Below, one piece after another: positions 1 through 64,000 of a stretch of DNA of 64,000 bases. The notes under the pieces are model-generated. The model saw only the letters and a program-made list of their open reading frames with translations, was not told where the DNA came from and did not search any database. The position numbers and the translations under genes are program-made. This DNA comes from Crassaminicella profunda (GTDB lineage Bacteria; Bacillota; Clostridia; Peptostreptococcales; Thermotaleaceae), in assembly GCF_019884785.1 (NCBI RefSeq), contig NZ_CP082326.1, forward strand, positions 3,775,355 through 3,839,354. The letters are read 5' to 3'. How positions within the stretch are numbered: position 1 is the first letter of the stretch; every line of letters begins with the position of its first letter.

Positions 1-119
1 ATGATGTGACAAAAAACTTATGGATTTCTTTATATGAAAATTTTACTATATATTATTTATTCATATTTTTCATAAAAAATTCTAAAACTAAATAAAAATA
101 TTTTAATAAGGAGAAAGTT

Positions 120-947
120 ATGAAAAAAAGGTTTCTTTATATTTTATTATTTGTTATTCTTCTCATTAGTTTTAACCTACCATTCTGGAACACTTTAAAA
201 AGCTACACAATTATGTATTTTTATGACAAAACACAAAACACCCTCCATGAAAAAGGAATCTCCTTTTATATTCCCAATGGCTTAAAAACCTTAAAATCAG
301 ATTGGTATCCTTTCATGCTTCATTATGATGCTAGTGAATATTTTTCTCAATATATAAAAAAAAATAGTTCTTTACAGGTATTGTATTCCTTTGGGTCTTT
401 CGATTTTTCTAAAGGATGTTCTCATTTTTATGATTCTTCTTCTCCTTATTATGCTGCCTTTTATGGTGGATATGCCTTGTTTTGTGAAGATCATCCTTAT
501 GGTTTTGATAAAAACGGAAATATGAATATAGAAGAGATTACAAAAGTACCTATGTTTGATCAAACCTATCTGGTTCTTCCTTCTTTAGGCTGCCCAAAGG
601 ATAAGATTTATTTTCAATCAACCGTAGAAAAAATAGAAACCAATAAAAATTATATTGGCATAAATGGATGGACAAAAATAGACGCAAAAATAAAAACCAA
701 TGCTCCTATACACAAAACTGAAAACAAAAAAAATATGGGCTATATTCAATATGGAAAACCTCATAAAAGTTTTTTCAATAAAAATGAATACCCTCTAATT
801 TCTTTAAATGGTCGGATCTATGTAAAATACATAGATGAGTTGAAAGGAACTTTCTTTTTATACATCATGGCAAAAGATATACAAACAGTAAATCTATGTG
901 ACAAAGAACTCTTGTCTCAATCAAATATTTCTATCAACAATCATTAA
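120..947 (+). CDS. hypothetical secreted or membrane-anchored protein
   Basis: I do not recognise this 275-residue protein. Residues 1-25 form a basic start (MKKR) followed by one hydrophobic segment, which fits a signal anchor or uncleaved signal peptide. The rest is polar and rich in Tyr, Phe, Lys and Asn, with only a few scattered cysteines and no catalytic motif I can name. The start is supported by an AAGGAG ribosome site just upstream. Its 3' end overlaps the last 4 bases of the convergent kinase gene. No partner gene lies on the same strand, so its role is open. Confidence 0.75.
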   Translation: MKKRFLYILLFVILLISFNLPFWNTLKSYTIMYFYDKTQNTLHEKGISFYIPNGLKTLKSDWYPFMLHYDASEYFSQYIKKNSSLQVLYSFGSFDFSKGCSHFYDSSSPYYAAFYGGYALFCEDHPYGFDKNGNMNIEEITKVPMFDQTYLVLPSLGCPKDKIYFQSTVEKIETNKNYIGINGWTKIDAKIKTNAPIHKTENKKNMGYIQYGKPHKSFFNKNEYPLISLNGRIYVKYIDELKGTFFLYIMAKDIQTVNLCDKELLSQSNISINNH

Positions 948-1807
948 GAACATCTCGCTACACGTTTTCTTGTAGGTAAAAATATAGTAAATACAGTTCC
1001 CACGCCTTCATAACTTTCTACCGTAATTCTTCCTTTATTTTTATTAATAATCTGTTTTACAATGTTGAGACCATACCCATGTCCGTCCCCTTCTTTTGTT
1101 GAGTATCCTTTTTCAAATATTTTTTCATACATTTTCTCTGATAAAATAGGATAGGAATTCCCTATTAAAATCACACATTCTTCCTCATGCTCAGCAATAT
1201 CTATAATAAGAACCTTCTCTTCCTCTTTGCAATCCTCTAATTCATAAATGGCATTATCTATCAAATTAAATAATACGGTACAAATATCCATAGAATCTAT
1301 ATATAAATTCTCTAAGGAAGTACTAATATCTAACTCTACCTTTATTCCTTTGCTTTCTGCAATAGTACACTTTCTTCCTAAAGTAGCAGCTATTTCAATA
1401 TTTTCAATTTTAGATATAGAAAAAACACCTTCAACCTTTTGTGAAATTTTAAAAATATAATCTAATGCTTTTTTACTCTGTTCCAATTGAAGCATCCCAG
1501 CAATTAAGTTTAAATGATTGATAAAATCATGCTTTTGCCCTTGTAATGCATCAATGACTTCCTTAGAATTGTTTAGTTTAATAATACCTTCTTTTTCTTT
1601 TCTTAAAAAATATAAAATGTAAAATATACAAATAATTGCACTAACACCCAAGAGATTGATTACAATTCCCATATAATAGGGATATTGAAAATTAACAATT
1701 ACATTCCCCATCAAATTTATGATAGTTCTATTAGTCAAAAACATGACAATAAAACTCTGTAATAATATTAAACCTATCAATATATACGCTCGAACAGTAA
1801 CCTTCAT
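944..1807 (-). CDS. AgrC-like sensor histidine kinase (SpoOB-type/GHKL)
   Basis: A 287-residue membrane kinase with only two TM segments (about residues 8-27 and 47-68). It continues with an SpoOB-like dimerisation helix carrying the phospho-acceptor His in QKHDFINHLN, then a GHKL ATPase domain with an N-box (NLIDNAIYEL) and a G-box (GHGYGLNIVKQ). This architecture is that of AgrC, which senses a cyclic peptide and normally phosphorylates AgrA. The start chosen is the second Met of the open frame, because AAGGA lies 8 bases upstream of it and abuts the first. It is the last gene of the agrB-agrD-membrane protein-kinase run. No response regulator is adjacent. The short sensor region suggests that it works with the 160-residue membrane protein encoded just upstream. 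Confidence 0.85.
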   Translation of the reverse strand: MKVTVRAYILIGLILLQSFIVMFLTNRTIINLMGNVIVNFQYPYYMGIVINLLGVSAIICIFYILYFLRKEKEGIIKLNNSKEVIDALQGQKHDFINHLNLIAGMLQLEQSKKALDYIFKISQKVEGVFSISKIENIEIAATLGRKCTIAESKGIKVELDISTSLENLYIDSMDICTVLFNLIDNAIYELEDCKEEEKVLIIDIAEHEEECVILIGNSYPILSEKMYEKIFEKGYSTKEGDGHGYGLNIVKQIINKNKGRITVESYEGVGTVFTIFLPTRKRVARCS

Positions 1808-1821
1808 ATGAATCATCCTTA

Positions 1822-2304
1822 TCAGTTATTTTCATGAAATTGCTTAAAATCAAGAATAGTAATTTTGAAAACATATCCTATTATAAATCCAATAATCAAA
1901 AGAACATCAGATAATGCAGTTGCTAGTAATAATCCTCCTGGTCTACTCGTCAATGTGATAGGGTCAAATTGAAACAATTTCAAGACAGGAAAGAAAAATA
2001 CTCCTTCTCCCCATAATAACAATAAAAAGCTAATCAATCCAGCAATCATACTATCTAAAATTCTTTGTTTTCCAATGAATCTGAGTAACATTATAAAACA
2101 GATAAATAATATAAAAATATGAGTTCCAAAAGGAATATTATTTTTAATATAAAAAACTCTAATACCATATATTAATATCCCTAGTATGATAGTAATCCAC
2201 ATTATTACTTTATGCTTAAGGCGTATTCCTATAAGACCTAATCCTGCCCCTGTCATTAAGAATGCCTCTATAAAATGTCCTAATAATTTTTCTACTATAT
2301 CCAT
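1822..2304 (-). CDS. agr-locus integral membrane protein, possible detached AgrC sensor domain
   Basis: A 160-residue, very hydrophobic protein with about five predicted TM segments (roughly residues 12-30, 34-51, 60-76, 83-106 and 124-150) and short polar loops. It has no enzymatic motif. It sits 14 bases upstream of the histidine kinase and downstream of agrD on the same strand, so co-transcription is likely. Its opening (FIEAFLMTGAGLGLIGI) resembles the N-terminal membrane part of many clostridial GHKL kinases. Five TM here plus two in the kinase would add up to the six or seven usual for an AgrC sensor. That split-sensor reading is inference; a dedicated transporter or immunity protein is the alternative. 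Confidence 0.7.
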   Translation of the reverse strand: MDIVEKLLGHFIEAFLMTGAGLGLIGIRLKHKVIMWITIILGILIYGIRVFYIKNNIPFGTHIFILFICFIMLLRFIGKQRILDSMIAGLISFLLLLWGEGVFFFPVLKLFQFDPITLTSRPGGLLLATALSDVLLIIGFIIGYVFKITILDFKQFHENN

Positions 2305-2332
2305 ATACTCTTCCTTTCATTTTCAACAATTT

Positions 2333-2371
2333 CTAATGTCAATAGGGCATTTTATACCCTATTGACATTAG
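2333..2371 (-). other. 15-bp perfect hairpin between agrD and the downstream genes
   Basis: Perfect inverted repeat: arms 2333-2347 and 2357-2371, 9-base loop. On the minus strand no T-run follows the second arm, so it is more likely an mRNA stability or processing hairpin that lets agrB-agrD be expressed above the kinase genes than a strong terminator. Confidence 0.7.
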
Positions 2372-2374
2372 CCC

Positions 2375-2500
2375 TTACATGTCTTTTAGCTGCTCCGGTA
2401 ATTCTGGCTGATAGTTTATAGTAGAGCATGCCCCTGTTGCACTTGTAAAGGCTAGAAATGTAAGAACTACCATTGATAATTGTAATAACCTTCTCATCAT
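2375..2500 (-). CDS. agrD: AgrD-like cyclic-lactone autoinducer precursor peptide
   Basis: This 41-codon gene encodes a basic amphipathic N-terminus (MMRRLLQLSM), a small-residue stretch ending in ATGAC, a peptide core that starts at the single Cys (residue 25, CSTINY), and the acidic C-terminal tail QPELPEQL. The Cys core followed by a Q/P/E tail is the AgrD signature: AgrB cleaves before the tail and closes a thiolactone between the Cys and the new C-terminus. It lies 12 bases downstream of agrB with a strong G-rich ribosome site, as in agr operons. The exact ring size and N-terminal trim site cannot be read from sequence; a ring starting at Cys25 and ending near Tyr30 is inferred. Confidence 0.88.
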   Translation of the reverse strand: MMRRLLQLSMVVLTFLAFTSATGACSTINYQPELPEQLKDM

Positions 2501-2512
2501 TTGTATCCCCCC

Positions 2513-3136
2513 TTATTTCCTTAATATTTTATTTAGTAAAATATCTGACTGTTGCCAGAGTTTATACCCTATTTTAGTTATGGAAAAACATTGACATAAA
2601 ATCCCTAAACTAGATGCAAGCATGATCCCATGAACCTTGTTAAAAAGCAAATAATATCCTACATTAAAAAAACACCACACTAACAAAATAACTAATGATT
2701 TTACTTTTAATTTCTTTATTTTTTCTATAGAAGTTATAGGCTTTTGTGGTGTATCTGCAGGTGCATATTTACTAATACTCCATAATCCAAATAAAAAAAC
2801 AAACACGATTGCTGATAATATAATTTCTTTAGTTGGTACAACCATCTTTGTCAAAAATCCTAAAGCATTGGCTACAATCATACTAAAAATTGCACAATTC
2901 CACATGCTTTCACAATGAGCCCCTCCTGAACAAGACCGTAGTATGGATATAGTCAACATGATGATTAACACATACGAAAAAATCCCTAAAGCTTTAGCGA
3001 GAACAAGAGCTAAGAAATATCCTAAAAACATACTCATAATTAAATGCAAAGAATATCTCAAAATAGCTTCTTGTCCTTCATCCAGCTCCAATTGATTTTT
3101 GTACACACCTAAGATTTTCCCTATACACTTTTCCAT
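2513..3136 (-). CDS. agrB: AgrB-like peptide-processing membrane endopeptidase
   Basis: A 207-residue polytopic membrane protein that cleaves and cyclises the AgrD precursor. The AgrB catalytic pair is visible in SGGAHCES (His74 and Cys75 with the start used here), followed by hydrophobic segments covering most of the rest. The open frame extends 14 codons further, but AAAGGGGA precedes the internal ATG at 3136, so MEKCIGKILG is the better start. agrD begins 12 bases after its stop. Together with agrD this forms a complete peptide-signal production module. Confidence 0.92.
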   Translation of the reverse strand: MEKCIGKILGVYKNQLELDEGQEAILRYSLHLIMSMFLGYFLALVLAKALGIFSYVLIIMLTISILRSCSGGAHCESMWNCAIFSMIVANALGFLTKMVVPTKEIILSAIVFVFLFGLWSISKYAPADTPQKPITSIEKIKKLKVKSLVILLVWCFFNVGYYLLFNKVHGIMLASSLGILCQCFSITKIGYKLWQQSDILLNKILRK

Positions 3137-3261
3137 CCAAAAATTCCCCTTTAATTGACAATAGTAAAATACTCCCATTTTTATGTTACAACAATATTTA
3201 ACTTCTCCATAATTATGGATATTCCTCTAATATTTTGTAAATTTTTCGTGTTTTTTCAAAA

Positions 3262-3292
3262 GAAAAACATATAGCCCTTATGGACCATATGT
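3262..3292 (-). terminator. intrinsic terminator of the bioY-bioB operon
   Basis: Arms 3282-3292 and 3268-3278 pair over about 11 bp including a G-T pair. On the minus strand a T-rich run follows. The hairpin begins at the bioB stop codon. Confidence 0.8.
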
Positions 3293-4278
3293 TAAACTTC
3301 AAACCCTTGTTCTTTGATCATCTTTATATCCTCTGTTATTTTATTACCTACAGTAGTTAAATAATTTCCTACAAGAGCAGCATTTACCCCTGCCTTGAAT
3401 CCAACATGTTGCATTTCCCCTAATGCAATTCTTCCTCCAGCATAGCGAATGGAACCATCTGGTATCACCAATCTAAAAACAGCCATAGTCTTTAATGCCT
3501 TAAGAGGGGATATTTTCTCATTATTTTCCAGTGGCGTTCCTTTGATAGCATTTAATATGTTAATAGGAACAGATTTAATTCCTAATTCTTTTATTTCAAA
3601 AGCCATCTTTACCTGATCTTTACATGTCTCTCCTAGCCCTATGATCCCGCCACAACACAAATCAAGTTCTGCTTTTTGCACATTTTTAATGGTATTAATT
3701 CTATCCTCATAGGTATGAGTCGTGCAAATGCTCTCATAAAATTCCTTACTTGTTTCTACATTATGATGATACATACTCACCCCTGCTTCTTTAAGTTTTA
3801 TGGCCTGTTCATAAGATATAATACCATGAGATGCACATATTTTTAAATTTGTATCCATCTTAAGCCTTTGATAGATTTTTAATAGCTTTTCAAAATCCTC
3901 TTCCTCCATACCTCTTCCACTTGTAACCAATGAAAAACGATGTGCTCCATCTCTTTCCATTTCTAAAGCTCTTTTTAGAATTTTGTCATACTCTAATAAA
4001 TCATAGACTTCTACTCCTGTTTGATAATGACTAGACTGAGCACAATATTTGCAATCCTCAGAACATCTTCCACTCTTTGCATTCATAATGGTGCATAGAT
4101 CTGCTTGATTTCCTACAAATTTTTCTCTAACACTATTTGCTGCGTCAAAAAGAATCGTTAGTGTTTCTTCATCTTTTTCATCTATTTCCATTAACTTTAC
4201 TGCTTCTTCATAAGTTATTTGCCCCTCAGCTAATATTCTTTCCTTTATTTCTTTTATAAAAGTTTTCATTTTCTTCAA
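3292..4278 (-). CDS. bioB: biotin synthase
   Basis: A 328-residue radical-SAM enzyme that inserts sulfur into dethiobiotin to make biotin. The 4Fe-4S motif CSEDCKYCAQ is at residues 72-79 and is preceded by MNAKSGR, both diagnostic of BioB. Conserved YHHNVETS and the later RYAGGR segment, which carries the Arg near the 2Fe-2S cluster, are present. The length is normal for the family. It starts 3 bases after the bioY stop, so the two are co-transcribed. The earlier biotin genes (bioA, D, F, W) are not in the window, so dethiobiotin must be made elsewhere in the genome or imported. Confidence 0.97.
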   Translation of the reverse strand: MKKMKTFIKEIKERILAEGQITYEEAVKLMEIDEKDEETLTILFDAANSVREKFVGNQADLCTIMNAKSGRCSEDCKYCAQSSHYQTGVEVYDLLEYDKILKRALEMERDGAHRFSLVTSGRGMEEEDFEKLLKIYQRLKMDTNLKICASHGIISYEQAIKLKEAGVSMYHHNVETSKEFYESICTTHTYEDRINTIKNVQKAELDLCCGGIIGLGETCKDQVKMAFEIKELGIKSVPINILNAIKGTPLENNEKISPLKALKTMAVFRLVIPDGSIRYAGGRIALGEMQHVGFKAGVNAALVGNYLTTVGNKITEDIKMIKEQGFEV

Positions 4279-4281
4279 CTC

Positions 4282-4860
4282 CTAACATTCTTTTTTTAGC
4301 TTTATAGATACATATCCCGCTCTACGAAGAGCTGGAACTACTTTTGTAGCTGTGTATGCAATAAGTATGCTCCAACAAATATCTGGTATAATAAATGGAA
4401 AAAATCCATATTGTAATGCTGTCATAAAAGTAATTGACTTTCCTATATGAATACCACTCATCATATACATATAAGGTACCCCTATACTATAAACTGCCAT
4501 AAGTCCTCCAAGAATTGGAAAGAATACATTTTTAAATTTTACTTCTTTTAATCTTTCAGTAAATTTACCAACAATATACGCACAAAGGATAAATCCAATC
4601 AAATAGCCAAAGGTAGGCTGATATATATAATAAATACCTCCACCCCTTGTAAAGATAGGAATCCCACTAAGTCCAATTCCTACATACAATAACTGAGAAT
4701 ATAATCCTAATCTCGACCCTAAAAACACCCCAGAAAAAGCACAAAATAAATACTGTAGTGTAACGGGCACAATAGGTGTTGGAACTTTTATGAAAGCACC
4801 TATAGCCGTAAGTGCTGCAAACATGGCAACCAATATCATATCTCTTGTTTTTATTTTCAT
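4282..4860 (-). CDS. bioY: BioY biotin ECF-transporter substrate-binding subunit
   Basis: A 192-residue S component of an energy-coupling factor transporter with about six TM helices. It has the BioY features MILVAMFAALTAIGAFIKVP near the N-terminus and RGGGIYYIYQPTFGYLIGFI in the middle, which help to bind biotin. ECF ATPases and EcfT are not encoded nearby and are presumably shared. It is the first gene of the bioY-bioB unit and lies behind a consensus sigma-A promoter overlapped by an inverted repeat, pointing to control by biotin status. Confidence 0.95.
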   Translation of the reverse strand: MKIKTRDMILVAMFAALTAIGAFIKVPTPIVPVTLQYLFCAFSGVFLGSRLGLYSQLLYVGIGLSGIPIFTRGGGIYYIYQPTFGYLIGFILCAYIVGKFTERLKEVKFKNVFFPILGGLMAVYSIGVPYMYMMSGIHIGKSITFMTALQYGFFPFIIPDICWSILIAYTATKVVPALRRAGYVSIKLKKEC

Positions 4861-4893
4861 AAAGCGTCTCTCCCTTTACACAATTTTACTTTT

Positions 4894-4922
4894 ATCATAT
4901 ATGAGGGTATTTCTTTTGTCAA
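4894..4922 (-). promoter_or_regulatory. sigma-A promoter of bioY-bioB
   Basis: On the minus strand, -35 TTGACA (4917-4922), a 17-base spacer and -10 TATGAT (4894-4899) lie 34 bases upstream of bioY. This is near-consensus. Confidence 0.85.
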
Positions 4923-4960
4923 CTATATTTGTTACCTTAGTTCACATTTATAGTTGACCT
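4916..4960 (-). promoter_or_regulatory. inverted repeat over the bioY -35 box, probable biotin-responsive operator
   Basis: The arms GTCAACTATA (4918-4927) and TATAGTTGAC (4949-4958) are a perfect 10-bp inverted repeat that includes the -35 box. The half-sites resemble BirA half-sites (TTGTnAAC), but the arms are 21 bases apart. A better BirA-like spacing of 15 exists between TTGTTACC (4929-4936) and AGTTGACCT (4952-4960), with one base missing from the half-site. The regulator is therefore only inferred. Confidence 0.5.
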
Positions 4961-5015
4961 TAATTTCTATCATCATTCTATAAACATCTATGATTTTCAC
5001 AAAGAAATTTTTCAA

Positions 5016-5043
5016 ATAAAAAAACCCTATTACTAGGGCTTTT
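5016..5043 (-). terminator. intrinsic terminator of cblT-cblS
   Basis: On the minus strand AAAGCCCTA, a short loop, then TAGGGTTTTTTT. The cblS stop codon lies inside the stem. Confidence 0.8.
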
Positions 5044-5773
5044 TAATCAATTGTCCAATAAAATTTTTAGGAATATTCAAATCGTATTTTAATTCCCCTT
5101 CACTCATCACAAGAAGGACTGTACCAGGTCCTGCTGTTTTTTCTAAATTTAATGATATTTTCTTTGTATATTCCATATTTAACTTTTTACCCTTTAAAAA
5201 TTTATTAATTTCTCCCTTGATTCCTAATGAACCTACAGGAATAATCTCTTTTATATTTTTTATTTTTAAGAGCTTTAAAAGTGTAGCTGCATTAGCTATT
5301 TCTCCCGTATCCTTTTCTACTTCCTCTCCTACCTTTGGAATCCCCACAGCGTATACAAAATCTTGAGGATTTGATTGATTGATTAAAATTTCTGTTTTTT
5401 TGCAAATGCCAATCACCGTTGTTCCTAAAGCAGTCATAGATGTAGTCATATTTTTTTCTGTACTAATAGTAATAGGAATATCTAAAGCACATTCTTTTAG
5501 CTCACTTTTAATTCCTCTTAAAATTTCTTTTCCTGTGGGATTAGGTTCACTGCATATATTTGCTGTAAAACTTATTGCCTTTGCCCCAAGGGATAGTACT
5601 TCCATTAAGCTCACCCTTGCCGTATATTTCCCTACCATAAATGGAGGTGCTTTCAGAAAATCGCCCCTCTTTAATCCTATCCCCCCACAAGAGTCACAAG
5701 CAACTACTAAAACTTCTTCTTTATTTAATTCAATGATTTCTGCATCTCTATATTTATTTTTCAAATAGATCAA
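5033..5773 (-). CDS. cblS: AIR-synthase-fold protein, probable alpha-ribazole kinase CblS
   Basis: This 246-residue protein has the AIR synthase/PurM-related fold signature: an N-terminal strand with VVACDSCGGIGLKRGD, then VSLMEVLSLGAKAISFTANI, and the glycine-rich AGPGTVLLV near the C-terminus. In Firmicutes a protein of this type paired with an ECF S component is CblS, which phosphorylates imported alpha-ribazole to alpha-ribazole-5-phosphate for assembling the lower ligand of cobalamin. The gene overlaps cblT by 20 bases, which supports the pair and argues against purM or thiL. The function is inferred from fold and pairing; substrate specificity cannot be read directly. Confidence 0.8.
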   Translation of the reverse strand: MIYLKNKYRDAEIIELNKEEVLVVACDSCGGIGLKRGDFLKAPPFMVGKYTARVSLMEVLSLGAKAISFTANICSEPNPTGKEILRGIKSELKECALDIPITISTEKNMTTSMTALGTTVIGICKKTEILINQSNPQDFVYAVGIPKVGEEVEKDTGEIANAATLLKLLKIKNIKEIIPVGSLGIKGEINKFLKGKKLNMEYTKKISLNLEKTAGPGTVLLVMSEGELKYDLNIPKNFIGQLIKKP

Positions 5774-6266
5774 ATCCTTCTCTTTTAAGAAATCCTGATT
5801 GTTTAAGTGGTAAAAAAACTAAAATTGCTAAAATTACATTTACCCCACTTGCTAACAATAAAAAAGGCGTAATACTCATAAAAAAAACCCATCCAAATTG
5901 AGGCATGAGTGCCATCAAAAGAGGTGCCCCTGCACCATTTAAAACAATCCCCACGATTCCTGCGATGATTATATTTGTCTTTTTGTACGTGATAGAAAAA
6001 CTAAGTACAGTTATAGCCATCATCACAGCAATCAATAAATGAATGGGTAAGGATAATGGAAATCCTGCATTTGCTGAAGTTAATAAATGTCCAATAAATC
6101 CTATTAAAGCACCTATTCCTCCCCCTAAGGTAATTCCTCCTAAAAATGCTGGCATAGCATCAAGGGCTATACTTTGTAAGGGACTAGGAATTTTTATATA
6201 AGACCCTACAAAACTTAAAGCAATGAACATACCCATTATAACCATTTTCTTTGTTTTTTTATTCAT
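5754..6266 (-). CDS. cblT: CblT-like alpha-ribazole ECF-transporter S component
   Basis: A 170-residue integral membrane protein with about five or six TM helices and an N-terminal MGMFIALSFVGSYIKIPSP motif of the type shared by ECF S subunits. Its coupling to the AIR-synthase-like gene downstream identifies it as the alpha-ribazole transporter of a cobalamin-salvage pair. The start is placed at the internal ATG preceded by AAAGGAGAAGG rather than the upstream one. No ECF energising subunits and no B12 riboswitch are seen in the 150 bases upstream. A folate or other vitamin S component would look similar if the neighbour were ignored. Confidence 0.78.
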   Translation of the reverse strand: MNKKTKKMVIMGMFIALSFVGSYIKIPSPLQSIALDAMPAFLGGITLGGGIGALIGFIGHLLTSANAGFPLSLPIHLLIAVMMAITVLSFSITYKKTNIIIAGIVGIVLNGAGAPLLMALMPQFGWVFFMSITPFLLLASGVNVILAILVFLPLKQSGFLKREGFDLFEK

Positions 6267-6416
6267 ACAACCTTCTCCTTTATCCATAGCTATCTTTTCA
6301 TAAAACTTCTACTTCTTTCAAAGCTTACTTTCAAAATTTTCATTTCTGGAATTTTTCTAACAGTAGATTTACCCAATCATTATCTACATTTTTCAAATGT
6401 TACATTCTTCTAGTAA

Positions 6417-6462
6417 GTAAAAAAGTTCACAGCCTATTTTTAATGAAAACAAGCTATGAACT
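6417..6462 (-). terminator. intrinsic terminator of potABCD
   Basis: On the minus strand AGTTCATAGC (6453-6462) pairs with GCTGTGAACT (6424-6433) and is followed by a run of six T. It lies just downstream of potD. Confidence 0.8.
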
Positions 6463-6479
6463 AAACTCCTGGCCCTATT

Positions 6480-7529
6480 TTAATAAGCTTTTACTTCTGT
6501 CCAAATTCTATCATATTCTGTTGTAAACTCTCCTAAATCTATAAACACTTCTCCCTTTTCAAAAATATTTCCCTTTGGATAAATGATTTCATTTTCTCTT
6601 ATTTCTTCAGGAAGAAGCTTCACGCCTTCATTGTTAGGAGTTGCATACATTACAAATTCTGCACATTTTGCAGCTACCTCTGGACGCATCATATAATTGA
6701 TAAAAAGCTCTGCTTCTTTTTTGTGTTTACTCGTAACAGGAACGGCCATTGTATCAAACCAAAGATTTGTTCCTTCTTTTGGAAGGACATATTTAAGATT
6801 TTGATTTTCTTCCATAAGGACCATAGCATCCCCTAAGAAACACATAGACATGCCTGCTTCTCCAGAAGCCATCATATCTTTATATGCATCTGAATCATAA
6901 GCTTTGACCAGTGCCTTTTGCTTTAATAATTCCTTCTTTGCCTCTTCTAATTCATGGGAATCTGTTGTATTCATAGAATATCCTAATTTCTTTAGGGCAA
7001 TACCAATATTGTCTCTTACACTGTCAAACATGACAATGTCCCCTTTGTATTTTTCATCCCACATAGCACTCCAGCTATCTATATCTTCTTTAATTTTAGT
7101 CGTATCGTACAATATGCCAATTGTCCCCCAAAGATATGGAACAGAATATTTGTTGTCTTTATCATATGGAAGATTCTTAAATTCATCTCCTATTTTTTTA
7201 AAATTTGATAGATTATTAAAATCTAGTTCTTGTAATAATCCTTCTTTAACCATTGCCTCTATCATATAATCAGATGGAAAAATCACATCATAATCTGTTC
7301 CACCTGCTTGCACCTTTGTAAGCATCTCTTCATTTCCTGCATAAGTTTCATAATATACTTTTATACCATATTCTTTCTCAAAATCTTCTAATACCTGAGG
7401 ATCAATATATTCTCCCCAATTATACACATTTAATTTACTGTAGTATCCTTGTTCATTTACTTTTTCTCCACATCCAGTAAATAAACTAAAAACCATACAA
7501 AGTACCAGAAGTAATAGAGTTTTTTTCAA
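6480..7529 (-). CDS. potD: spermidine/putrescine ABC transporter, substrate-binding lipoprotein
   Basis: A 349-residue extracellular binding protein of the PotD/PotF type. The N-terminus has a lipoprotein signal with lipobox FTGC (LFTGCGEK), so it is anchored by a lipidated Cys about 20 residues in. The mature part begins LNVYNWGEYIDPQVLEDFEKEYGI, which is typical of PotD, and YDVIFPSDYMIEAMVKEGLL matches the polyamine-binding lobe. It is the last gene of potA-potB-potC-potD, 17 bases after potC, and is followed by a terminator. Confidence 0.95.
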   Translation of the reverse strand: MKKTLLLLVLCMVFSLFTGCGEKVNEQGYYSKLNVYNWGEYIDPQVLEDFEKEYGIKVYYETYAGNEEMLTKVQAGGTDYDVIFPSDYMIEAMVKEGLLQELDFNNLSNFKKIGDEFKNLPYDKDNKYSVPYLWGTIGILYDTTKIKEDIDSWSAMWDEKYKGDIVMFDSVRDNIGIALKKLGYSMNTTDSHELEEAKKELLKQKALVKAYDSDAYKDMMASGEAGMSMCFLGDAMVLMEENQNLKYVLPKEGTNLWFDTMAVPVTSKHKKEAELFINYMMRPEVAAKCAEFVMYATPNNEGVKLLPEEIRENEIIYPKGNIFEKGEVFIDLGEFTTEYDRIWTEVKAY

Positions 7530-7546
7530 TCAAATCATCCTTTCTT

Positions 7547-8314
7547 TTAGTTCGTTTTTTCTCTTTTTTGTAATAGTATTAATAAACCTAAAACCCCCAT
7601 AAAAAGAAGGGTTGATAAGGCATTTATTTTAGGAGTAACCCCTGTTTTTGTCATAGAATAAACCTTTATAGATAAGGTATTTACTCCTGATCCTGTTGTA
7701 AAAAAGCTTACCATAAAATCATCTAATGATAATGTAAAAGCAAGTAACAAACCAGTAATAACTCCAGGCATAATTTCAGGAAGTATTACCTTAAAAAATG
7801 CTTGAAGGGGTGTTGCCCCTAAATCTAGTGCCGCCTCTTCAAGATAAGGATTTAGTTGCCTTAATTTTGGTAGTACTGCTAAAATCACATAGGGTATATT
7901 AAAGGTTATATGTGCAAGAAGAAGGGTTATAAACCCTAGTTTCATCTTTAGTACTGCAAATAAAGCTAAAAGAGAAATACCAATAACAATATCCGGATTC
8001 ATCACAGGAAGATAAGTCACATTCATAAAAATGCTTTTCCATCTTGGTTTCATTTTATGTATAGCTATAGCGCTAATGGTACCTATGATCGTTGCAATAA
8101 TTGCTGCAAGTATCGCAATGGCAAAAGTATTATAAAGGGCCTGAGCAACTGTCTGATCTCTAAATAATTCCTTATACCATTTGAAGGTAAATCCATTCCA
8201 TTTTCCTCTATACTTAGAATCATTAAAAGAATATATAATCAGCAGCAATATGGGAAGATATAAAAACATATATACAAAGAAAGCATAGCTCCTTTTTATA
8301 AGCTTTTTTACCAT
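7547..8314 (-). CDS. potC: spermidine/putrescine ABC transporter permease PotC
   Basis: A 255-residue inner-membrane permease with about six TM helices. It carries the EAA loop (EEAALDLGATPLQAFFKVILPEIMPGV) that contacts the PotA ATPase. LPILLLIIYSFNDSK near the N-terminus and SLDDFMVSFFTTG near the end are usual in PotC. It overlaps potB by 7 bases, indicating translational coupling. Confidence 0.95.
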   Translation of the reverse strand: MVKKLIKRSYAFFVYMFLYLPILLLIIYSFNDSKYRGKWNGFTFKWYKELFRDQTVAQALYNTFAIAILAAIIATIIGTISAIAIHKMKPRWKSIFMNVTYLPVMNPDIVIGISLLALFAVLKMKLGFITLLLAHITFNIPYVILAVLPKLRQLNPYLEEAALDLGATPLQAFFKVILPEIMPGVITGLLLAFTLSLDDFMVSFFTTGSGVNTLSIKVYSMTKTGVTPKINALSTLLFMGVLGLLILLQKREKTN

Positions 8315-9144
8315 AAGCCTCCCCCTTCCTCATCTTGATATTTATGACTTACAGCCATTCCAATTAAAATAAGTACCATCATAATCATAGAAATTGCTGA
8401 ACCGAACTGCCAATTTCTTGCGAACAAAAATTGATTCTGTATCAAATTTCCAAGAAGGATTGTTTGTCCTCCTCCTAATAAATCAGATATAACAAAAGTA
8501 CTTACTGCTGGCATAAACACCATAATAAGCCCTGATACAACCCCTGGTATACTTAAAGGAAAAACAACCTTCATAAAAACTTCCCTAGATGTAGCCCCCA
8601 AATCCATTGCTGCTTCTATCAAACTTTCATCAATTTTAACAAGAACAGAATAAATAGGAAGCACCATAAATGGAAGAAAATTATAAACCATTCCTAATAC
8701 CACCGCTCCCGCATTATATAAAAGTCCTAAAGGCTCATCAATAATACCAAGTCCTATCAAAAACTGATTAATAATCCCTTGATCCCTAAGTAAAATCATC
8801 CATGCATATGTACGTAATAGAAAATTGGTCCAGAGAGGAACAATAAACAACATAATCAATATATTTCTTCTTTTTAGAGGACTTTTAGCAATGATCATTG
8901 CCATAGGATAAGCAATGATCAAACAAATGATTGTACTAATAGCTGCAAGAATCATAGATCTCCATAATACATTTAAGTAAATAGGTTCCATGAATGTTTT
9001 ATAATTATTTAAAGTAAATTCATAAACAATCCTCCCATAAGGAGAACGCTTGCAGAAACTATATACTAATATAATCATAATAGGTGCAATACTAAATATA
9101 AGCGACCATAGTGCATAAGGTATAGAAAGATATTTCTTTTTCAT
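8308..9144 (-). CDS. potB: spermidine/putrescine ABC transporter permease PotB
   Basis: A 278-residue permease with six TM helices and an EAA loop (IEAAMDLGATSREVFMKVVFPLSIPGV). It includes the PotB-type segment LWTNFLLRTYAWMILLRDQGIIN. It forms the channel together with PotC and lies 2 bases downstream of potA. The length is normal. Confidence 0.95.
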   Translation of the reverse strand: MKKKYLSIPYALWSLIFSIAPIMIILVYSFCKRSPYGRIVYEFTLNNYKTFMEPIYLNVLWRSMILAAISTIICLIIAYPMAMIIAKSPLKRRNILIMLFIVPLWTNFLLRTYAWMILLRDQGIINQFLIGLGIIDEPLGLLYNAGAVVLGMVYNFLPFMVLPIYSVLVKIDESLIEAAMDLGATSREVFMKVVFPLSIPGVVSGLIMVFMPAVSTFVISDLLGGGQTILLGNLIQNQFLFARNWQFGSAISMIMMVLILIGMAVSHKYQDEEGGGLW

Positions 9145-9146
9145 TC

Positions 9147-10190
9147 CTACACCACCTTTTTCATAATATGTATGGCATCAGGAATAATTTGAAGACCTAC
9201 AGATTCTTCAAATTTAGGCATATATATACTATGAATCATCCACTTAAATCCACTTTCGTCTTGAACCTCTATTTCATAATGAACACCCTTGAATATAACC
9301 GAAGTAACTTTTCCTTTGATCATACCCTTATGACTCTCTACTATTTCTATATCCTCAGGTCTTACTAAAACATCTACATCCTCATTTAAATCAAATCCTT
9401 TATCTACACAAGGAAGGATCTTGTCCTCTATTTTTACACAAAAATCTTCTAACATATAGCCATCTAGTATATTTCCTTCTCCAATAAAATCTGCCACAAA
9501 TCGGTTAATAGGTTCATCATAAATATCCTGAGGCTTTCCAATTTGTTGAATCTCCCCTTCACTCATAACCACTACACGATCAGACATGGTAAGGGCTTCT
9601 TCTTGGTCATGGGTTACATAAATAAAAGTAATACCTACTCTTTGTTGAATCTTCTTTAATTCTATTTGCATCTCTTTTCTTAGCTTTAAATCTAAAGCGC
9701 CTAGAGGTTCATCTAAAAGGAGCACCTTTGGCTCATTTACAAGAGCTCTTGCAATAGCAATCCTTTGCTGTTGTCCACCACTTAAAGAGTTAATCTTTCT
9801 ATTTTCGAAACCTTTTAGATTCACTAACTTCAACATTGCTTTCACTTTTTCTTCTATTAACAATTTATCTATCTTTTTTATTTTCAAACCAAAAGCTATA
9901 TTTTCAAAAACATTCAAATGGGGAAATAACGCATACTTTTGAAATACTGTATTGATTTGTCTTTTAAAAGGAGGGATTTCATTTATTTTATTTCCTTCAA
10001 AATAAACATTTCCTGTCGTTGCATATTCAAATCCTCCAATAATTCTAAGGGTTGTTGTTTTCCCACAACCACTAGGACCTAAAAGGGTCACAAATTCTTT
10101 AGGTTTTATGCTTAAATCAATATTACACAAAACTTCTTTATCTCCAAATATTTTTGAAACGTTTTTTAATTCAACAATGTAATCCTTCAT
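9147..10190 (-). CDS. potA: spermidine/putrescine ABC transporter ATP-binding protein
   Basis: This 347-residue ABC ATPase drives polyamine import. Walker [10 protein letters not shown] lies near residue 40, the Q-loop in [14 protein letters not shown], the signature [15 protein letters not shown], Walker [13 protein letters not shown] and the switch His in [14 protein letters not shown]. Residues after about 240 form a TOBE-type regulatory domain. It is the first gene of the operon, driven by a consensus sigma-A promoter with a 5' leader of roughly 100 bases. No dedicated repressor gene is adjacent. Confidence 0.95.
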
Positions 10191-10303
10191 TCTTATAGCC
10201 CTCCCCCTTCATGATAACATTAATCCTATGCTTATTTCTATAATTAACATGAAAAATATTTAGTATTTGTAACCTTAAAGTTTATTAAAACTAAAACCAG
10301 TTT

Positions 10304-10332
10304 ATTATATTTTTTTTGAAGCAATTTGTCAA
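10304..10332 (-). promoter_or_regulatory. consensus sigma-A promoter of potABCD
   Basis: Minus strand: TTGACA (10327-10332), a 17-base spacer, TATAAT (10304-10309), both boxes perfect. The rest of this 390-base divergent region shows only AT-rich sequence and imperfect palindromes near 10467-10494. Confidence 0.9.
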
Positions 10333-10528
10333 TAAGATTACGCATATATTGTCTATATAGCTATTATTTTTTCGATTTTTTTATCCATCTAGTTTCCTAA
10401 ACAAAATCTTTATGGGTATTTCCTTATAGTTTTCAATAAACTCCCTTTACTAAAAAATTATAGTTTGTACTATTTAAAGGTTAAATTATAGTACCTAAAT
10501 AAATCTTTTTGAATACTATGTACTAGAA

Positions 10529-10550
10529 GTAATCCAAAAGTTTGGATTAC
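10529..10550. repeat. perfect 10-bp palindrome upstream of the spore coat gene
   Basis: GTAATCCAAA (10529-10538), two bases, then TTTGGATTAC (10541-10550). It sits 19 bases upstream of the ribosome site of the next gene, so it could be an operator or a leader hairpin. Confidence 0.7.
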
Positions 10551-10582
10551 CTCTAAAATCAATCTATCAGGAGATGATAATT

Positions 10583-11416
10583 ATGGCTTGGAATAAGTAT
10601 AATGACTCACAAAATTTAAATGCTACTTGTAAGGCAATCCCTGTAGAAGTATCTTCTACTACCCCTTCATGTGAAGTATGCCCTCCAACAGCTTGTGTTG
10701 ATATTAGTACAGGATGCACTGATGACTGTATTAACACGCCTACTGATATAGAAGCATTAAGAACTGGAGCTGTAGCAAAAATACCTGTAGTTCTAGCAGA
10801 ACTAACTCTACAGATTAATGTTGATACCATCATTACTCTTCCAGAACCTGCTTTAGAAATAAAGAACATTAAGAAGAGAATAAAAATTACTCAATGTCTT
10901 CTTCTACAAGACACCAACATGCTCTTTGTAAAAGGTTTTGTTCGTAAGAACATTGATTATTCTACACGTAAATGCTCAAACTATGTGGGTGTATGTGGAG
11001 ATATCAAGCATTGTACTGTAGATATTCCATTTAGCTGTACAACACCTGTAACCTTCAATGGCATTGCACCACTTCCTATCGTTCCTAACACTTCTAAAGA
11101 ATTCCAATTCTTTAAGGAACAAGAACTAGATGGTTGTCAATTTGCAGAAAAAGATAAATTATTATCTGGTGATTTTAGCGAATACAACCAAACAAGTACA
11201 GAATACTTTAATGAACTTCCTTATTGTGAATTAATAAAAAGTAAGATTGTTGAATATGATGAGCATCTTTGTTCTAAAAAACCATGTGATCCTATTCCTT
11301 TCGAAGAAAAAGAATTTAAAAAGCTTGAAGAAAAAATGGTTATTTACCTTACTTTGAAACTTTTACAAAAACGTCAAGTGGCAATTGGTTCTGTACATGG
11401 CGGACATGATTGCTAA
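10583..11416 (+). CDS. cysteine-rich spore coat/exosporium protein, CsxC-like
   Basis: A 277-residue cysteine-rich protein without a signal peptide or TM segment. An N-terminal Cys-rich tail (CEVCPPTACVDISTGCTDDC) is followed by a domain with AELTLQINVDTIITLPEPALEIKNIKKRIKITQC and FVRKNIDYSTRKC...CGDIKHCTVDIPF. This pattern is found in clostridial spore-surface proteins of the CsxC/DUF3794-like type. About 18 Cys would allow disulfide cross-linking in the coat or exosporium, and expression in the mother cell is inferred. The start is the ATG at 10583, since AGGAG (10569-10573) is 9 bases upstream of it, whereas the earlier ATG at 10574 abuts the ribosome site. I saw no clear sigma-E or sigma-K promoter. 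Confidence 0.75.
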   Translation: MAWNKYNDSQNLNATCKAIPVEVSSTTPSCEVCPPTACVDISTGCTDDCINTPTDIEALRTGAVAKIPVVLAELTLQINVDTIITLPEPALEIKNIKKRIKITQCLLLQDTNMLFVKGFVRKNIDYSTRKCSNYVGVCGDIKHCTVDIPFSCTTPVTFNGIAPLPIVPNTSKEFQFFKEQELDGCQFAEKDKLLSGDFSEYNQTSTEYFNELPYCELIKSKIVEYDEHLCSKKPCDPIPFEEKEFKKLEEKMVIYLTLKLLQKRQVAIGSVHGGHDC

Positions 11417-11453
11417 AAATTATGAGCACCTAGATTTAATCTAGGTGCTCATA
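11414..11453. terminator. 15-bp terminator hairpin overlapping the truA 3' end
   Basis: Arms 11421-11435 and 11439-11453 are perfectly complementary. The three-base loop is the truA stop codon (TAA on the minus strand), and ATTTTTAG follows for truA. The same hairpin ends the plus-strand spore coat transcript, though with no T-run in that direction. Confidence 0.85.
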
Positions 11454-12185
11454 GTCTACTTCATATAAAAATAATCCCCTTGCTGGTGCAGTAGGCCCTG
11501 CATTTTTTCTTACCTTTGATGCTATCATTTCTTTCACATCTTCTGGTTTTCTTTTTCCCTGTCCGATTTCAATGAGTGTCCCTACCATAATCCGTACCAT
11601 ATTATGTAAAAAACCATTTCCATGAAACAATATATGTATTTCATTTCCTTCTCTTGTAATATCAATATTATATATTTGTCTTACCATTGACTTTTTCTTT
11701 GATTTCTTAGAACAAAAAGCCTCAAAATCATGCTCTCCAATAAAATAACTTGCACCTTTTTTCATAGCTTCCAACTTCAATGACTGCTGAATATCATAAG
11801 TATATTTTCTATTAAAGACAGCTGGAATCTTACCCGTCCATATTTTGTATAAGTATTTTTTAGATTTTGCATTGTATCTTGCATGAAATCGATCATCTAC
11901 TTCTTCTACCTTTTTTATAACAATATCCTTTGGAAGATATTCATTACAATAATCTCTTATTTCTTCTATATTCATATTTGTATTTGTCTTAAAATTTGCA
12001 ATTTGACCTAGTGCATGCACCCCTGCATCGGTTCTGCCCGAACCAATAATTTCTACCTTTCTATTTGTCATACGAGAAATCACAGATTCAAGTTTGCCTT
12101 GAATGGTATTTTCCGTATTCCCAAGTCTTTGCCACCCGTTATATTTACTTCCGTCATATTCTATGGTTAACTTGATATTCCTCAA
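11436..12185 (-). CDS. truA: tRNA pseudouridine synthase A
   Basis: A 249-residue enzyme that isomerises uridines 38-40 in the tRNA anticodon arm. The catalytic Asp lies in GSGRTDAGVHALGQ, preceded by YDGSKYNGWQ. The later RMVGTLIEIGQG segment is also typical. Translation appears to start at TTG (12183-12185), because GAGAGGAG is placed about 10 bases upstream and the homologous N-terminus begins there (MRNIKLTIEYDG). The small membrane-protein gene upstream ends 6 bases before the start, so the two are probably coupled. Confidence 0.95.
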   Translation of the reverse strand: MRNIKLTIEYDGSKYNGWQRLGNTENTIQGKLESVISRMTNRKVEIIGSGRTDAGVHALGQIANFKTNTNMNIEEIRDYCNEYLPKDIVIKKVEEVDDRFHARYNAKSKKYLYKIWTGKIPAVFNRKYTYDIQQSLKLEAMKKGASYFIGEHDFEAFCSKKSKKKSMVRQIYNIDITREGNEIHILFHGNGFLHNMVRIMVGTLIEIGQGKRKPEDVKEMIASKVRKNAGPTAPARGLFLYEVDYEHLD

Positions 12186-12191
12186 AATTGA

Positions 12192-12368
12192 TTACTCCTC
12201 TCTTTTTAATGCCATCTTTTTTTCTATCTCATTTCCTATAGCATATCCTATGGCCCCTCCAACAATATATCCTACCACAAAATTCGAAAACATTGTGAAA
12301 AAGAAGCCAATAAATCCTCCTATTAAAAGAAAATTCATTTTTATATTCTTCTTGATCCACTCAACCAT
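12192..12368 (-). CDS. small two-TM membrane protein of unknown function
   Basis: A 58-residue protein that begins MVEWIKKNIKMNFLLIGGFIG. Residues 12-35 and 37-46 are hydrophobic and glycine-rich (VVGYIVGGAIGYAIGNE), and the tail is charged (EKKMALKREE). A G-rich ribosome site precedes the ATG. The glycine-zipper-like segment recalls small membrane-inserting proteins, but I cannot assign a family. It lies directly upstream of truA on the same strand. Confidence 0.6.
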   Translation of the reverse strand: MVEWIKKNIKMNFLLIGGFIGFFFTMFSNFVVGYIVGGAIGYAIGNEIEKKMALKREE

Positions 12369-12542
12369 CCCGCCATCCCCCCATGAAGTATTTTAACTTA
12401 TTATTTATTTTACTTCTTTACCATGCTGTATATTCAATATATTCTACATTTTCTGTCAATTCCCTTCACTGCTTTTTCTTCCTTTTATAGCGTATATTAA
12501 CGATCAAAATCACTCATCATATTTACAGATTGATTTATATTC

Positions 12543-12575
12543 AAAAAAGACATATCCTTAAATGTATATGTCTTT
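12543..12575 (-). terminator. intrinsic terminator of the blaI/blaR1-like operon
   Basis: Arms around 12547-12555 and 12566-12575 (AAGACATAT/ATATGTCTT). On the minus strand a run of six T follows. It lies 40 bases after the M56/M23 gene stop. Confidence 0.8.
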
Positions 12576-12615
12576 CTATCTATTTTACTATTCAATTCTT
12601 CAATTTAAAATGGTT

Positions 12616-13851
12616 TTATTCATTCTCAACATATTCTAAAGGATCAACTGGCTCACCTTCTTTTCTTACTTCAAAATGTAAATGTGGTCCTGTACTAAAA
12701 CCTGTAGAGCCTACCTTAGCAATTTCATCTCCCTTTTTCACCTTCGTATCCTCTTTTACTAAAAGTTCGCTGCAATGTCCATACATTGTAGCAAGCCCAT
12801 TACCATGATCAATAATGATAGCATTCCCATAGCCTCCAAGATCCCCTGCTTTTATTACTGTTCCATCAGTAGCTGCAACAATCACTTTTCCTTGAGGAGC
12901 TGCTATATCAATACCTGTATGCATCTTTACCTTATTGAATTTAGGATGTACTTTCTTTCCAAAAGTACTTGTTATCTTTTTATAATCAGGTAATGGCCAA
13001 AGCATTTCCTTTTCTTGAAGATTTTCCTTCTTATCTAATCCCTCCATTACTGTGTTTTCTTTATTTTGACTAACTTGATTAGTAATTACTTCTAAGTCAT
13101 TTTTCTGTGCATTTATTGATTCATCTGCATTTGTTAAAAATGTGCATGCTATAAAAATCAGAAAAACCCCTGATAACATTGATATTTTATATGTATTTTT
13201 CTTAAATAAAGTAATCATTTTTATCCTCCTTTTTAGCTGTGATTTTTGTGTTGAAAATCTAGCCATTCCTACAGATTGAAAACTATTTATAGTACTTTCT
13301 ACTAACGTAATCATGGTTTGCCCATAATTTCTAGATTCTGTATCCCCAATACAGGAAAGAACCATACTATCACAGGCAATCTCGCAATCCTGCCTCATTT
13401 CATAAAAACCATACCATATAATAGGATTGAACCAATGCATGATTTGTAAAAAACCTGTTATACAAAAAAGAACAATATCTTTCCTTTTAAAATGGGCTAG
13501 TTCATGAAAGATCACATGCTCTAATCCCTTTTTAGTAAGTTTTTTCTCTATATCCACAGGCAATAATATACATGGTCGCATCCATCCAAAGATAGCAGGT
13601 GTTTGTACAGCTTTTGTCTTAAATATTAACAATTCTTTATCAATCCCCATTTTCTCTTTACAACCTTTAAGAATTCTTAAAATATGTTCATCTTCACATA
13701 AGCTTCCCCTTTTTATTCTTGCCCACAATTTTACATTCATCTTTATTGTATAAAAGCCTAATAGAACTACCCCTATGATCCAAATAATCATTAATTTAAG
13801 ATAAATGCTTCCCTGTAATAAAGCTTCAATAAATGTTTCGTGGTCATTCAT
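12616..13851 (-). CDS. M56 (BlaR1-type) metallopeptidase fused to an M23 endopeptidase domain
   Basis: About 411 residues. The first half is the catalytic part of a BlaR1/MecR1-type M56 protease: TM helix 15-38, zinc motif HELAH at about 117-121, FNPIIWYGFYEMRQDCEIACD, and a further TM helix at about 225-240. The extracytoplasmic C-terminus is not a penicillin-binding sensor but an M23/LytM peptidase: HTGID (His312, Asp316), GYGNAIIIDHGNGLATMYGH, and HLHFE (391-395). It may sense or cut peptidoglycan and release BlaI repression. The N-terminal TM part of the family is encoded upstream in another frame, so this gene looks like the second piece of a broken ORF. An ATG at 13851 or a TTG at 13854 could restart translation, but the ribosome site is weak. 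Confidence 0.8.
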   Translation of the reverse strand: MNDHETFIEALLQGSIYLKLMIIWIIGVVLLGFYTIKMNVKLWARIKRGSLCEDEHILRILKGCKEKMGIDKELLIFKTKAVQTPAIFGWMRPCILLPVDIEKKLTKKGLEHVIFHELAHFKRKDIVLFCITGFLQIMHWFNPIIWYGFYEMRQDCEIACDSMVLSCIGDTESRNYGQTMITLVESTINSFQSVGMARFSTQKSQLKRRIKMITLFKKNTYKISMLSGVFLIFIACTFLTNADESINAQKNDLEVITNQVSQNKENTVMEGLDKKENLQEKEMLWPLPDYKKITSTFGKKVHPKFNKVKMHTGIDIAAPQGKVIVAATDGTVIKAGDLGGYGNAIIIDHGNGLATMYGHCSELLVKEDTKVKKGDEIAKVGSTGFSTGPHLHFEVRKEGEPVDPLEYVENE

Positions 13852-13859
13852 CAATTCAT

Positions 13860-14147
13860 CTATTTAACACCCTTTTCAAACCATCTAATAATCGTATTAG
13901 GATCATATCCTACCATATTTTTTGTGATTATATCTGTATGTTCATGAAAAGCAAATAGATTAAAAAAACTCATTGAACTTTGGGGTGCAAAGGGTATTAA
14001 TAGTCTTATGACTACCAAAAACCATATGTAGTAATGCCATCTTGCTCCTAATTTATTTCTCCATATATATTTCAGAAGAAGAATACATCCTATTAAAATA
14101 CTTCCTTTAATAGAAGTACTGATTAACCATTTAAAAAGTATCTCCAT
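13860..14147 (-). CDS. N-terminal membrane fragment of a BlaR1-type M56 protein
   Basis: This 95-residue piece (MEILFKWLIS... to FEKGVK) matches the start of M56/BlaR1 proteins: a TM helix (about residues 8-29), RNKLGARWHYYIWFLVVIRLLIPFAP, then the usual loop SMSFFNLF. The stop TAG at 13860-13862 comes where family members run on into the next TM helix, and that continuation is found in the -1 frame from about 13854. It is therefore probably the 5' part of a gene split by a one-base indel, or less likely a coupled two-subunit arrangement. The start at 14147 is chosen because GTGAGGT precedes that ATG. It overlaps the 3' end of blaI only if an upstream ATG at 14174 is used. Confidence 0.65.
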   Translation of the reverse strand: MEILFKWLISTSIKGSILIGCILLLKYIWRNKLGARWHYYIWFLVVIRLLIPFAPQSSMSFFNLFAFHEHTDIITKNMVGYDPNTIIRWFEKGVK

Positions 14148-14157
14148 TTTACGTACC

Positions 14158-14529
14158 TCACTTTTTCTCATCAAGCATACGTCTTAACTCTTCAATATCC
14201 CCTTGAGATAGATCCTCTATTTCTAAAAAGTTTGCAATCATCATTTTTAATCCTCCACCATATACACGCTTTAAAAAAGACTTACTCTCTGCTTTCACGC
14301 AAACATCTTCTGTTACTAATGGATAGTAATTATAGGTTCGATTGTTTTTTTTAAAACCAACAGCTTCTTTTTTTACTAATCGGCTCACCAGTGTTTTTAT
14401 AGTAGTAGGTCTCCAATCAGTTGTTTTTTTCAAAGTATCAATAATTTCATTGGCTGTAACAGGGGATTTTTCCCAAAGAACTTGCATCACTTTCCACTCT
14501 GAATCAGATATTCGTGGCATTTCCTTCAT
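14158..14529 (-). CDS. BlaI/MecI/CopY-family repressor
   Basis: A 123-residue winged-helix repressor: PRISDSEWKVMQVLWEKSPVTANEIIDTLKKTTDWRPTTIKTLVSRLVKK is the BlaI DNA-binding domain, and the C-terminus (IEDLSQGDIEELRRMLDEKK) is the helical dimerisation part. BlaI proteins are inactivated by proteolysis triggered by the M56 membrane protease encoded just downstream. A very good GGAGGTGA ribosome site lies upstream. Two TACA-N2-TGTA operators overlap its promoter, which indicates autoregulation. Confidence 0.93.
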   Translation of the reverse strand: MKEMPRISDSEWKVMQVLWEKSPVTANEIIDTLKKTTDWRPTTIKTLVSRLVKKEAVGFKKNNRTYNYYPLVTEDVCVKAESKSFLKRVYGGGLKMMIANFLEIEDLSQGDIEELRRMLDEKK

Positions 14530-14546
14530 GGTCTCACCTCCTTTAG

Positions 14547-14584
14547 ACTACAAGTGTAGTTCATATTCAGATTACACTTGTAGT
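14547..14584 (-). promoter_or_regulatory. two BlaI-type operators
   Basis: TACAAGTGTA (14549-14558) and TACACTTGTA (14573-14582) are each TACA-N2-TGTA palindromes, the core of BlaI/MecI boxes, with centres 24 bases apart. They overlap the -10 box and transcription start of blaI. Confidence 0.85.
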
Positions 14585-14597
14585 TGAACTTTGTCAA
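14569..14597 (-). promoter_or_regulatory. blaI promoter
   Basis: Minus strand: TTGACA (14592-14597), a 17-base spacer, TAATCT (14569-14574). The -10 overlaps the second operator. Confidence 0.7.
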
Positions 14598-14618
14598 TAG
14601 ATTTTTATAATATTTCAT

Positions 14619-14690
14619 AAAAAAAGAGAATTCTTTTTTTTATAATATCCTTGACATGAGGTTCATTAAAAAAAAGGATTCTCTTTTTTA
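14619..14690 (-). terminator. intrinsic terminator of the chemoreceptor gene
   Basis: Long AT-rich hairpin: left arm near 14619-14641 and right arm near 14666-14690, about 22 bp with one mismatch, ending in T-runs on both strands. It lies just after the chemoreceptor stop. Confidence 0.75.
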
Positions 14691-14701
14691 TTTTTTATAG
14701 C

Positions 14702-16696
14702 TTATATTTTGAATCTAGTAATTTCTTGTTGAAGTTCTTGCGCTAATTCAGCTAATCCTTCACTTGCATGAGCAACTTCATTCATAGAGGCAGTCTGTTG
14801 CTGTGCTGCTGCTGCTCCTTCTTCTGTACTTGCTGCATTCTGCTGCGCAATGGCTGATAGATTTTGAATAATATCTAAAAGTTCCTGTTTATTTTTCTCC
14901 ATATCTTTTCCAGAACGATTTAATGCTATGATATTTTTTTCTGACAATCTGATAGCCTGTGCAATTTCTCCATATTTGCTTTCTGTGTTTTTTACACTTC
15001 TAGCTTGTTCATTCATTAATTCTAAAACCTTTTTAACCGTCTCTACTGAAATATTTGAATTACTTTGTAATTTATTCACCGCTTTATCAATAACTTTTGT
15101 AGAATGGGTAGATTGTTCAGATAATTTTCTAATTTCATCTGCCACAACAGCAAAACCTCTTCCATGTTCTCCTGCTCTTGCAGCTTCAATAGCCGCATTT
15201 AGTGCCAATAAATTTGTCTGTTCTGCTATAGATGCAATCATCTGACTAGCTTGTCCAATATCTTCAGCACTTTCATTGGTTCTTAAAATATTCTCATGTA
15301 CATCCTTAATGGCATTGCTACTTTCATCTGTTTTGTCATCTAACTCATTGATAATTTCTAAACCATCCTTCACTAATTGATTTATTTTTTCAGATTCATC
15401 ATTGAGTTCTTTTAAATGATCTTGATTTTTTTCAATCACATTCCCTAACTCAAGTACCTGATTGGCACCATTTTCTGTATCCTTTGCTTGGTCTGTAGCA
15501 CCTCTAGCAATTTCTTCAACAGTTTTAGCAATTTCTTCTGATGCTTTCATAGATTGTTCAGCTGTAGCAGCTAATTCCTCTGATGAAGCAGCTACTTGCT
15601 GAGAAGATTCAATCATATTTCCTATAAGATTCCTAAAATTTTTCATCATCTCCTCAAAAGCTTTTCCTAATTGTCCTATTTCATCTTTCTTTTTTAAAAT
15701 TGAATGACTTACATCCTCTGTAAAATCACCTTCTGCTATTTGCTTTGCGTGATTTGTAGCTAAAATAATCGGTGCAGCTATTTGTCTTCCTATGAAATAA
15801 GCAAATCCTATAGATATAATTAAAACAATAAAGGTTGAAATCGATATAGCTCTTTTCATTGTGTTTAAATCAACTAACATTTCAGAAACATAAGAAGTAA
15901 CACCAACCGCCCAAACGGTTCCTTCTATAGGTGCATAACCCATAATTTTATCTTGTCCTTGGAAATAATATTTTCCTGTTCCAGATTGCCCATCTATCAT
16001 TTGTTCGGTCAATGTAGCTAATACCTTATGTTTTTCATCACTTTTAACAGCTTGTAATAAATTATACTGTTCTTTTACTAAATCTCTATTTTTATGTCCT
16101 ATGATGGTACCTTTATCATCTATTACATAAGCAAATCCACTTGTTCCAATCGTAATATCCTCTATTAATTGACTCAAATTATCTCCATCTCGAATAGCCA
16201 CTAATGCGCCTATTATTTTTCCATTATTCTTTATAGGCGTTGCAACAGGAATAATAATAGCTCCATCTGCTTTACTTATAGTTAAATCAGATATAAGGGT
16301 TTCACCCTTTAAAGCTTTTTGAACATACCCCCTATTGCTTAGATCGTAAGTCTTTCCATCTGTAGCTATTGTTCGCCCATTCAAATCTACAAGATGCATC
16401 CTTAAATGACCACTTCTTTCTACTTCTTCTTTTAGTGCTTGTATTTTATCTTCTAGTGGATTATTTGGATTCGTAATTCGCGTTCTAGCTGCTACTACCT
16501 TTAACTTTTCTAATTGGATATCACACCTTGCTTTAATGACTTTTGAAGATTCTTTTGCAATTGTTTCTAAATTCCTTTCAACACTATTTATTAAAGCACT
16601 TGATGATTGAAAAAAAGAAGTAACACCTAAAACTCCACACACAATCATTAATATAATTGAAAAATATATAACTATTTTTGTTTTGAGACTTTGCAT
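14702..16696 (-). CDS. methyl-accepting chemotaxis protein with double-Cache sensor
   Basis: A 664-residue transmembrane chemoreceptor. TM1 spans about residues 8-30. A dCache-type extracellular domain follows ([33 protein letters not shown]... [22 protein letters not shown]). TM2 is near 282-303, then a HAMP domain and the cytoplasmic signalling domain with the conserved hairpin tip [38 protein letters not shown]. Such proteins control CheA through CheW at the cell pole. dCache domains commonly bind amino acids, but the ligand cannot be told here. AAAAGGAGG precedes the ATG. Confidence 0.93.
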
Positions 16697-16745
16697 TTTT
16701 TTGCCTCCTTTTTCTTTTGTAGTTTATATGCTCTTCCCTCCTTTA

Positions 16746-17570
16746 CTAAATCTTAAATTTTAATACAACTTGTTGTAACTCATTGACTAATTGGGCTAAA
16801 TTTTCGCTTATATACGTAATTTCATCGATCACTCTCGTTTGTTCTTCATTTTCTATTCTTTCTTGTGTATTTTCTATAATTTGCTTCTCCACATTCCATC
16901 TCTTTTTATCAATATATAAACAACCATTCTTGTCTTCCCTTATTTTTTTTTCACTCTCATGAATTTGTTTAACACTTTGTTTAGAAGATATAATTACTTT
17001 TAAAAGTTCATTATATTTACCCTCTATATCTCTAATATTTCTTCTTTGCAACATGGTCAAAGCTAAAATTCTTTGTATTCTTTTTACTATTCTTTTTGAG
17101 CTTTTTTGTGAATGCTTTGATTCTTCAACAATGGTTTTTGTTGCGTGTTCTCCTATATTTTTTATTTCATTTGCTATAAAAGTAAAATCCTTATGATACA
17201 CGTCTTCTCTTTCAACATTCCCTATCAATAAATCCATTTGATTTACTATGGCTACAAGAACTTGACTAGCTGGTACAATCTCTTCAACACTTTCATTCGT
17301 TTGTGAAATCTCCTCTAATACTTTCTGTATGGCATGTATATTTACTTTACTGATATGGTCCATCTCTTTCATCATTTCTTCTAGTTGTTTTATTAATCTA
17401 TAGACCTCCTCTAATGACTCATTCCCTGTATTATTCACATTTCTAATAATTTTTTTATGACACACTTTTCTATTTTTTTGAAACCCGTTTCTTTCCTTTT
17501 TATAAGAAATTCTTCCCAAATCACTACAAAAGCTTGTCCATATATCAAATTTTTTTCTAGAACATCTCAT
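16746..17570 (-). CDS. degraded chemoreceptor-like signalling protein
   Basis: A 274-residue soluble protein with no TM segment, Cache or HAMP domain. Residues about 95-170 line up with the MCP signalling tip of the next gene: SVEEIVPASQVLVAIVNQMDLL matches the [11 protein letters not shown]...NLLALN region, and DFTFIANEIKNIGEHATKTIVEES matches [16 protein letters not shown]. The near-invariant [11 protein letters not shown] tip itself is replaced and shortened (IGNVEREDVYHK). The C-terminus (ISENLAQLVNELQQVVLKFKI) also mirrors the chemoreceptor end. It is either a decaying duplicate or a repurposed cytoplasmic helical bundle. Its ribosome site lies inside the end of spo0E, so it is translated right after it. 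Confidence 0.65.
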   Translation of the reverse strand: MRCSRKKFDIWTSFCSDLGRISYKKERNGFQKNRKVCHKKIIRNVNNTGNESLEEVYRLIKQLEEMMKEMDHISKVNIHAIQKVLEEISQTNESVEEIVPASQVLVAIVNQMDLLIGNVEREDVYHKDFTFIANEIKNIGEHATKTIVEESKHSQKSSKRIVKRIQRILALTMLQRRNIRDIEGKYNELLKVIISSKQSVKQIHESEKKIREDKNGCLYIDKKRWNVEKQIIENTQERIENEEQTRVIDEITYISENLAQLVNELQQVVLKFKI

Positions 17571-17572
17571 TT

Positions 17573-17746
17573 TTAAACCCCCTTAAATCCTTTATTAATT
17601 AAATAAATATTGTACTGGTTTAACACAACATCTAATTCTTGACTAATCCTTATGACTTCTGGATCTAAGAGATTGTCCTTTTGTTCAATGAGATTTTGCA
17701 TATCTTTTCTCAAATATCTTATTTTTGATTCAATTGCTTTACGCAT
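17573..17746 (-). CDS. Spo0E-family aspartyl-phosphate phosphatase
   Basis: A 57-residue protein whose second half carries the Spo0E signature SQELDVVLNQY, preceded by a helix (ESKIRYLRKDMQNLIEQKDNLLDPEVI). Proteins of this family form small helical hairpins that dephosphorylate Spo0A~P and so delay sporulation. The start is the ATG at 17744-17746, preceded by AAAGGGGG. It ends just before the degraded chemoreceptor gene starts, forming a tight pair. Confidence 0.88.
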   Translation of the reverse strand: MRKAIESKIRYLRKDMQNLIEQKDNLLDPEVIRISQELDVVLNQYNIYLINKGFKGV

Positions 17747-17872
17747 GCATATACCCCCTTTTTCTTTCGTAATAATACTTCTTCATTTATCTCTATTTTG
17801 TATTTTCCCTATCCGCTTATGAATAAATATTGCAAAATTTATTCCAACTATAGGACCAAATCCCCATTTTTT

Positions 17873-17919
17873 CAAAAAAAATAATAGAATTTTCCACTTT
17901 CTTAGAAAATCCTATTATT
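17873..17919 (-). terminator. intrinsic terminator downstream of the PAS/sigma-54 activator
   Basis: Arms about 17880-17894 and 17905-17919 (AATAATAGAATTTTC against GAAAATCCTATTATT), followed on the minus strand by a long T-run. The 340-base gap between spo0E and the activator otherwise holds only AT-rich sequence and the short GAAACACTTT tandem repeat near 18050. Confidence 0.75.
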
Positions 17920-18049
17920 TCCTTATTATCCCTTTATTTTCCTACAAATTTCTACATTTTTCGCAACTTCCTTTTTAAAATTTCCTTGTTATTGGATTGA
18001 ATCCATTTGTTCCATATTGTAGCAAATTGTATCACTTTTTTTATTTATT

Positions 18050-18076
18050 TGAAACACTTTGAAACACTTTGAAACA
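18050..18076. repeat. tandem repeat of GAAACACTTT
   Basis: GAAACACTTT occurs twice in a row (18051-18070) and is followed by GAAACAA, just downstream of the activator gene stop. It is too short to be an array and may be activator half-sites or a chance slippage product. Confidence 0.6.
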
Positions 18077-18087
18077 ACATAAACCCT

Positions 18088-20316
18088 CTACACGCCTTTT
18101 TCAATCTTATATTTCTTCATTTTTCGATAAAGAGTACTACGAGAAATATCCATGGCTCTAGCAATCTGGCTAATATTTCCTTTATGTTCCTTAAAAAGTT
18201 TCAGAATTTTATTAGCCTCTTGCTCTTCTTGTATCTTTTTTTTCTCTTCTACAATATCCTTAATAGTTATGCCTTGTTCTGACATAGAAACTATCTTATC
18301 TATACTAGGAACACGAGTTTTCAAAATATTATCTGGTAAATGTGCTACTTCTATATGCTCGTCAGTTACAATATGTATAATTCTTTCTACAACATTTTGC
18401 AATTCACGAACATTCCCATACCAATTATATTTAGTCAAATATTCTATTACCAATGGATCTATATTTTCCAAAAGCTTATCTCCATTTTTAGCTGTTTGTT
18501 TTATAAAATATTTAAACAACAAAAGAATATCTCCACGCCGTTCTCTCAATGGCGAAATTTTAATAGAAATAACATTTAACCGATAATATAAATCCTTCCT
18601 AAAACGTCCATCCTTTATGGCTTCCAATAAATTTTTATTGGTAGCACAAATAATACGTACATCTATAGGAATCTCTTGTTCTCCTCCTATACGCATAATT
18701 TTTTTCTCTTGAATAACTCGCAAAAGTGCTACCTGCTGTTCAAAGGGCATATCTCCTATTTCATCTAAAAAGAGGGTCCCACCTTTAGCTAATTCAAATT
18801 TACCTGGTTTACCACCCCTCTTAGCTCCTGTAAAAGCTCCTTCTTCATAGCCAAACAATTCACTACCAATTAAATCTCTGGGAATAGCTCCACAATTAAC
18901 TGCCACAAAAGGTCCACTGACACGTCTACTATGATTATGAATAGCTTGAGCAAACAATTCTTTCCCTGTACCACTCTCCCCTTGTATTAAAATACTGCCT
19001 TCTCCTAAAGCTGCTCTAGCAGCAAGTTCTACTGTTTGTAGCATTTTTTTATCTTGGGTGATAATATCACAAAATTTAAACCTAGCTTGAGCACCACTGA
19101 AACGGTTTACTAGCTCATGAATTTGTTGAATAGGGCGAAATACAATCACTCCTCTATTCACATGATCTTCAAAATTATCTATAGGATCACCAGATATAAA
19201 AAACTGTAAATTCCCTTTTGCTGTTGGGATAGTCAATTCAGACCCATAAAAGGATTTTTTTTCTTTTAACATTTGATAAATATCATTATTTTTCCCTTCT
19301 AAAATAATCATTTTCAAATATTCTTTTATTTCTTTTATACAAGGATTCCATTTTTTATCAAGAACCCAGTTTAATTTTTTAATATTTCCTAATTCATCAA
19401 CAACTACTACCCCTTCTGACATATGCATCAAAATACTATTCATATAGCTATTTATTAGGGTTAATTCTTTGTTGACTTTATTCAGTTGAGATGTCCTTTT
19501 TTCGATTTCTATTTCTAATTCATTTTGAAGTTTCTTTAGTTGCTCCTCCGCTTTTTTCTTTTCTGTAATATCTCTTCCTACTCCTTGATACTCTACAGCT
19601 TGACCCAATTCATTGTAGAATACACATCCTGTCCATTCTATCCAAGCCAACGTTCCATCTCTTCTAATGCCTCTAGCTTCTACATTTATAAAAGGATTCT
19701 CAATAGTTGCTAAACCTAATGCTTCTTCTATTTTTTTATAGTCTTTCTTAAAAATATGAGAAAATTTCTTTTTACCTATTAAATTTTCTCGCTGTATTCC
19801 AAAATAATCACAATAACCATCATTCACAAAAACATATATATGATCCATTGTGGTACGAACAATTAACTCCGTCTGAGTATTTAATATATCATAATATTTT
19901 TCTTCCTTTATCTTTAATTTTTCTTTCATCTCTACGAATTCTGTTATTTCACAAGCTACAACCATCATCATTTCTTTTTCTTTTACTTTTACCCTCTTCA
20001 CACTTGCATCTAACCATATTTCTTCGCCACTTTTTTTATATATTTTAGTAGGGTGAAATTCTCCATTATTTCTATGTTCTTTAAAAATATCTTTAAAATC
20101 CTCATCCACAAAATCTTCAAACCTTCTATGGATTAATTCCTCTTTTGTATATCCAAGTCTTTTCTCAAAGAAAGCATTCATATAAACAAATTGATCTTTA
20201 TACAAAACAAAAAATATCATCTTTTTTTCTAGCATTTTAAGTATCTCTGATTGCATAAACCATTCTTCCATATTTATTCCTGCTATAAGGGCTTTTGTCA
20301 TGTGACTACTCTTCAC
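18088..20316 (-). CDS. PAS-domain sigma-54-dependent transcriptional activator
   Basis: A 742-residue enhancer-binding protein. Two PAS domains (about residues 23-130 and 137-255, the second ending EYQGVGRDITEKKKAEEQ), a coiled coil (255-290) and a third PAS-like segment (about 290-400) precede the AAA+ domain. Walker A GESGTGKE is at 446-453, the sigma-54 contact loop GAFTGA at 493-498 and Walker B GGTLFLDEIGD at about 512-522. A Fis-type helix-turn-helix is at the C-terminus (ISQIARAMDISRSTLYRKMKKYKI). It needs RpoN, not encoded here. A GTG start at 20316 fits an AAGGAGG site 9 bases upstream. No target operon is obvious next to it. Confidence 0.93.
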   Translation of the reverse strand: MKSSHMTKALIAGINMEEWFMQSEILKMLEKKMIFFVLYKDQFVYMNAFFEKRLGYTKEELIHRRFEDFVDEDFKDIFKEHRNNGEFHPTKIYKKSGEEIWLDASVKRVKVKEKEMMMVVACEITEFVEMKEKLKIKEEKYYDILNTQTELIVRTTMDHIYVFVNDGYCDYFGIQRENLIGKKKFSHIFKKDYKKIEEALGLATIENPFINVEARGIRRDGTLAWIEWTGCVFYNELGQAVEYQGVGRDITEKKKAEEQLKKLQNELEIEIEKRTSQLNKVNKELTLINSYMNSILMHMSEGVVVVDELGNIKKLNWVLDKKWNPCIKEIKEYLKMIILEGKNNDIYQMLKEKKSFYGSELTIPTAKGNLQFFISGDPIDNFEDHVNRGVIVFRPIQQIHELVNRFSGAQARFKFCDIITQDKKMLQTVELAARAALGEGSILIQGESGTGKELFAQAIHNHSRRVSGPFVAVNCGAIPRDLIGSELFGYEEGAFTGAKRGGKPGKFELAKGGTLFLDEIGDMPFEQQVALLRVIQEKKIMRIGGEQEIPIDVRIICATNKNLLEAIKDGRFRKDLYYRLNVISIKISPLRERRGDILLLFKYFIKQTAKNGDKLLENIDPLVIEYLTKYNWYGNVRELQNVVERIIHIVTDEHIEVAHLPDNILKTRVPSIDKIVSMSEQGITIKDIVEEKKKIQEEQEANKILKLFKEHKGNISQIARAMDISRSTLYRKMKKYKIEKGV

Positions 20317-20377
20317 TTGTAGTATCCTCCTTATGCTTTTGTCTATTTTTGTATTGTAAAAAAATGAACACTTTTAG

Positions 20378-20641
20378 TTAATCTTTCGCCTTTATTACAC
20401 TTATTCCTTCATAATAACTATTCAAAAACTCAAAATCCATTGTTTGACTATTCATTTTATAAATTTCACTTTTTATATCTCCTGTTTTTCTATTAAATGT
20501 ATCTACTACAATACCCGTATATTGATAAAATCCCACCTTAACAAAATAATCTTTATCATGAATGGTTCTTTTTTCATTTTTATCCTCACTTAATTCTTGA
20601 AAATGTTTTCCTATTCTAATTGTATCATCAATTTTTATCAT
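20378..20641 (-). CDS. hypothetical protein, 87 residues
   Basis: A small soluble protein, charged and without motifs I recognise. The second half (YFVKVGFYQYTGIVVDTFNRKTGDIKSEIYKMNSQTMDFEF) looks like a compact beta-rich domain. The ribosome site upstream of the ATG is weak, which lowers confidence. It lies between the sigma-54 activator on the same strand and the divergent MATE gene. Confidence 0.5.
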   Translation of the reverse strand: MIKIDDTIRIGKHFQELSEDKNEKRTIHDKDYFVKVGFYQYTGIVVDTFNRKTGDIKSEIYKMNSQTMDFEFLNSYYEGISVIKAKD

Positions 20642-20724
20642 AAACTATGTTTATACATAAATATAAAACAAATATGCTATAATATTGTGATACAGTTTCA
20701 TAATAAAATAAATAGGTGATCCAT

Positions 20725-22071
20725 ATGAACATTTTAAAGAAAAATAAAGTTTTAATTCTATCTATTTTAACTATGGCTTTACCTGCTGTCATAGAAATGG
20801 GTCTAAACACCCTAGTAAATATTGCGGATACTCTTATGATCAGTAGAATCATCGGAAAAGAGGGATTATCTGCAGCAGGTTTTTGCAATGAAATGATTTT
20901 TTCAATCATTTTTATTTTTTCATCCTTCAATACAGGTGCCACTGCTATGATTTCTAGACGTTTTGGAGAAAAAAATTATGAAGGGTTGAATCGAGTACTA
21001 GGGCAGAATCTATCCTTAAACTTAGGTCTAGGTTTAATCATTACGATTCTTTCTATAACCTTTAAAAAACAATTGTTTACTATTTACAATGTATCCCCTA
21101 CCGTTTTAAATATGTCACTGACCTATTTTCATACTATTTCTTACGGTATATTATTCATGTTTATTTCTTTCTCTGCTGCAGCCAGTTTAAGAGGCATAGG
21201 AGATACAAAAACACCCATGGTCATTACAGCAATCACTAATATTTTAAATATTGTTGGTAATTATATTTTGATGACAGGGTTTTGGATATTTCCAAATCTA
21301 GGGATAAAAGGAGCAGCTCTTTCTACCACCCTTTCAAGATTTATAGGAATGATTATGTTTCTATATATTCTTTTAAAAGGAAAAGGTAAAATGAAGCTTA
21401 TTTATTCTAACTTTAAAGTTACAAAAGAAATCTTAAATCCTCTTTGGAAAATAAGCTACCCTGGTGCTATCGAACAATTTTCAATGAATATTTCATTTAT
21501 AGCCTGTGGAGTGATCATCTCTCAATTAGATACAGCTTCAGAAGCTGCATTTCGAATACTCCTTAGCATTGAAAGACTTTCTTTTATGCCTGCTGTTGGT
21601 ATATCTATTGCTGCAGCTGCATTAGTAGGAAAGGCTCTTGGAGAAAAGAATGTGAAAAAAGCTCTACATACGGGATATACCGTTTCTGGCTTAGGCGTAT
21701 TGTGGGGTGTATTTATGGGGTTCATTTTTATATGCTTTCCAAAATTCCTATTAGGCATATTCACAAATGAATCAGCCATTATTAACATCTCCATACTTGC
21801 TATGTGGGTTGCAGGAGCTAATCAGCCTTTTTTAAACTTTATGATTGTTATGTCTGGTGCCCTAAGAGGTGCTGGTGATACAAAAGCTGTAATGACTATC
21901 AGTGCTCTAAGGTCATGGCTTGTTTACGTCCCCCTTTCATATGTTTTTACCATTCCCCTAAAGATAGGAGTTGCAGGTATGTGGCTCGGAGAAATCATCT
22001 CCTTTTTCATATTTGCTTCAATCCTATTTAATCGCTTTCGAAAACAAAAATGGGCAGAAATTGATTTCTAA
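20725..22071 (+). CDS. MATE family multidrug/cation exporter
   Basis: A 448-residue membrane protein with about 12 TM helices in two pseudo-symmetric halves. The MATE repeats are visible: the N-half has ALPAVIEMGLNTLVNIADTLMISRIIGKEGLSAAG and the C-half has SYPGAIEQFSMNISFIACGVIISQLDTASEAA. ASLRGIGDTKTPM and GALRGAGDTKAVM are the twin conserved turns. It probably expels drugs or dyes using a Na+ or H+ gradient; the substrate is unknown. The ATG at 20725 is chosen because AGGTG precedes it by 7 bases. A TATAAT box lies in the divergent region near 20678. Confidence 0.92.
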   Translation: MNILKKNKVLILSILTMALPAVIEMGLNTLVNIADTLMISRIIGKEGLSAAGFCNEMIFSIIFIFSSFNTGATAMISRRFGEKNYEGLNRVLGQNLSLNLGLGLIITILSITFKKQLFTIYNVSPTVLNMSLTYFHTISYGILFMFISFSAAASLRGIGDTKTPMVITAITNILNIVGNYILMTGFWIFPNLGIKGAALSTTLSRFIGMIMFLYILLKGKGKMKLIYSNFKVTKEILNPLWKISYPGAIEQFSMNISFIACGVIISQLDTASEAAFRILLSIERLSFMPAVGISIAAAALVGKALGEKNVKKALHTGYTVSGLGVLWGVFMGFIFICFPKFLLGIFTNESAIINISILAMWVAGANQPFLNFMIVMSGALRGAGDTKAVMTISALRSWLVYVPLSYVFTIPLKIGVAGMWLGEIISFFIFASILFNRFRKQKWAEIDF

Positions 22072-22078
22072 AAACAAA

Positions 22079-22110
22079 AACAATAAACCACCTTATGGTA
22101 GTTTATTGTT
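22079..22110. terminator. bidirectional terminator between convergent genes
   Basis: Arms 22079-22092 and 22097-22110 (AACAATAAAC core, one mismatch), T-rich on both sides. It serves the MATE gene and the rRNA methyltransferase gene. Confidence 0.8.
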
Positions 22111-22112
22111 TC

Positions 22113-23270
22113 TTATTTTCTATTATTCCCTAACATACTCTTTGGAGGCTTTGGTCCAAAGAATTGATAGTAATCCACTTTAATTCTTCCATTATATAAT
22201 TTTCTTTTTTTACTTGCAGTTTTTCCATATAATTTTTCAAATTCTTCATCAGAAGTAATAACATATTTAGACCAAGTATCAAACCTACCAAATACTTTTC
22301 CCATTCTTGTATAGAGTCTTTGTACTTCTTTTTTCTCTCCTAATCTTTCTCCATAAGGGGGATTACATATGATATATCCATATTTCCCATTTGATCTTAT
22401 CTGTCCCATCTCTTGGCGTGAGAAGATAATACAATCATCTACCCCTGCTTCATAAGCATTATCTTTCGCAATCTCAATGGCTTTTTCATCTACATCAGAA
22501 CCAATAATCCTTATATCTACATCTTGTCTAATTGCCTTCATAGCTTCTACTCTAGCACTTTTCCATTCTGATTTAGGGATTCTTTCCCACCCTTCTGAGA
22601 TGAATTTTCTCTGAAGACCTGGTGCAATATTTTTTCCAATCATAGCCGCCTCTATTGGAATAGTACCAGATCCACAAAACGGATCAATCAATACTCGATC
22701 TTCTCTCCATCTACTGATTAAAACCATAGCTGCTGCTAATGTTTCTTTAAGAGGTGCTTCATTTGCCTTAGCACGATAACCTCTTTTATGTAGTCCTGCA
22801 CCACTAGTATCTATAGTAAGTGTAGCAGTATCCTTAAGAAGTGCTACCTCCACTGGAAACTCCGCCCCATCTTCTTTAAACCATTCTATTCCATAAACTT
22901 CTTTTAGTCTTTCAACAATAGCTTTTTTTACGATTGCCTGACAATCAGAAACACTGAAAAGCTGTGATTTGATAGATTTTCCATTAACAGGGAACTTTCC
23001 ATTCTCAGGAATCCACTCTTCCCAAGGCAAAGCCTTTGTCTTCTGGAATAATTCCTCAAAAGTCATTGCTTTAAATTCTCCCATTTTAAGGAGTACTCGA
23101 TCTGCAGTTCTTAGCCATAAATTAGCTCTAGGAATAGCTTTTTCATCAGCTATAAAAGTAACTTTTCCATTTTCAACGGTCATTTTTTCATATCCTAATT
23201 TTTTCACTTCAAGCTTTACCATTTCCTCTAATCCAAAGGTGGCTGTTGCAATCAATTCAATTTTTGCCAT
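22113..23270 (-). CDS. THUMP-domain class I rRNA guanine-N2 methyltransferase (RlmL/YpsC-like)
   Basis: A 385-residue RNA methyltransferase: N-terminal ferredoxin-like plus THUMP region (MAKIELIATATFGLEEMVKLEV to about 155), then a Rossmann methyltransferase with the SAM motif LIDPFCGSGTIPIEAAMIG and the catalytic NPPY motif (YIICNPPYGERLG). Homologues methylate G2445 of 23S rRNA. The start at 23270 is chosen since AGGAGA lies 6 bases upstream, nine codons inside the longer frame. The upstream gene is divergent. Confidence 0.92.
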   Translation of the reverse strand: MAKIELIATATFGLEEMVKLEVKKLGYEKMTVENGKVTFIADEKAIPRANLWLRTADRVLLKMGEFKAMTFEELFQKTKALPWEEWIPENGKFPVNGKSIKSQLFSVSDCQAIVKKAIVERLKEVYGIEWFKEDGAEFPVEVALLKDTATLTIDTSGAGLHKRGYRAKANEAPLKETLAAAMVLISRWREDRVLIDPFCGSGTIPIEAAMIGKNIAPGLQRKFISEGWERIPKSEWKSARVEAMKAIRQDVDIRIIGSDVDEKAIEIAKDNAYEAGVDDCIIFSRQEMGQIRSNGKYGYIICNPPYGERLGEKKEVQRLYTRMGKVFGRFDTWSKYVITSDEEFEKLYGKTASKKRKLYNGRIKVDYYQFFGPKPPKSMLGNNRK

Positions 23271-23487
23271 ATCATCTCTCCTAAATCTATCTTTCAATTT
23301 TCAACTGATTTTATTATAGCATAAACCCAACTTTTTATTCATCTATATGAGTTGGAAAATAACTATATTGATTGAATAAAATCTAATAGCTATAATAAAG
23401 TAAGATATAATAAATGTTATTGACGAAAAATAGACGTCATCTCCTCATGATTATAAGTGGAGCTGAAATCTCAGATAGGAGAACTTT

Positions 23488-23967
23488 ATGGAAAGAGTAA
23501 ATAAAATCCTTAAAAATCAAAAATATGTAGATTACTTAAACCGAAATGTCAAAGCTGAAAAAAATCGAATTTTTTGTCATCATGATCTTCGTCACTACCT
23601 GGATGTGGCTAGAGTTGCTTATATATTAGCTTTAGAAAAAAATATTTCTATAAAAAAAGATGTGATCTATGCTGCTGCCCTTCTTCATGACATTGGAAGA
23701 TGGAAAGAATATTTAGAAGGCGTTGATCATGCTGCAGCCAGTGCAACCCTTGCAAAAGACATATTAGAAAGTAGTGGCTTTGACAATGATGAACAGGCTA
23801 TCATAAAAGAAGCTATTAAAAATCATCGGAAATATGATGCTAAAAACCCTCCTTTGGATAAAATACTCTATAGGAGTGATAAGCTATCTCGTCCTTGTAT
23901 GGAATGTACTGTAGTAGCAAAGTGTAAAAGATTTGGTGTAGGAGAAAGTCCTAAGCTTTTTTACTAA
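23488..23967 (+). CDS. HD-domain phosphohydrolase at the head of the folate cluster
   Basis: A 159-residue metal-dependent HD hydrolase: His in RHYLDVARVAY, the HD pair in AALLHDIGRWKEYLEGVDHAAASA, and the later KNHRKYD and DKLSR elements. Two Cys-rich points (RPCMECTVVAKCKRF) near the C-terminus could bind metal. It lies immediately before pabA on the same strand in a run that lacks a known dihydroneopterin triphosphate pyrophosphatase. A role in that dephosphorylation is therefore possible, but this is inference from position only. The ribosome site AGGAGA can pair with TCTCCT about 35 bases upstream. Confidence 0.85.
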   Translation: MERVNKILKNQKYVDYLNRNVKAEKNRIFCHHDLRHYLDVARVAYILALEKNISIKKDVIYAAALLHDIGRWKEYLEGVDHAAASATLAKDILESSGFDNDEQAIIKEAIKNHRKYDAKNPPLDKILYRSDKLSRPCMECTVVAKCKRFGVGESPKLFY

Positions 23968-24037
23968 ATATCTTCCACACAAAAATGATAGCGTTCGTTG
24001 CAATTCATCAATGTAAATTATTTAAAATCAATGAAAA

Positions 24038-24100
24038 TTCGTAGATGCCTATCATAAATAGGGAATCAATCTCTCTTATAGGCTCTATGGACGAAAGGAG
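24038..24100 (+). promoter_or_regulatory. structured leader hairpin abutting the pabA ribosome site
   Basis: TTCGT...GCCTAT (24038-24052) pairs with ATAGGC...ACGAA (24078-24095) with a 4-base bulge, directly before the AAAGGAG site (24094-24100). CTATCAT (24049-24055) can alternatively pair with ATGATAG (23985-23991). The two folds exclude each other, as in a leader switch. I do not recognise a known riboswitch class. Confidence 0.45.
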
Positions 24101-24108
24101 TTTTCTAC

Positions 24109-24702
24109 TTGATATTGATGATTGATAATTACGATTCCTTTACTTATAATCTTGTACAATATTTAGAATGCTTAAAGGAAGAAGTACTTGTATATAGAAA
24201 CGATGCCATCACCTTAGAAAAAATCAAAAACTTAAGTCCAACAATGATTGTTTTATCTCCAGGTCCATGTACACCCAATGAATCAGGCATCTGTAAAAGC
24301 GTGGTGAATACTTTCAAAGGAAAAATCCCTATCCTAGGCATATGCCTAGGACATCAAACCATTGGTCAAGTCTTTGGAGGAAAAATCATCAAAGCAAAGG
24401 AACCTGTCCACGGAAAGGTTCATCCTATAAAGCACATGAATAAAGGAGTATTTCATAACCTTCCCAATCCTTTAAAAGTAACGAGATATCATTCTCTCAT
24501 CATAGAAAAAGAAACCCTTCCAGATTGTTTGGAGATTACAGCTTTAACTAATGCTGGAGAAATTATGGGTATTAAACACAAAAATTATCTCATAGAAGGG
24601 GTTCAATTTCATCCAGAAGCTATCTTAACAGAAAAGGGAATGGAAATTTTAGAAAACTTTTTAATAGAAGTGAAAAAAAGTAGGTGTCATTATGTTGATT
24701 AG
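24109..24702 (+). CDS. pabA: aminodeoxychorismate synthase glutamine amidotransferase subunit
   Basis: A 197-residue class I glutamine amidotransferase that supplies ammonia to PabB. The catalytic Cys is in GICLGHQTIGQVFGG and the His/Glu pair in GVQFHPEAIL. MILMIDNYDSFTYNLVQYL is the usual N-terminus and implies a TTG start at 24109, 8 bases after AAAGGAG; the ATG at 24118 would be too far. It overlaps pabB by 11 bases. It could also serve anthranilate synthase, but no trp genes are nearby, and pabB, pabC and the fol genes follow. Confidence 0.93.
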   Translation: MILMIDNYDSFTYNLVQYLECLKEEVLVYRNDAITLEKIKNLSPTMIVLSPGPCTPNESGICKSVVNTFKGKIPILGICLGHQTIGQVFGGKIIKAKEPVHGKVHPIKHMNKGVFHNLPNPLKVTRYHSLIIEKETLPDCLEITALTNAGEIMGIKHKNYLIEGVQFHPEAILTEKGMEILENFLIEVKKSRCHYVD

Positions 24703-26056
24703 AAAAATAGAATGTTCATACAATAGCTTTGAGTTGTATACCCTTTTTAAAGACAGGCTTTACAGCTTCTTTTTAGACAGCGGAATGGATCATGAGAAAT
24801 TAGGAAAATATTCTTTTATTGGCTTTGATCCTTTTCTACTATTTAGAAGTAAAAATGAAAAAATCACTATTACAAAAAATAATCAAACAAAAACCTACAC
24901 AGGCAATCCTTTTGAAAAACTTAAAGAACTTCTATCCCTCTATAAAATAGATTACAAAACAAATCTTCCTTTTATAGGAGGTGCTGTAGGATATTTGGGG
25001 TATGATTTGTGTCATCATATAGAAAAACTTCCTAGAAAAGCCTTGGATGATGTAAACATTCCAGATTGTTTTTTGTGCTTTTATGATGGTATCATCATCA
25101 TTAATCACGAAACAAATGAAGTATTCATTGCTGCTTTAGGTATAAAGGATGCAGAAGAAAAAATTATCTTAGAGATTGAAAATATTATCAAGAACAAATC
25201 CTTACCAATAATAGAAACTACTAAGGAAAAAACAACGTTATCCTTACAATCTAATTTTAAAAAAGAAGATTATTTAAAAGCCATCAATAAAATCAAAGAT
25301 TATATTCATGCAGGAGATATCTATCAAGCTAATATGACTCAAAGATTTGAGTGCCCCATAAAAGAACATCCCCTTTCTATCTATAAGCGACTTAGAACCA
25401 TTAATCCTGCACCCTTTGCAAGTTTTTTAGATTATGGGGATTTTCATATTGTAAGTAGCTCTCCTGAAAGATTTATAAAAGTAACAGGCAATAGGATAGA
25501 AACAAGACCTATCAAAGGAACTAGTCCAAGAGGAAAAAACTTTGAAGAAGACAAAAAAAATAAACAAGATCTTTTATCCAGTGAAAAAGACAAAGCTGAA
25601 CTTTTAATGATTGTAGATTTAGAGAGAAATGATTTGGGCAAAATTTCAAAGACTGGTACTGTAAAAGTAACAGAATTATTTCATTTAGAAACCTACCCCA
25701 CAGTATATCATCTTGTTTCTACTGTAATCGGAGAATTAAAAGACGATTATGACATAATAGATATCATCAAAGGAACTTTTCCTGGTGGCTCTATCACAGG
25801 AGCTCCTAAAATAAGAGCTATGGAAATTATTGATGAACTAGAGCCTACACAAAGAAATATTTATACAGGCTCTATGGGCTACATTGGATTTAATGGAGAT
25901 ACAGATTTAAACATCGTCATAAGAACTATAGTTTGTAAAAATGATAAAGCCTATTTCCAAGCAGGAGGAGGCATCGTTTGGGACTCAAATGCAAATTTAG
26001 AATATGAAGAAACCCTTCATAAAGCAAAAGCACTTATAAAGGCTTTAGAAGGTTAA
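24692..26056 (+). CDS. pabB: aminodeoxychorismate synthase component I
   Basis: A 454-residue chorismate-utilising enzyme that makes 4-amino-4-deoxychorismate. The N-terminal domain includes LGKYSFIGFDPFLLF. The catalytic half has IKDYIHAGDIYQANMTQRFE, SSSPERFIKVTGNRIETRPIKGT (the Lys in PIKGT marks PabB; anthranilate synthase has PIAGT), ELLMIVDLERNDLGKI and PGGSITGAPKIRAMEIIDELE. It forms a complex with PabA, whose gene overlaps it. Confidence 0.96.
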   Translation: MLIRKIECSYNSFELYTLFKDRLYSFFLDSGMDHEKLGKYSFIGFDPFLLFRSKNEKITITKNNQTKTYTGNPFEKLKELLSLYKIDYKTNLPFIGGAVGYLGYDLCHHIEKLPRKALDDVNIPDCFLCFYDGIIIINHETNEVFIAALGIKDAEEKIILEIENIIKNKSLPIIETTKEKTTLSLQSNFKKEDYLKAINKIKDYIHAGDIYQANMTQRFECPIKEHPLSIYKRLRTINPAPFASFLDYGDFHIVSSSPERFIKVTGNRIETRPIKGTSPRGKNFEEDKKNKQDLLSSEKDKAELLMIVDLERNDLGKISKTGTVKVTELFHLETYPTVYHLVSTVIGELKDDYDIIDIIKGTFPGGSITGAPKIRAMEIIDELEPTQRNIYTGSMGYIGFNGDTDLNIVIRTIVCKNDKAYFQAGGGIVWDSNANLEYEETLHKAKALIKALEG

Positions 26057-26068
26057 TGGAGGAAATTT

Positions 26069-26884
26069 ATGTATATTTCATATAACGGAAATTTATTAGC
26101 ATCAAAAGAAGCTTTTATCCCTCCAAACGAAGGATTCCAATATGGCTATGGTCTTTTCGAAACATTAAAAGTTCATACTGGAAAAGTTTACTTTATAGAT
26201 GAACATCTTAAAAGATTAAATTCTAGTTGCAAGGAATTAAACATTGGGCTACACTATGATTTAAAGTTAATAAAAAAATATATAGAGGATTTAATGATCT
26301 CTAATCATATCGTTTCTGGTGTAGTAAAAATTATTTATGCAAAAAATAAAGATAGTTATGATTTATTGATTACTACTCGACAAAACATGTACAATAAAGA
26401 AAGATATGAAAAAGGCTTTATGGTTTCCTTTGCAACTACAAGAAAAAATCAATACGCCAAACTAACTTATATAAAATCCAATAATTATTTAGAAAATATA
26501 TTAGCAAAGCAAGAAGCACTACAAAATGGCTATGATGAAGCAATATTTTTAAATGTAGATGGAATTTTAAGTGAAGGTACCTGTACAAATATATTCTTTG
26601 TAAAGGAAAAAACAATCTATACGCCATCTATCTCCTGTGGTATTTTACCAGGAATTATGAGAAAAAAAGTAATTGATTTAATCAATATATTAGGTTTACC
26701 CTTAAAAATAGGTACGTTCCAAAAAGAAGATTTATTTCATGCAAATGAAATTTTTTTAACAAATTCTTTAATGGATATTATGCCTGTATCAAAATTAAAT
26801 AATAAAATATTTAATCTAGATCAATGTCCTATTACAACGTTATTAATAGAAAAGTTTCATGATTACCATTATACTGCTTTATAA
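26069..26884 (+). CDS. pabC: aminodeoxychorismate lyase
   Basis: A 271-residue fold-type IV PLP enzyme that releases pABA and pyruvate from aminodeoxychorismate. FQYGYGLFETLKVHTGKVYFIDEHLKRL is the family start. The PLP Lys lies in YIKSNNYLENILAKQEAL and EGTCTNIFFVK follows. It could be read as a branched-chain or D-amino-acid aminotransferase of the same fold, but its place right after pabA-pabB (GGAGG site, 12-base gap) favours PabC. Confidence 0.9.
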   Translation: MYISYNGNLLASKEAFIPPNEGFQYGYGLFETLKVHTGKVYFIDEHLKRLNSSCKELNIGLHYDLKLIKKYIEDLMISNHIVSGVVKIIYAKNKDSYDLLITTRQNMYNKERYEKGFMVSFATTRKNQYAKLTYIKSNNYLENILAKQEALQNGYDEAIFLNVDGILSEGTCTNIFFVKEKTIYTPSISCGILPGIMRKKVIDLINILGLPLKIGTFQKEDLFHANEIFLTNSLMDIMPVSKLNNKIFNLDQCPITTLLIEKFHDYHYTAL

Positions 26885-27102
26885 CATAATTATATGTATA
26901 TATGTGCTCCTTAAACAAAAGTAGCCTATTCATATTACAGCTGTGCATCTATATAAATTACAATTGCAATAAACAGTATTACTTCGTTAAGGTATTCATT
27001 TATATACTATAAAAAATTTAATGCCATCTATCTATATGGTATTTCATAAATAAAATCTATACTAAAATATAACAATAAAACTATAAGAAAAGAGGAATCT
27101 AA

Positions 27103-27663
27103 ATGGACAAGCCAAAAATAGAGAAAGCTGTAAGAGATATATTAGAAGCTATCGGCGAGGACCCAGATAGAGAAGGCTTACAAGATACACCTAGAAGAAT
27201 CGCAAAAATGTACGAAGAAATTTTTTCGGGACTTACAGAAGACCCTAAAAAACACTTAGAAATATTTTTTCAAGAAGAACACCATGAAGAATTAGTTTTA
27301 GTAAAGGACATTCCTTTTTACTCTGTATGTGAACATCACTTAGTCCCATTCTTCGGAAAAGCTCACGTAGGCTATCTTCCTAAGAATGGGAAACTTACGG
27401 GCCTTAGTAAACTTGCAAGGGTTGTAGAAACCGTTGCCAAAAGACCTCAACTTCAAGAAAGACTCACAACTTCCATTGCAGAAGCATTAGTCGAAAAGCT
27501 AGAACCTTATGGGGTAATCGTAGTCGTTGAAGCAGAGCACATGTGCATGACCATGAGAGGTGTCAAAAAGCCTGGGTCTAAAACCATTACATCTGCTGTA
27601 AGAGGGCACTTTAAGAAGGATGCAAAAGCTAGAGCTGAAGCTATGGCACTTATTAAATTTTAA
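27103..27663 (+). CDS. folE: GTP cyclohydrolase I
   Basis: A 186-residue enzyme that turns GTP into dihydroneopterin triphosphate, the first pterin step. The zinc ligands are Cys76 and His79 in [10 protein letters not shown] and the Cys in [10 protein letters not shown]; the GKAHVGYLP and [10 protein letters not shown] segments are typical. A 218-base gap separates it from pabC, so it may have its own promoter; I saw no riboswitch there. Confidence 0.97.
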
Positions 27664-27683
27664 GGGTTTTAGGGGGGATAATA

Positions 27684-28541
27684 ATGCTTTATGATTTTTC
27701 AAGAAAAATTAACATAAAAGCTAAAGAATATACATTAGCTTTAGGAAGCAAAACTTATATCATGGGAATTTTGAACGTAACGCCTGATTCCTTTTCTGAT
27801 GGTGGAAAATTTACAAACGTAGAAAAGGCAGTATTTCATGCAAAGGAAATGATTCATGATGGAGCAGACATTATTGATATCGGGGGAGAATCTACAAGAC
27901 CAGGTCACCAAGAAGTATCCCCTGAAGAAGAACTCAATCGAGTGCTTCCTGTAATAGAAAAATTAGTAAAAGAAATAAAGGTTCCACTCTCTGTAGATAC
28001 TACAAAATCAGCTGTAGCTGAAAAAGTTCTACAAGCAGGTGCCCATATGATCAATGATGTTTGGGGACTTCAAAGAGATCCCCATCTAGCAAAAATCATT
28101 GCAAAATATCATGTTCCTGTTGTCATCATGCATAACCAAGTTGGTACAGAATATGATGAAGATATTATGGAAAGCATAAAGATATTCCTGAATAAATCTA
28201 TTGGCATTGCACTTGCTGCAGGGATAAAAAAAGAAAATATCATCCTAGATCCAGGTATTGGATTTGGAAAAACACCAGAGCAAAACATTCATGTCATGTC
28301 AAGGCTCCATGAATTAAACCATCTTGGATACCCTATCCTTCTTGGTACTTCTAGAAAATCTATGATTGGAAAAATACTTGATCTACCAGCAACCGAAAGA
28401 GTTGAAGGTACTGTTGCTACATCTGTTATGGGTGTTATGCATGGAATGGATATTTTAAGGGTTCATGACGTCAAAGAAAATATTCGAGCTGTAAAAGTTG
28501 CAGATGCTATTGTAAGAGGTACTACACCATGGATAAAATAA
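27684..28541 (+). CDS. folP: dihydropteroate synthase
   Basis: A 285-residue TIM-barrel enzyme that joins pABA to the pterin pyrophosphate; it is the sulfonamide target. IMGILNVTPDSFSDGG and DIIDIGGESTRPGH are the two diagnostic motifs, with ILDPGIGFGK and LLGTSRKSMIG further on. A G-rich ribosome site precedes the ATG. It overlaps folB by 13 bases. Confidence 0.97.
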   Translation: MLYDFSRKINIKAKEYTLALGSKTYIMGILNVTPDSFSDGGKFTNVEKAVFHAKEMIHDGADIIDIGGESTRPGHQEVSPEEELNRVLPVIEKLVKEIKVPLSVDTTKSAVAEKVLQAGAHMINDVWGLQRDPHLAKIIAKYHVPVVIMHNQVGTEYDEDIMESIKIFLNKSIGIALAAGIKKENIILDPGIGFGKTPEQNIHVMSRLHELNHLGYPILLGTSRKSMIGKILDLPATERVEGTVATSVMGVMHGMDILRVHDVKENIRAVKVADAIVRGTTPWIK

Positions 28542-28894
28542 TCATGAAAAACTTAAGCTTTTACGCTTATCACGGTGCTATGGATGAAGAAAATATCTTG
28601 GGTCAGAAATTCTTTATAGATATAGATTTATATGTAGATTTAAAAAAAGCAGGACTAACAGATGATGTAAAAGATACAGTACATTACGGAGAAGCTTATA
28701 GCCTTATAAAAGACATTGTAACCAATAAAAAATTCAATCTCATTGAAGCATTAGCAGAAAATATAGCAAATGAAATACTAAATACATTCCCATTAGTAAA
28801 AGAAATCAATATAGCTGTCAAAAAGCCGGAAGCACCTGTACCAGGCCTATTTGACTATTTTGGAGTAGAGATAAGGAGAAAGCGAAATGAATAA
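28529..28894 (+). CDS. folB: dihydroneopterin aldolase
   Basis: A 121-residue enzyme that cleaves dihydroneopterin to 6-hydroxymethyl-dihydropterin. MKNLSFYAYHGAMDEENILGQKFFIDIDL carries the family YHG motif. Glu in NLIEALAENIAN and Lys in VKKPEAPV match the active site. It overlaps both folP and folK. Confidence 0.95.
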   Translation: MDKIIMKNLSFYAYHGAMDEENILGQKFFIDIDLYVDLKKAGLTDDVKDTVHYGEAYSLIKDIVTNKKFNLIEALAENIANEILNTFPLVKEINIAVKKPEAPVPGLFDYFGVEIRRKRNE

Positions 28895-29369
28895 AGCATA
28901 TCTTGGTATTGGCAGTAACATGGGCAATAAAAAAGAAAATATCCAAAAATCCATAGAATTGTTAAAAAAACATGCAGATATTGAAGTTTCCCAAATCTCC
29001 TCCTTCTATGAAACCGCACCAGTAGGCTATACCCATCAAGATTGGTTTTTAAATATCGTTGTTGAAATTGCTACAAATTTAGATCCCTATGCGCTATTGT
29101 CCTATTGTCAAGATATTGAAAAAACATTAAAAAGAAAAAGAATTATTCGGTGGGGTCCAAGAACAATTGATGTAGACATATTGCTTTATGAAAATTTTAC
29201 ATCCACTGATGAAAAGTTAATCATTCCTCACCCTAGAATGCACGAGAGAGCCTTTGTCATGATTCCTCTTTATGAAATTAACAAGGATCTTATCTTAAAT
29301 CATATAAAAATAAAAGATATAATAGATAAACTTAAAGGAGAAGAAGTTAGGAAGGTTAGTCATGAATAA
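28887..29369 (+). CDS. folK: 6-hydroxymethyl-dihydropterin pyrophosphokinase
   Basis: A 160-residue HPPK that activates the pterin for Fol[16 protein letters not shown] at the start and [16 protein letters not shown] (Mg-binding Asp pair) plus [11 protein letters not shown] are diagnostic. It overlaps folB and the DAHP synthase gene by 8 bases each, so the block is translationally coupled. Confidence 0.96.
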
Positions 29370-30138
29370 AAAAGTTTTAACAGGTGAATCAATCACCATT
29401 TCTATTAAAGATTTAAAAATCGGTAGCAATTATCCTCCTATTTTCATTGCAGGACCTTGTTCTGTAGAATCAAGAGAACAAATACTAAAAACAGCCCTAA
29501 GTCTAAAAGAAATAGGGGTTCATATCCTAAGAGGAGGAGTTTTCAAGCCTAGAACAAGTCCTTATGACTTTCAGGGACTGGAATTAGAAGGATTAAAATA
29601 TTTAAGAGAAGCAGGAGATGCAGCAAAGCTTCCAATTATTACAGAACTCATGGACGAAAAAAACATGGATATTGTACTTGAATATGCTGATATCATTCAA
29701 ATCGGTTCTAGAAATATGTACAATTACTCTCTATTAAAAGCTTTAGGGAATATTAATAAACCTATTCTTTTAAAAAGAGGTATGAGTGCTACTATCAAAG
29801 AATGGGTCATGGCAGCAGAGTATATTGCCGCCTATGGCAATAAAAATATTATCCTCTGCGAGCGAGGCATCAGAACCTTTGAAAACTATACAAGAAATAC
29901 TTTAGATTTAGCTGCTGTTCCCATCATGAAAAAAGAAACAGGGCTCCCTATCATCGTAGACCCTAGTCATGGGACAGGCATTAGAGAATTAATAAATCCT
30001 ATGTCAAAAGCAGCTCTAGCTTGTGGTGCAGATGGATTGATGATTGAAGTTCATCCAAATCCAGAAAAGGCTTTAAGTGATGGGCATCAATCCTTAACCA
30101 TTGAGGAGTATAAAAAATTGTTTGATGAAATAAAGTAG
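29362..30138 (+). CDS. aroF: 3-deoxy-7-phosphoheptulonate (DAHP) synthase, type I-beta
   Basis: A 258-residue enzyme for the first step of the shikimate pathway (PEP plus erythrose-4-phosphate). [45 protein letters not shown] and [11 protein letters not shown] are the core motifs. It is the short, single-domain form, with no chorismate mutase or ferredoxin-like regulatory domain, so feedback inhibition is not expected from sequence. Its location at the end of the folate run suggests that it feeds chorismate to pabA-pabB. The gene symbol is used loosely. Confidence 0.93.
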
Positions 30139-30167
30139 GGACAGCTTCTACCCCTACTTTATTTTTT
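30130..30167 (+). terminator. intrinsic terminator of the folate/DAHP synthase run
   Basis: TAAAGTAGGG (30131-30140) pairs with CCCTACTTTA (30152-30161), then TTTTTTA. The DAHP synthase stop codon lies in the left arm. Confidence 0.85.
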
Positions 30168-30288
30168 ATATTATCTTTTCTATCTAGTCCCAATCAATAA
30201 TTATTTTAAAAAAATATTATCCTTTTATCATGTATATATTTTTGTAAAATAAACAATTAAGTACTCATATACACCCTTGCCTAAGTAA

Positions 30289-31467
30289 TTATAAATACTT
30301 AATTAATGCAGTATATACTTTAGCCGCTGTAACAATATCTTCAACTTTACAATGCTCATCTTTCATATGTGCATATTTCATTTCACCCGGTCCAAATCCA
30401 ATAGTAGGAACATTAAATCTACCGTTTGTAGCAAAACCATTTGTGCTAAACTCCCATTTAAATATTTCTGGTTTTTTCTCTAAAACTTCATTAAAACTTT
30501 TTATTGCTGCTTGAGTTAATTGATGATCTTCAGCTGTTTCCCAAGCAGGCATAAATGTTCTTAGAACAACGTCTTTACCTGTAGCACTTTTTCCTATTGC
30601 ATTATAGATTTCCCAAGTAGCATCTGTACCTTCTATAATTTTGTCCATTTCTTTAGCAACCATCTCTTCAGTTTCCCCAAGAGCCAGTCTTCTATCTAAA
30701 TAGATTTTGCACTGATCAGGAACAGCATTTAAAGAAGCCGTTCTAGCCTCTATATTAGAAACTACAACCGAACCCTTTTCTCCATTAATTTTGTCAAACT
30801 CCTTTTGCTGATTTTCAACTCTACTTAAGATTTTTGCCATTTTGTATATTGCATTTACACCATTATTAGGAGCAGAACCATGGGCTGATACTCCTTTTGT
30901 TGTAATTGTATACATAGATCTTCCTCTATGTCCAACAGCTAATTGAAGATTACTAGGCTCACCTATGATTGTATAATCAAGGTCTAGTTTCTGCTCTTCT
31001 ATAACCCTAAATAACAACTCTCCATCAAAATCCTCTTCCATAACAGATGCAGAAATATAAACTGTTTTATCTTCTAAAAGCCCAAGCTTTTTCATTGCAT
31101 GTCCTGCATAAATCATAGCACATACAGAGGACTTTGTATCAACAGTACCCCTACCATACATTGCTCCATCAACAATCTCTCCACTAAATGCACCATATTT
31201 CCATTCATTAGCATCCTTAGCTTCAACAACATCTATATGAGCATCATAGATAATCTTTGTATCCCCGCTACCTACTCTTCCAAGAACACTTCCGTAATTA
31301 TCTACAATTACTTCATCGTATCCCAATTTTTCCATCTCCGCTTTAACAAGTTCAGTTGCCTCTTGTTCTTTACCTGTATAACTTTCAATTCTTACAAGTT
31401 TTTGCGTGAATTTAATAAGATCATCCCTTAACTGACTAAAACACTCAACAATAGAATCATTCATCAT
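30289..31467 (-). CDS. ygeY: YgeY-type M20 family metallohydrolase
   Basis: A 392-residue M20 peptidase/deacylase-type enzyme. Metal ligands are visible in IIYDAHIDVVEA, GRGTVDTKSSVCAMIYAGH and SVMEEDFDGELL, with a dimerisation insert around 175-290 (HRGRSMYTITTKGVSAHGS). It is close to YgeY, a hydrolase usually found beside diaminopropionate ammonia-lyase (ygeX) in gut anaerobes; its substrate is not firmly known. Here it starts 15 bases after such a lyase gene. It probably deacylates or hydrolyses a diaminopropionate-containing compound, which is inference. Confidence 0.85.
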   Translation of the reverse strand: MMNDSIVECFSQLRDDLIKFTQKLVRIESYTGKEQEATELVKAEMEKLGYDEVIVDNYGSVLGRVGSGDTKIIYDAHIDVVEAKDANEWKYGAFSGEIVDGAMYGRGTVDTKSSVCAMIYAGHAMKKLGLLEDKTVYISASVMEEDFDGELLFRVIEEQKLDLDYTIIGEPSNLQLAVGHRGRSMYTITTKGVSAHGSAPNNGVNAIYKMAKILSRVENQQKEFDKINGEKGSVVVSNIEARTASLNAVPDQCKIYLDRRLALGETEEMVAKEMDKIIEGTDATWEIYNAIGKSATGKDVVLRTFMPAWETAEDHQLTQAAIKSFNEVLEKKPEIFKWEFSTNGFATNGRFNVPTIGFGPGEMKYAHMKDEHCKVEDIVTAAKVYTALIKYL

Positions 31468-31482
31468 TTTTACCTCCTCTAT

Positions 31483-32706
31483 TTATTTCGATTTACAATA
31501 ACCGTTATATACAATTTGTTTATATAAGTCAGGATCTGTATCTCCTTCTGTGCTAAAAAGAAGAATATTAGAGTTAGAGCCTAAATCAATTTTTTCTCTT
31601 AATTCTTGACAGCTATCATTATTCATAATATAGTGTAAAACACCCATACACACAGATCCAGATTCCCCAGAAACAACTTTAGGATCATCACCAACTGGTA
31701 CAGCTAGAAGTCTTGTTCCCTTAGAAGACATAAAATCTTTACAAGAAATATATCCACAAGCAATTTGTGGAATACGCTTCCAGGCCTCTATACTAACTTC
31801 TCCAACGGAAAGTCCCGCCATAATTGTATCTAAATCACCAACAACCCTAACAGGTTCTTCTTTTCCTCCCATTATAGAAGCATAGTAACAACTGGCATTT
31901 TCAGGCTCTACTATAATTATTTTAGGGCAATTTTCTCCAAATATAGTAGCAAAATATCCTGCAATACCCATTGCAAATGAACCTGCCCCTGCTTGAAGAA
32001 AAATATGAGTTGGTCTTTGTACCCCTTGATAACTAAGCTGTGTTAAAGCTTCATCAGCAATAGTCATATAGCCCTGAGTAATCCAATTAGGTATTTCAGT
32101 ATAACCTTCCCAAGCGGTATCTTGAACATGTAGACTTCCCTCTGTTTCCTTTGCCTTTTCTATAACAACCCTTAATGTATCATCATAGTTATACTCCGTT
32201 ATATGAACCTCTGCCCCTAAGCTTTGAATTGCTTCAGCTCTTTTTTGAGTTGATCCCTTTGGCATATATATCACAACTTTACAACCTAGCTGTGCTCCCG
32301 CCCACGCAAGACCCCTGCCATGATTTCCATCAGTTGCAGAAATTATTGTAATATCCTTTAGCTTCTCAGAAATTTGAGGCTTTTTAAAATAGTCAAAATT
32401 AACGTCCTCTACATTTAAACCTAAATAATCGGCTAATACATTTGCAAGACCATAAATACCGCCCATAACTTTAAAAGCTTTTAATCCAAATCTATAGGAT
32501 TCATCTTTAACATATATGTTTTTTACCCCTAATTCTAATGCCATGCATTTTAACTCTACAAGAGGAGTCGCTCTATATTGTTCCATAGAACGGTGAAAAT
32601 TTCTAACCTTTGAAATTACATCATTATTAAAGAGTGGATCTACCAATATTTTTTGTGGTGTTTTTAATATAGCCTTAATATCACTGTTAACATTAACGAT
32701 TTCCAT
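31483..32706 (-). CDS. dpaL: diaminopropionate ammonia-lyase, copy 1
   Basis: A 407-residue fold-type II PLP enzyme that converts 2,3-diaminopropionate to pyruvate and two ammonia. The PLP Lys is in YRFGLKAFKVMGG, the phosphate/substrate part in ISATDGNHGRGLAWAG, and FLQAGAGSFAMGIAGY and SGESGSVCMGVLHY near the end. It is about half identical by eye to the second copy at 34468-35685 and is followed by ygeY. A 15-bp hairpin lies just upstream of its ribosome site. Threonine dehydratase is the nearest other family, but the length and motifs favour DpaL. Confidence 0.92.
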   Translation of the reverse strand: MEIVNVNSDIKAILKTPQKILVDPLFNNDVISKVRNFHRSMEQYRATPLVELKCMALELGVKNIYVKDESYRFGLKAFKVMGGIYGLANVLADYLGLNVEDVNFDYFKKPQISEKLKDITIISATDGNHGRGLAWAGAQLGCKVVIYMPKGSTQKRAEAIQSLGAEVHITEYNYDDTLRVVIEKAKETEGSLHVQDTAWEGYTEIPNWITQGYMTIADEALTQLSYQGVQRPTHIFLQAGAGSFAMGIAGYFATIFGENCPKIIIVEPENASCYYASIMGGKEEPVRVVGDLDTIMAGLSVGEVSIEAWKRIPQIACGYISCKDFMSSKGTRLLAVPVGDDPKVVSGESGSVCMGVLHYIMNNDSCQELREKIDLGSNSNILLFSTEGDTDPDLYKQIVYNGYCKSK

Positions 32707-32723
32707 AATAATCCTCCTCCCAG

Positions 32724-32762
32724 ACTATATTTAGACATATAATTTTAATGTCTAAATATAGT
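32724..32762 (-). other. 15-bp hairpin upstream of dpaL copy 1
   Basis: Arms 32724-32738 and 32748-32762 (ACTATATTTAGACAT and its complement) are perfect, with a 9-base loop. On the minus strand no T-run follows, and the GGAGGAGG ribosome site comes right after, so it is likely an internal mRNA processing or stabilising hairpin. Confidence 0.75.
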
Positions 32763-32830
32763 TTTTTAGTAATATTTATATATTCAGTTAAACACCTCTA
32801 TTTTTAACTAATACTGCTTGAATTTTTCTA

Positions 32831-34255
32831 TTAAAATGGTCCCCATTTTATTGCTTGCGCAATAATTAGGAAAGCTGCACCAGCCGCTGACCAAATTAAA
32901 AATAATGGTAGCATAAATTTTGCCCACTTTTGCCATGCAACTCCTGCAAGAGCTAAACTTGCCATAAAATACCCTGAAGTTGGATAAAAGACATTTGAAA
33001 AGCCATCTCCAATTTGCAATGCTAAAACTGCTGTCTGTCTTGTTACTCCAACAATATCAGCTAAAGGAGCCATAATAGGCATAGTTATCAATGTTTGTCC
33101 ACTTCCAGATGGCATTAAAAAGTTGAATAACGTTTGCACAACCAACATACCTACAGAAGTAATAGCACTTGGTAATCCTTTTACGCCTGCTGATAAACCA
33201 TGAATTATCGTATCAATTATCATACCTTGATCCATAATAACCGTTATTCCTCTTGCCAAACCTACTATCAATGCACCCACTAATACATCATGACACCCTT
33301 CAATAAATGCATCACATATTTCTTTACCCTTTAAGCCACTAACCATACCAGATACTGCTCCTATTACAATAAACATTGCTCCTATTTCAGGCATATCCCA
33401 TTTAAACTTAAATACTCCAAAGACTAATACTATAAAAAGTAATCCTGCTGATAACCCCCCTAGCTTTTGTCTTGTTGTTGCTTTTCTCACAACATTACCA
33501 TCTTTTTTTAATTGCTCTTTTTTAATCAAGTCCTCTTGGTACATAGAACTTAATGTAGGATTCGCTTTTACCTTTCTTGCATATCTCAAAACAAATAAAA
33601 TACCTATTGTTAACATTACTACTAATACTACTATTCTATACTTAACACCTGAATATAAAGGTAATCCAGCTATTTTTTGACCAATTCCTACAGTAAAAGG
33701 ATTAGTTAAAGCTGCTGTAAATCCAGCTGCTGAACCACATAAAGCAATTGCAGCTGCTGTAATAGAATCAAATCCAAGTGCCAATGCTAATGGTACAATT
33801 ATTGGAACATAGACCATACAGAGTTCCGGCATCCCTATAAATGCATCAATTATTGCAAAAGTACACATCAATACAGGAATAATAATAATACCTTTGTCAG
33901 CAAGTTTATGTGCTAAATTCTGTACTGTTACTTCAATAATTCCCGTCTTCTTAACTACTACAAATCCTCCACCAACACAAAATGTCAAAACAATAACCCA
34001 TGCAGCTTCAACAAAGCCCTTCGGAATTGCTACAAAGAATTGTAATAAATTTATTGGATTACTATCAATTACATGATAAGAATTTGGATCAATCATCATT
34101 CTACCACTTGGTCCAGCAATTCTATCATACTCCCCTGCTGGAATAACATATGTTAATACTGCCATAACCGCTAAAAAAGTGAAAAGTATAATAAAAATAT
34201 GAGGCATCTCAAACTTTTTTTTCCCTTGCTCTTTTACTGTAGTTTCGTTTTTCAT
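32831..34255 (-). CDS. YfcC/DcuC-family membrane carrier
   Basis: A 474-residue transporter with about 12 TM helices, of the C4-dicarboxylate anaerobic carrier-like (YfcC) family: a short cytoplasmic start (KEQGKKKFEMPHIFIILFTFLAVMAVLTYVIPAGEYDR), then GMPELCMVYVPIIVPLALALGFDS in the first half and NFLMPSGSGQTLITMPIMAPL in the second. Substrates of YfcC proteins are mostly amino acids or dicarboxylates. Sitting between two diaminopropionate lyases, it most probably imports 2,3-diaminopropionate or a derivative, which is inference from position. Confidence 0.88.
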   Translation of the reverse strand: MKNETTVKEQGKKKFEMPHIFIILFTFLAVMAVLTYVIPAGEYDRIAGPSGRMMIDPNSYHVIDSNPINLLQFFVAIPKGFVEAAWVIVLTFCVGGGFVVVKKTGIIEVTVQNLAHKLADKGIIIIPVLMCTFAIIDAFIGMPELCMVYVPIIVPLALALGFDSITAAAIALCGSAAGFTAALTNPFTVGIGQKIAGLPLYSGVKYRIVVLVVMLTIGILFVLRYARKVKANPTLSSMYQEDLIKKEQLKKDGNVVRKATTRQKLGGLSAGLLFIVLVFGVFKFKWDMPEIGAMFIVIGAVSGMVSGLKGKEICDAFIEGCHDVLVGALIVGLARGITVIMDQGMIIDTIIHGLSAGVKGLPSAITSVGMLVVQTLFNFLMPSGSGQTLITMPIMAPLADIVGVTRQTAVLALQIGDGFSNVFYPTSGYFMASLALAGVAWQKWAKFMLPLFLIWSAAGAAFLIIAQAIKWGPF

Positions 34256-34355
34256 TTTTACCCTCCTAAATTTAGTTATTCTTTAATTCTTTCTAAATAT
34301 AGTAATAATTGATTACATATCTTATAGAATCGTAACTCAGGGTATTATCCTCCAT

Positions 34356-34396
34356 TGTGGTATTATATAGGTTAGTAAACTACTATACATACCACA
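34356..34396 (-). other. inverted repeat between dpaL copy 2 and the carrier gene
   Basis: TGTGGTAT (34356-34363) and ATACCACA (34389-34396) enclose partly paired ATAT sequence. No T-run follows on the minus strand. It lies in a 212-base gap inside the presumed operon and could be a processing hairpin or a regulator site. Confidence 0.5.
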
Positions 34397-34467
34397 GAGA
34401 AGGATATTAAAATAAATTTTCTCAAAAGTTATCTCAGTCAATAATTTTTCAATTACTTGTCTAATTG

Positions 34468-35685
34468 TTAAAGAGATTTATTTTTTCCATCCCACACTAT
34501 ATCTCTATAATGTTGAGGATCTGTATCACCTTCAGTACTAATAAACAATATTTTTGAATTGCTATTTAAATCCAAGTTTTCGGTAATTCCTTTATATTCT
34601 TCCCTCTCTAATATCAGACTTAAAACACCTACTCCAACTGCTCCTGATTCACCTGATATTACTTGTGGATCACCTATTAATGGATTACCTAATACTCTCA
34701 TACCTCTTGCTGATACATAATCAGGACAAGATAAATACATATCTGAATAATCTCTTAATACATTCCATCCAATTATATTTGGCTCTCCACATGCAAGTCC
34801 TGCCATAATTGTTGGCATATCTCCTATTACAGCATGGGCTTTACCATCTTTTGCACTAGCAGACTTATAAATGCAAGCAGCCTCTTCAGGTTCAACTATT
34901 ACTACCTTAGGTCTATCTTCTTCATACAAAGCAGCTAAATATCCTTGAATAGCTCCTGCAAATGAACCAACCCCTGCTTGTAAAAATACATGTGTCGGTT
35001 TCTCACCTTCCATTTGCTCTATTGCTTCATCTATTATTGTTGCATATCCCTGCATGATCCATGTTGGAATATCTTCATATCCTTCCCATGCTGTATCTTG
35101 AATCATTATCCATCCATTTTCTTCAGCTTCTTTATTTGCTAATCTTACAGCATCATCATAATTTAAATCAGTAATTGAAGCTTCTGCTCCCTCTTTTCTA
35201 ATATTGTTCAATCTTGTCAATGAAGACCCTTTTGGCATATATACTACTGACTTCTGTCCAAGTTTATTTGCCGCCCAAGCTATCCCTCGTCCATGATTAC
35301 CATCTGTTGCTGTGATAAATGTTATCGTTCCTAATTTCTTCTTTATTTCATCACTACATAATTTTTCAAAAGATAATTCTTCAATAGGAATATTTAATCT
35401 ATTACTCAAATATTTACCCACAGCATAAGCCCCACCTAAAACTTTGAATGCATTCAATCCAAATCTGTAAGACTCATCCTTAACCCAAATATTACCTACC
35501 TTTAACTCACACGCTAATTTATCAAGCTTATGCAATGGCGTAACTTTATACTGAGGAAAACTTTTATGAAAAGCTCTTACCTTTTTTATTACTTCTTGTG
35601 AAATAAAATCTACAGAAGCTTTTTCTTTTTTTAAGTTTCTTGAATCTTCATTTACAACATATTCAATCTTTTTTAACTTGTTCAT
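34468..35685 (-). CDS. dpaL: diaminopropionate ammonia-lyase, copy 2
   Basis: A 405-residue paralogue of the first lyase with the same landmarks: PLP Lys in YRFGLNAFKVLGG, ITATDGNHGRGIAWAA, VFLQAGVGSFAGAIQGY, SGESGAVGVGVLSL. NAFK is closer to the E. coli YgeX sequence than the KAFK of copy 1. Two copies in one operon suggest different substrates (for example the D and L forms, or an oxalyl derivative) or conditions, but nothing in the sequence says which. It lies between ridA and the carrier gene. Confidence 0.92.
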   Translation of the reverse strand: MNKLKKIEYVVNEDSRNLKKEKASVDFISQEVIKKVRAFHKSFPQYKVTPLHKLDKLACELKVGNIWVKDESYRFGLNAFKVLGGAYAVGKYLSNRLNIPIEELSFEKLCSDEIKKKLGTITFITATDGNHGRGIAWAANKLGQKSVVYMPKGSSLTRLNNIRKEGAEASITDLNYDDAVRLANKEAEENGWIMIQDTAWEGYEDIPTWIMQGYATIIDEAIEQMEGEKPTHVFLQAGVGSFAGAIQGYLAALYEEDRPKVVIVEPEEAACIYKSASAKDGKAHAVIGDMPTIMAGLACGEPNIIGWNVLRDYSDMYLSCPDYVSARGMRVLGNPLIGDPQVISGESGAVGVGVLSLILEREEYKGITENLDLNSNSKILFISTEGDTDPQHYRDIVWDGKNKSL

Positions 35686-35836
35686 ATTTCCACCTCATTT
35701 TTCTATTTATAAAAAACAAATTTCATTATTTCTATTTTCTAATATAATCTAAAAATTAAAGGATCTCTTACTACGAACTTAACTAATTCATCTAGTTAAA
35801 CCTTTTCCCGCTTTTCATTTTTTTGTCTAATTAAAT

Positions 35837-36214
35837 TTATATTTCTGCAATTACTTCGATTTCTACTTCTGCATCTTTTGGTAATCTTGCTACTTGTACA
35901 GCACTTCTTGCTGGATAACCATTTTGGAAATACTGACCATATACTTCATTCATAGCTGTAAAATTATTTAAGTCTTTTAAAAATACTGTAGTTTTTACAA
36001 CAGCATCCATAGATAATCCTGCTTCCATAAGAATATTCTTTGCATTTTCTAAAGATTGTTTTGTTTGATCTGCTACTTTTTCTGGCATCTCTCCTGTTTC
36101 TGGATTAATTGGTAATTGTCCTGAAATAAATAACATACCTCCTGCTTTTACTCCTTGTGAATATGGTCCTATGGCTGCTGGTGCTTTTGTAGTTGCAATC
36201 ATTTCTTTTGACAT
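35837..36214 (-). CDS. ridA: RidA-family enamine/imine deaminase
   Basis: A 125-residue YjgF/RidA protein. Residues PAAIGPYSQGVKAGGMLFISGQLPINPETGE form the start of the barrel, and the C-terminus has YPARSAVQVARLPKDAEVEIEVIAEI with the conserved catalytic Arg. RidA hydrolyses reactive 2-aminoacrylate, an intermediate of PLP lyases such as DpaL, so its place as first gene after the sigma-54 promoter makes sense as damage control. Confidence 0.95.
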   Translation of the reverse strand: MSKEMIATTKAPAAIGPYSQGVKAGGMLFISGQLPINPETGEMPEKVADQTKQSLENAKNILMEAGLSMDAVVKTTVFLKDLNNFTAMNEVYGQYFQNGYPARSAVQVARLPKDAEVEIEVIAEI

Positions 36215-36285
36215 GTAAATTCCTCCTCTAGTCTTAAATAGGTTGCCCTATATTTTGATGAATTTTTTTAATCATTTTCTTATAT

Positions 36286-36301
36286 TGCAAAGTCCATGCC
36301 A
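36286..36301 (-). promoter_or_regulatory. sigma-54 (-24/-12) promoter of the ridA-dpaL-ygeY operon
   Basis: Minus strand TGGCATGGACTTTGCA: TGGCA at -24, TTGCA at -12, with correct spacing (consensus TGGCAY-R-N4-TTGCW). It lies 71 bases upstream of the ridA start. Confidence 0.9.
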
Positions 36302-36354
36302 ATTCTAAAATGTCTCCTAATAGCCATAATTAAAGCTTTTTATATTTCATTCAC

Positions 36355-36496
36355 TATCATTATGATAATTCACTATCAAAATGATAATTATTTTATCTAA
36401 TCCCCTATTTCTACATTTTTTCTACAATTTATTCATATTTCAAATCATGTTTTTCACAAAAAAAATTATCAATATGATAATTTCCTCATATCGATA
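36355..36496 (-). promoter_or_regulatory. palindromic activator-binding sites upstream of the sigma-54 promoter
   Basis: Three copies of the 13-bp palindrome TATCA-N3-TGATA lie at 36355-36367, 36374-36386 and 36467-36479, with a degenerate fourth near 36489-36496. They are 55-195 bases upstream of the -24 element, the usual place for enhancer-binding-protein sites, and directly downstream of the activator gene. The assignment to that activator is inferred. Confidence 0.75.
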
Positions 36497-36518
36497 ATCT
36501 TTTAAAATTTTTTATCTC

Positions 36519-38261
36519 TTATAAATTATATTTAGAGATTTTTCTATACAATGTAGCAATCCCTATCCCTAGTTTTTGTGCTACAATTTGCTTACATTCT
36601 GTTGTTGATCCATACATTTTTAGTGCCCTTTTTATTGTATCCTTTTCTATTTGGTCAAGATCAAAGATTTCAGCCTTATTTTGTTTTTGATCCCCTTCAT
36701 CTATTGTAGTTAATTTTCTAGGTAGTATTTCTGGAATAATAATTCCTGATGCATCCATCATATTAATCATAAATTCTATTGCATTTTCTAGCTCTCGTAC
36801 ATTTCCTGGCCAACTATAAGAAAGCATAAATGTCCATACAGAACGATCAATTCCTATGAACTTTTTTTGAAAAAGTTTTGCATATTTATTAGCAAAATAA
36901 TACGTAATAACTTTGATATCCTCAATACGCTCCCTTAAAGGAGGAATTTCTATAGGAATTACATTTAATCGATAATATAAATCTTCTCTGAAAGATCCAT
37001 CTTTAATCATCTCTTCAATATTTTTATTGGTAGCTGCAATTACTCTCACATCTATCTCAATTGCTTTATTAGAACCAATTTTCATAATCTCTTTTTCTTG
37101 AAGAACCCTTAAAAGTTTCACCTGCATATAAATAGGCATATCTCCTATTTCATCTAAAAAAATCGTTCCTTTATTGGCAAATTCAAATTTACCTATCTTT
37201 CCATTTGTGTTAGCTCCTGTAAAAGCTCCTTTTACATAACCAAATAATTCACTCTCAAGAAGCGTATCAGGTATGGCACCACAGTTAATAGGAACAAACG
37301 CTTCCTCTTTTCTATTACTCTCATTATGAATGGCTCTTGCAAACATTTCTTTTCCAGTTCCACTCTCTCCAGTAATCAAAACAGTAGATGAAGCTTTTGC
37401 AATTTGTAAAACCCTCCTTTTCAAATTAACTAATTTCGAAGATTCTCCCAAAATCTTATTCAATGATAAATTGTGATTGAGATTGGTCATATCAAGAATT
37501 TTACTCTTTATAACTCTTGCTTCATTAAAAATAAACATCCGATCATATTCATTTTTTTTCATATGAATCTCATGTATACTTCCTACTAAATTATAAATCT
37601 TCCCCTTAAAAATCAACTCATATTCCTGTTGCTCTAAAATATAATTCCCTGTTGGAATCAATATAACTTTATGATGAAATTCATCATGAATCTCTAAAAT
37701 ATTTTTTGCATTTTTATTGGTATGTGAAATACAATCATTATTATCCAAAACAATAATCGCCTCTTCTAGATTCTCCATAATTGAATTTAAAACACCAATC
37801 ATTGTTTCTGTATTTTCTATTTCTTTTTTTTCATAAGCTTTTGCACTAATAAAATCCGCGATCTGTTCTAAAAAAGAAAAATATGTATCAAAATTTGATA
37901 ATAAAAATTCCCTTTGTTCCTCATGAAAACAAATAAGTCCTATGACACCAATAACCTCATCTTCCATTTTTATAGGTGTACAGGCTTCAAACTTTTCAAT
38001 ACAAGTAAAACGCTTAGGACATTTTTGACATATACTATTTTTCCCGGGTTCTCTAATAATTTGATGTTTTCCACTTTGTAATACCTCTTTATAAACATAC
38101 TCATCCTCTAAACTTTGGTTGATGCCCTTTTCATATTCTCCAGTTCCAGCAATTCTAATTAAATTTTGATCCACTATTTCAATGTCTACTTTTAAAATTT
38201 CTGAAATTACATTGGCATACTTTATAACTGTATCTTGAATTTTTTTGAGTATGGTTTCCAT
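36519..38261 (-). CDS. sigma-54-dependent activator of the diaminopropionate operon
   Basis: A 580-residue enhancer-binding protein. The N-terminal region (about 1-145) is a GAF-like sensor with a Cys cluster (Cys78, Cys81, Cys87, Cys94 in SICQKCPKRFTCIEKFEACTPI), suggesting a metal or redox centre. A PAS-like segment covers about 150-250. The AAA+ domain has Walker A GESGTGKE (298-305), GAFTGA (345-350) and FLDEIGD, and the C-terminus carries a Fis-type helix-turn-helix (KQIVAQKLGIGIATLYRKISKY). The ATG at 38261 is preferred because GAGGTGAAG precedes it. Its binding sites and a sigma-54 promoter lie immediately downstream. Confidence 0.92.
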   Translation of the reverse strand: METILKKIQDTVIKYANVISEILKVDIEIVDQNLIRIAGTGEYEKGINQSLEDEYVYKEVLQSGKHQIIREPGKNSICQKCPKRFTCIEKFEACTPIKMEDEVIGVIGLICFHEEQREFLLSNFDTYFSFLEQIADFISAKAYEKKEIENTETMIGVLNSIMENLEEAIIVLDNNDCISHTNKNAKNILEIHDEFHHKVILIPTGNYILEQQEYELIFKGKIYNLVGSIHEIHMKKNEYDRMFIFNEARVIKSKILDMTNLNHNLSLNKILGESSKLVNLKRRVLQIAKASSTVLITGESGTGKEMFARAIHNESNRKEEAFVPINCGAIPDTLLESELFGYVKGAFTGANTNGKIGKFEFANKGTIFLDEIGDMPIYMQVKLLRVLQEKEIMKIGSNKAIEIDVRVIAATNKNIEEMIKDGSFREDLYYRLNVIPIEIPPLRERIEDIKVITYYFANKYAKLFQKKFIGIDRSVWTFMLSYSWPGNVRELENAIEFMINMMDASGIIIPEILPRKLTTIDEGDQKQNKAEIFDLDQIEKDTIKRALKMYGSTTECKQIVAQKLGIGIATLYRKISKYNL

Positions 38262-38332
38262 TTTCTTCACCTCAAGTGTATTCGATAGGTATAATACAAC
38301 CCTCATTACATCCATATTATACTAAATATTTT

Positions 38333-38878
38333 TTATATCAACAAACACCCAACCCATGTAACCTCATCTTTTTTAAATGCTATATGAATTCCTACTTTAC
38401 TACATGTGTCAATTACATCTACCCCAACTGCTTCTAATGAAGGTCTAGCCCTTTTAGAATCTATACATTTTTCCTTCCCTAGCCTAACAGCACATATTTT
38501 ACAAAGTCTACAATGTCCTCCTATAAAAGCAAAAGATTGATCAAATCCTAATTTCTTTCCATAGCTTTCAATATCCAGCATAATTCCATGTAGTTGATCT
38601 GCGGATACATAAAAAGCATTATGATCAGATGGATCATCTATCTTGTCTTTCACCAAAACTAAAAATCCTTTTGTATATTCTTTCACCTTATCTTCAAATT
38701 CTTCTAGCGTTCCCACATAAGGTGGACACATGAAATTATTATTATACTGCCCACATTTATTTTTCATGCATGTATCCCTTACTTCTTTGGATATAGGTAA
38801 TTCTTCTGGAGGTATTTCTTTCATCAAATAGATGTCTTGATTATCAATATATGCCTTTAACTGTTTTAGTTTATCCAA
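38333..38878 (-). CDS. DUF2284 cysteine-rich metal-binding protein
   Basis: A 181-residue protein with the DUF2284 Cys pattern: CMKNKCGQYNNNFMCPPY in the N-half and GGHCRLCKICAVRLGKEKC in the C-half, followed by RPSLEAVGVDV. The spaced Cys suggest an Fe-S cluster or other metal site; no enzymatic activity is established for the family. It lies upstream of the sigma-54 activator on the same strand with a 71-base gap, so a shared transcript is possible. Confidence 0.85.
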   Translation of the reverse strand: MDKLKQLKAYIDNQDIYLMKEIPPEELPISKEVRDTCMKNKCGQYNNNFMCPPYVGTLEEFEDKVKEYTKGFLVLVKDKIDDPSDHNAFYVSADQLHGIMLDIESYGKKLGFDQSFAFIGGHCRLCKICAVRLGKEKCIDSKRARPSLEAVGVDVIDTCSKVGIHIAFKKDEVTWVGCLLI

Positions 38879-39115
38879 TCTATATCCACTCCTTTATATA
38901 CCCCTATAATATGCTCCCTTTTCTCCTTGTTTTCTATTTTATATCCTTTTTCATTTATTCTTTATTGCTAGTTATTCTCCTTCTCATTATTTTCTCTTCG
39001 AATAACACCTAACTCCCATTTTTTTCATCTCTTTTCTTCCTTGAGTTGTCCCTCCTATTCATGATATATTATAAGTAAACTAACAACCCTACATAAGAAA
39101 AGCAGGTGAAAAACC

Positions 39116-39478
39116 ATGGAAAAACAAATACTCAATATCCTTAATGAACTCGTAGAAGGTCAGAAGAAAATTGACAAATTAATGGAAAGTCAAAAGAAGA
39201 TCAATGAATTAGTAAACAGTCAAAAAGATTTAGCAGAAAATCAGAAAAAAATTATAGCACAATTAGATTCCTTAGATAGCCAAGTAAAAGAAAATACCCA
39301 AATTCTCAAATCATTAGAGCATAAAGCAGATGTAAATACAGCAGAACAAGATCGTATGTCGCACGATATTGCTGAAATGAACGGCAATCTTAACGGAATA
39401 AGAAAAGATTTAATGCAAGTAGAATTAATTACCGCAAGTAATTGGAGTGATATTGTAAAATTAAAAGCTGTAAAATAA
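39116..39478 (+). CDS. coiled-coil protein of unknown function
   Basis: A 120-residue protein that is almost entirely alpha-helical and highly polar. Residues 1-60 contain a repeated QKK/ESQKKI/NSQKDL pattern with hydrophobic heptad positions, and the rest continues as coiled coil (LDSLDSQVKENTQILKSLEHKAD). It has no TM segment. Similar short proteins are common in Clostridia without known function. It is a single-gene unit with its own terminator. Confidence 0.8.
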   Translation: MEKQILNILNELVEGQKKIDKLMESQKKINELVNSQKDLAENQKKIIAQLDSLDSQVKENTQILKSLEHKADVNTAEQDRMSHDIAEMNGNLNGIRKDLMQVELITASNWSDIVKLKAVK

Positions 39479-39518
39479 AAAACCGAGATTCGGCATTTTG
39501 GCTCATCTCGGTTTTTTT
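39479..39518 (+). terminator. intrinsic terminator after the coiled-coil gene
   Basis: AACCGAGAT (39481-39489) pairs with ATCTCGGTT (from 39505) and is followed by seven T. Confidence 0.9.
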
Positions 39519-39575
39519 ATTCAATCATTCTTTCTATTCTTTTCTTTTAAAGTGCTTTGTTTCCATAATCCCTAT

Positions 39576-41576
39576 TTAGATCCTGAATTTTTCCACATCT
39601 CGATTGAGTCCCATAGCCAACTCATCCAATTTATCTGCTGCTGCTGCGATTTCTTCTACTGCCATTACCTGCTGCTCCATGGATGCTGTTACTTCTTCTG
39701 ATGATGCTGCTGTTTCTTCAGATACGGCTGAAATGTTTTCTATGGCATTTACAATTAAATCTTTCTCTTCATTGATTTGATTTGCAAAATCACTAATATC
39801 CTCAATTTTTTCTGTAATCCTATGTACTGCATTTGAAATAGAGTCAAAAGATTGATCTACATCTGTAACAGCTTGATTTTGACCTATTGTCCTTCCCTTT
39901 ACTTCTCCCATAAGTTGTACTGTATTGCTACTTTCATCTTGAACATTTTGGATAATTCCTTTTATTTCATCAGAGGAAATTCTTGATTCTTCTGCAAGCT
40001 TTCTAATCTGTTCTGCAACTACTGTAAATCCTCTTCCTGCATCCCCAGCTCTTGCTGCCTCAATAGAAGCATTGAGTGCTAGTAAATTTGTCTGGTCAGC
40101 AATAGCATCTATAGTTGTTAATATATTGCTTATATCTTTTATTCGATTGTCCAAATCAAAAATTGCTTCTTCAATCTTTTCTGTTCCTTCATTATTTAGC
40201 TCTGTCTTTTCCTTTAGTTCATGAACTACACCCTTACTTACTTCACTTGTTTGCATTACCTCCTCAGCAGATTTTGTAATATAGTTAAATTCTATTGTCA
40301 ATTGGTTAAATTTCTCTGCCAAACCTAATGTAAGATTTGCTCCTTTTTCCGCCTCAGTTGCTTGGTCTGTTGCCCCTTTTGCAATAGATTCAATAGTTGC
40401 TGATACTTCTTCTGCTGCTGAGCTAGTTAATTCAGAAGTAGCTGCTAGATTTTGAGCCGATGAAGTAACTTCTGTAGACGCCTCCTGTACTTTTTTTACC
40501 AGTTTTCCTAAATCCTCTACCATTCTATTGAAATTTTCTCCCAACTGGCCAATCTCATCTCTTCTTTTTACTTTTCTTCTTATAGAAAAGTCTCCTTCAC
40601 TTACCTTTTCCATGTCATGAACAAGAGTTTTGATAGGATTGGTTAATGATGTAGAAAATATATATGCAATGAAAATCGCAATGAGTAGTGCGATCCCCCC
40701 TACAATCAATGTTGTTTTTAATATAATATCTGTTTTCTCCTCTAACTCATCAATATACATACTGCCCAATATATTCCATCCTAACTTGTCTAAAGTACTA
40801 AATACTGCAAACTTTTTATGAATTTCTTTATTTTCTTTCCAACTATAATTTACAATTCCTTCTTTTTTTGTTTCCATAGCTGTTTCTATTGCTTGAGTAG
40901 CTAGGGGCTGTCCTACATGTGTTTCATCTTTATGAAAAATAATTTTTCCAGTAGCATCTACTACAAAAGGATACCCTTTTTGTCCTATTTTCGTTTCATT
41001 AATCATTTCTCCTAAAGTATCTAATGCAATATCGGCTGCTAATACACCGATAAATTCATTCTTTTTATTCCTTACAGGTACAGCTACTGAAATAACCATT
41101 TTCTTAGTAGAGTTATCTTTATATGGCTGCGTCCATACTAATTTATTCTTATTTTTAGCCTCTATATACCAAGGCCTTACCGTAGGATCAAAACCATCCT
41201 CTTTTTCTGTAGGAGGATAGTCATACATCTTTTTATCTTTTGTGCCTATATATACAGATAGAATATCTTCACGAGATTTCTTAAAGTCTTCAAATTTTTT
41301 CATTACCACTTTTAACGTATCTGGATTTTCATAAAGTTCTTTTATACTATCTTCATTAGGCATAAATTGAATGAAATTTTCTATCCCATTTAAATAGTTA
41401 CTTATAGAAACATTTAACTGCTTGATCAGTTGAAAAGATGATTGCTCTAATTCCTTTTGTGTTAAATCTACAGACTTTGAGTAAGCATTTTGTCCTAAAG
41501 CAACTAATGGTAAAGCAATGAGTATAATAAATATTACGATTAACTTAAATCTAATCCCCACGCTTCTTTTTTTCAT
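39576..41576 (-). CDS. methyl-accepting chemotaxis protein with dCache sensor (left of the CRISPR array)
   Basis: A 666-residue chemoreceptor: TM1 about residues 10-30, a dCache domain ([60 protein letters not shown]), TM2 near 285-305, HAMP, and the signalling tip [44 protein letters not shown] and TQPY resemble dCache amino-acid sensors. The longer frame is rejected; AAAGGGGAG sits 6 bases before the ATG at 41576. It is a close paralogue of the chemoreceptor on the other side of the array. Confidence 0.93.
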
Positions 41577-41770
41577 ATAGATCTCCCCTTTCTTCCCCAC
41601 CCCAGTATATAATTTCCACAAAATCCCCCAAATTCCTTGTTCATATTTGGTAAAATTTGACGTCTTGTATTTTTTATTAACTACAAATATTATCGTATAA
41701 TCTTTGTCTATGTATAATTGTAAATGATAATCATTATTATTACAATGCATTTTTTCTAAATTTTACTATA

Positions 41771-41811
41771 AAAAAAGCTATCCAAGCAGTCCTACTGCCT
41801 TGATAGCTTTT
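41771..41811 (-). terminator. intrinsic terminator at the leader-distal end of the CRISPR array
   Basis: Arms 41773-41790 and 41794-41811 are almost fully complementary (about 17 bp with small bulges). On the minus strand, the direction of array transcription, TTTTTT follows. It lies 14 bases beyond the degenerate last repeat. Confidence 0.85.
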
Positions 41812-41824
41812 CTAAGTTCTCGTT

Positions 41825-44800
41825 TTTGTATTCCTTGTTTTAATGGATTATCTTCTTCAATTATCAGGAGAAAGATCATTGGATCGAGATTTTCAATAGT
41901 TTCAATCCTTGTTTTAATGGATTATCCTCTTCAATCGAATGCCAACAGAATGAAAATTCAGAGGAAAACAGTTTCAATCCTTGTTTTAATGGATTATCCT
42001 CTTCAATTGTAACGTGCGGATAATGTAGATTTAGTCTTATCAAGTTTCAATCCTTGTTTTAATGGATTATCCTCTTCAATTCATTATCAAGATTTAGAAA
42101 AAAATATGAAGAAATGTTTCAATCCTTGTTTTAATGGATTATCCTCTTCAATACTTATGCAGGACGCTCACTATCTGAATATATAAGAAGTTTCAATCCT
42201 TGTTTTAATGGATTATCCTCTTCAATTGGAAAGTGGTTTCTTGAAGATTAATATGTTATAAGTTTCAATCCTTGTTTTAATGGATTATCCTCTTCAATAT
42301 TATTTTTCTAATCTCGTTCCATTTTAAAGCTTTTTGTTTCAATCCTTGTTTTAATGGATTATCCTCTTCAATACTACTGAAACTTTTTCAGCATCACACT
42401 TATTACCGTTTCAATCCTTGTTTTAATGGATTATCCTCTTCAATTAATACAGATAACTCGAAAGTATTTTATTGATATAAGTTTCAATCCTTGTTTTAAT
42501 GGATTATCCTCTTCAATTGGTTGTTCTGGTGGTTGAATTTCGCATAATTTTTTAGTTTCAATCCTTGTTTTAATGGATTATCCTCTTCAATGAAAATATG
42601 TTGAAGAAAGCAGTGGATCTATACTTGTTTCAATCCTTGTTTTAATGGATTATCCTCTTCAATACCAATAAGTCTCTATTTTGTTTTTTAACATCTGGTT
42701 TCAATCCTTGTTTTAATGGATTATCCTCTTCAATTAGGGATAGAGAGAACAAATGAAGAATATGAGCTTGGTTTCAATCCTTGTTTTAATGGATTATCCT
42801 CTTCAATGATAGTGCGAGGGGATGATTCCCCTCTATGATTTTCATGTTTCAATCCTTGTTTTAATGGATTATCCTCTTCAATCCACTGTACTGAGATTGA
42901 AAGTTTACTAAGTACTTGTTTCAATCCTTGTTTTAATGGATTATCCTCTTCAATTGAAGAATTCCAAAAAGAATTAGGGAAAAGTTTTTTGTTTCAATCC
43001 TTGTTTTAATGGATTATCCTCTTCAATACACTCATTATTGATTTTTAGATCATCATACATTTGTTTCAATCCTTGTTTTAATGGATTATCCTCTTCAATT
43101 GTATTGGAAATGTTAAGTGGATGTTGCTAGATGTATCGTTTCAATCCTTGTTTTAATGGATTATCCTCTTCAATATATACCTTATAGTGAAGAAAGAATA
43201 GTAGAAAACGAGTTTCAATCCTTGTTTTAATGGATTATCCTCTTCAATAGAAAAACCAATCGCAATAAAATCAAGATTTTTCAAGTTTCAATCCTTGTTT
43301 TAATGGATTATCCTCTTCAATTATAGAAGTTAAGACTAAAAAAGGAAGATTGAGTGAGTTTCAATCCTTGTTTTAATGGATTATCCTCTTCAATGCTTGC
43401 GGATGGAAGTGGCCCTGAATTAGTTCTAGAGTTTCAATCCTTGTTTTAATGGATTATCCTCTTCAATAAAGAAAACAAAACGCATGAAATGAGCAAAACC
43501 AGAAGTTTCAATCCTTGTTTTAATGGATTATCCTCTTCAATGAAGATATGGCTTGCCTATATCAATTTTATCATTACGTTTCAATCCTTGTTTTAATGGA
43601 TTATCCTCTTCAATGTGTATTGAACATGACAGGCGAAGAATTAGACAAATGTTTCAATCCTTGTTTTAATGGATTATCCTCTTCAATGTGGAAAATCAGA
43701 TTCAAGTGAACTTAGAAAAGTAATGTTTCAATCCTTGTTTTAATGGATTATCCTCTTCAATTTCAAATGTAACACCAGAACAATTAGATAAACACCTGTT
43801 TCAATCCTTGTTTTAATGGATTATCCTCTTCAATAATATATTCAATTTAATTGGAATAGCTAGTAGAGCATGTTTCAATCCTTGTTTTAATGGATTATCC
43901 TCTTCAATCAAAACGAATATACAAATGTTCAAAATCAAGACATATGTTTCAATCCTTGTTTTAATGGATTATCCTCTTCAATGATAGGAAAGATGTAGTG
44001 GTTATAGGACAGAATGTGTTTCAATCCTTGTTTTAATGGATTATCCTCTTCAATTTAAGGCAATGCCAATCATGAGATTTGTGCAGTTTGCGTTTCAATC
44101 CTTGTTTTAATGGATTATCCTCTTCAATAATTGAACATGAAAGAATTGATCATAATAGATATAGGTTTCAATCCTTGTTTTAATGGATTATCCTCTTCAA
44201 TTTAAATGAGCTATAGTAGGACTTGCCTTGCATATTGTTTCAATCCTTGTTTTAATGGATTATCCTCTTCAATATAATATAAATCTGATAATATTATATA
44301 TATAAACAACAGTTTCAATCCTTGTTTTAATGGATTATCCTCTTCAATAGTTTAGGGATTAATTACGAGGGAATTAGCGGAAGAATGTTTCAATCCTTGT
44401 TTTAATGGATTATCCTCTTCAATAAGAAAACACTTAGAGAAAACATATTCAAATTCAGGTTTCAATCCTTGTTTTAATGGATTATCCTCTTCAATGAGGT
44501 TAAACATGGATTTTATAATGAACCACGCAGCATGTTTCAATCCTTGTTTTAATGGATTATCCTCTTCAATTAGAAAAATATACTTCAAGTACAGATATAC
44601 CAATACTGTTTCAATCCTTGTTTTAATGGATTATCCTCTTCAATTAAGATTGCTGCTACTCTAAAAGATCCTAAGAAAAGTTTCAATCCTTGTTTTAATG
44701 GATTATCCTCTTCAATCTGATCTTATGATCTTGAAATGTAACCATAATTACGTTTCAATCCTTGTTTTAATGGATTATCCTCTTCAATGCTCTTTTTCAG

Positions 44801-45443
44801 GTTCTTTCTTCTCTTCGTTCTCAAGTTTCAATCCTTGTTTTAATGGATTATCCTCTTCAATGATATACCAATACTTAAAGAGTTTTGTTACCTAAAGTTT
44901 CAATCCTTGTTTTAATGGATTATCCTCTTCAATCCATTAAGAATATCCTGCAATTTTTCCTGCAAGTCCTCGTTTCAATCCTTGTTTTAATGGATTATCC
45001 TCTTCAATTTGATACGGCTGAAATACATGAAAATGCAGAGTTTAGTTTCAATCCTTGTTTTAATGGATTATCCTCTTCAATTTCAACGCTTCTTGCATAA
45101 ACAGAAGTTGTATCAGTTTCAATCCTTGTTTTAATGGATTATCCTCTTCAATAATGTTGATGCCCAAGGTGTAGCATTAGGACTTACAGTTTCAATCCTT
45201 GTTTTAATGGATTATCCTCTTCAATCCTGCCTTACTGGCTTTTCTTATCTTTAATATTTTGTTTCAATCCTTGTTTTAATGGATTATCCTCTTCAATGTA
45301 AAAAATGTGTAACGATAGGTTATATACAAAAAGGTTTCAATCCTTGTTTTAATGGATTATCCTCTTCAATATTTTGGTATTATTAGGAATAGGAGGATTT
45401 TATGTTGTTTCAATCCTTGTTTTAATGGATTATCCTCTTCAAT
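41825..45443 (-). CRISPR. CRISPR array, 50 repeats of 37 bp, 49 spacers
   Basis: The repeat begins GTTTCAATCCTTG and ends ATCCTCTTCAAT on the plus strand. In the opposite sense it ends GGATTGAAAC, the usual 3' handle of type I-A/I-B/III repeats, so the array is read on the minus strand. I located 49 apparently identical copies from 41899 to 45443 and one degenerate copy (41825-41861, changes in the first 7 bases and near the end). Spacers are about 34-38 bp (average period 73) and all differ. The degenerate copy at the low-coordinate end, a terminator beyond it and an AT-rich leader at the high end agree on direction. No cas gene is present in the window. Confidence 0.98.
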
Positions 45444-45600
45444 AGCTATATAGGCTGTAGGGTTTCGAATAGCTAGATTTATTGATATTTTTAAATAGCT
45501 CTTTTTTGGTAAAAATCATAAAGATATGATGTAAACACCCTTGTTTTTCACCCATAAACAGCACCTTCTAGTTATTGATTTTACTTAATTACAAAGGTTA
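45444..45600 (-). other. CRISPR leader
   Basis: AT-rich, non-coding sequence directly before the first repeat in transcription order, ending CCTATATAGCT at the repeat junction. The remainder of the 540-base gap up to the next gene holds the leader promoter (45588-45617), an inverted repeat (45629-45654) and the chemoreceptor terminator (45851-45888); nothing else is recognisable. Confidence 0.75.
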
Positions 45601-45617
45601 GTCTCCAAATTTGTCAA
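45588..45617 (-). promoter_or_regulatory. probable leader promoter for pre-crRNA
   Basis: Minus strand TTGACA (45612-45617), an 18-base spacer, TGTAAT (45588-45593). The start would fall about 140 bases before the first repeat. Confidence 0.65.
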
Positions 45618-45850
45618 TAATTTTATAGGAACAAAGCTTTATAAGTCTTTGTTCTTTCTTTAGGATTCCCTTTTTTAAGATAAATCTTTCTTTTATGAGT
45701 TTATCATATATTTCCATTGTCAGCAATCTATCTACATACTAAATATGATAGAAATAACAGCCTACATAATTTTTCACATTAGGCAAAAAAATCTAACGAG
45801 AATAAACCTAGAATAATTATATTGTTTATGCAATATAAGAATTAGAATAA

Positions 45851-45888
45851 AAAAAATGAGATACAGTTTCTAACTGCTCTCATTTTTT
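45851..45888 (-). terminator. intrinsic terminator of the right-hand chemoreceptor gene
   Basis: AATGAGA...AGTT pairs with AACT...TCTCATT; T-run on the minus strand. It lies about 100 bases after the gene. Confidence 0.75.
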
Positions 45889-45985
45889 CTTATTGTATCA
45901 GTTTCTATAGATATTACAAATAAACACACGCAAAGATCCATTTATGATAAATTTTTCAATCTCCTTAAAAATACTATTTAATTCT

Positions 45986-47980
45986 CTATATTTTAAACCT
46001 ACTCATTTCTTCATTTAATTTCATAGAAAGATTATCTAATTTATCTGCAGCTTCTGCAATTTGTTCTACTGCCATTGCTTGCTGCTGCATGGAAGCATTC
46101 ACTTCTTCTGATGATGCAGCTGTTTCTTCAGATACTGCTGAAATATTTTCTATGGCTTTTACAATAATATCCTTATCTTCATTTATATGATTTGCAAAAT
46201 CGCTAAGTTGTTCAATTTTTTCTGTAATACCATGTACTTCATTCGATATTTTTTCAAATGATCCATATACTTCTACAACTGATTCTGTCTGTCCTTTGGA
46301 TCTGTCTTTTACCTCTTTCATAATGCCTACTGTATTGTTACTTTCATCTTGAACATTTACAATAATTTCTTTGATTTCCTGAGAAGATACTCTTGATTCT
46401 TCAGCAAGTTTTCTGATTTGCTCTGCAACTACTGTAAATCCTTTCCCTGCTTCTCCTGCTCTTGCTGCTTCTATAGAAGCATTGAGTGCTAATAGATTTG
46501 TCTGATCCGCAATAGCATCTATGGTTTCTAATATGTTTCCTATATCTTTTATTCGATTGTCTAAATCAATGATAGCTCCTTCAATAGCTTGGGTTCCTTG
46601 GTTATTGAGCTCTGTTTTTTCTTTTAGTTCATTCACCATATCCATACTTGTATCACTTGTATGCATCACATGTTCAGCAGATTTTTTAATATGATCAAAA
46701 TTGGTTGTCAATTCATTAAAGTTATCCGCTAATTTTATTGTAAGGTTTGCTCCCTTCTCTGCATCAGTAGCTTGATCTGTTGCGCCCCTTGCAATGGTAT
46801 CAATAGCTGCTGCTACCTCTTCTGCAGCTGAACTAGTTAGTTCAGAAGTTGCAGCTAAATTTTGAGAAGATGAAGTAATATTCGTAGATACCTCCTGTAT
46901 ACGATTTGTAAGTTTTGCTAAGTCCTCTACCATCGTATTAAAATGAATCCCTAACTGACCGATTTCATCTTTTCTTTTTATTTTTCTTCTTATGGAAAGG
47001 TCTCCTTCACTTACCTTTTTCATATCATGCACAAGGGTTTTAATAGGATTGGTAATAGAGGTAGCAAATGCATATGCAATTCCTATTGCAATAAGCAGTG
47101 CAATTCCCCCAACCATTAGGGTATTTTTTAATATGCTCGCAGTTTTTTCTTGTATTTCATCTATATACATACCCGCTGCAATTTTCCAGTTTAGTTTATC
47201 CAATGTACTGTATACAACAAATTTTTTATAAGTTATCCCTTCTTCATCCCAGTCATAATCTACAATGCCATTCTTATCTTTTCCCATGACTTCAAGTATT
47301 TTTTTTACAGGTAGCGTCTTTCCTATAACACCTTCATTTTTATGAAATATAACCATTCCACTTCCATCTACTACAAAAGGATATCCTTTTTGTCCTATTT
47401 TAACATTGTTTAACATTTCTGCTAGAGTATCTAATCCTATATCTACTGCTAGTACTCCAGCAAGTTGATTCTTTTCATCATATATAGGTTTAACTGCTGA
47501 AACGATCCATTTTTTCGTTGTGTTATCCACATATGGTTGTGTCCATGACAGATTTTGTTTCTTTACAGCTTCTATATACCAAGGTCTTTGGGTAGGATCA
47601 TAACTCTGACTTGGTTGAGGAAATACCTTTTTATCTTTTGTTCCTATATATATAGATTCAATATCTTTACGAGACTTTTTAAAGTTATCAAATTTTTTCA
47701 ATACATCTGCTAATGCATCTGGATTAGAGGAAATTTGCCTAATGTCTTCTTCATTCGATATAAAGTTTATAAAGCTTTCTATCCCCCCTAAGTAATTATC
47801 AACAGATAAATTTAATTGTTCTATTGTCTGTAACGAAGAGTCCTTTAATTCTTTTTCTGTTACACTTACTGATTTTAAATAATCATTTGTCCCTAAAGAA
47901 ACTAATGGTAATGCAATGAGAAGTACCAATATTGTAATTAACTTAAATCTTATTCCCGTTTTCTTTGATTTCTTTTCCAT
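45986..47980 (-). CDS. methyl-accepting chemotaxis protein with dCache sensor (right of the CRISPR array)
   Basis: A 664-residue chemoreceptor with the same plan as the one at 39576-41576: TM1 at about 12-30, dCache ([64 protein letters not shown]), TM2, HAMP and the tip [38 protein letters not shown]. The two are visibly homologous end to end, so they arose by duplication and may sense related ligands. The ATG at 47980 is chosen over the one three codons earlier because AAGGA lies 9 bases before it. Confidence 0.93.
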
Positions 47981-48235
47981 ATTTCTCATTCCTTTCTTAA
48001 TGATTGAATGATCTAATCATTTGACTATTTTTCATTAGCTGATGGTAAATATATTATAATTTACCGCATTTTATAGTATATACCAATCATTAATATAGGA
48101 CGATGTATCTAAATTGCTAAATTTAATAGAATTCATTCAATTTTTAAAGTAAATTCAACATTTATATATGTATCCTTGAAATCTCTAGAGTTTTCTACGT
48201 TTTCCACAAGCTATTCTTTTCTAGCTATTTCCCAT

Positions 48236-48263
48236 AAAAATAAGTGGCATACACCACTTATTT
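48236..48263 (-). terminator. intrinsic terminator of the citE-like/StiP/HAD operon
   Basis: AAATAAGTGG (48238-48247) pairs with CCACTTATTT (48254-48263), T-rich on the minus strand. It overlaps the HAD stop codon. Confidence 0.8.
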
Positions 48264-49062
48264 ATCCAATACTCCTTGCATAACCATTTATTTTCTCTAG
48301 TATTTCCTCTGCAGCAAAAATCCCTTCTTTTTCTGTAAAAATAATATTTTCTGCTTCTTCATTATTCCTATGAATCTTATAAATTTCACCATGTGGAGGA
48401 GCAAAGCTTATATCCGCTCCTTTTAGCATGGGAAGGTCTAGGAGAGAATCTCCTGCTGAAATAATAAAATCTATATTTTCTCGTTCCTTTATATGCTCCA
48501 GGGCTTTCCATTTACATACATAGTGTGGAACAAAATATAACTTCCTTCCCTGTAAAGATACCTTCCAATTTCTAGCCTCTAACCAATCCATAAATAAGTC
48601 TAACTTTTCCATAGGAATCTTTTCTCTATCAACAATACAATAAGTAAACAAGTCATCAGCCATTCTTCTTCTTATGACCCAATCATCAGATGCAATCTCT
48701 TTAAATTTTGATAAAAGATCTTCAAGGGGCAAGCAATCTTCTTTTATTTTCTTTTGAACCAAGTCATTCCATTCTGTATCTATTTCTCCGTCTATTAATA
48801 TATTCCCCCCATTACTAGTAATAGCATACTTTGGTGCAATCTCTTCTAAAATGCTAATTCTTTTATACTGTTCAATAGTACGAGTTGTAACAGGTATAAA
48901 TAATAGATCTTTGCTTAATTCTTTTAGTCCTCTGATTGCATTTTCTGTCATAAAAGATATTTCTTCATCCTCTTTTTTTTCAATTAATCTTATGCCTTCA
49001 CCCTTTGAAATAAATTTTTTAGAATAAATTAATGTACGGTCCAAATCACTTGCAAATATCAT
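48262..49062 (-). CDS. HAD-family phosphohydrolase of the Ter cluster
   Basis: A 266-residue Cof-like HAD phosphatase. Motif I is FASDLDRTLIYS (Asp nucleophile), motif II lies in LLFIPVTTRTIEQY, the Lys of motif III in CKWKALEHIKE, and motif IV is DFIISAGDSLLDLPMLKGAD. It overlaps the PRTase/StiP gene by 17 bases. HAD genes of this type recur next to the StiP, PRTase and CitE-like genes of Ter stress systems, where they are thought to help make a nucleoside-like metabolite; that role is a published prediction, not something seen here. Confidence 0.85.
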   Translation of the reverse strand: MIFASDLDRTLIYSKKFISKGEGIRLIEKKEDEEISFMTENAIRGLKELSKDLLFIPVTTRTIEQYKRISILEEIAPKYAITSNGGNILIDGEIDTEWNDLVQKKIKEDCLPLEDLLSKFKEIASDDWVIRRRMADDLFTYCIVDREKIPMEKLDLFMDWLEARNWKVSLQGRKLYFVPHYVCKWKALEHIKERENIDFIISAGDSLLDLPMLKGADISFAPPHGEIYKIHRNNEEAENIIFTEKEGIFAAEEILEKINGYARSIG

Positions 49063-51550
49063 TGTTTTTCTCCTTTAAAGGTTTTATAATTCCACAGCAC
49101 TCATAAGTCATATCTTGATAAATTTCAACAGATACGTTTTTGTCCTCTGCTAATAGTAAAATATGCTTTAGATTAGGATTTTTTCTATCCTTAACTAGAA
49201 TCTTCCATGGAATTCTTCTTAATAATACTCTTGTAGTCTCCCCGATCCCTGGTTTGATTAAATTGATATCTTCAATTTTAAATGCTTCTTGTATGGTTTT
49301 AATGTCCTTTAGTCCTGCCCACGTAGGAATAGATTCTTCTACTTCATTGCTCCCCATTGCAATCAAATCTTTTACTTCTTTAAATTCTTTTACAATAGTC
49401 TCTATAAAAAGCTTTGATACATCTTCATTTTCTAGTTCTTTATAATATTTTGCTCCATGAAAATCTCTTGGTCCTATCAAATCTTTTCTGTGTACTGTCC
49501 TACTTACCAACCCTGAAACAGTAGAATTTAAACATGCACTAGCAATTAAAAAATCCTCTCTTGTACCATAGGTAGATACACAATGTCCTGGATCTGCTAA
49601 TACTGCCAAATCATTATTTAAGTGAATACCATATTTTTCTTCAAACTCGGCACATGCCTTACTTAAAACCTTTGTAATAGCACCTTTTCCTGTCCATCCA
49701 TCTACAAATTGAATATTTTTGTCTGGATGTTCTTTTAACATGTATTTTACAGCATTTTCATCAATGCCTTTTCCTCTTATAATAGATATGCTGTAATGAG
49801 GAAGACTTAAATCATATTTATATTCTATATAACGCTTAATGAGTATTCCTACAGGGGTTCCTGCTCTTGCTAAGGATACGAGTACTGTATCTTTTCCTCT
49901 ATTGCTTAGAATCTTTTCAGCAACAACACCTACAGCTATAGCTAATCTTTTTGCTGATTCCTTTAAGGAAATATGAAATAGATCAATATATTCTTTTGTA
50001 GGCTTGTATTCTACTGGAAGCATTTCAGAATAATGGGTTCCACTCTGAATTAATCTTTCACGCTCCTTTGTTCCCTTCTCTTCCATAATATTACTTATAT
50101 CTTTTAAAAGAAAGGTAACATCATTCTTTTCATAGCTTCCTATTTTACTAGGCTCTGGCAATTCATCATTACTTGAACAGATGATAACATTTATATATGG
50201 AATACCTAAATTCCTTAGAACATCCATTACTATACCTATTCTATTTTTAGAAACTTCCCGTTCGAAGAATATAAAACAATCATTATAATATCCATAAGAA
50301 ATATTATAAAGATAATTCATAATAGAAGGATCATCCGGACTTTTAAAGACATACGCATTTTTTATGGCATATTCTGATTCTTTAGATGGATGAATAGGAC
50401 TTCTTGTTGAAGAATGATACATTACCCCTTCCCCCATATAGGCTGCAATCTTCATAGGGATATACATAAATTCTCCTGTACCAAGGCACAGGGTTTTTTG
50501 TCCTTTTCTTTTTTTCTTGAAAGACTCTCCTATTTTTTTACATGCATAATCGATTTCTTGACCCTCTTCACTTTTTATCCCAAATCTTCCTGTTTCCTTT
50601 AAATAAGGACATGTGTTTATTTTTTCTTTACTGTCAATGGATGAAAATAATAATTTTTTAAAATAGGACTCTTCATCCTGTAGTCTAACAATATTAATTT
50701 CTGGTTTTATCACATCTTCTCTATTTTCTTTCTCAAAAGATACATCCTCTACTGGCTTTCCTTCTACCTCTATAGCTCCTTTCGCCAAAGAAACCGTATG
50801 GATTTTTATCCCCAATCTGTTCTCTAATTCCTCATATCTTTTTAAATCTTCTTCTTTTCTCCAATCTAGTATAGACACGACTACATATTCTTTTCTTGGA
50901 AATTTATTTTGAATAGCTTCAATAATATTTACTGCTGTTTTTCCTGTTGTAATCTCATCATCTACCAAAATAATAGGTTCTTTTGACTGAAGTAAATTTT
51001 TATCTAATGGATAAAATCCATGGGTAGTGGCATGAGAATGTTCTTCTTCAAAGTGAAAACCTTCTTCAATATTTAAAAGTTTTTCTCTTGTTGTATGGAT
51101 ATACCTTGCATTTTCAAAATTTTCAAACACGCTATGTCCAAGAGCTGTAGCTGTCTCTGCAAATCCGATAAACAAAGCTTTCTCTGGTAGTTGAATAGGT
51201 TGTTTTCTGATCTTTTCATATATTTTTTCAGATTCTTTCTGATCTACTATTCCTTTAAGGATCTCTTCTGTATGAAAGAGATCACTTTTGTAAACTTCTT
51301 TCATCAATTCCCTGGCAAGTAAAGCTCCTGTAAGCAAAGCTATTTGAGGAATTACTGGAATATGCTTTCCAAGGACTTTACTGACAAATAAAAATCCTCT
51401 TTTCTTATTTTTTCTTGCCGCCATTGAAAATAGCTTATCCATAGGAATCTTGTAAGGATTTTTTGTAATATCTATGGTTACACGTAAATCATTTAAGATG
51501 TTATAAATGTGTTTTTCTGGTAAGCAAGCTTGTAAAGTTTTGTCCTTCAT
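49046..51550 (-). CDS. fused phosphoribosyltransferase-TRSP-StiP protein of the Ter cluster
   Basis: An 834-residue three-part protein. Residues about 30-270 are a phosphoribosyltransferase with the PRPP loop ILVDDEITTGKT (about 195-205). A TRSP domain follows at about 310-470, marked by the naming motif STRSP in YHSSTRSPIHPSKESEYA. Residues about 510-740 are a StiP (PRTase-like, annotated cysteine protease) domain with VLVSLARAGTPVGILIKRY, IQFVDGWTGKGAI and DPGHCVSTYGTREDF. In many bacteria these halves are separate adjacent genes. The ATG at 51550 is preferred after GGGGTG. It overlaps the CitE-like gene by 50 bases and the HAD gene by 17. Confidence 0.85.
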   Translation of the reverse strand: MKDKTLQACLPEKHIYNILNDLRVTIDITKNPYKIPMDKLFSMAARKNKKRGFLFVSKVLGKHIPVIPQIALLTGALLARELMKEVYKSDLFHTEEILKGIVDQKESEKIYEKIRKQPIQLPEKALFIGFAETATALGHSVFENFENARYIHTTREKLLNIEEGFHFEEEHSHATTHGFYPLDKNLLQSKEPIILVDDEITTGKTAVNIIEAIQNKFPRKEYVVVSILDWRKEEDLKRYEELENRLGIKIHTVSLAKGAIEVEGKPVEDVSFEKENREDVIKPEINIVRLQDEESYFKKLLFSSIDSKEKINTCPYLKETGRFGIKSEEGQEIDYACKKIGESFKKKRKGQKTLCLGTGEFMYIPMKIAAYMGEGVMYHSSTRSPIHPSKESEYAIKNAYVFKSPDDPSIMNYLYNISYGYYNDCFIFFEREVSKNRIGIVMDVLRNLGIPYINVIICSSNDELPEPSKIGSYEKNDVTFLLKDISNIMEEKGTKERERLIQSGTHYSEMLPVEYKPTKEYIDLFHISLKESAKRLAIAVGVVAEKILSNRGKDTVLVSLARAGTPVGILIKRYIEYKYDLSLPHYSISIIRGKGIDENAVKYMLKEHPDKNIQFVDGWTGKGAITKVLSKACAEFEEKYGIHLNNDLAVLADPGHCVSTYGTREDFLIASACLNSTVSGLVSRTVHRKDLIGPRDFHGAKYYKELENEDVSKLFIETIVKEFKEVKDLIAMGSNEVEESIPTWAGLKDIKTIQEAFKIEDINLIKPGIGETTRVLLRRIPWKILVKDRKNPNLKHILLLAEDKNVSVEIYQDMTYECCGIIKPLKEKNNDICK

Positions 51551-52691
51551 GATACACCCCATATATTTTTGATTTTTTTAGTATTTTCTTTGCCCAATTC
51601 AGATGTGGCTTGATTTCATTCATTTTATTTTCATACTGGCTTTTCATAACACCAACACTGCCATCATTATTTTTTATAATACTTAATGCATCCATATACT
51701 CTTCATGACTTACCACATATAATGCTTGTACAGGTGCAATATGACTTGGATGAATAATAGTTTTTCCCATAAAGCCATTTGCTTTGTCTAGTAATACTTC
51801 ACGAATCAGTCCATCTAAATACGCATTTAATAATTCTCTTCGAATTTCAATCCCTTCTGATCCATAAGCCTCTTCAAAAGGACTTCTCCTAAGCTGAGGT
51901 TTTAATACTCTATCCCCACTTGAAAAATACTCCCATACAGGAGCAGATACAACATACCCCTTATCTACCCTTGTAAAATAGTTTAGTATATCTGCAATAC
52001 AATCCCTGATAACAGAAATATCATAAATGGTCATATCATATCCTCTTCGAATACCAAATAGACTTGAAAAATCTGTAGCACCTACTCTTATGTTCAGTAC
52101 TAAATCATTGTATTCATCAAGTATTTCCCTTATACCATTGAGCGCTCCTATTCTAGTTTCTTTATAAAGGATATCTGCTGTTTCTAAAATTGGCATACCA
52201 TATAGTTTTGTCCCTAGAATGCTATTGATCTTTTTTAAATTTTTTAAAAAGATCTCTCCATTCCTCCATGAAAACTTAGGAAATACAAAACCTGTGAGAA
52301 GAGATAAGTTTTCATTAATTTTATCTGCCATCCTAAGCATCTGCTCTGGATCTCTTACCCTTAAAAAAATAAGTGGAATCTGTTCATCCTCTAATTTACC
52401 ATTTTTTATGGCTTCTGATAAAGCTTTTAAATTATCCTCTACCTTTTGCTCTGCCTCTCTCACTGCCTTGTCTCCAATAGCATCCTCAAGACACATGACC
52501 ATAGACACCATACCTGTATTCTTTTTCTCTATAATATCTTGTACAATATTATCTTTTGTAGCAGGCATATATAAAACTGCACCCAGCCCATAAGATAATA
52601 TTTTTTTTGGATCATCTCTATAAAAGGCTTCTGGAGGAGAATAAAAAATATCTTTAATCTCTTCGTCCGTTAAATAACTAAAATATCTCAT
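51501..52691 (-). CDS. HpcH/HpaI aldolase/citrate lyase-like (CitE-like) protein of the Ter cluster
   Basis: A 396-residue TIM-barrel C-C lyase. ALGAVLYMPATKDNI at the start, MVMCLEDAIGDKAV (metal-binding Glu/Asp), IFLRVRDPEQM and GIREILDEYNDLVLNIRVGATDFSSLFG are CitE-superfamily features. The FGIRRGYDMTIYDI and GKTIIHPSHIAPVQALYVV segments place it in the subfamily found with TerD and StiP genes. It is the first gene of the three-gene unit CitE-like, PRTase-TRSP-StiP, HAD. The substrate is unknown. Confidence 0.88.
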   Translation of the reverse strand: MRYFSYLTDEEIKDIFYSPPEAFYRDDPKKILSYGLGAVLYMPATKDNIVQDIIEKKNTGMVSMVMCLEDAIGDKAVREAEQKVEDNLKALSEAIKNGKLEDEQIPLIFLRVRDPEQMLRMADKINENLSLLTGFVFPKFSWRNGEIFLKNLKKINSILGTKLYGMPILETADILYKETRIGALNGIREILDEYNDLVLNIRVGATDFSSLFGIRRGYDMTIYDISVIRDCIADILNYFTRVDKGYVVSAPVWEYFSSGDRVLKPQLRRSPFEEAYGSEGIEIRRELLNAYLDGLIREVLLDKANGFMGKTIIHPSHIAPVQALYVVSHEEYMDALSIIKNNDGSVGVMKSQYENKMNEIKPHLNWAKKILKKSKIYGVYHEGQNFTSLLTRKTHL

Positions 52692-52931
52692 ACCTAATCC
52701 CCTTTTAAATATTCTTATTTATTTCTACACATATCTATGGATTAGCACGATTAAAACTTAATCATACAATGTGAGAAGATAAAATCCTTTTAGTAACTTT
52801 TCTTTATTTTTGAATTATTTATCTATATAGAAATTGTATCAATAAAACCTATGAAAACAAATAGAAAAATCAGTAATTTTTTTATAATATTTCTACAAAG
52901 CAATAAAAAACATTTTTCGAAAGAGTTGCAA

Positions 52932-52963
52932 AAAAACCCAAAACGCAAAACGCTTTGGGTTTC
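52932..52963 (-). terminator. intrinsic terminator of the terD-AIM24-terD-terD operon
   Basis: Minus strand AACCCAAAGCG, TTTT loop, GCGTTTTGGGTT, then T-run. It separates the TerD operon from the CitE-like operon. Confidence 0.85.
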
Positions 52964-52991
52964 CTTCCTATTTTTTATCTTAAAAAATTAT

Positions 52992-53573
52992 TTAGTCTAC
53001 TTGAAGCCCATAATTTTTACAAAGGGCAGCCAATCCTCCTTGAAATCCACTACCAATGGCATTAAACTTCCATTCTCCACCATGACGATAAATTTCACAA
53101 ACAACTAAAGCTGTTTCAACAGAGAATTCTTCCCCTAAATCATAACGAAGTACTTCCTCGTTTGTTTCTTCATTTACAACGCGAACATAAGCATTGGAAA
53201 CTTGTCCAAAGTTTTGTGATCTTTGTACTGCATCATGAATTGTAACCGTAATACCAATGGTATGTATATGCTCAGGAATTTTTGAAAAATCGATTTTGAT
53301 TTCTTCATCATCCCCGTCCCCTTCTCCTGTTCTATTATCTCCAGTATGAATAATAGAACCATTTCCACCTTCTAAATTATTATAAAAAACAAAGTCTTGA
53401 TCATATTTTACTTTTCCATCTTCTCCAGCTAAAAATGCTGAAGCATCTAGGTCAAAATCATATCCTCCTGAATATTTATTGGTATCCCATCCAAGTCCTA
53501 CAATAATCTTTTTAAGTGCAGGATTTGATTTTGTTAAATCAATTCTTTGTCCTTTTGACAAATTAATACCCAT
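52992..53573 (-). CDS. TerD-family protein, copy 3
   Basis: A 193-residue TerD/TerE protein. The family marks are [35 protein letters not shown] and the acidic calcium-binding stretch [15 protein letters not shown], then a repeat of the fold ending [26 protein letters not shown]. Such proteins respond to tellurite, phage and envelope stress and may act with membrane complexes. It is nearly the same length and sequence as copy 1 and is the last gene of its operon. Confidence 0.95.
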
Positions 53574-53594
53574 ACGTTTCAGCTCCTTTATCCT

Positions 53595-54206
53595 TTATGC
53601 ATATTTTTTTACAATTTCACTAAGTGATGCATCATTTGTTCCTTCGCCGATAGCACCAAACTTCCATTCTCCGTTATGACGATAAATCTCTCCTACCATT
53701 AAAGTTGTTTTTCCTGCATAATCATCTGAGAGATTATATCTAATAACTTCTTGCATATTTCCCCCATTTACCACGCGAATAAATGCATTTTTGATTAATC
53801 CAAAATCTTGCTTTCTTCTTATGCAATCATAAATGTTTACAACAAATACTAATCTTTGTATATTATTAGGTACAAGATCAAGAGTTACAAAAATTTGTTC
53901 GTCATCTCCTTCTCCTCCACCTGTAAGATTATCTCCTGAGTGAACAACACTTCCACAAGTACTTCTTAAATTTCCAAAATAGATAAGATCTTGTTTTCTA
54001 GTAAGTTTTCCATTAGCATCTAGCATGATTATAGATGCATCACAATCGATTTCTGGAGCCTTTTTTCCTCCCAAAAGACCTGATAAAAAGCCTCCTGTAT
54101 TTTTTTGCTCAACTGGATCCCATCCAAGTCCTACCATGATTTTAGAAAGTCCAGGGTTTGATTTTGTTAAATCAATTCTTTGACCCTTTTGTAAATTAAT
54201 TGCCAT
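53595..54206 (-). CDS. TerD-family protein, copy 2 (divergent)
   Basis: A 203-residue TerD protein more distant from the other two. It has LTKSNPGLSKIMVGLGWDPVEQKNTGGFLSGLLGGKKAPEIDCDASI, an inserted flexible GGFLSGLLGGKK stretch before the acidic part, and SGDNLTGGGEGDDEQI as the calcium-binding loop. The C-terminus (FGAIGEGTNDASLSEIVKKYA) differs from the FQGGL ending. It starts 21 bases upstream of copy 3. Confidence 0.93.
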   Translation of the reverse strand: MAINLQKGQRIDLTKSNPGLSKIMVGLGWDPVEQKNTGGFLSGLLGGKKAPEIDCDASIIMLDANGKLTRKQDLIYFGNLRSTCGSVVHSGDNLTGGGEGDDEQIFVTLDLVPNNIQRLVFVVNIYDCIRRKQDFGLIKNAFIRVVNGGNMQEVIRYNLSDDYAGKTTLMVGEIYRHNGEWKFGAIGEGTNDASLSEIVKKYA

Positions 54207-54335
54207 GATTACTCCTCCTTAATAATAAGGTTACTTTTCCAACAAAAAAGGAATTTTTCTACATAATATTACTAATTCTAACTTTTTCAAAAAATTCCTC
54301 CTTAAATTTATCCCTTTTTTCTTCAAATTTCTTTA

Positions 54336-55016
54336 TTATTTTGAAGAAGAAACAAATTGTCTTACCCATGAACCAAATCCACCAGGATTTCTAGTTTGAA
54401 TAAGAACTGTTCCAGGACCTCTGAATCTACAAACTAATCCTTCTCCAGAAGTAAAACTCGAAATCCATCCCTTTGCTGCTTTTTCAATGGTATATTGCAT
54501 ATATTCCGGCCAAGCCACTAAATGACTATTGTCTATAATTCGCTCTTCTCCTTGAGGGATATTAATAGCATGGATTGCCCCAAGGGAATTAAGGAATACT
54601 GTACCCCTTCCACTGATTTTTACAATGAAAAAGCCTTCTCCTGAAAACAATCCCTTTGATAGGTTCTGCATTTGTGTCGCTACTTCAATGTTTTGTGTTG
54701 CTGCTAAAAAGCCATCTTTTTGTACACATAAGCTATAAGAACCATCTAACTCTACATCAACAACTCCACCAAGGGCAGATGGTGCCAACAATACTTCTCC
54801 TGGTCCACGATTAGCCACAAGAGTTTGAAAGAAAAACTTCTCTCCTGCAAGCATTCTGCCTAGCCCCTTCATCAATCCACCTTCTGCACGACCTTCCACA
54901 TCAATAGTATTTGCCATAGATACCATTGCACCTGATTCTGCTTTGACCATTTCTCCTTTTCCTAAACTAATCTGTACCAATGGAAATGCTTCTTCATATA
55001 GTATTTTATAATCCAT
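54336..55016 (-). CDS. AIM24/TIGR00266-family protein
   Basis: A 226-residue soluble beta-rich protein. The family pattern is MVKAESGAMVSMANTIDVEGRAEGGLMKGLGRMLAGEKFFFQTLVANRGPGEVLLAPSALGGVV, with a second repeat containing GEGFFIVKISGRGTVFLNSLGAIHAI and the end CRFRGPGTVLIQTRNPGGFGSWVRQFV. AIM24-type proteins are trypsin-inhibitor-like folds that often accompany TerD genes; a role in envelope or phospholipid stress is suspected. It lies between two terD genes on the same strand. Confidence 0.9.
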   Translation of the reverse strand: MDYKILYEEAFPLVQISLGKGEMVKAESGAMVSMANTIDVEGRAEGGLMKGLGRMLAGEKFFFQTLVANRGPGEVLLAPSALGGVVDVELDGSYSLCVQKDGFLAATQNIEVATQMQNLSKGLFSGEGFFIVKISGRGTVFLNSLGAIHAINIPQGEERIIDNSHLVAWPEYMQYTIEKAAKGWISSFTSGEGLVCRFRGPGTVLIQTRNPGGFGSWVRQFVSSSK

Positions 55017-55134
55017 TTTTTCTCTCCTTTTAAAAAACTTGTTAAAATAGCTTTTTTACATCTAAATCTTTTTGATTCTTTATTAGATGTTATAAAAAAA
55101 GCAGAGCCAAGAATTGACTCTCCCTTTTTAAATA

Positions 55135-55713
55135 TTATACATTTAATCCAAAGTTTCCACAAAGAGCTCCTAATCCTCCTTGGAATCCACTACCTACTGC
55201 ATTGAACTTCCATTCTCCATTGTGTCGATAAAGTTCTCCAACTACAACAGCTGTTTCTATACTGAAATCTTCTCCAAGATCATATCGAATCAATTCTTCT
55301 CCACTAGCTTCATTTGCAATACGAATAAAAGCATTAGATACTTGTCCAAAATTTTGGTTTCTCTCTGTAGCCTGATGAATTGTAACTGTAAAATCAATTT
55401 TATGTATATTTTGAGGTACTTTACTTAAATCGATTTTTATTTGCTCGTCGTCTCCATCCCCTTCACCTGTTAGGTTATCTCCAAGATGCATTACAGATTG
55501 AGCTGCATCCTTTAGATTATTATAGAAGATAAAATCTTTTTCACTTGCAACCTTTCCATTTTCTCCTAGCATGAAAGCAGCAGCATCTAAGTCAAAATCT
55601 TTTCCACCATCATATTTGTTTACATCCCATCCTAAACCAACTAATACTTTTGTAAGACCTGGATTTGTTTTTGTTAAATCTACCTTTTGTCCTTTTTGTA
55701 AACTAATTGCCAT
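55135..55713 (-). CDS. TerD-family protein, copy 1
   Basis: A 192-residue TerD protein: [37 protein letters not shown], calcium-binding [20 protein letters not shown], and [25 protein letters not shown] at the end. It is the first gene of the terD-AIM24-terD-terD operon and the closest relative of copy 3, probably through local duplication. No terC or telA gene is in the window. Confidence 0.95.
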
Positions 55714-55833
55714 GCTAAAACCTCCTATTTTTCTATCTTCTTTTCAGCTACTTATCCTTATTAAGGATTCTTCATTTTCAGCTAAATTCCTTCTATTTGT
55801 GAAGTATTTTTCAAATTCACTAAAAATATACCT

Positions 55834-57633
55834 CTATAACTTAAATTGATCTACTAAAATCTTTAAATTTTCTATAGAAGCAATCATTTTTTCATTTTCC
55901 TCTCTCATCATTTCCATCGAACTATCTTCTTGCTGTGCAAGGGCAGATGTTTGTTCAATAGATGCTGAGTTTTCCTCTGCTATAGCTGCAACTTGTTCTA
56001 TAGAAGAACCAATTTCACCACTATGATAAGTAACTTTCTCTAAGTTCTTGGATACATGCTGAATTTTTTGTGCCATGTCTTTTACTTCTTCATTGATTTT
56101 GTTAAAAGATTCTTCTGTTTTCTTGATTTGTTCTGTTCCATCTTCTACTTGTTTATATCCATCTTCTAACGATTTTGCCATGTTGTCTGATTCATTTTGG
56201 ATATCTTCAACAATTCCTCTAATCTCAGAAACAGAATTTCCCACTTGCTCAGCAAGTTTTCTAATTTCTTCAGATACAACTGCAAACCCTCTACCAGCTT
56301 CCCCTGCTCTTGCTGCTTCAATAGCTGCATTCAAGGCAAGAAGATTTGTCTGCTCTGAAATTTCATTGATTACATTAATTAATTGAGATATATTTTGGGT
56401 CTTATGATTTAATCTGTTTACCTTATCTACAGAATCTTTTACAACATGATTGATCACATCCATTTGATCTACAGATATAAGTAATTGTTGATTTCCTAAA
56501 TCTGCTACGGTCATTACTTCTTCTGAACTTTTCTTTAATTCTTCTCCCTTTAGGTTTGTCTCTTCTATTAATTTACTTAAATTATTAATAGCATGAGCAA
56601 TCTCTGTTGATGAATTTGCCTGTTCTTCTGCCCCTACTGCCATTTGCTGCATAGTCGCTGCAATTTGTTCACTTCCTCTTCTTACTTCTTTTGCAATATT
56701 TATGAAAGCATCCGTTTGTTTGTTTGCCTCTCCTGATACATGTAATACTTCATTCATCATCCCTCTAAGATTGTTGACCATTTGATTAATAGAAGCTGCT
56801 AATTGACCAATCTCATCTTTTCCCTTATAATCAAGTGCCTTTATTGTAAGATCTCCTTGTGCTGCTTTATTGGTGATTTGAATAACATTACTTAATTGAT
56901 TTCTTATTTTTCTACTGATTATAATCATAATAATCACACTAAATAAAATAACACACACACCAGTAATAACAAGTATTTTGATAGCTGCTTCCATACTATC
57001 ATGAGCCTTCTTAATTTCAACCTTACGATCCTTCTCTACCTCTTCCTTTATTCTTTCAAACAAAGCTACTGTACTTTTTCGAATTACAGAAGTTGTTCTT
57101 TTTGCATCCATAAGTTTGGCATGATCTTTGAATTTTACTGCTTGGACAATATATTGTTCTACCATGCTCTTTACTTTTTTCTCATTGTCTACAATGCGAT
57201 CAAATAAAAACTGTAACTCGTTTGTATTCATCATAGGTTCTATTTCATCTATTAAAGTCATAAACTCTACTCTTGTTTCTTCATATTCATTAAAATAAGT
57301 ATCCTGTCCATAAAAAATAAATTCTCCAATTTTTACATCCTTTTCTCTAAATATTGACCCCATTTGGGTAATCATAATGGCACGTTGGTCAGTAGCTTCA
57401 ATTTTCTTTATATTTTGGTTTATATTAAGTATGGTATTAATAGCTAATCCTGCAGACATAATAAAGAAAACAAATACAATTGCTAAAACCACTCCATATT
57501 TATACCCTATCCTTAAATTATTCCATATTCCTACATGTGTTTTTTTCTTTTTCTCCTTTTTAGGCTTATTCGGTCTCTTCTCCTTTTTTTTCTCTTGTGA
57601 CTTGTTCAGCTTTACTTTCTTTTTTTCTTCCAT
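55834..57633 (-). CDS. methyl-accepting chemotaxis protein with four-helix-bundle sensor and basic N-terminus
   Basis: A 599-residue chemoreceptor. An unusual Lys/Glu-rich cytoplasmic start of about 35 residues ([20 protein letters not shown] and on) precedes TM1 (about 45-65). The 140-residue extracellular part is helical ([44 protein letters not shown]), like the 4HB/CHASE3-type sensors, and TM2 is at about 215-240. HAMP and the tip [38 protein letters not shown] follow. The start after AAGGGGTG (57633) is preferred to the one six codons earlier. Confidence 0.9.
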
Positions 57634-57950
57634 ATGTGCACCCCTTTTCATTCATCTTATAAAATTATATTGAATAAAGATATGTGTTTGTAAACATTTA
57701 AACTTATACAATCACACACCTAATATAGCTTCCTATTCACATCTAACAAATTTTCGACATATTCACCACAAATTCCTCCTAAATATAGAATATTGATTAA
57801 ATATTACTATATTTAACCAATATCTGTATAATTGGTTGAGAAAGTTTCTATAAACTGATAAAATATAGGGTATGACCATAAAAGTCTTTCTTTAAAAGAC
57901 TCTCCTATGTGTTATAATAAAAGTTAAATACTTATGAGGAGGAGATCTCA

Positions 57951-59021
57951 TTGTTTAATTGGATTAGTAATATATGGATTGCTATACTTATGCTATTTGT
58001 TGCCGCATGGGTAATCAATGAAGCATCAGATAAATTAGGAGATGTTTTACATGTATTAGGATTAAAATTAAATATTCCAAATTCTGTAAGAGGCGCAACT
58101 TTTGATGCTGTTGCTTCATCTTTTCCAGAATTTTCAACAGCTATGGTTGCTGTAATCATTTATAAAGAATTTGCTGATATAGGGGTTCCTACTATCGCTG
58201 GTTCAGGAATATTTAATGTTCTCTTAATCCCAATGCTTTCTATATTTGCCTATCAAGGAACAGATAAATTGAAAGCAGATCGATCTGGTGTTTATCGCGA
58301 TATGGTTTTTTACACGATCAGTATTTTGACATTAGTAGGTACAACTTATGTTGGAAAGTTTTCACCTGCTTCAGGAATGGTTTTAATCTGTATCTACATA
58401 GGATACATCATAACCTTGTATTATCAAACAAAGAGATATAGAGAAAATCTTACTCTTGGAGAACAAATTGCTGTTACAGCAGAATTACAGCATGAACTTA
58501 AAGAAGAGGGAGAAGATGAAGACTTCATTGATATGCCTTACTCAAAAATATTTGGTGTAATCGTCATCACCAGTGCACTTTTATGGGTGAGCTGTGATGC
58601 TATTGTTAAGTCCGCATTAGTCATTTCTTCTACCTTAAATATACCAACAATGCTTGTTTCTGTAATCATCTTAGCTGCTTGTACATCTATTCCAGATACG
58701 CTTTTATCTGTAAAATCTGCTAAAATGGGAGATGCAGATGGGGCCGTATCTAATGCTGTAGGCTCAAATATATTCGATATTTGTATATGCTTAGGTGTAC
58801 CCATGGTCATTGCAGGAAAAGATATTCCTGTAAACTTCGGTGATAATATTATGATCTTTGGTTTCTTATTATTATCCATGATTACAACAGCAGTATTACT
58901 TCTTAAAAAAGATGGCGTCAGCAAAAAGGATGCACCTATTATGGCAGTTGTTTATGGATTGTTCATTTTATATGTACTCGGTGTTTCAGTAGGTTTAATT
59001 CCACTAAATTTACTTGGATAA
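57951..59021 (+). CDS. Na+/Ca2+ antiporter-family (CaCA) membrane protein
   Basis: A 356-residue exchanger with about ten TM helices in two inverted halves joined by an acidic loop (ELQHELKEEGEDEDFIDM). The alpha-1 repeat is RGATFDAVASSFPEFSTAMVAV and the alpha-2 repeat is AACTSIPDTLLSVKSAKMGDADGAVSNAVGSNIFDI; both carry the acidic/polar residues that bind cations. It probably extrudes calcium in exchange for sodium or protons. The start is TTG at 57951, 9 bases after GAGGAGG, and a TATAAT box lies about 40 bases upstream. It lies alone between converging neighbours. Confidence 0.92.
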   Translation: MFNWISNIWIAILMLFVAAWVINEASDKLGDVLHVLGLKLNIPNSVRGATFDAVASSFPEFSTAMVAVIIYKEFADIGVPTIAGSGIFNVLLIPMLSIFAYQGTDKLKADRSGVYRDMVFYTISILTLVGTTYVGKFSPASGMVLICIYIGYIITLYYQTKRYRENLTLGEQIAVTAELQHELKEEGEDEDFIDMPYSKIFGVIVITSALLWVSCDAIVKSALVISSTLNIPTMLVSVIILAACTSIPDTLLSVKSAKMGDADGAVSNAVGSNIFDICICLGVPMVIAGKDIPVNFGDNIMIFGFLLLSMITTAVLLLKKDGVSKKDAPIMAVVYGLFILYVLGVSVGLIPLNLLG

Positions 59022-59062
59022 AAAATACGCTAATATCTCATTTAGATATTAGCGTATTTTTT
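59021..59062. terminator. bidirectional terminator between the antiporter gene and queT
   Basis: Perfect stem with arms 59021-59038 and 59044-59061 (core TACGCTAATATCT), A-run before and T-run after. Confidence 0.9.
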
Positions 59063-59525
59063 ATTTGAAAATCTTATCCTTATATTTTTCTAACGTTACA
59101 ATCAATGGATATCCTAACCCATAGCAAGCAATCAATTGCCCTAATGTTACCCACCCCATTGTAATAATCAATGGTAAATCATAAAGATAGTTTAGAACAA
59201 ACCCTATAATGATTCCATTTACGATGACAGGTGGCATAGGTACTAGCCATTTTCTTGGCATCTTATAAGATAAAAACGCCGCTAATAAGCTAGCTAAACT
59301 TCCAAACACAATATCAATCATTCCCCCACCACCATAGATGTTTGCTACAACACATCCAACAAATAATCCTGGAATAGCAGCAGGTGTAAACATTGGCAGA
59401 ATCGTCAATGCTTCCGAGATTCTTACCTGAATTTGCCCATAACTAATAGGAGCAAATACAATAGTTAGAGCAGCATAAATAGCCCCAATAAGGGCTGCCT
59501 GCACTAAATAATTCGTTTTTTTCAT
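59061..59525 (-). CDS. queT: QueT preQ1 ECF-transporter S component
   Basis: A 154-residue membrane protein with about five TM helices and the QueT marks AALTIVFAPISYGQIQVRISEALTILPMFTPAAIPGLFVGC and ANIYGGGGMIDIVFGSLASLLAA. It imports a queuosine precursor with a shared ECF module. The open frame runs 17 codons further upstream, but that part is the riboswitch; the real start is the ATG after GGAGGGTG. The preQ1 switch in front confirms the substrate. Confidence 0.95.
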   Translation of the reverse strand: MKKTNYLVQAALIGAIYAALTIVFAPISYGQIQVRISEALTILPMFTPAAIPGLFVGCVVANIYGGGGMIDIVFGSLASLLAAFLSYKMPRKWLVPMPPVIVNGIIIGFVLNYLYDLPLIITMGWVTLGQLIACYGLGYPLIVTLEKYKDKIFK

Positions 59526-59533
59526 TTTTTCAC

Positions 59534-59576
59534 CCTCCGTAGTTTTGTTTATTGTCAGGATATTGCGAACTGACAA
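59534..59576 (-). promoter_or_regulatory. preQ1-I riboswitch upstream of queT
   Basis: On the minus strand a P1 stem TTGTCAG/CTGACAA encloses the loop TTCGCAATATC, then the A-rich tail TAAACAAAACTA and CGGAGG. This order matches preQ1 class I. TTCG can pair with CGGA as the P2 pseudoknot, which hides the ribosome site, so it should act on translation: preQ1 binding closes it. Confidence 0.85.
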
Positions 59577-59597
59577 CTATCTTGAAAGACAACCTTC

Positions 59598-59626
59598 ATA
59601 TTAGCAGTTTTCTACTAAGTTGTCAA
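59598..59626 (-). promoter_or_regulatory. queT promoter
   Basis: Minus strand TTGACA (59621-59626), a 17-base spacer, TAATAT (59598-59603). The start would be about 15 bases before the riboswitch. Confidence 0.8.
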
Positions 59627-59712
59627 TGGAAGAAAATTTTAATTTTTTTACTACCTTGTCATCCTATACATACTTATGTTAATATGGGATAGAATAGTTC
59701 TATAAGCAAAAA

Positions 59713-59937
59713 ACAGTGAAAGCTTTTAGTAGTCTGCTATGGTTACAATCTCAGAGAATAGGCTGGTTGGTGAAAAGTCTATAGCACATAGTAGGATGAA
59801 TTACACGCTGGAGTTTCGAAGCTAAAAACTTCGACGGTTCCCACTCGTTATCGTGGCTTGAGGCTTTAAGCAAATTAAGGTGGTACCACGGGTTTTCTCG
59901 TCCTTAGACTAGGATGAGAAGGCCCTTTATTTTTTTA
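59713..59937 (+). promoter_or_regulatory. tyrosine T-box leader of tyrS
   Basis: The T-box core AAGGTGGTACCACGG is at 59877-59891. In Stem I the AGAGAATAGG region is followed by the specifier loop, where TAC (Tyr, 59802-59804) sits in GAATTACACGCTGG. A terminator hairpin (TTCTCGTCCTTAG with TAGGATGAGAA, to about 59920) and a T-run to 59937 close the leader. Uncharged tRNA-Tyr should prevent termination. Confidence 0.95.
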
Positions 59938-59958
59938 TAAACATAAGGAGGTTTTACA

Positions 59959-61185
59959 ATGAGCAATATTTTTGATGTACTAAAAGAACGTGGATTTATT
60001 CAGCAAACCACTCATGAAGATGAAATCAGAGAACTTCTTGGGAAAGAATCTGTTGCTTTTTATATCGGTTTTGACCCTACTGCTGATAGTTTACATGTAG
60101 GTCACTTTCTTCAAGTTATTACAATGATGCACATGCAACGTGCAGGTCATCGTCCAATTGTATTAGTTGGTGGTGGAACTGGCATGGTAGGAGACCCTAC
60201 TGGAAAAACAGATATGAGAAAAATGATGACACCAGAAACAGTTCAGTATCATTGTGAATGCTTTAAAAAGCAATTATCAAAGTTTTTGGATTTCTCTGAA
60301 GGAAAAGCCCTTATGGTCAATAATGCCGATTGGTTAATGAATTTAGAATATATTCCTTTTTTAAGGGAAGTTGGAAGACATTTCTCTGTAAATAGAATGC
60401 TTACAGCCGAATGTTTCAAAAGCCGTATGGAAAAAGGTCTATCATTCCTTGAATTCAACTACATGATTATGCAATCATATGATTTCTTAGAGCTTAACAG
60501 AAAATATGATTGTAAACTACAGCTTGGTGGAGATGATCAATGGTCTAATATCATTAATGGTGCTGACCTAATCAGAAGAGTAGATGGCAAATCCGCTTAT
60601 GGTATGACCTTTACACTTCTTACAACAAGTGAAGGAAAGAAAATGGGAAAAACTGAGGCTGGTGCTCTTTGGCTTGATCCTGAGAAAACAAGTCCATATG
60701 ATTTCTACCAATACTGGAGAAATGTAGATGATGCAGATGTAGAAAAATGCTTAAGTCTTCTTACATTCCTTCCAATGGATGAAGTCAGAAAATTAGGAGC
60801 TCTAGAAGGAGCAGAAATCAACAAAGCAAAAGAGATTTTAGCTTATGAAGTAACAAAACTAGTTCATGGTGAAGAAGAAGCAACAAAAGCACAAGAAGGA
60901 GCAAGAGCATTATTTGGAAAAGGTCCTGCTAGTACAAATGTACCCACTACTGAAATCCCTCGTTCTGAGTTTGCAGAAGGAATGGGCCTTATGTCACTTC
61001 TTACAAAACTTCAACTTACTTCATCTAATGGTGAAGCAAGAAGATTAATCCAACAAGGTGGAATCTCTTTAGATGGTGAAAAGGTTACAGATATGAAACA
61101 CAGTGTCAAAGCAGAAGATTTTAAAGATGGAATCATGATGATAAAAAAAGGAAAAAAAGTATATCATCAAGTAAAATTGGTTTAA
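59959..61185 (+). CDS. tyrS: tyrosyl-tRNA synthetase
   Basis: A 408-residue class I synthetase. The HIGH-type motif is HVGHF (46-50), Tyr-binding residues lie in [14 protein letters not shown] and [11 protein letters not shown], the KMSKS-type motif is KKMGKTEAG (about 228-236), and an S4 RNA-binding domain ends the protein ([22 protein letters not shown]). It is controlled by the T-box leader just upstream. AAGGAGG precedes the ATG. Confidence 0.97.
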
Positions 61186-61230
61186 AATCTTTACTTTAAA
61201 ATTTAATATTTCACTTTAAAGCTAAAAATC

Positions 61231-61267
61231 AGCACTATGAATTTCAATAACATTCATAGTGCTTTTA
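61231..61267 (+). terminator. intrinsic terminator of tyrS
   Basis: AGCACTATGAAT (61231-61242) pairs with ATTCATAGTGCT (61252-61263), followed by TTTT. Confidence 0.85.
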
Positions 61268-61348
61268 ACTATATCTTATACAAATGATGCATGTATTCTT
61301 AAAAATCCTACATCTTTTTTATATTCTAAAACAACCCCTTTTATTACT

Positions 61349-61416
61349 TGTGGATAAAGATTGTCTTTTATTGAGTTCTTGTGGGTAAATACATATATTC
61401 ACTCTATCTATCCACA
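61349..61416. other. three DnaA-box-like 9-mers
   Basis: TGTGGATAA (61349-61357, the exact complement of TTATCCACA), TGTGGGTAA (61380-61388, one change) and CTATCCACA (61408-61416, one change) lie about 30 bases apart in a non-coding gap between convergent genes. Confidence 0.6.
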
Positions 61417-61473
61417 AGATTGTCAGTACCCTTTTTTTATACGACTATTACTCTATTCTTTCATAAATGATCT

Positions 61474-62643
61474 TTACTTTAGCTTTTCATATAATCGATC
61501 CCCTAAGGCCCTTTCAAAATACGGATCAACACCTAAGAAAGCTTTCAACTTTTTATATTCTTCTATAGATTCACAAGAAACTGTATTCGTCTTTACAGCC
61601 CGAATAAGTAGATTCTTTGGGGTATGTTCCATGTCGATAAATTCTAATATCTGTGTTTGATATCCCATGATCTCTAGTATATTTGCCCTTATACTATCTG
61701 TAACAATAGCTGACATTCTTTCCTTTAAAATCCCATGCTTTAATATAGGTTTCATCACATCATTATGAATTTGTCTAAATAATTCATGCTGGCAACATGG
61801 AACAGATAAAATCACTTCTGCATCCCACTCTATGGCTTTTGTAAGTGCTGCATCTGTTGCCGTATCACATGCATGAAGTGTTACAACCATATCTACTTTA
61901 TCTACGCCTGTGAAATGTTCAATATCTCCAATCATGAATTTTAAATCCTCATATCCTAAATCCTTAGCAATCTCATTACAATCTCTAATAACATCCTTTT
62001 TCAAATCTAATCCAATAATATTTACATTCAGCTTTGATACTTCCACAAGATAATGATATAAAGCAAAGGTTAAATAAGATTTCCCACAACCAAAATCAAT
62101 AATGTTCACCCTTTTTTCTTTCTTATTAAGATAGGGCATGATATCCTCTACCATTTCTAAAAAGCGATTGATTTGTCTAAACTTATCGAATTTCTTTGCG
62201 AGTACCTTTCCTTTTTCATTCATAACACCAAGCCGAATCAAGAAGGGATTAGGCTTTCCTTCAGATAATATATATTTTTTCTTTCTATTATGCTCTAAGT
62301 TTGTAGCTTCTTTTGTAGGAGGTTTTTTTAATATTTTTACTTTAAACTTTTTACTGATAAGTATTTGATAATCTGCTTCATTGGTAAAGATCTGTCCTTG
62401 CTTAAATTGTTCAAACAAAGTCATTACCTTTTCAATCATTTCTTCTTCCTTTAAATTTTCATGGTTTACTTTCTTTTGATAATTGTATGTAAACTGATAG
62501 ACCTTTTTATCCTTTAAAATAACAGGACGAATGGTTACTTTATCATACATTTCCGGATCTTTTTTTCTTATATTGCTTAAAACAAAATAAATCAAAGATT
62601 CTTCTTTTAGAATTTTTTCTACAAGTTCATGTATTTTATCCAT
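61474..62643 (-). CDS. SAM-dependent methyltransferase of unknown target
   Basis: A 389-residue protein. The N-terminal 150 residues form a mixed domain (KVYQFTYNYQKKVNHENL, then a basic KKPPTKEATNLEHNRKKKYIL). The second half is a Rossmann methyltransferase with motif I VNIIDFGCGKSYLTFALYHYLVEV, the acidic ribose contact IIGLDLK, and DMVVTLHACDTATDAAL. It ends SVPCCQHELF... where PCC and H could be catalytic. This matches the PF13679-type methyltransferases common in Firmicutes, which may act on RNA or protein. Confidence 0.82.
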   Translation of the reverse strand: MDKIHELVEKILKEESLIYFVLSNIRKKDPEMYDKVTIRPVILKDKKVYQFTYNYQKKVNHENLKEEEMIEKVMTLFEQFKQGQIFTNEADYQILISKKFKVKILKKPPTKEATNLEHNRKKKYILSEGKPNPFLIRLGVMNEKGKVLAKKFDKFRQINRFLEMVEDIMPYLNKKEKRVNIIDFGCGKSYLTFALYHYLVEVSKLNVNIIGLDLKKDVIRDCNEIAKDLGYEDLKFMIGDIEHFTGVDKVDMVVTLHACDTATDAALTKAIEWDAEVILSVPCCQHELFRQIHNDVMKPILKHGILKERMSAIVTDSIRANILEIMGYQTQILEFIDMEHTPKNLLIRAVKTNTVSCESIEEYKKLKAFLGVDPYFERALGDRLYEKLK

Positions 62644-62833
62644 AGAAATCTCTTCCTTTCATGATTCATTCCATAGCATTAAATTTAATATTCTTTATTT
62701 AAACTATGAAAATTGTTTCACAGATTTTATCACGAGACATATCATGTAATGTATCAATCTAAACTATTCAATAAGATTTTATTATCAATACAAGTATACC
62801 TTATTTCCAATCTTAAAAGATAGGGGTAAATCA

Positions 62834-64000
62834 TTAACTATTTACTTCTTTTTTCTTAGAAAACATTGAAATTCCAATTAATAAAATAGAACTACTACCT
62901 AAACCAATATATAGAGAATTGATACTTTCTATCCCAAATATTCCCCACAATACTGAAATAATAGGAGCTACAATAATTGCAACAATTCCTGCCAATGGAT
63001 TTACCTTTTCTTTAAAGTATAATGCCCCTAGTAAAGGAATAAATATGGTTGTTCCTCTTAATGCCATAGATAAAAATCCCCATTCTAATATAAGAGAATC
63101 CATATTTGTAAAAACCATCATCATTGTGAGAAGAGAAATGATGCATACAGAGCTTCTTAAAACCAATAATTGTTTTTGATCATCTGCCTCTTTATTAATA
63201 CATTTTACATAGATATCTCGATTAATCATAGTACTAATCCCTAAAGTTAAACCTGCTCCTGTACCAATAACAGATATAATGAGTGTTGCTATGGTAATCC
63301 CTCCAATCCAGGGATTTAAATAGGTAATAATAAATGTTGGTAATGCTTCTTTGGGGATGATTCCAGGATTTACACTTCTCATATATAAACCGATTAATGT
63401 GCATATAAACCCTACAGGTGGAATCAACAAAGCAGAAATAAAAGCTCCTTTTTTTGATTCTTTTTCATCTTTTCCTGAGAACATTGCTTGTAAATAGGTC
63501 TGAGTAGAAGTAATCCCAACAACCATTGAAAATCCTTGAGCAATAGATGCATATATACCATCACTAAATAAATTAAACCATGGCTCTTTAGGAAAAGTAG
63601 CTGCTAATCCACTCATTCCATGAAAATAATTATAAACAATTATTCCACTAATGATTAACGTAAAATACAGTAAAATAGATTTTACAATACCGACCATACT
63701 CGTTCCTAAAAACCCTCCAAAAAATATATAAGATATAATCAATATAATACTTATGAAAACTGCTATAATTACCCCTACATGAAATATAGAAGTGAGTATT
63801 GCAACTGCTGAAAGTACTTGCCCTGTAATATGTACAAATATAGCAAATGAAGTAAGTACACTTGCAGCAATTCCTGCATACACCCCATAAGTCCTAGATA
63901 AAAACTGTGGGATCGTATCTACTTCAGCTCTTCTTAAAGGTCCTGCCATAAATAGTCCTAAAAATAAACAGGCTATACTTGCTCCTAAAGTAAACCATAC
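62834..64000 (-). CDS. sodium:solute symporter family protein (5' end beyond the window)
   Basis: The visible 388 residues or so are the C-terminal part of an SSS-family transporter: about ten TM helices with the family segment AEVDTIPQFLSRTYGVYAGIAASVLTSFAIFVH near the cut, then FGGFLGTSMVGIVKS, and GTGAGLTLGISTMINRDIYVKCINK. The reading frame stays open to base 64000, so the Met at 63949 is internal and the gene starts outside. It imports a small solute with sodium; the substrate is not evident. Confidence 0.85.
   Translation of the reverse strand, partial: VWFTLGASIACLFLGLFMAGPLRRAEVDTIPQFLSRTYGVYAGIAASVLTSFAIFVHITGQVLSAVAILTSIFHVGVIIAVFISIILIISYIFFGGFLGTSMVGIVKSILLYFTLIISGIIVYNYFHGMSGLAATFPKEPWFNLFSDGIYASIAQGFSMVVGITSTQTYLQAMFSGKDEKESKKGAFISALLIPPVGFICTLIGLYMRSVNPGIIPKEALPTFIITYLNPWIGGITIATLIISVIGTGAGLTLGISTMINRDIYVKCINKEADDQKQLLVLRSSVCIISLLTMMMVFTNMDSLILEWGFLSMALRGTTIFIPLLGALYFKEKVNPLAGIVAIIVAPIISVLWGIFGIESINSLYIGLGSSSILLIGISMFSKKKEVNS

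Follow-up and report, generated by a model that had tools for sequence, protein, structure and literature searches.

A peptide receptor of the AgrC type, probably encoded as two genes in the agr locus of Crassaminicella profunda

AgrC is the textbook receptor of Gram-positive peptide quorum sensing and normally carries its six or seven membrane helices in one polypeptide. The agr locus studied here lies in a 64,000-nucleotide stretch of the Crassaminicella profunda genome (the window), and raises the question of how an agr peptide is received when the operon encodes a sensor kinase with only two membrane helices, preceded by a separate five-helix protein, and no AgrA. A first-pass annotation of the sequence had proposed that the two proteins together make one sensor. 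Our analysis led to the same reading, and we consider it very likely that the locus is an agr system whose AgrC receptor consists of two polypeptides.

The four genes were found as annotated, all on the minus strand. The gene agrB (2513–3136) encodes a 207-aa AgrD-processing membrane peptidase (PF04647, 124.9 bits against a cut-off of 23, E 3e-36), which is the only AgrB of the genome. It is followed by agrD (2375–2500), encoding the 41-aa precursor of the autoinducing peptide (TIGR04223, 33.1 bits against a cut-off of 19), and by the gene of the 160-aa five-helix subunit, here called P160 (1822–2304), which was characterized by AlphaFold, by profile matches to the N-termini of fused AgrC proteins and by HHalign. 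Only 5 nt further on lies the gene of the 290-aa two-helix sensor kinase (944–1816; SPOB_a 50.9 bits, HATPase_c 57.6 bits), with a possible second start at 1807. On the same strand, a promoter-like site is located 5' of agrB (3212–3241, TTTACA-18-CATAAT, 10/12), although such sites are no more numerous in the region than expected by chance, and a terminator-like hairpin with a 12-pair stem and a T-run separates the operon from the upstream bioB (3266–3293; two terminator-like sites seen in the region against 0.6 expected). Downstream, a convergent gene (120–947) overlaps the kinase gene by 4 bp and encodes a protein of unknown family, either exported or anchored. It was considered as an agr component and rejected: homologues occur in 20 of 291 genomes of the class, but adjoin a P160-kinase pair in three genomes only (G009 and G045 included) and are unlinked elsewhere, which places this gene outside the system.

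P160 itself matches no Pfam or NCBIfam model. Its AlphaFold structure (mean pLDDT 85) has five long helices at residues 2–24, 31–54, 61–76, 82–110 and 124–145, and the charges of the loops agree with an N-terminus outside and a C-terminus inside the cell. Neither a sequence search of the PDB (no match) nor a fold search with Foldseek (nothing at E below 1) identified a relative, absences that say little, and the best VIA Z of 5.4 is at the level that chance gives for helical bundles. Similarity to transporter or immunity families, which the first-pass annotation had named as an outcome speaking against a split sensor, was not found. A plasmid search with P160 and a phage search with AgrB gave no match, and a plasmid search with fused AgrC returned kinase-domain matches only.

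The evidence that P160 is the missing part of AgrC comes from natural one-chain proteins whose sequence runs through P160 and then the kinase. A search of the class with the P160 alignment retrieved two such proteins, of 458 aa (L101) and 469 aa (L103), each with agrB adjacent. In addition, 80 Clostridia agrB loci were drawn from an AgrB search without use of P160, and every protein of all loci was scanned with a P160 profile whose training set consisted solely of stand-alone proteins no longer than 215 aa. The profile matched 24 of the 75 fused seven-helix kinases, covering approximately their first 155 residues, in the comparison with N-terminal regions of clostridial kinases that the first-pass annotation had suggested. 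No match was obtained among 136 AgrB proteins or among 92 proteins with three to four helices; the four matches among 113 other proteins with at least five helices are all AgrC-like sensors located next to agr genes; two have no kinase, and the other two are truncated at the edge of their locus. Within the fused chains, profile positions 1 to about 150 are followed by a gap of a few residues and then by the kinase profile, which in most of the 24 matched chains starts at its positions 5–18. HHalign gave a probability of 98.9% for P160 against fused N-termini with a direct profile match; for fused N-termini lacking one it gave 96.4% (141 columns), but against AgrB 0.6%. When P160 is aligned with the fused proteins, its C-terminal residues (DFKQFHENN) coincide with their short cytosolic linker, and the split point corresponds to the cytosolic loop between TM5 and TM6 of one-chain AgrC. 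These sequence comparisons strongly support P160 as a homologue of the five N-terminal helices of AgrC.

An apparent fused gene of 255 aa in L222 proved to be an artefact of masked bases. AgrC-like proteins without a kinase (L178 5505–6317, L102 5307–6155, L165, L168 and L180) have 270–310 aa and seven or eight helices, are located beside agrB or an AgrD-like gene and end in a DHp-like helix that lacks the histidine; those of L178 and L102 match P160.

The kinase contributes the remainder. Its Pfam domains are SPOB_a and HATPase_c (also HATPase_c_5), i.e., a Spo0B-like DHp domain with the catalytic His96 and a GHKL ATPase; H96, N184, D187, N188 and the G box are invariant. AlphaFold (pLDDT 70, a lower confidence than for P160) predicts two membrane helices, the second continuous with the DHp helix. 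The best NCBIfam profile is DcuS/MalK, below its cut-off, and the DHp and ATPase family is common to the Spo0B-domain kinases of the DcuS/CitA type (PF14689); those proteins have an extracytoplasmic PAS domain, whereas the kinase of the window has none and a partner subunit instead. The kinase is homologous to AgrC from helix 6 on, although the equivalence of the first kinase helix and AgrC helix 6 follows from position and HMM extent, the sequence likeness alone being weak (a local HHalign of the two-helix regions gave only 13%).

Compared with AgrC of staphylococcal and clostridial agr (HPK10-type, including VirS-type relatives), the helix order is the same, and only P160 and the kinase jointly reach the six or seven homologous helices of AgrC, as five plus two. 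One-chain AgrC likewise combines a Spo0B-like DHp with a GHKL ATPase and is encoded with agrB and agrD, and the clostridial AgrC set, used as our reference, aligns end to end with P160 plus kinase. The difference is that here two genes encode the sensor, as two chains divided at the cytosolic TM5-TM6 loop. No description of a split AgrC was found in the open-access papers searched.

The two genes could in principle be the remains of a decayed AgrC, or an artefact of assembly, without function. The lack of an adjacent response regulator would fit such an explanation. However, P160 followed by a two-helix kinase, each gene with its own start and stop, occurs in 12 of the 16 sampled genomes of the family (named relatives include Marinisporobacter, Anaerosolibacter, Geosporobacter, Thermotalea and Anaerophilus), which rules out a sequencing error. 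The pair directly follows agrB-agrD in nine of these 12; in G012 and G015 no agrBD is adjacent, and in G009 a more distant pair is located at the same site as in the window, between bioB and a homologue of the 120–947 gene. Between the window and three congeners, the ratio of third- to second-codon-position changes is about three in P160 and five to seven in the kinase, whose H, N and G motifs are, as noted, invariant. We therefore regard decay or artefact as scarcely credible. In comparison with the same congeners, the kinase (81–86% identity) is better conserved than P160 (70–72%) and AgrB (72–76%), a faster divergence such as sensor halves show.

The split is not peculiar to C. profunda, but common in Bacillota. 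A survey of agrB neighbours, proposed in the first-pass annotation, showed that both forms of the sensor occur: the 80 Clostridia loci comprise 54 fused, one split, six with P160 but no AgrC-type kinase, and 19 with neither. The split form is thus a minority in agrB-sampled Clostridia, while it is the usual form in the family of the window and frequent elsewhere in the phylum. A broader P160 profile detected the domain, counting stand-alone and fused forms together, in 157 of the 398 Bacillota genomes sampled and in 49 of the 148 searched within the order. Other Bacillota classes contain loci ordered P160-HK-AgrB-RR (L258, L262, L268, L270, L275 and L276) or (P160+HK)-AgrB-RR (L277, L278, L284–L287 and L290–L292), which show layouts and not frequencies, because they were selected by their P160 match. 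On a phylogeny of the kinase part, built from 28 split and 66 fused sensors, the state switches three times between split and fused, and well-supported branches force two of these switches; an enlarged tree (36 split and 82 fused) has eight, at least two of them forced. Such trees count changes and do not reveal the order of splitting and fusing.

Where the sensor is split, P160 is tied to the kinase more closely than to AgrB. All 28 two-helix kinases of the tree set adjoin P160, in agreement with the split-sensor proposal, which had been held to fail if P160 were always independent of kinases. The two genes are separated by a median of 4 nt (37 pairs, some repeats at locus ends included). Over 28 split loci, distances of P160 correlate with those of the kinase at 0.81 and with those of AgrB at 0.72 (partial correlations 0.58 and 0.23, respectively); the divergence of P160 thus follows the kinase more than AgrB. 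These values bear on a second explanation, in which P160 would take no part in sensing and would instead serve peptide production or self-immunity, as a helper of AgrB, an exporter or an immunity protein. Many P160 proteins do adjoin agrB without an AgrC-type kinase, as this would predict. Still, P160-kinase pairs persist where agrBD is not adjacent (L008, L010, L023 and L026), the distance correlations favour the kinase, and P160 resembles neither AgrB nor transporters or immunity families, which makes an accessory role very improbable.

Not every P160 relative comes with such a kinase, and the protein family is therefore not exclusively half of a kinase. Most genomes of the taxonomic family carry a 156-aa stand-alone paralogue (L232 7957–8427 in G000, L013–L022 and L024), usually located between amidohydrolase and ECF S-component genes, with no agr genes and no kinase. 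In G015, a LytTR regulator, P160 and a two-helix kinase immediately precede genes for a peptidase-type ABC exporter and an HlyD-like protein (L031 6841–12940); this split sensor, which lacks agrB, apparently serves a bacteriocin-type locus.

The signal to be sensed can be predicted in part. Among relatives, the leader of AgrD and its YQPELPEQL tail are conserved, while the core between them varies (CSTIN, CATLG, CSTCG, CSTVS, CTIIG and CTILG), which is what a private signal predicts. Alignment predicts a five-residue ring at AgrD residues 25–29 (2414–2428, minus strand), and the mature peptide is probably the ring Cys-Ser-Thr-Ile-Asn. The Geosporobacter AgrD (G010; L009 2173–2292) has the core TTITS, with Thr in place of the ring cysteine (AATTITSYQPELPEELM), and its peptide may therefore be a lactone and not a thiolactone. 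Between agrD and the sensor genes, the RNA can fold into a hairpin without a T-tail (2333–2371, minus strand; -26.2 kcal/mol, z -7.9). Strong hairpins at this junction are also present in L003–L007, L009, L011 and L012, so that all nine agrB-agrD-P160-HK loci of the family have one; the sequences differ, but pairing is near-full (z -3.4 to -9.9, eight scored). Since there is no T-run, the hairpin is perhaps an element of mRNA processing or stability.

From these results we infer the following pathway. AgrB would cut and cyclise AgrD, and the small ring peptide would leave the cell. P160, corresponding to AgrC helices 1–5 with its N-terminus and two loops outside and its C-terminus inside, would assemble in the membrane with the 290-aa protein, which would supply helices six and seven and the Spo0B-type kinase, into a physical complex equivalent to a seven-helix receptor. 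The receptor would presumably be a dimer of P160-kinase pairs, joined via the kinase. The peptide would be sensed mainly by the loops of P160, which would carry most of the ligand site, and the change transmitted through helix 7 to autophosphorylation of His96.

An alternative to this division of labour is that P160 is a separate regulator that does not itself bind peptide, while the kinase senses through its own two helices. P160 and the kinase would then resemble pairings such as KbaA-KinB or LiaF-LiaS. P160 has its own gene, related P160 proteins accompany unrelated enzymes, and a two-helix form of AgrC can stay active: residues 134–430 of S. aureus AgrC (TM5-6C; two helices plus kinase, 297 aa) retain autokinase activity and some response to peptide (PMC3841183). 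This truncation is close to the natural 290-aa kinase in size and layout, but it is man-made, and its missing N-terminal half is not supplied in trans (PMC3841183). Against the alternative, natural fusions put P160 exactly at the position of the AgrC sensor domain. Moreover, the outside loop 111–124 of the C. perfringens VirS kinase, implicated in peptide binding (PMC7492741), lies in the part equivalent to P160, where by numbering it corresponds to the TM4-TM5 loop at about residues 105–123. Collectively, we consider a separate regulator unlikely, and P160 as the front half of one receptor remains our preferred reading.

The output of this receptor would differ from standard agr, as AgrA is absent from the operon and has no spare in the genome. 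The first-pass annotation was correct that no response regulator, whether AgrA-type (LytTR) or other, is located beside the agr genes, whose neighbours are bioB and the unrelated convergent gene. None was found in the window's own clade either, whereas split loci outside it often have an adjacent regulator with Response_reg and LytTR domains. The genome holds 67 receiver domains. LytTR proteins, however, number just two, both paired with adjacent LytS-type kinases, and the sole other Spo0B-type kinase has its own regulator; hence, the partner is not a spare AgrA, and the phosphate would pass to a regulator at another site of the genome, of a type other than the AgrA-like LytTR proteins. In several clostridia, Spo0A is phosphorylated directly by orphan kinases (PMC11210211), and since Spo0A is present in the genome, it is a candidate acceptor, and no more than that. 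The agrB1D1 operon of Clostridioides difficile is likewise an agrBD operon without AgrA (PMC10602386). That operon has no sensor gene, and no receptor is known for it, whereas in the window the sensor is present as two genes.

P160 also occurs with outputs other than kinases of this type. In L108 (7068–8759), L113 (6712–8448) and L114 (2967–4634), P160-agrB-agrD is followed by a protein with five to six helices and GGDEF and HD-GYP domains, and the same layout is seen in L117, L119, L154, L257 and L272 (domains assigned by Pfam for L108 and L113, by motif search for the remaining loci). In L112, a protein with a similar N-terminus carries PAS-HisKA instead. These loci suggest that agr peptides are wired to c-di-GMP enzymes, and no description of agr with GGDEF/HD-GYP was found in the open-access papers searched. 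A broader reading, which we put forward tentatively and at somewhat less than even odds, is that P160 is a free-standing receptor module for autoinducing peptides that couples in trans to various outputs, namely kinases of the two-helix Spo0B type, PAS-HisKA kinases and c-di-GMP enzymes with GGDEF/HD-GYP domains, so that in many Bacillota agr peptides would control c-di-GMP or orphan-kinase pathways without AgrC or AgrA. If this holds, AgrC would represent a modular receptor in fused form.

The same cut between helices five and six recurs in many Bacillota, and the unnamed P160 family can therefore be recognised as the front half of AgrC; proteins so far without a Pfam model thereby gain a name and a likely function. 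No solved relative of the AgrC N-terminal sensor was found in the PDB and fold searches with P160; a 160-aa sensor subunit that folds separately would be ready for binding, structural and subunit-swap experiments that are hard with a single chain. It would also provide a template for finding the missing agr receptors in operons that seemingly have none.
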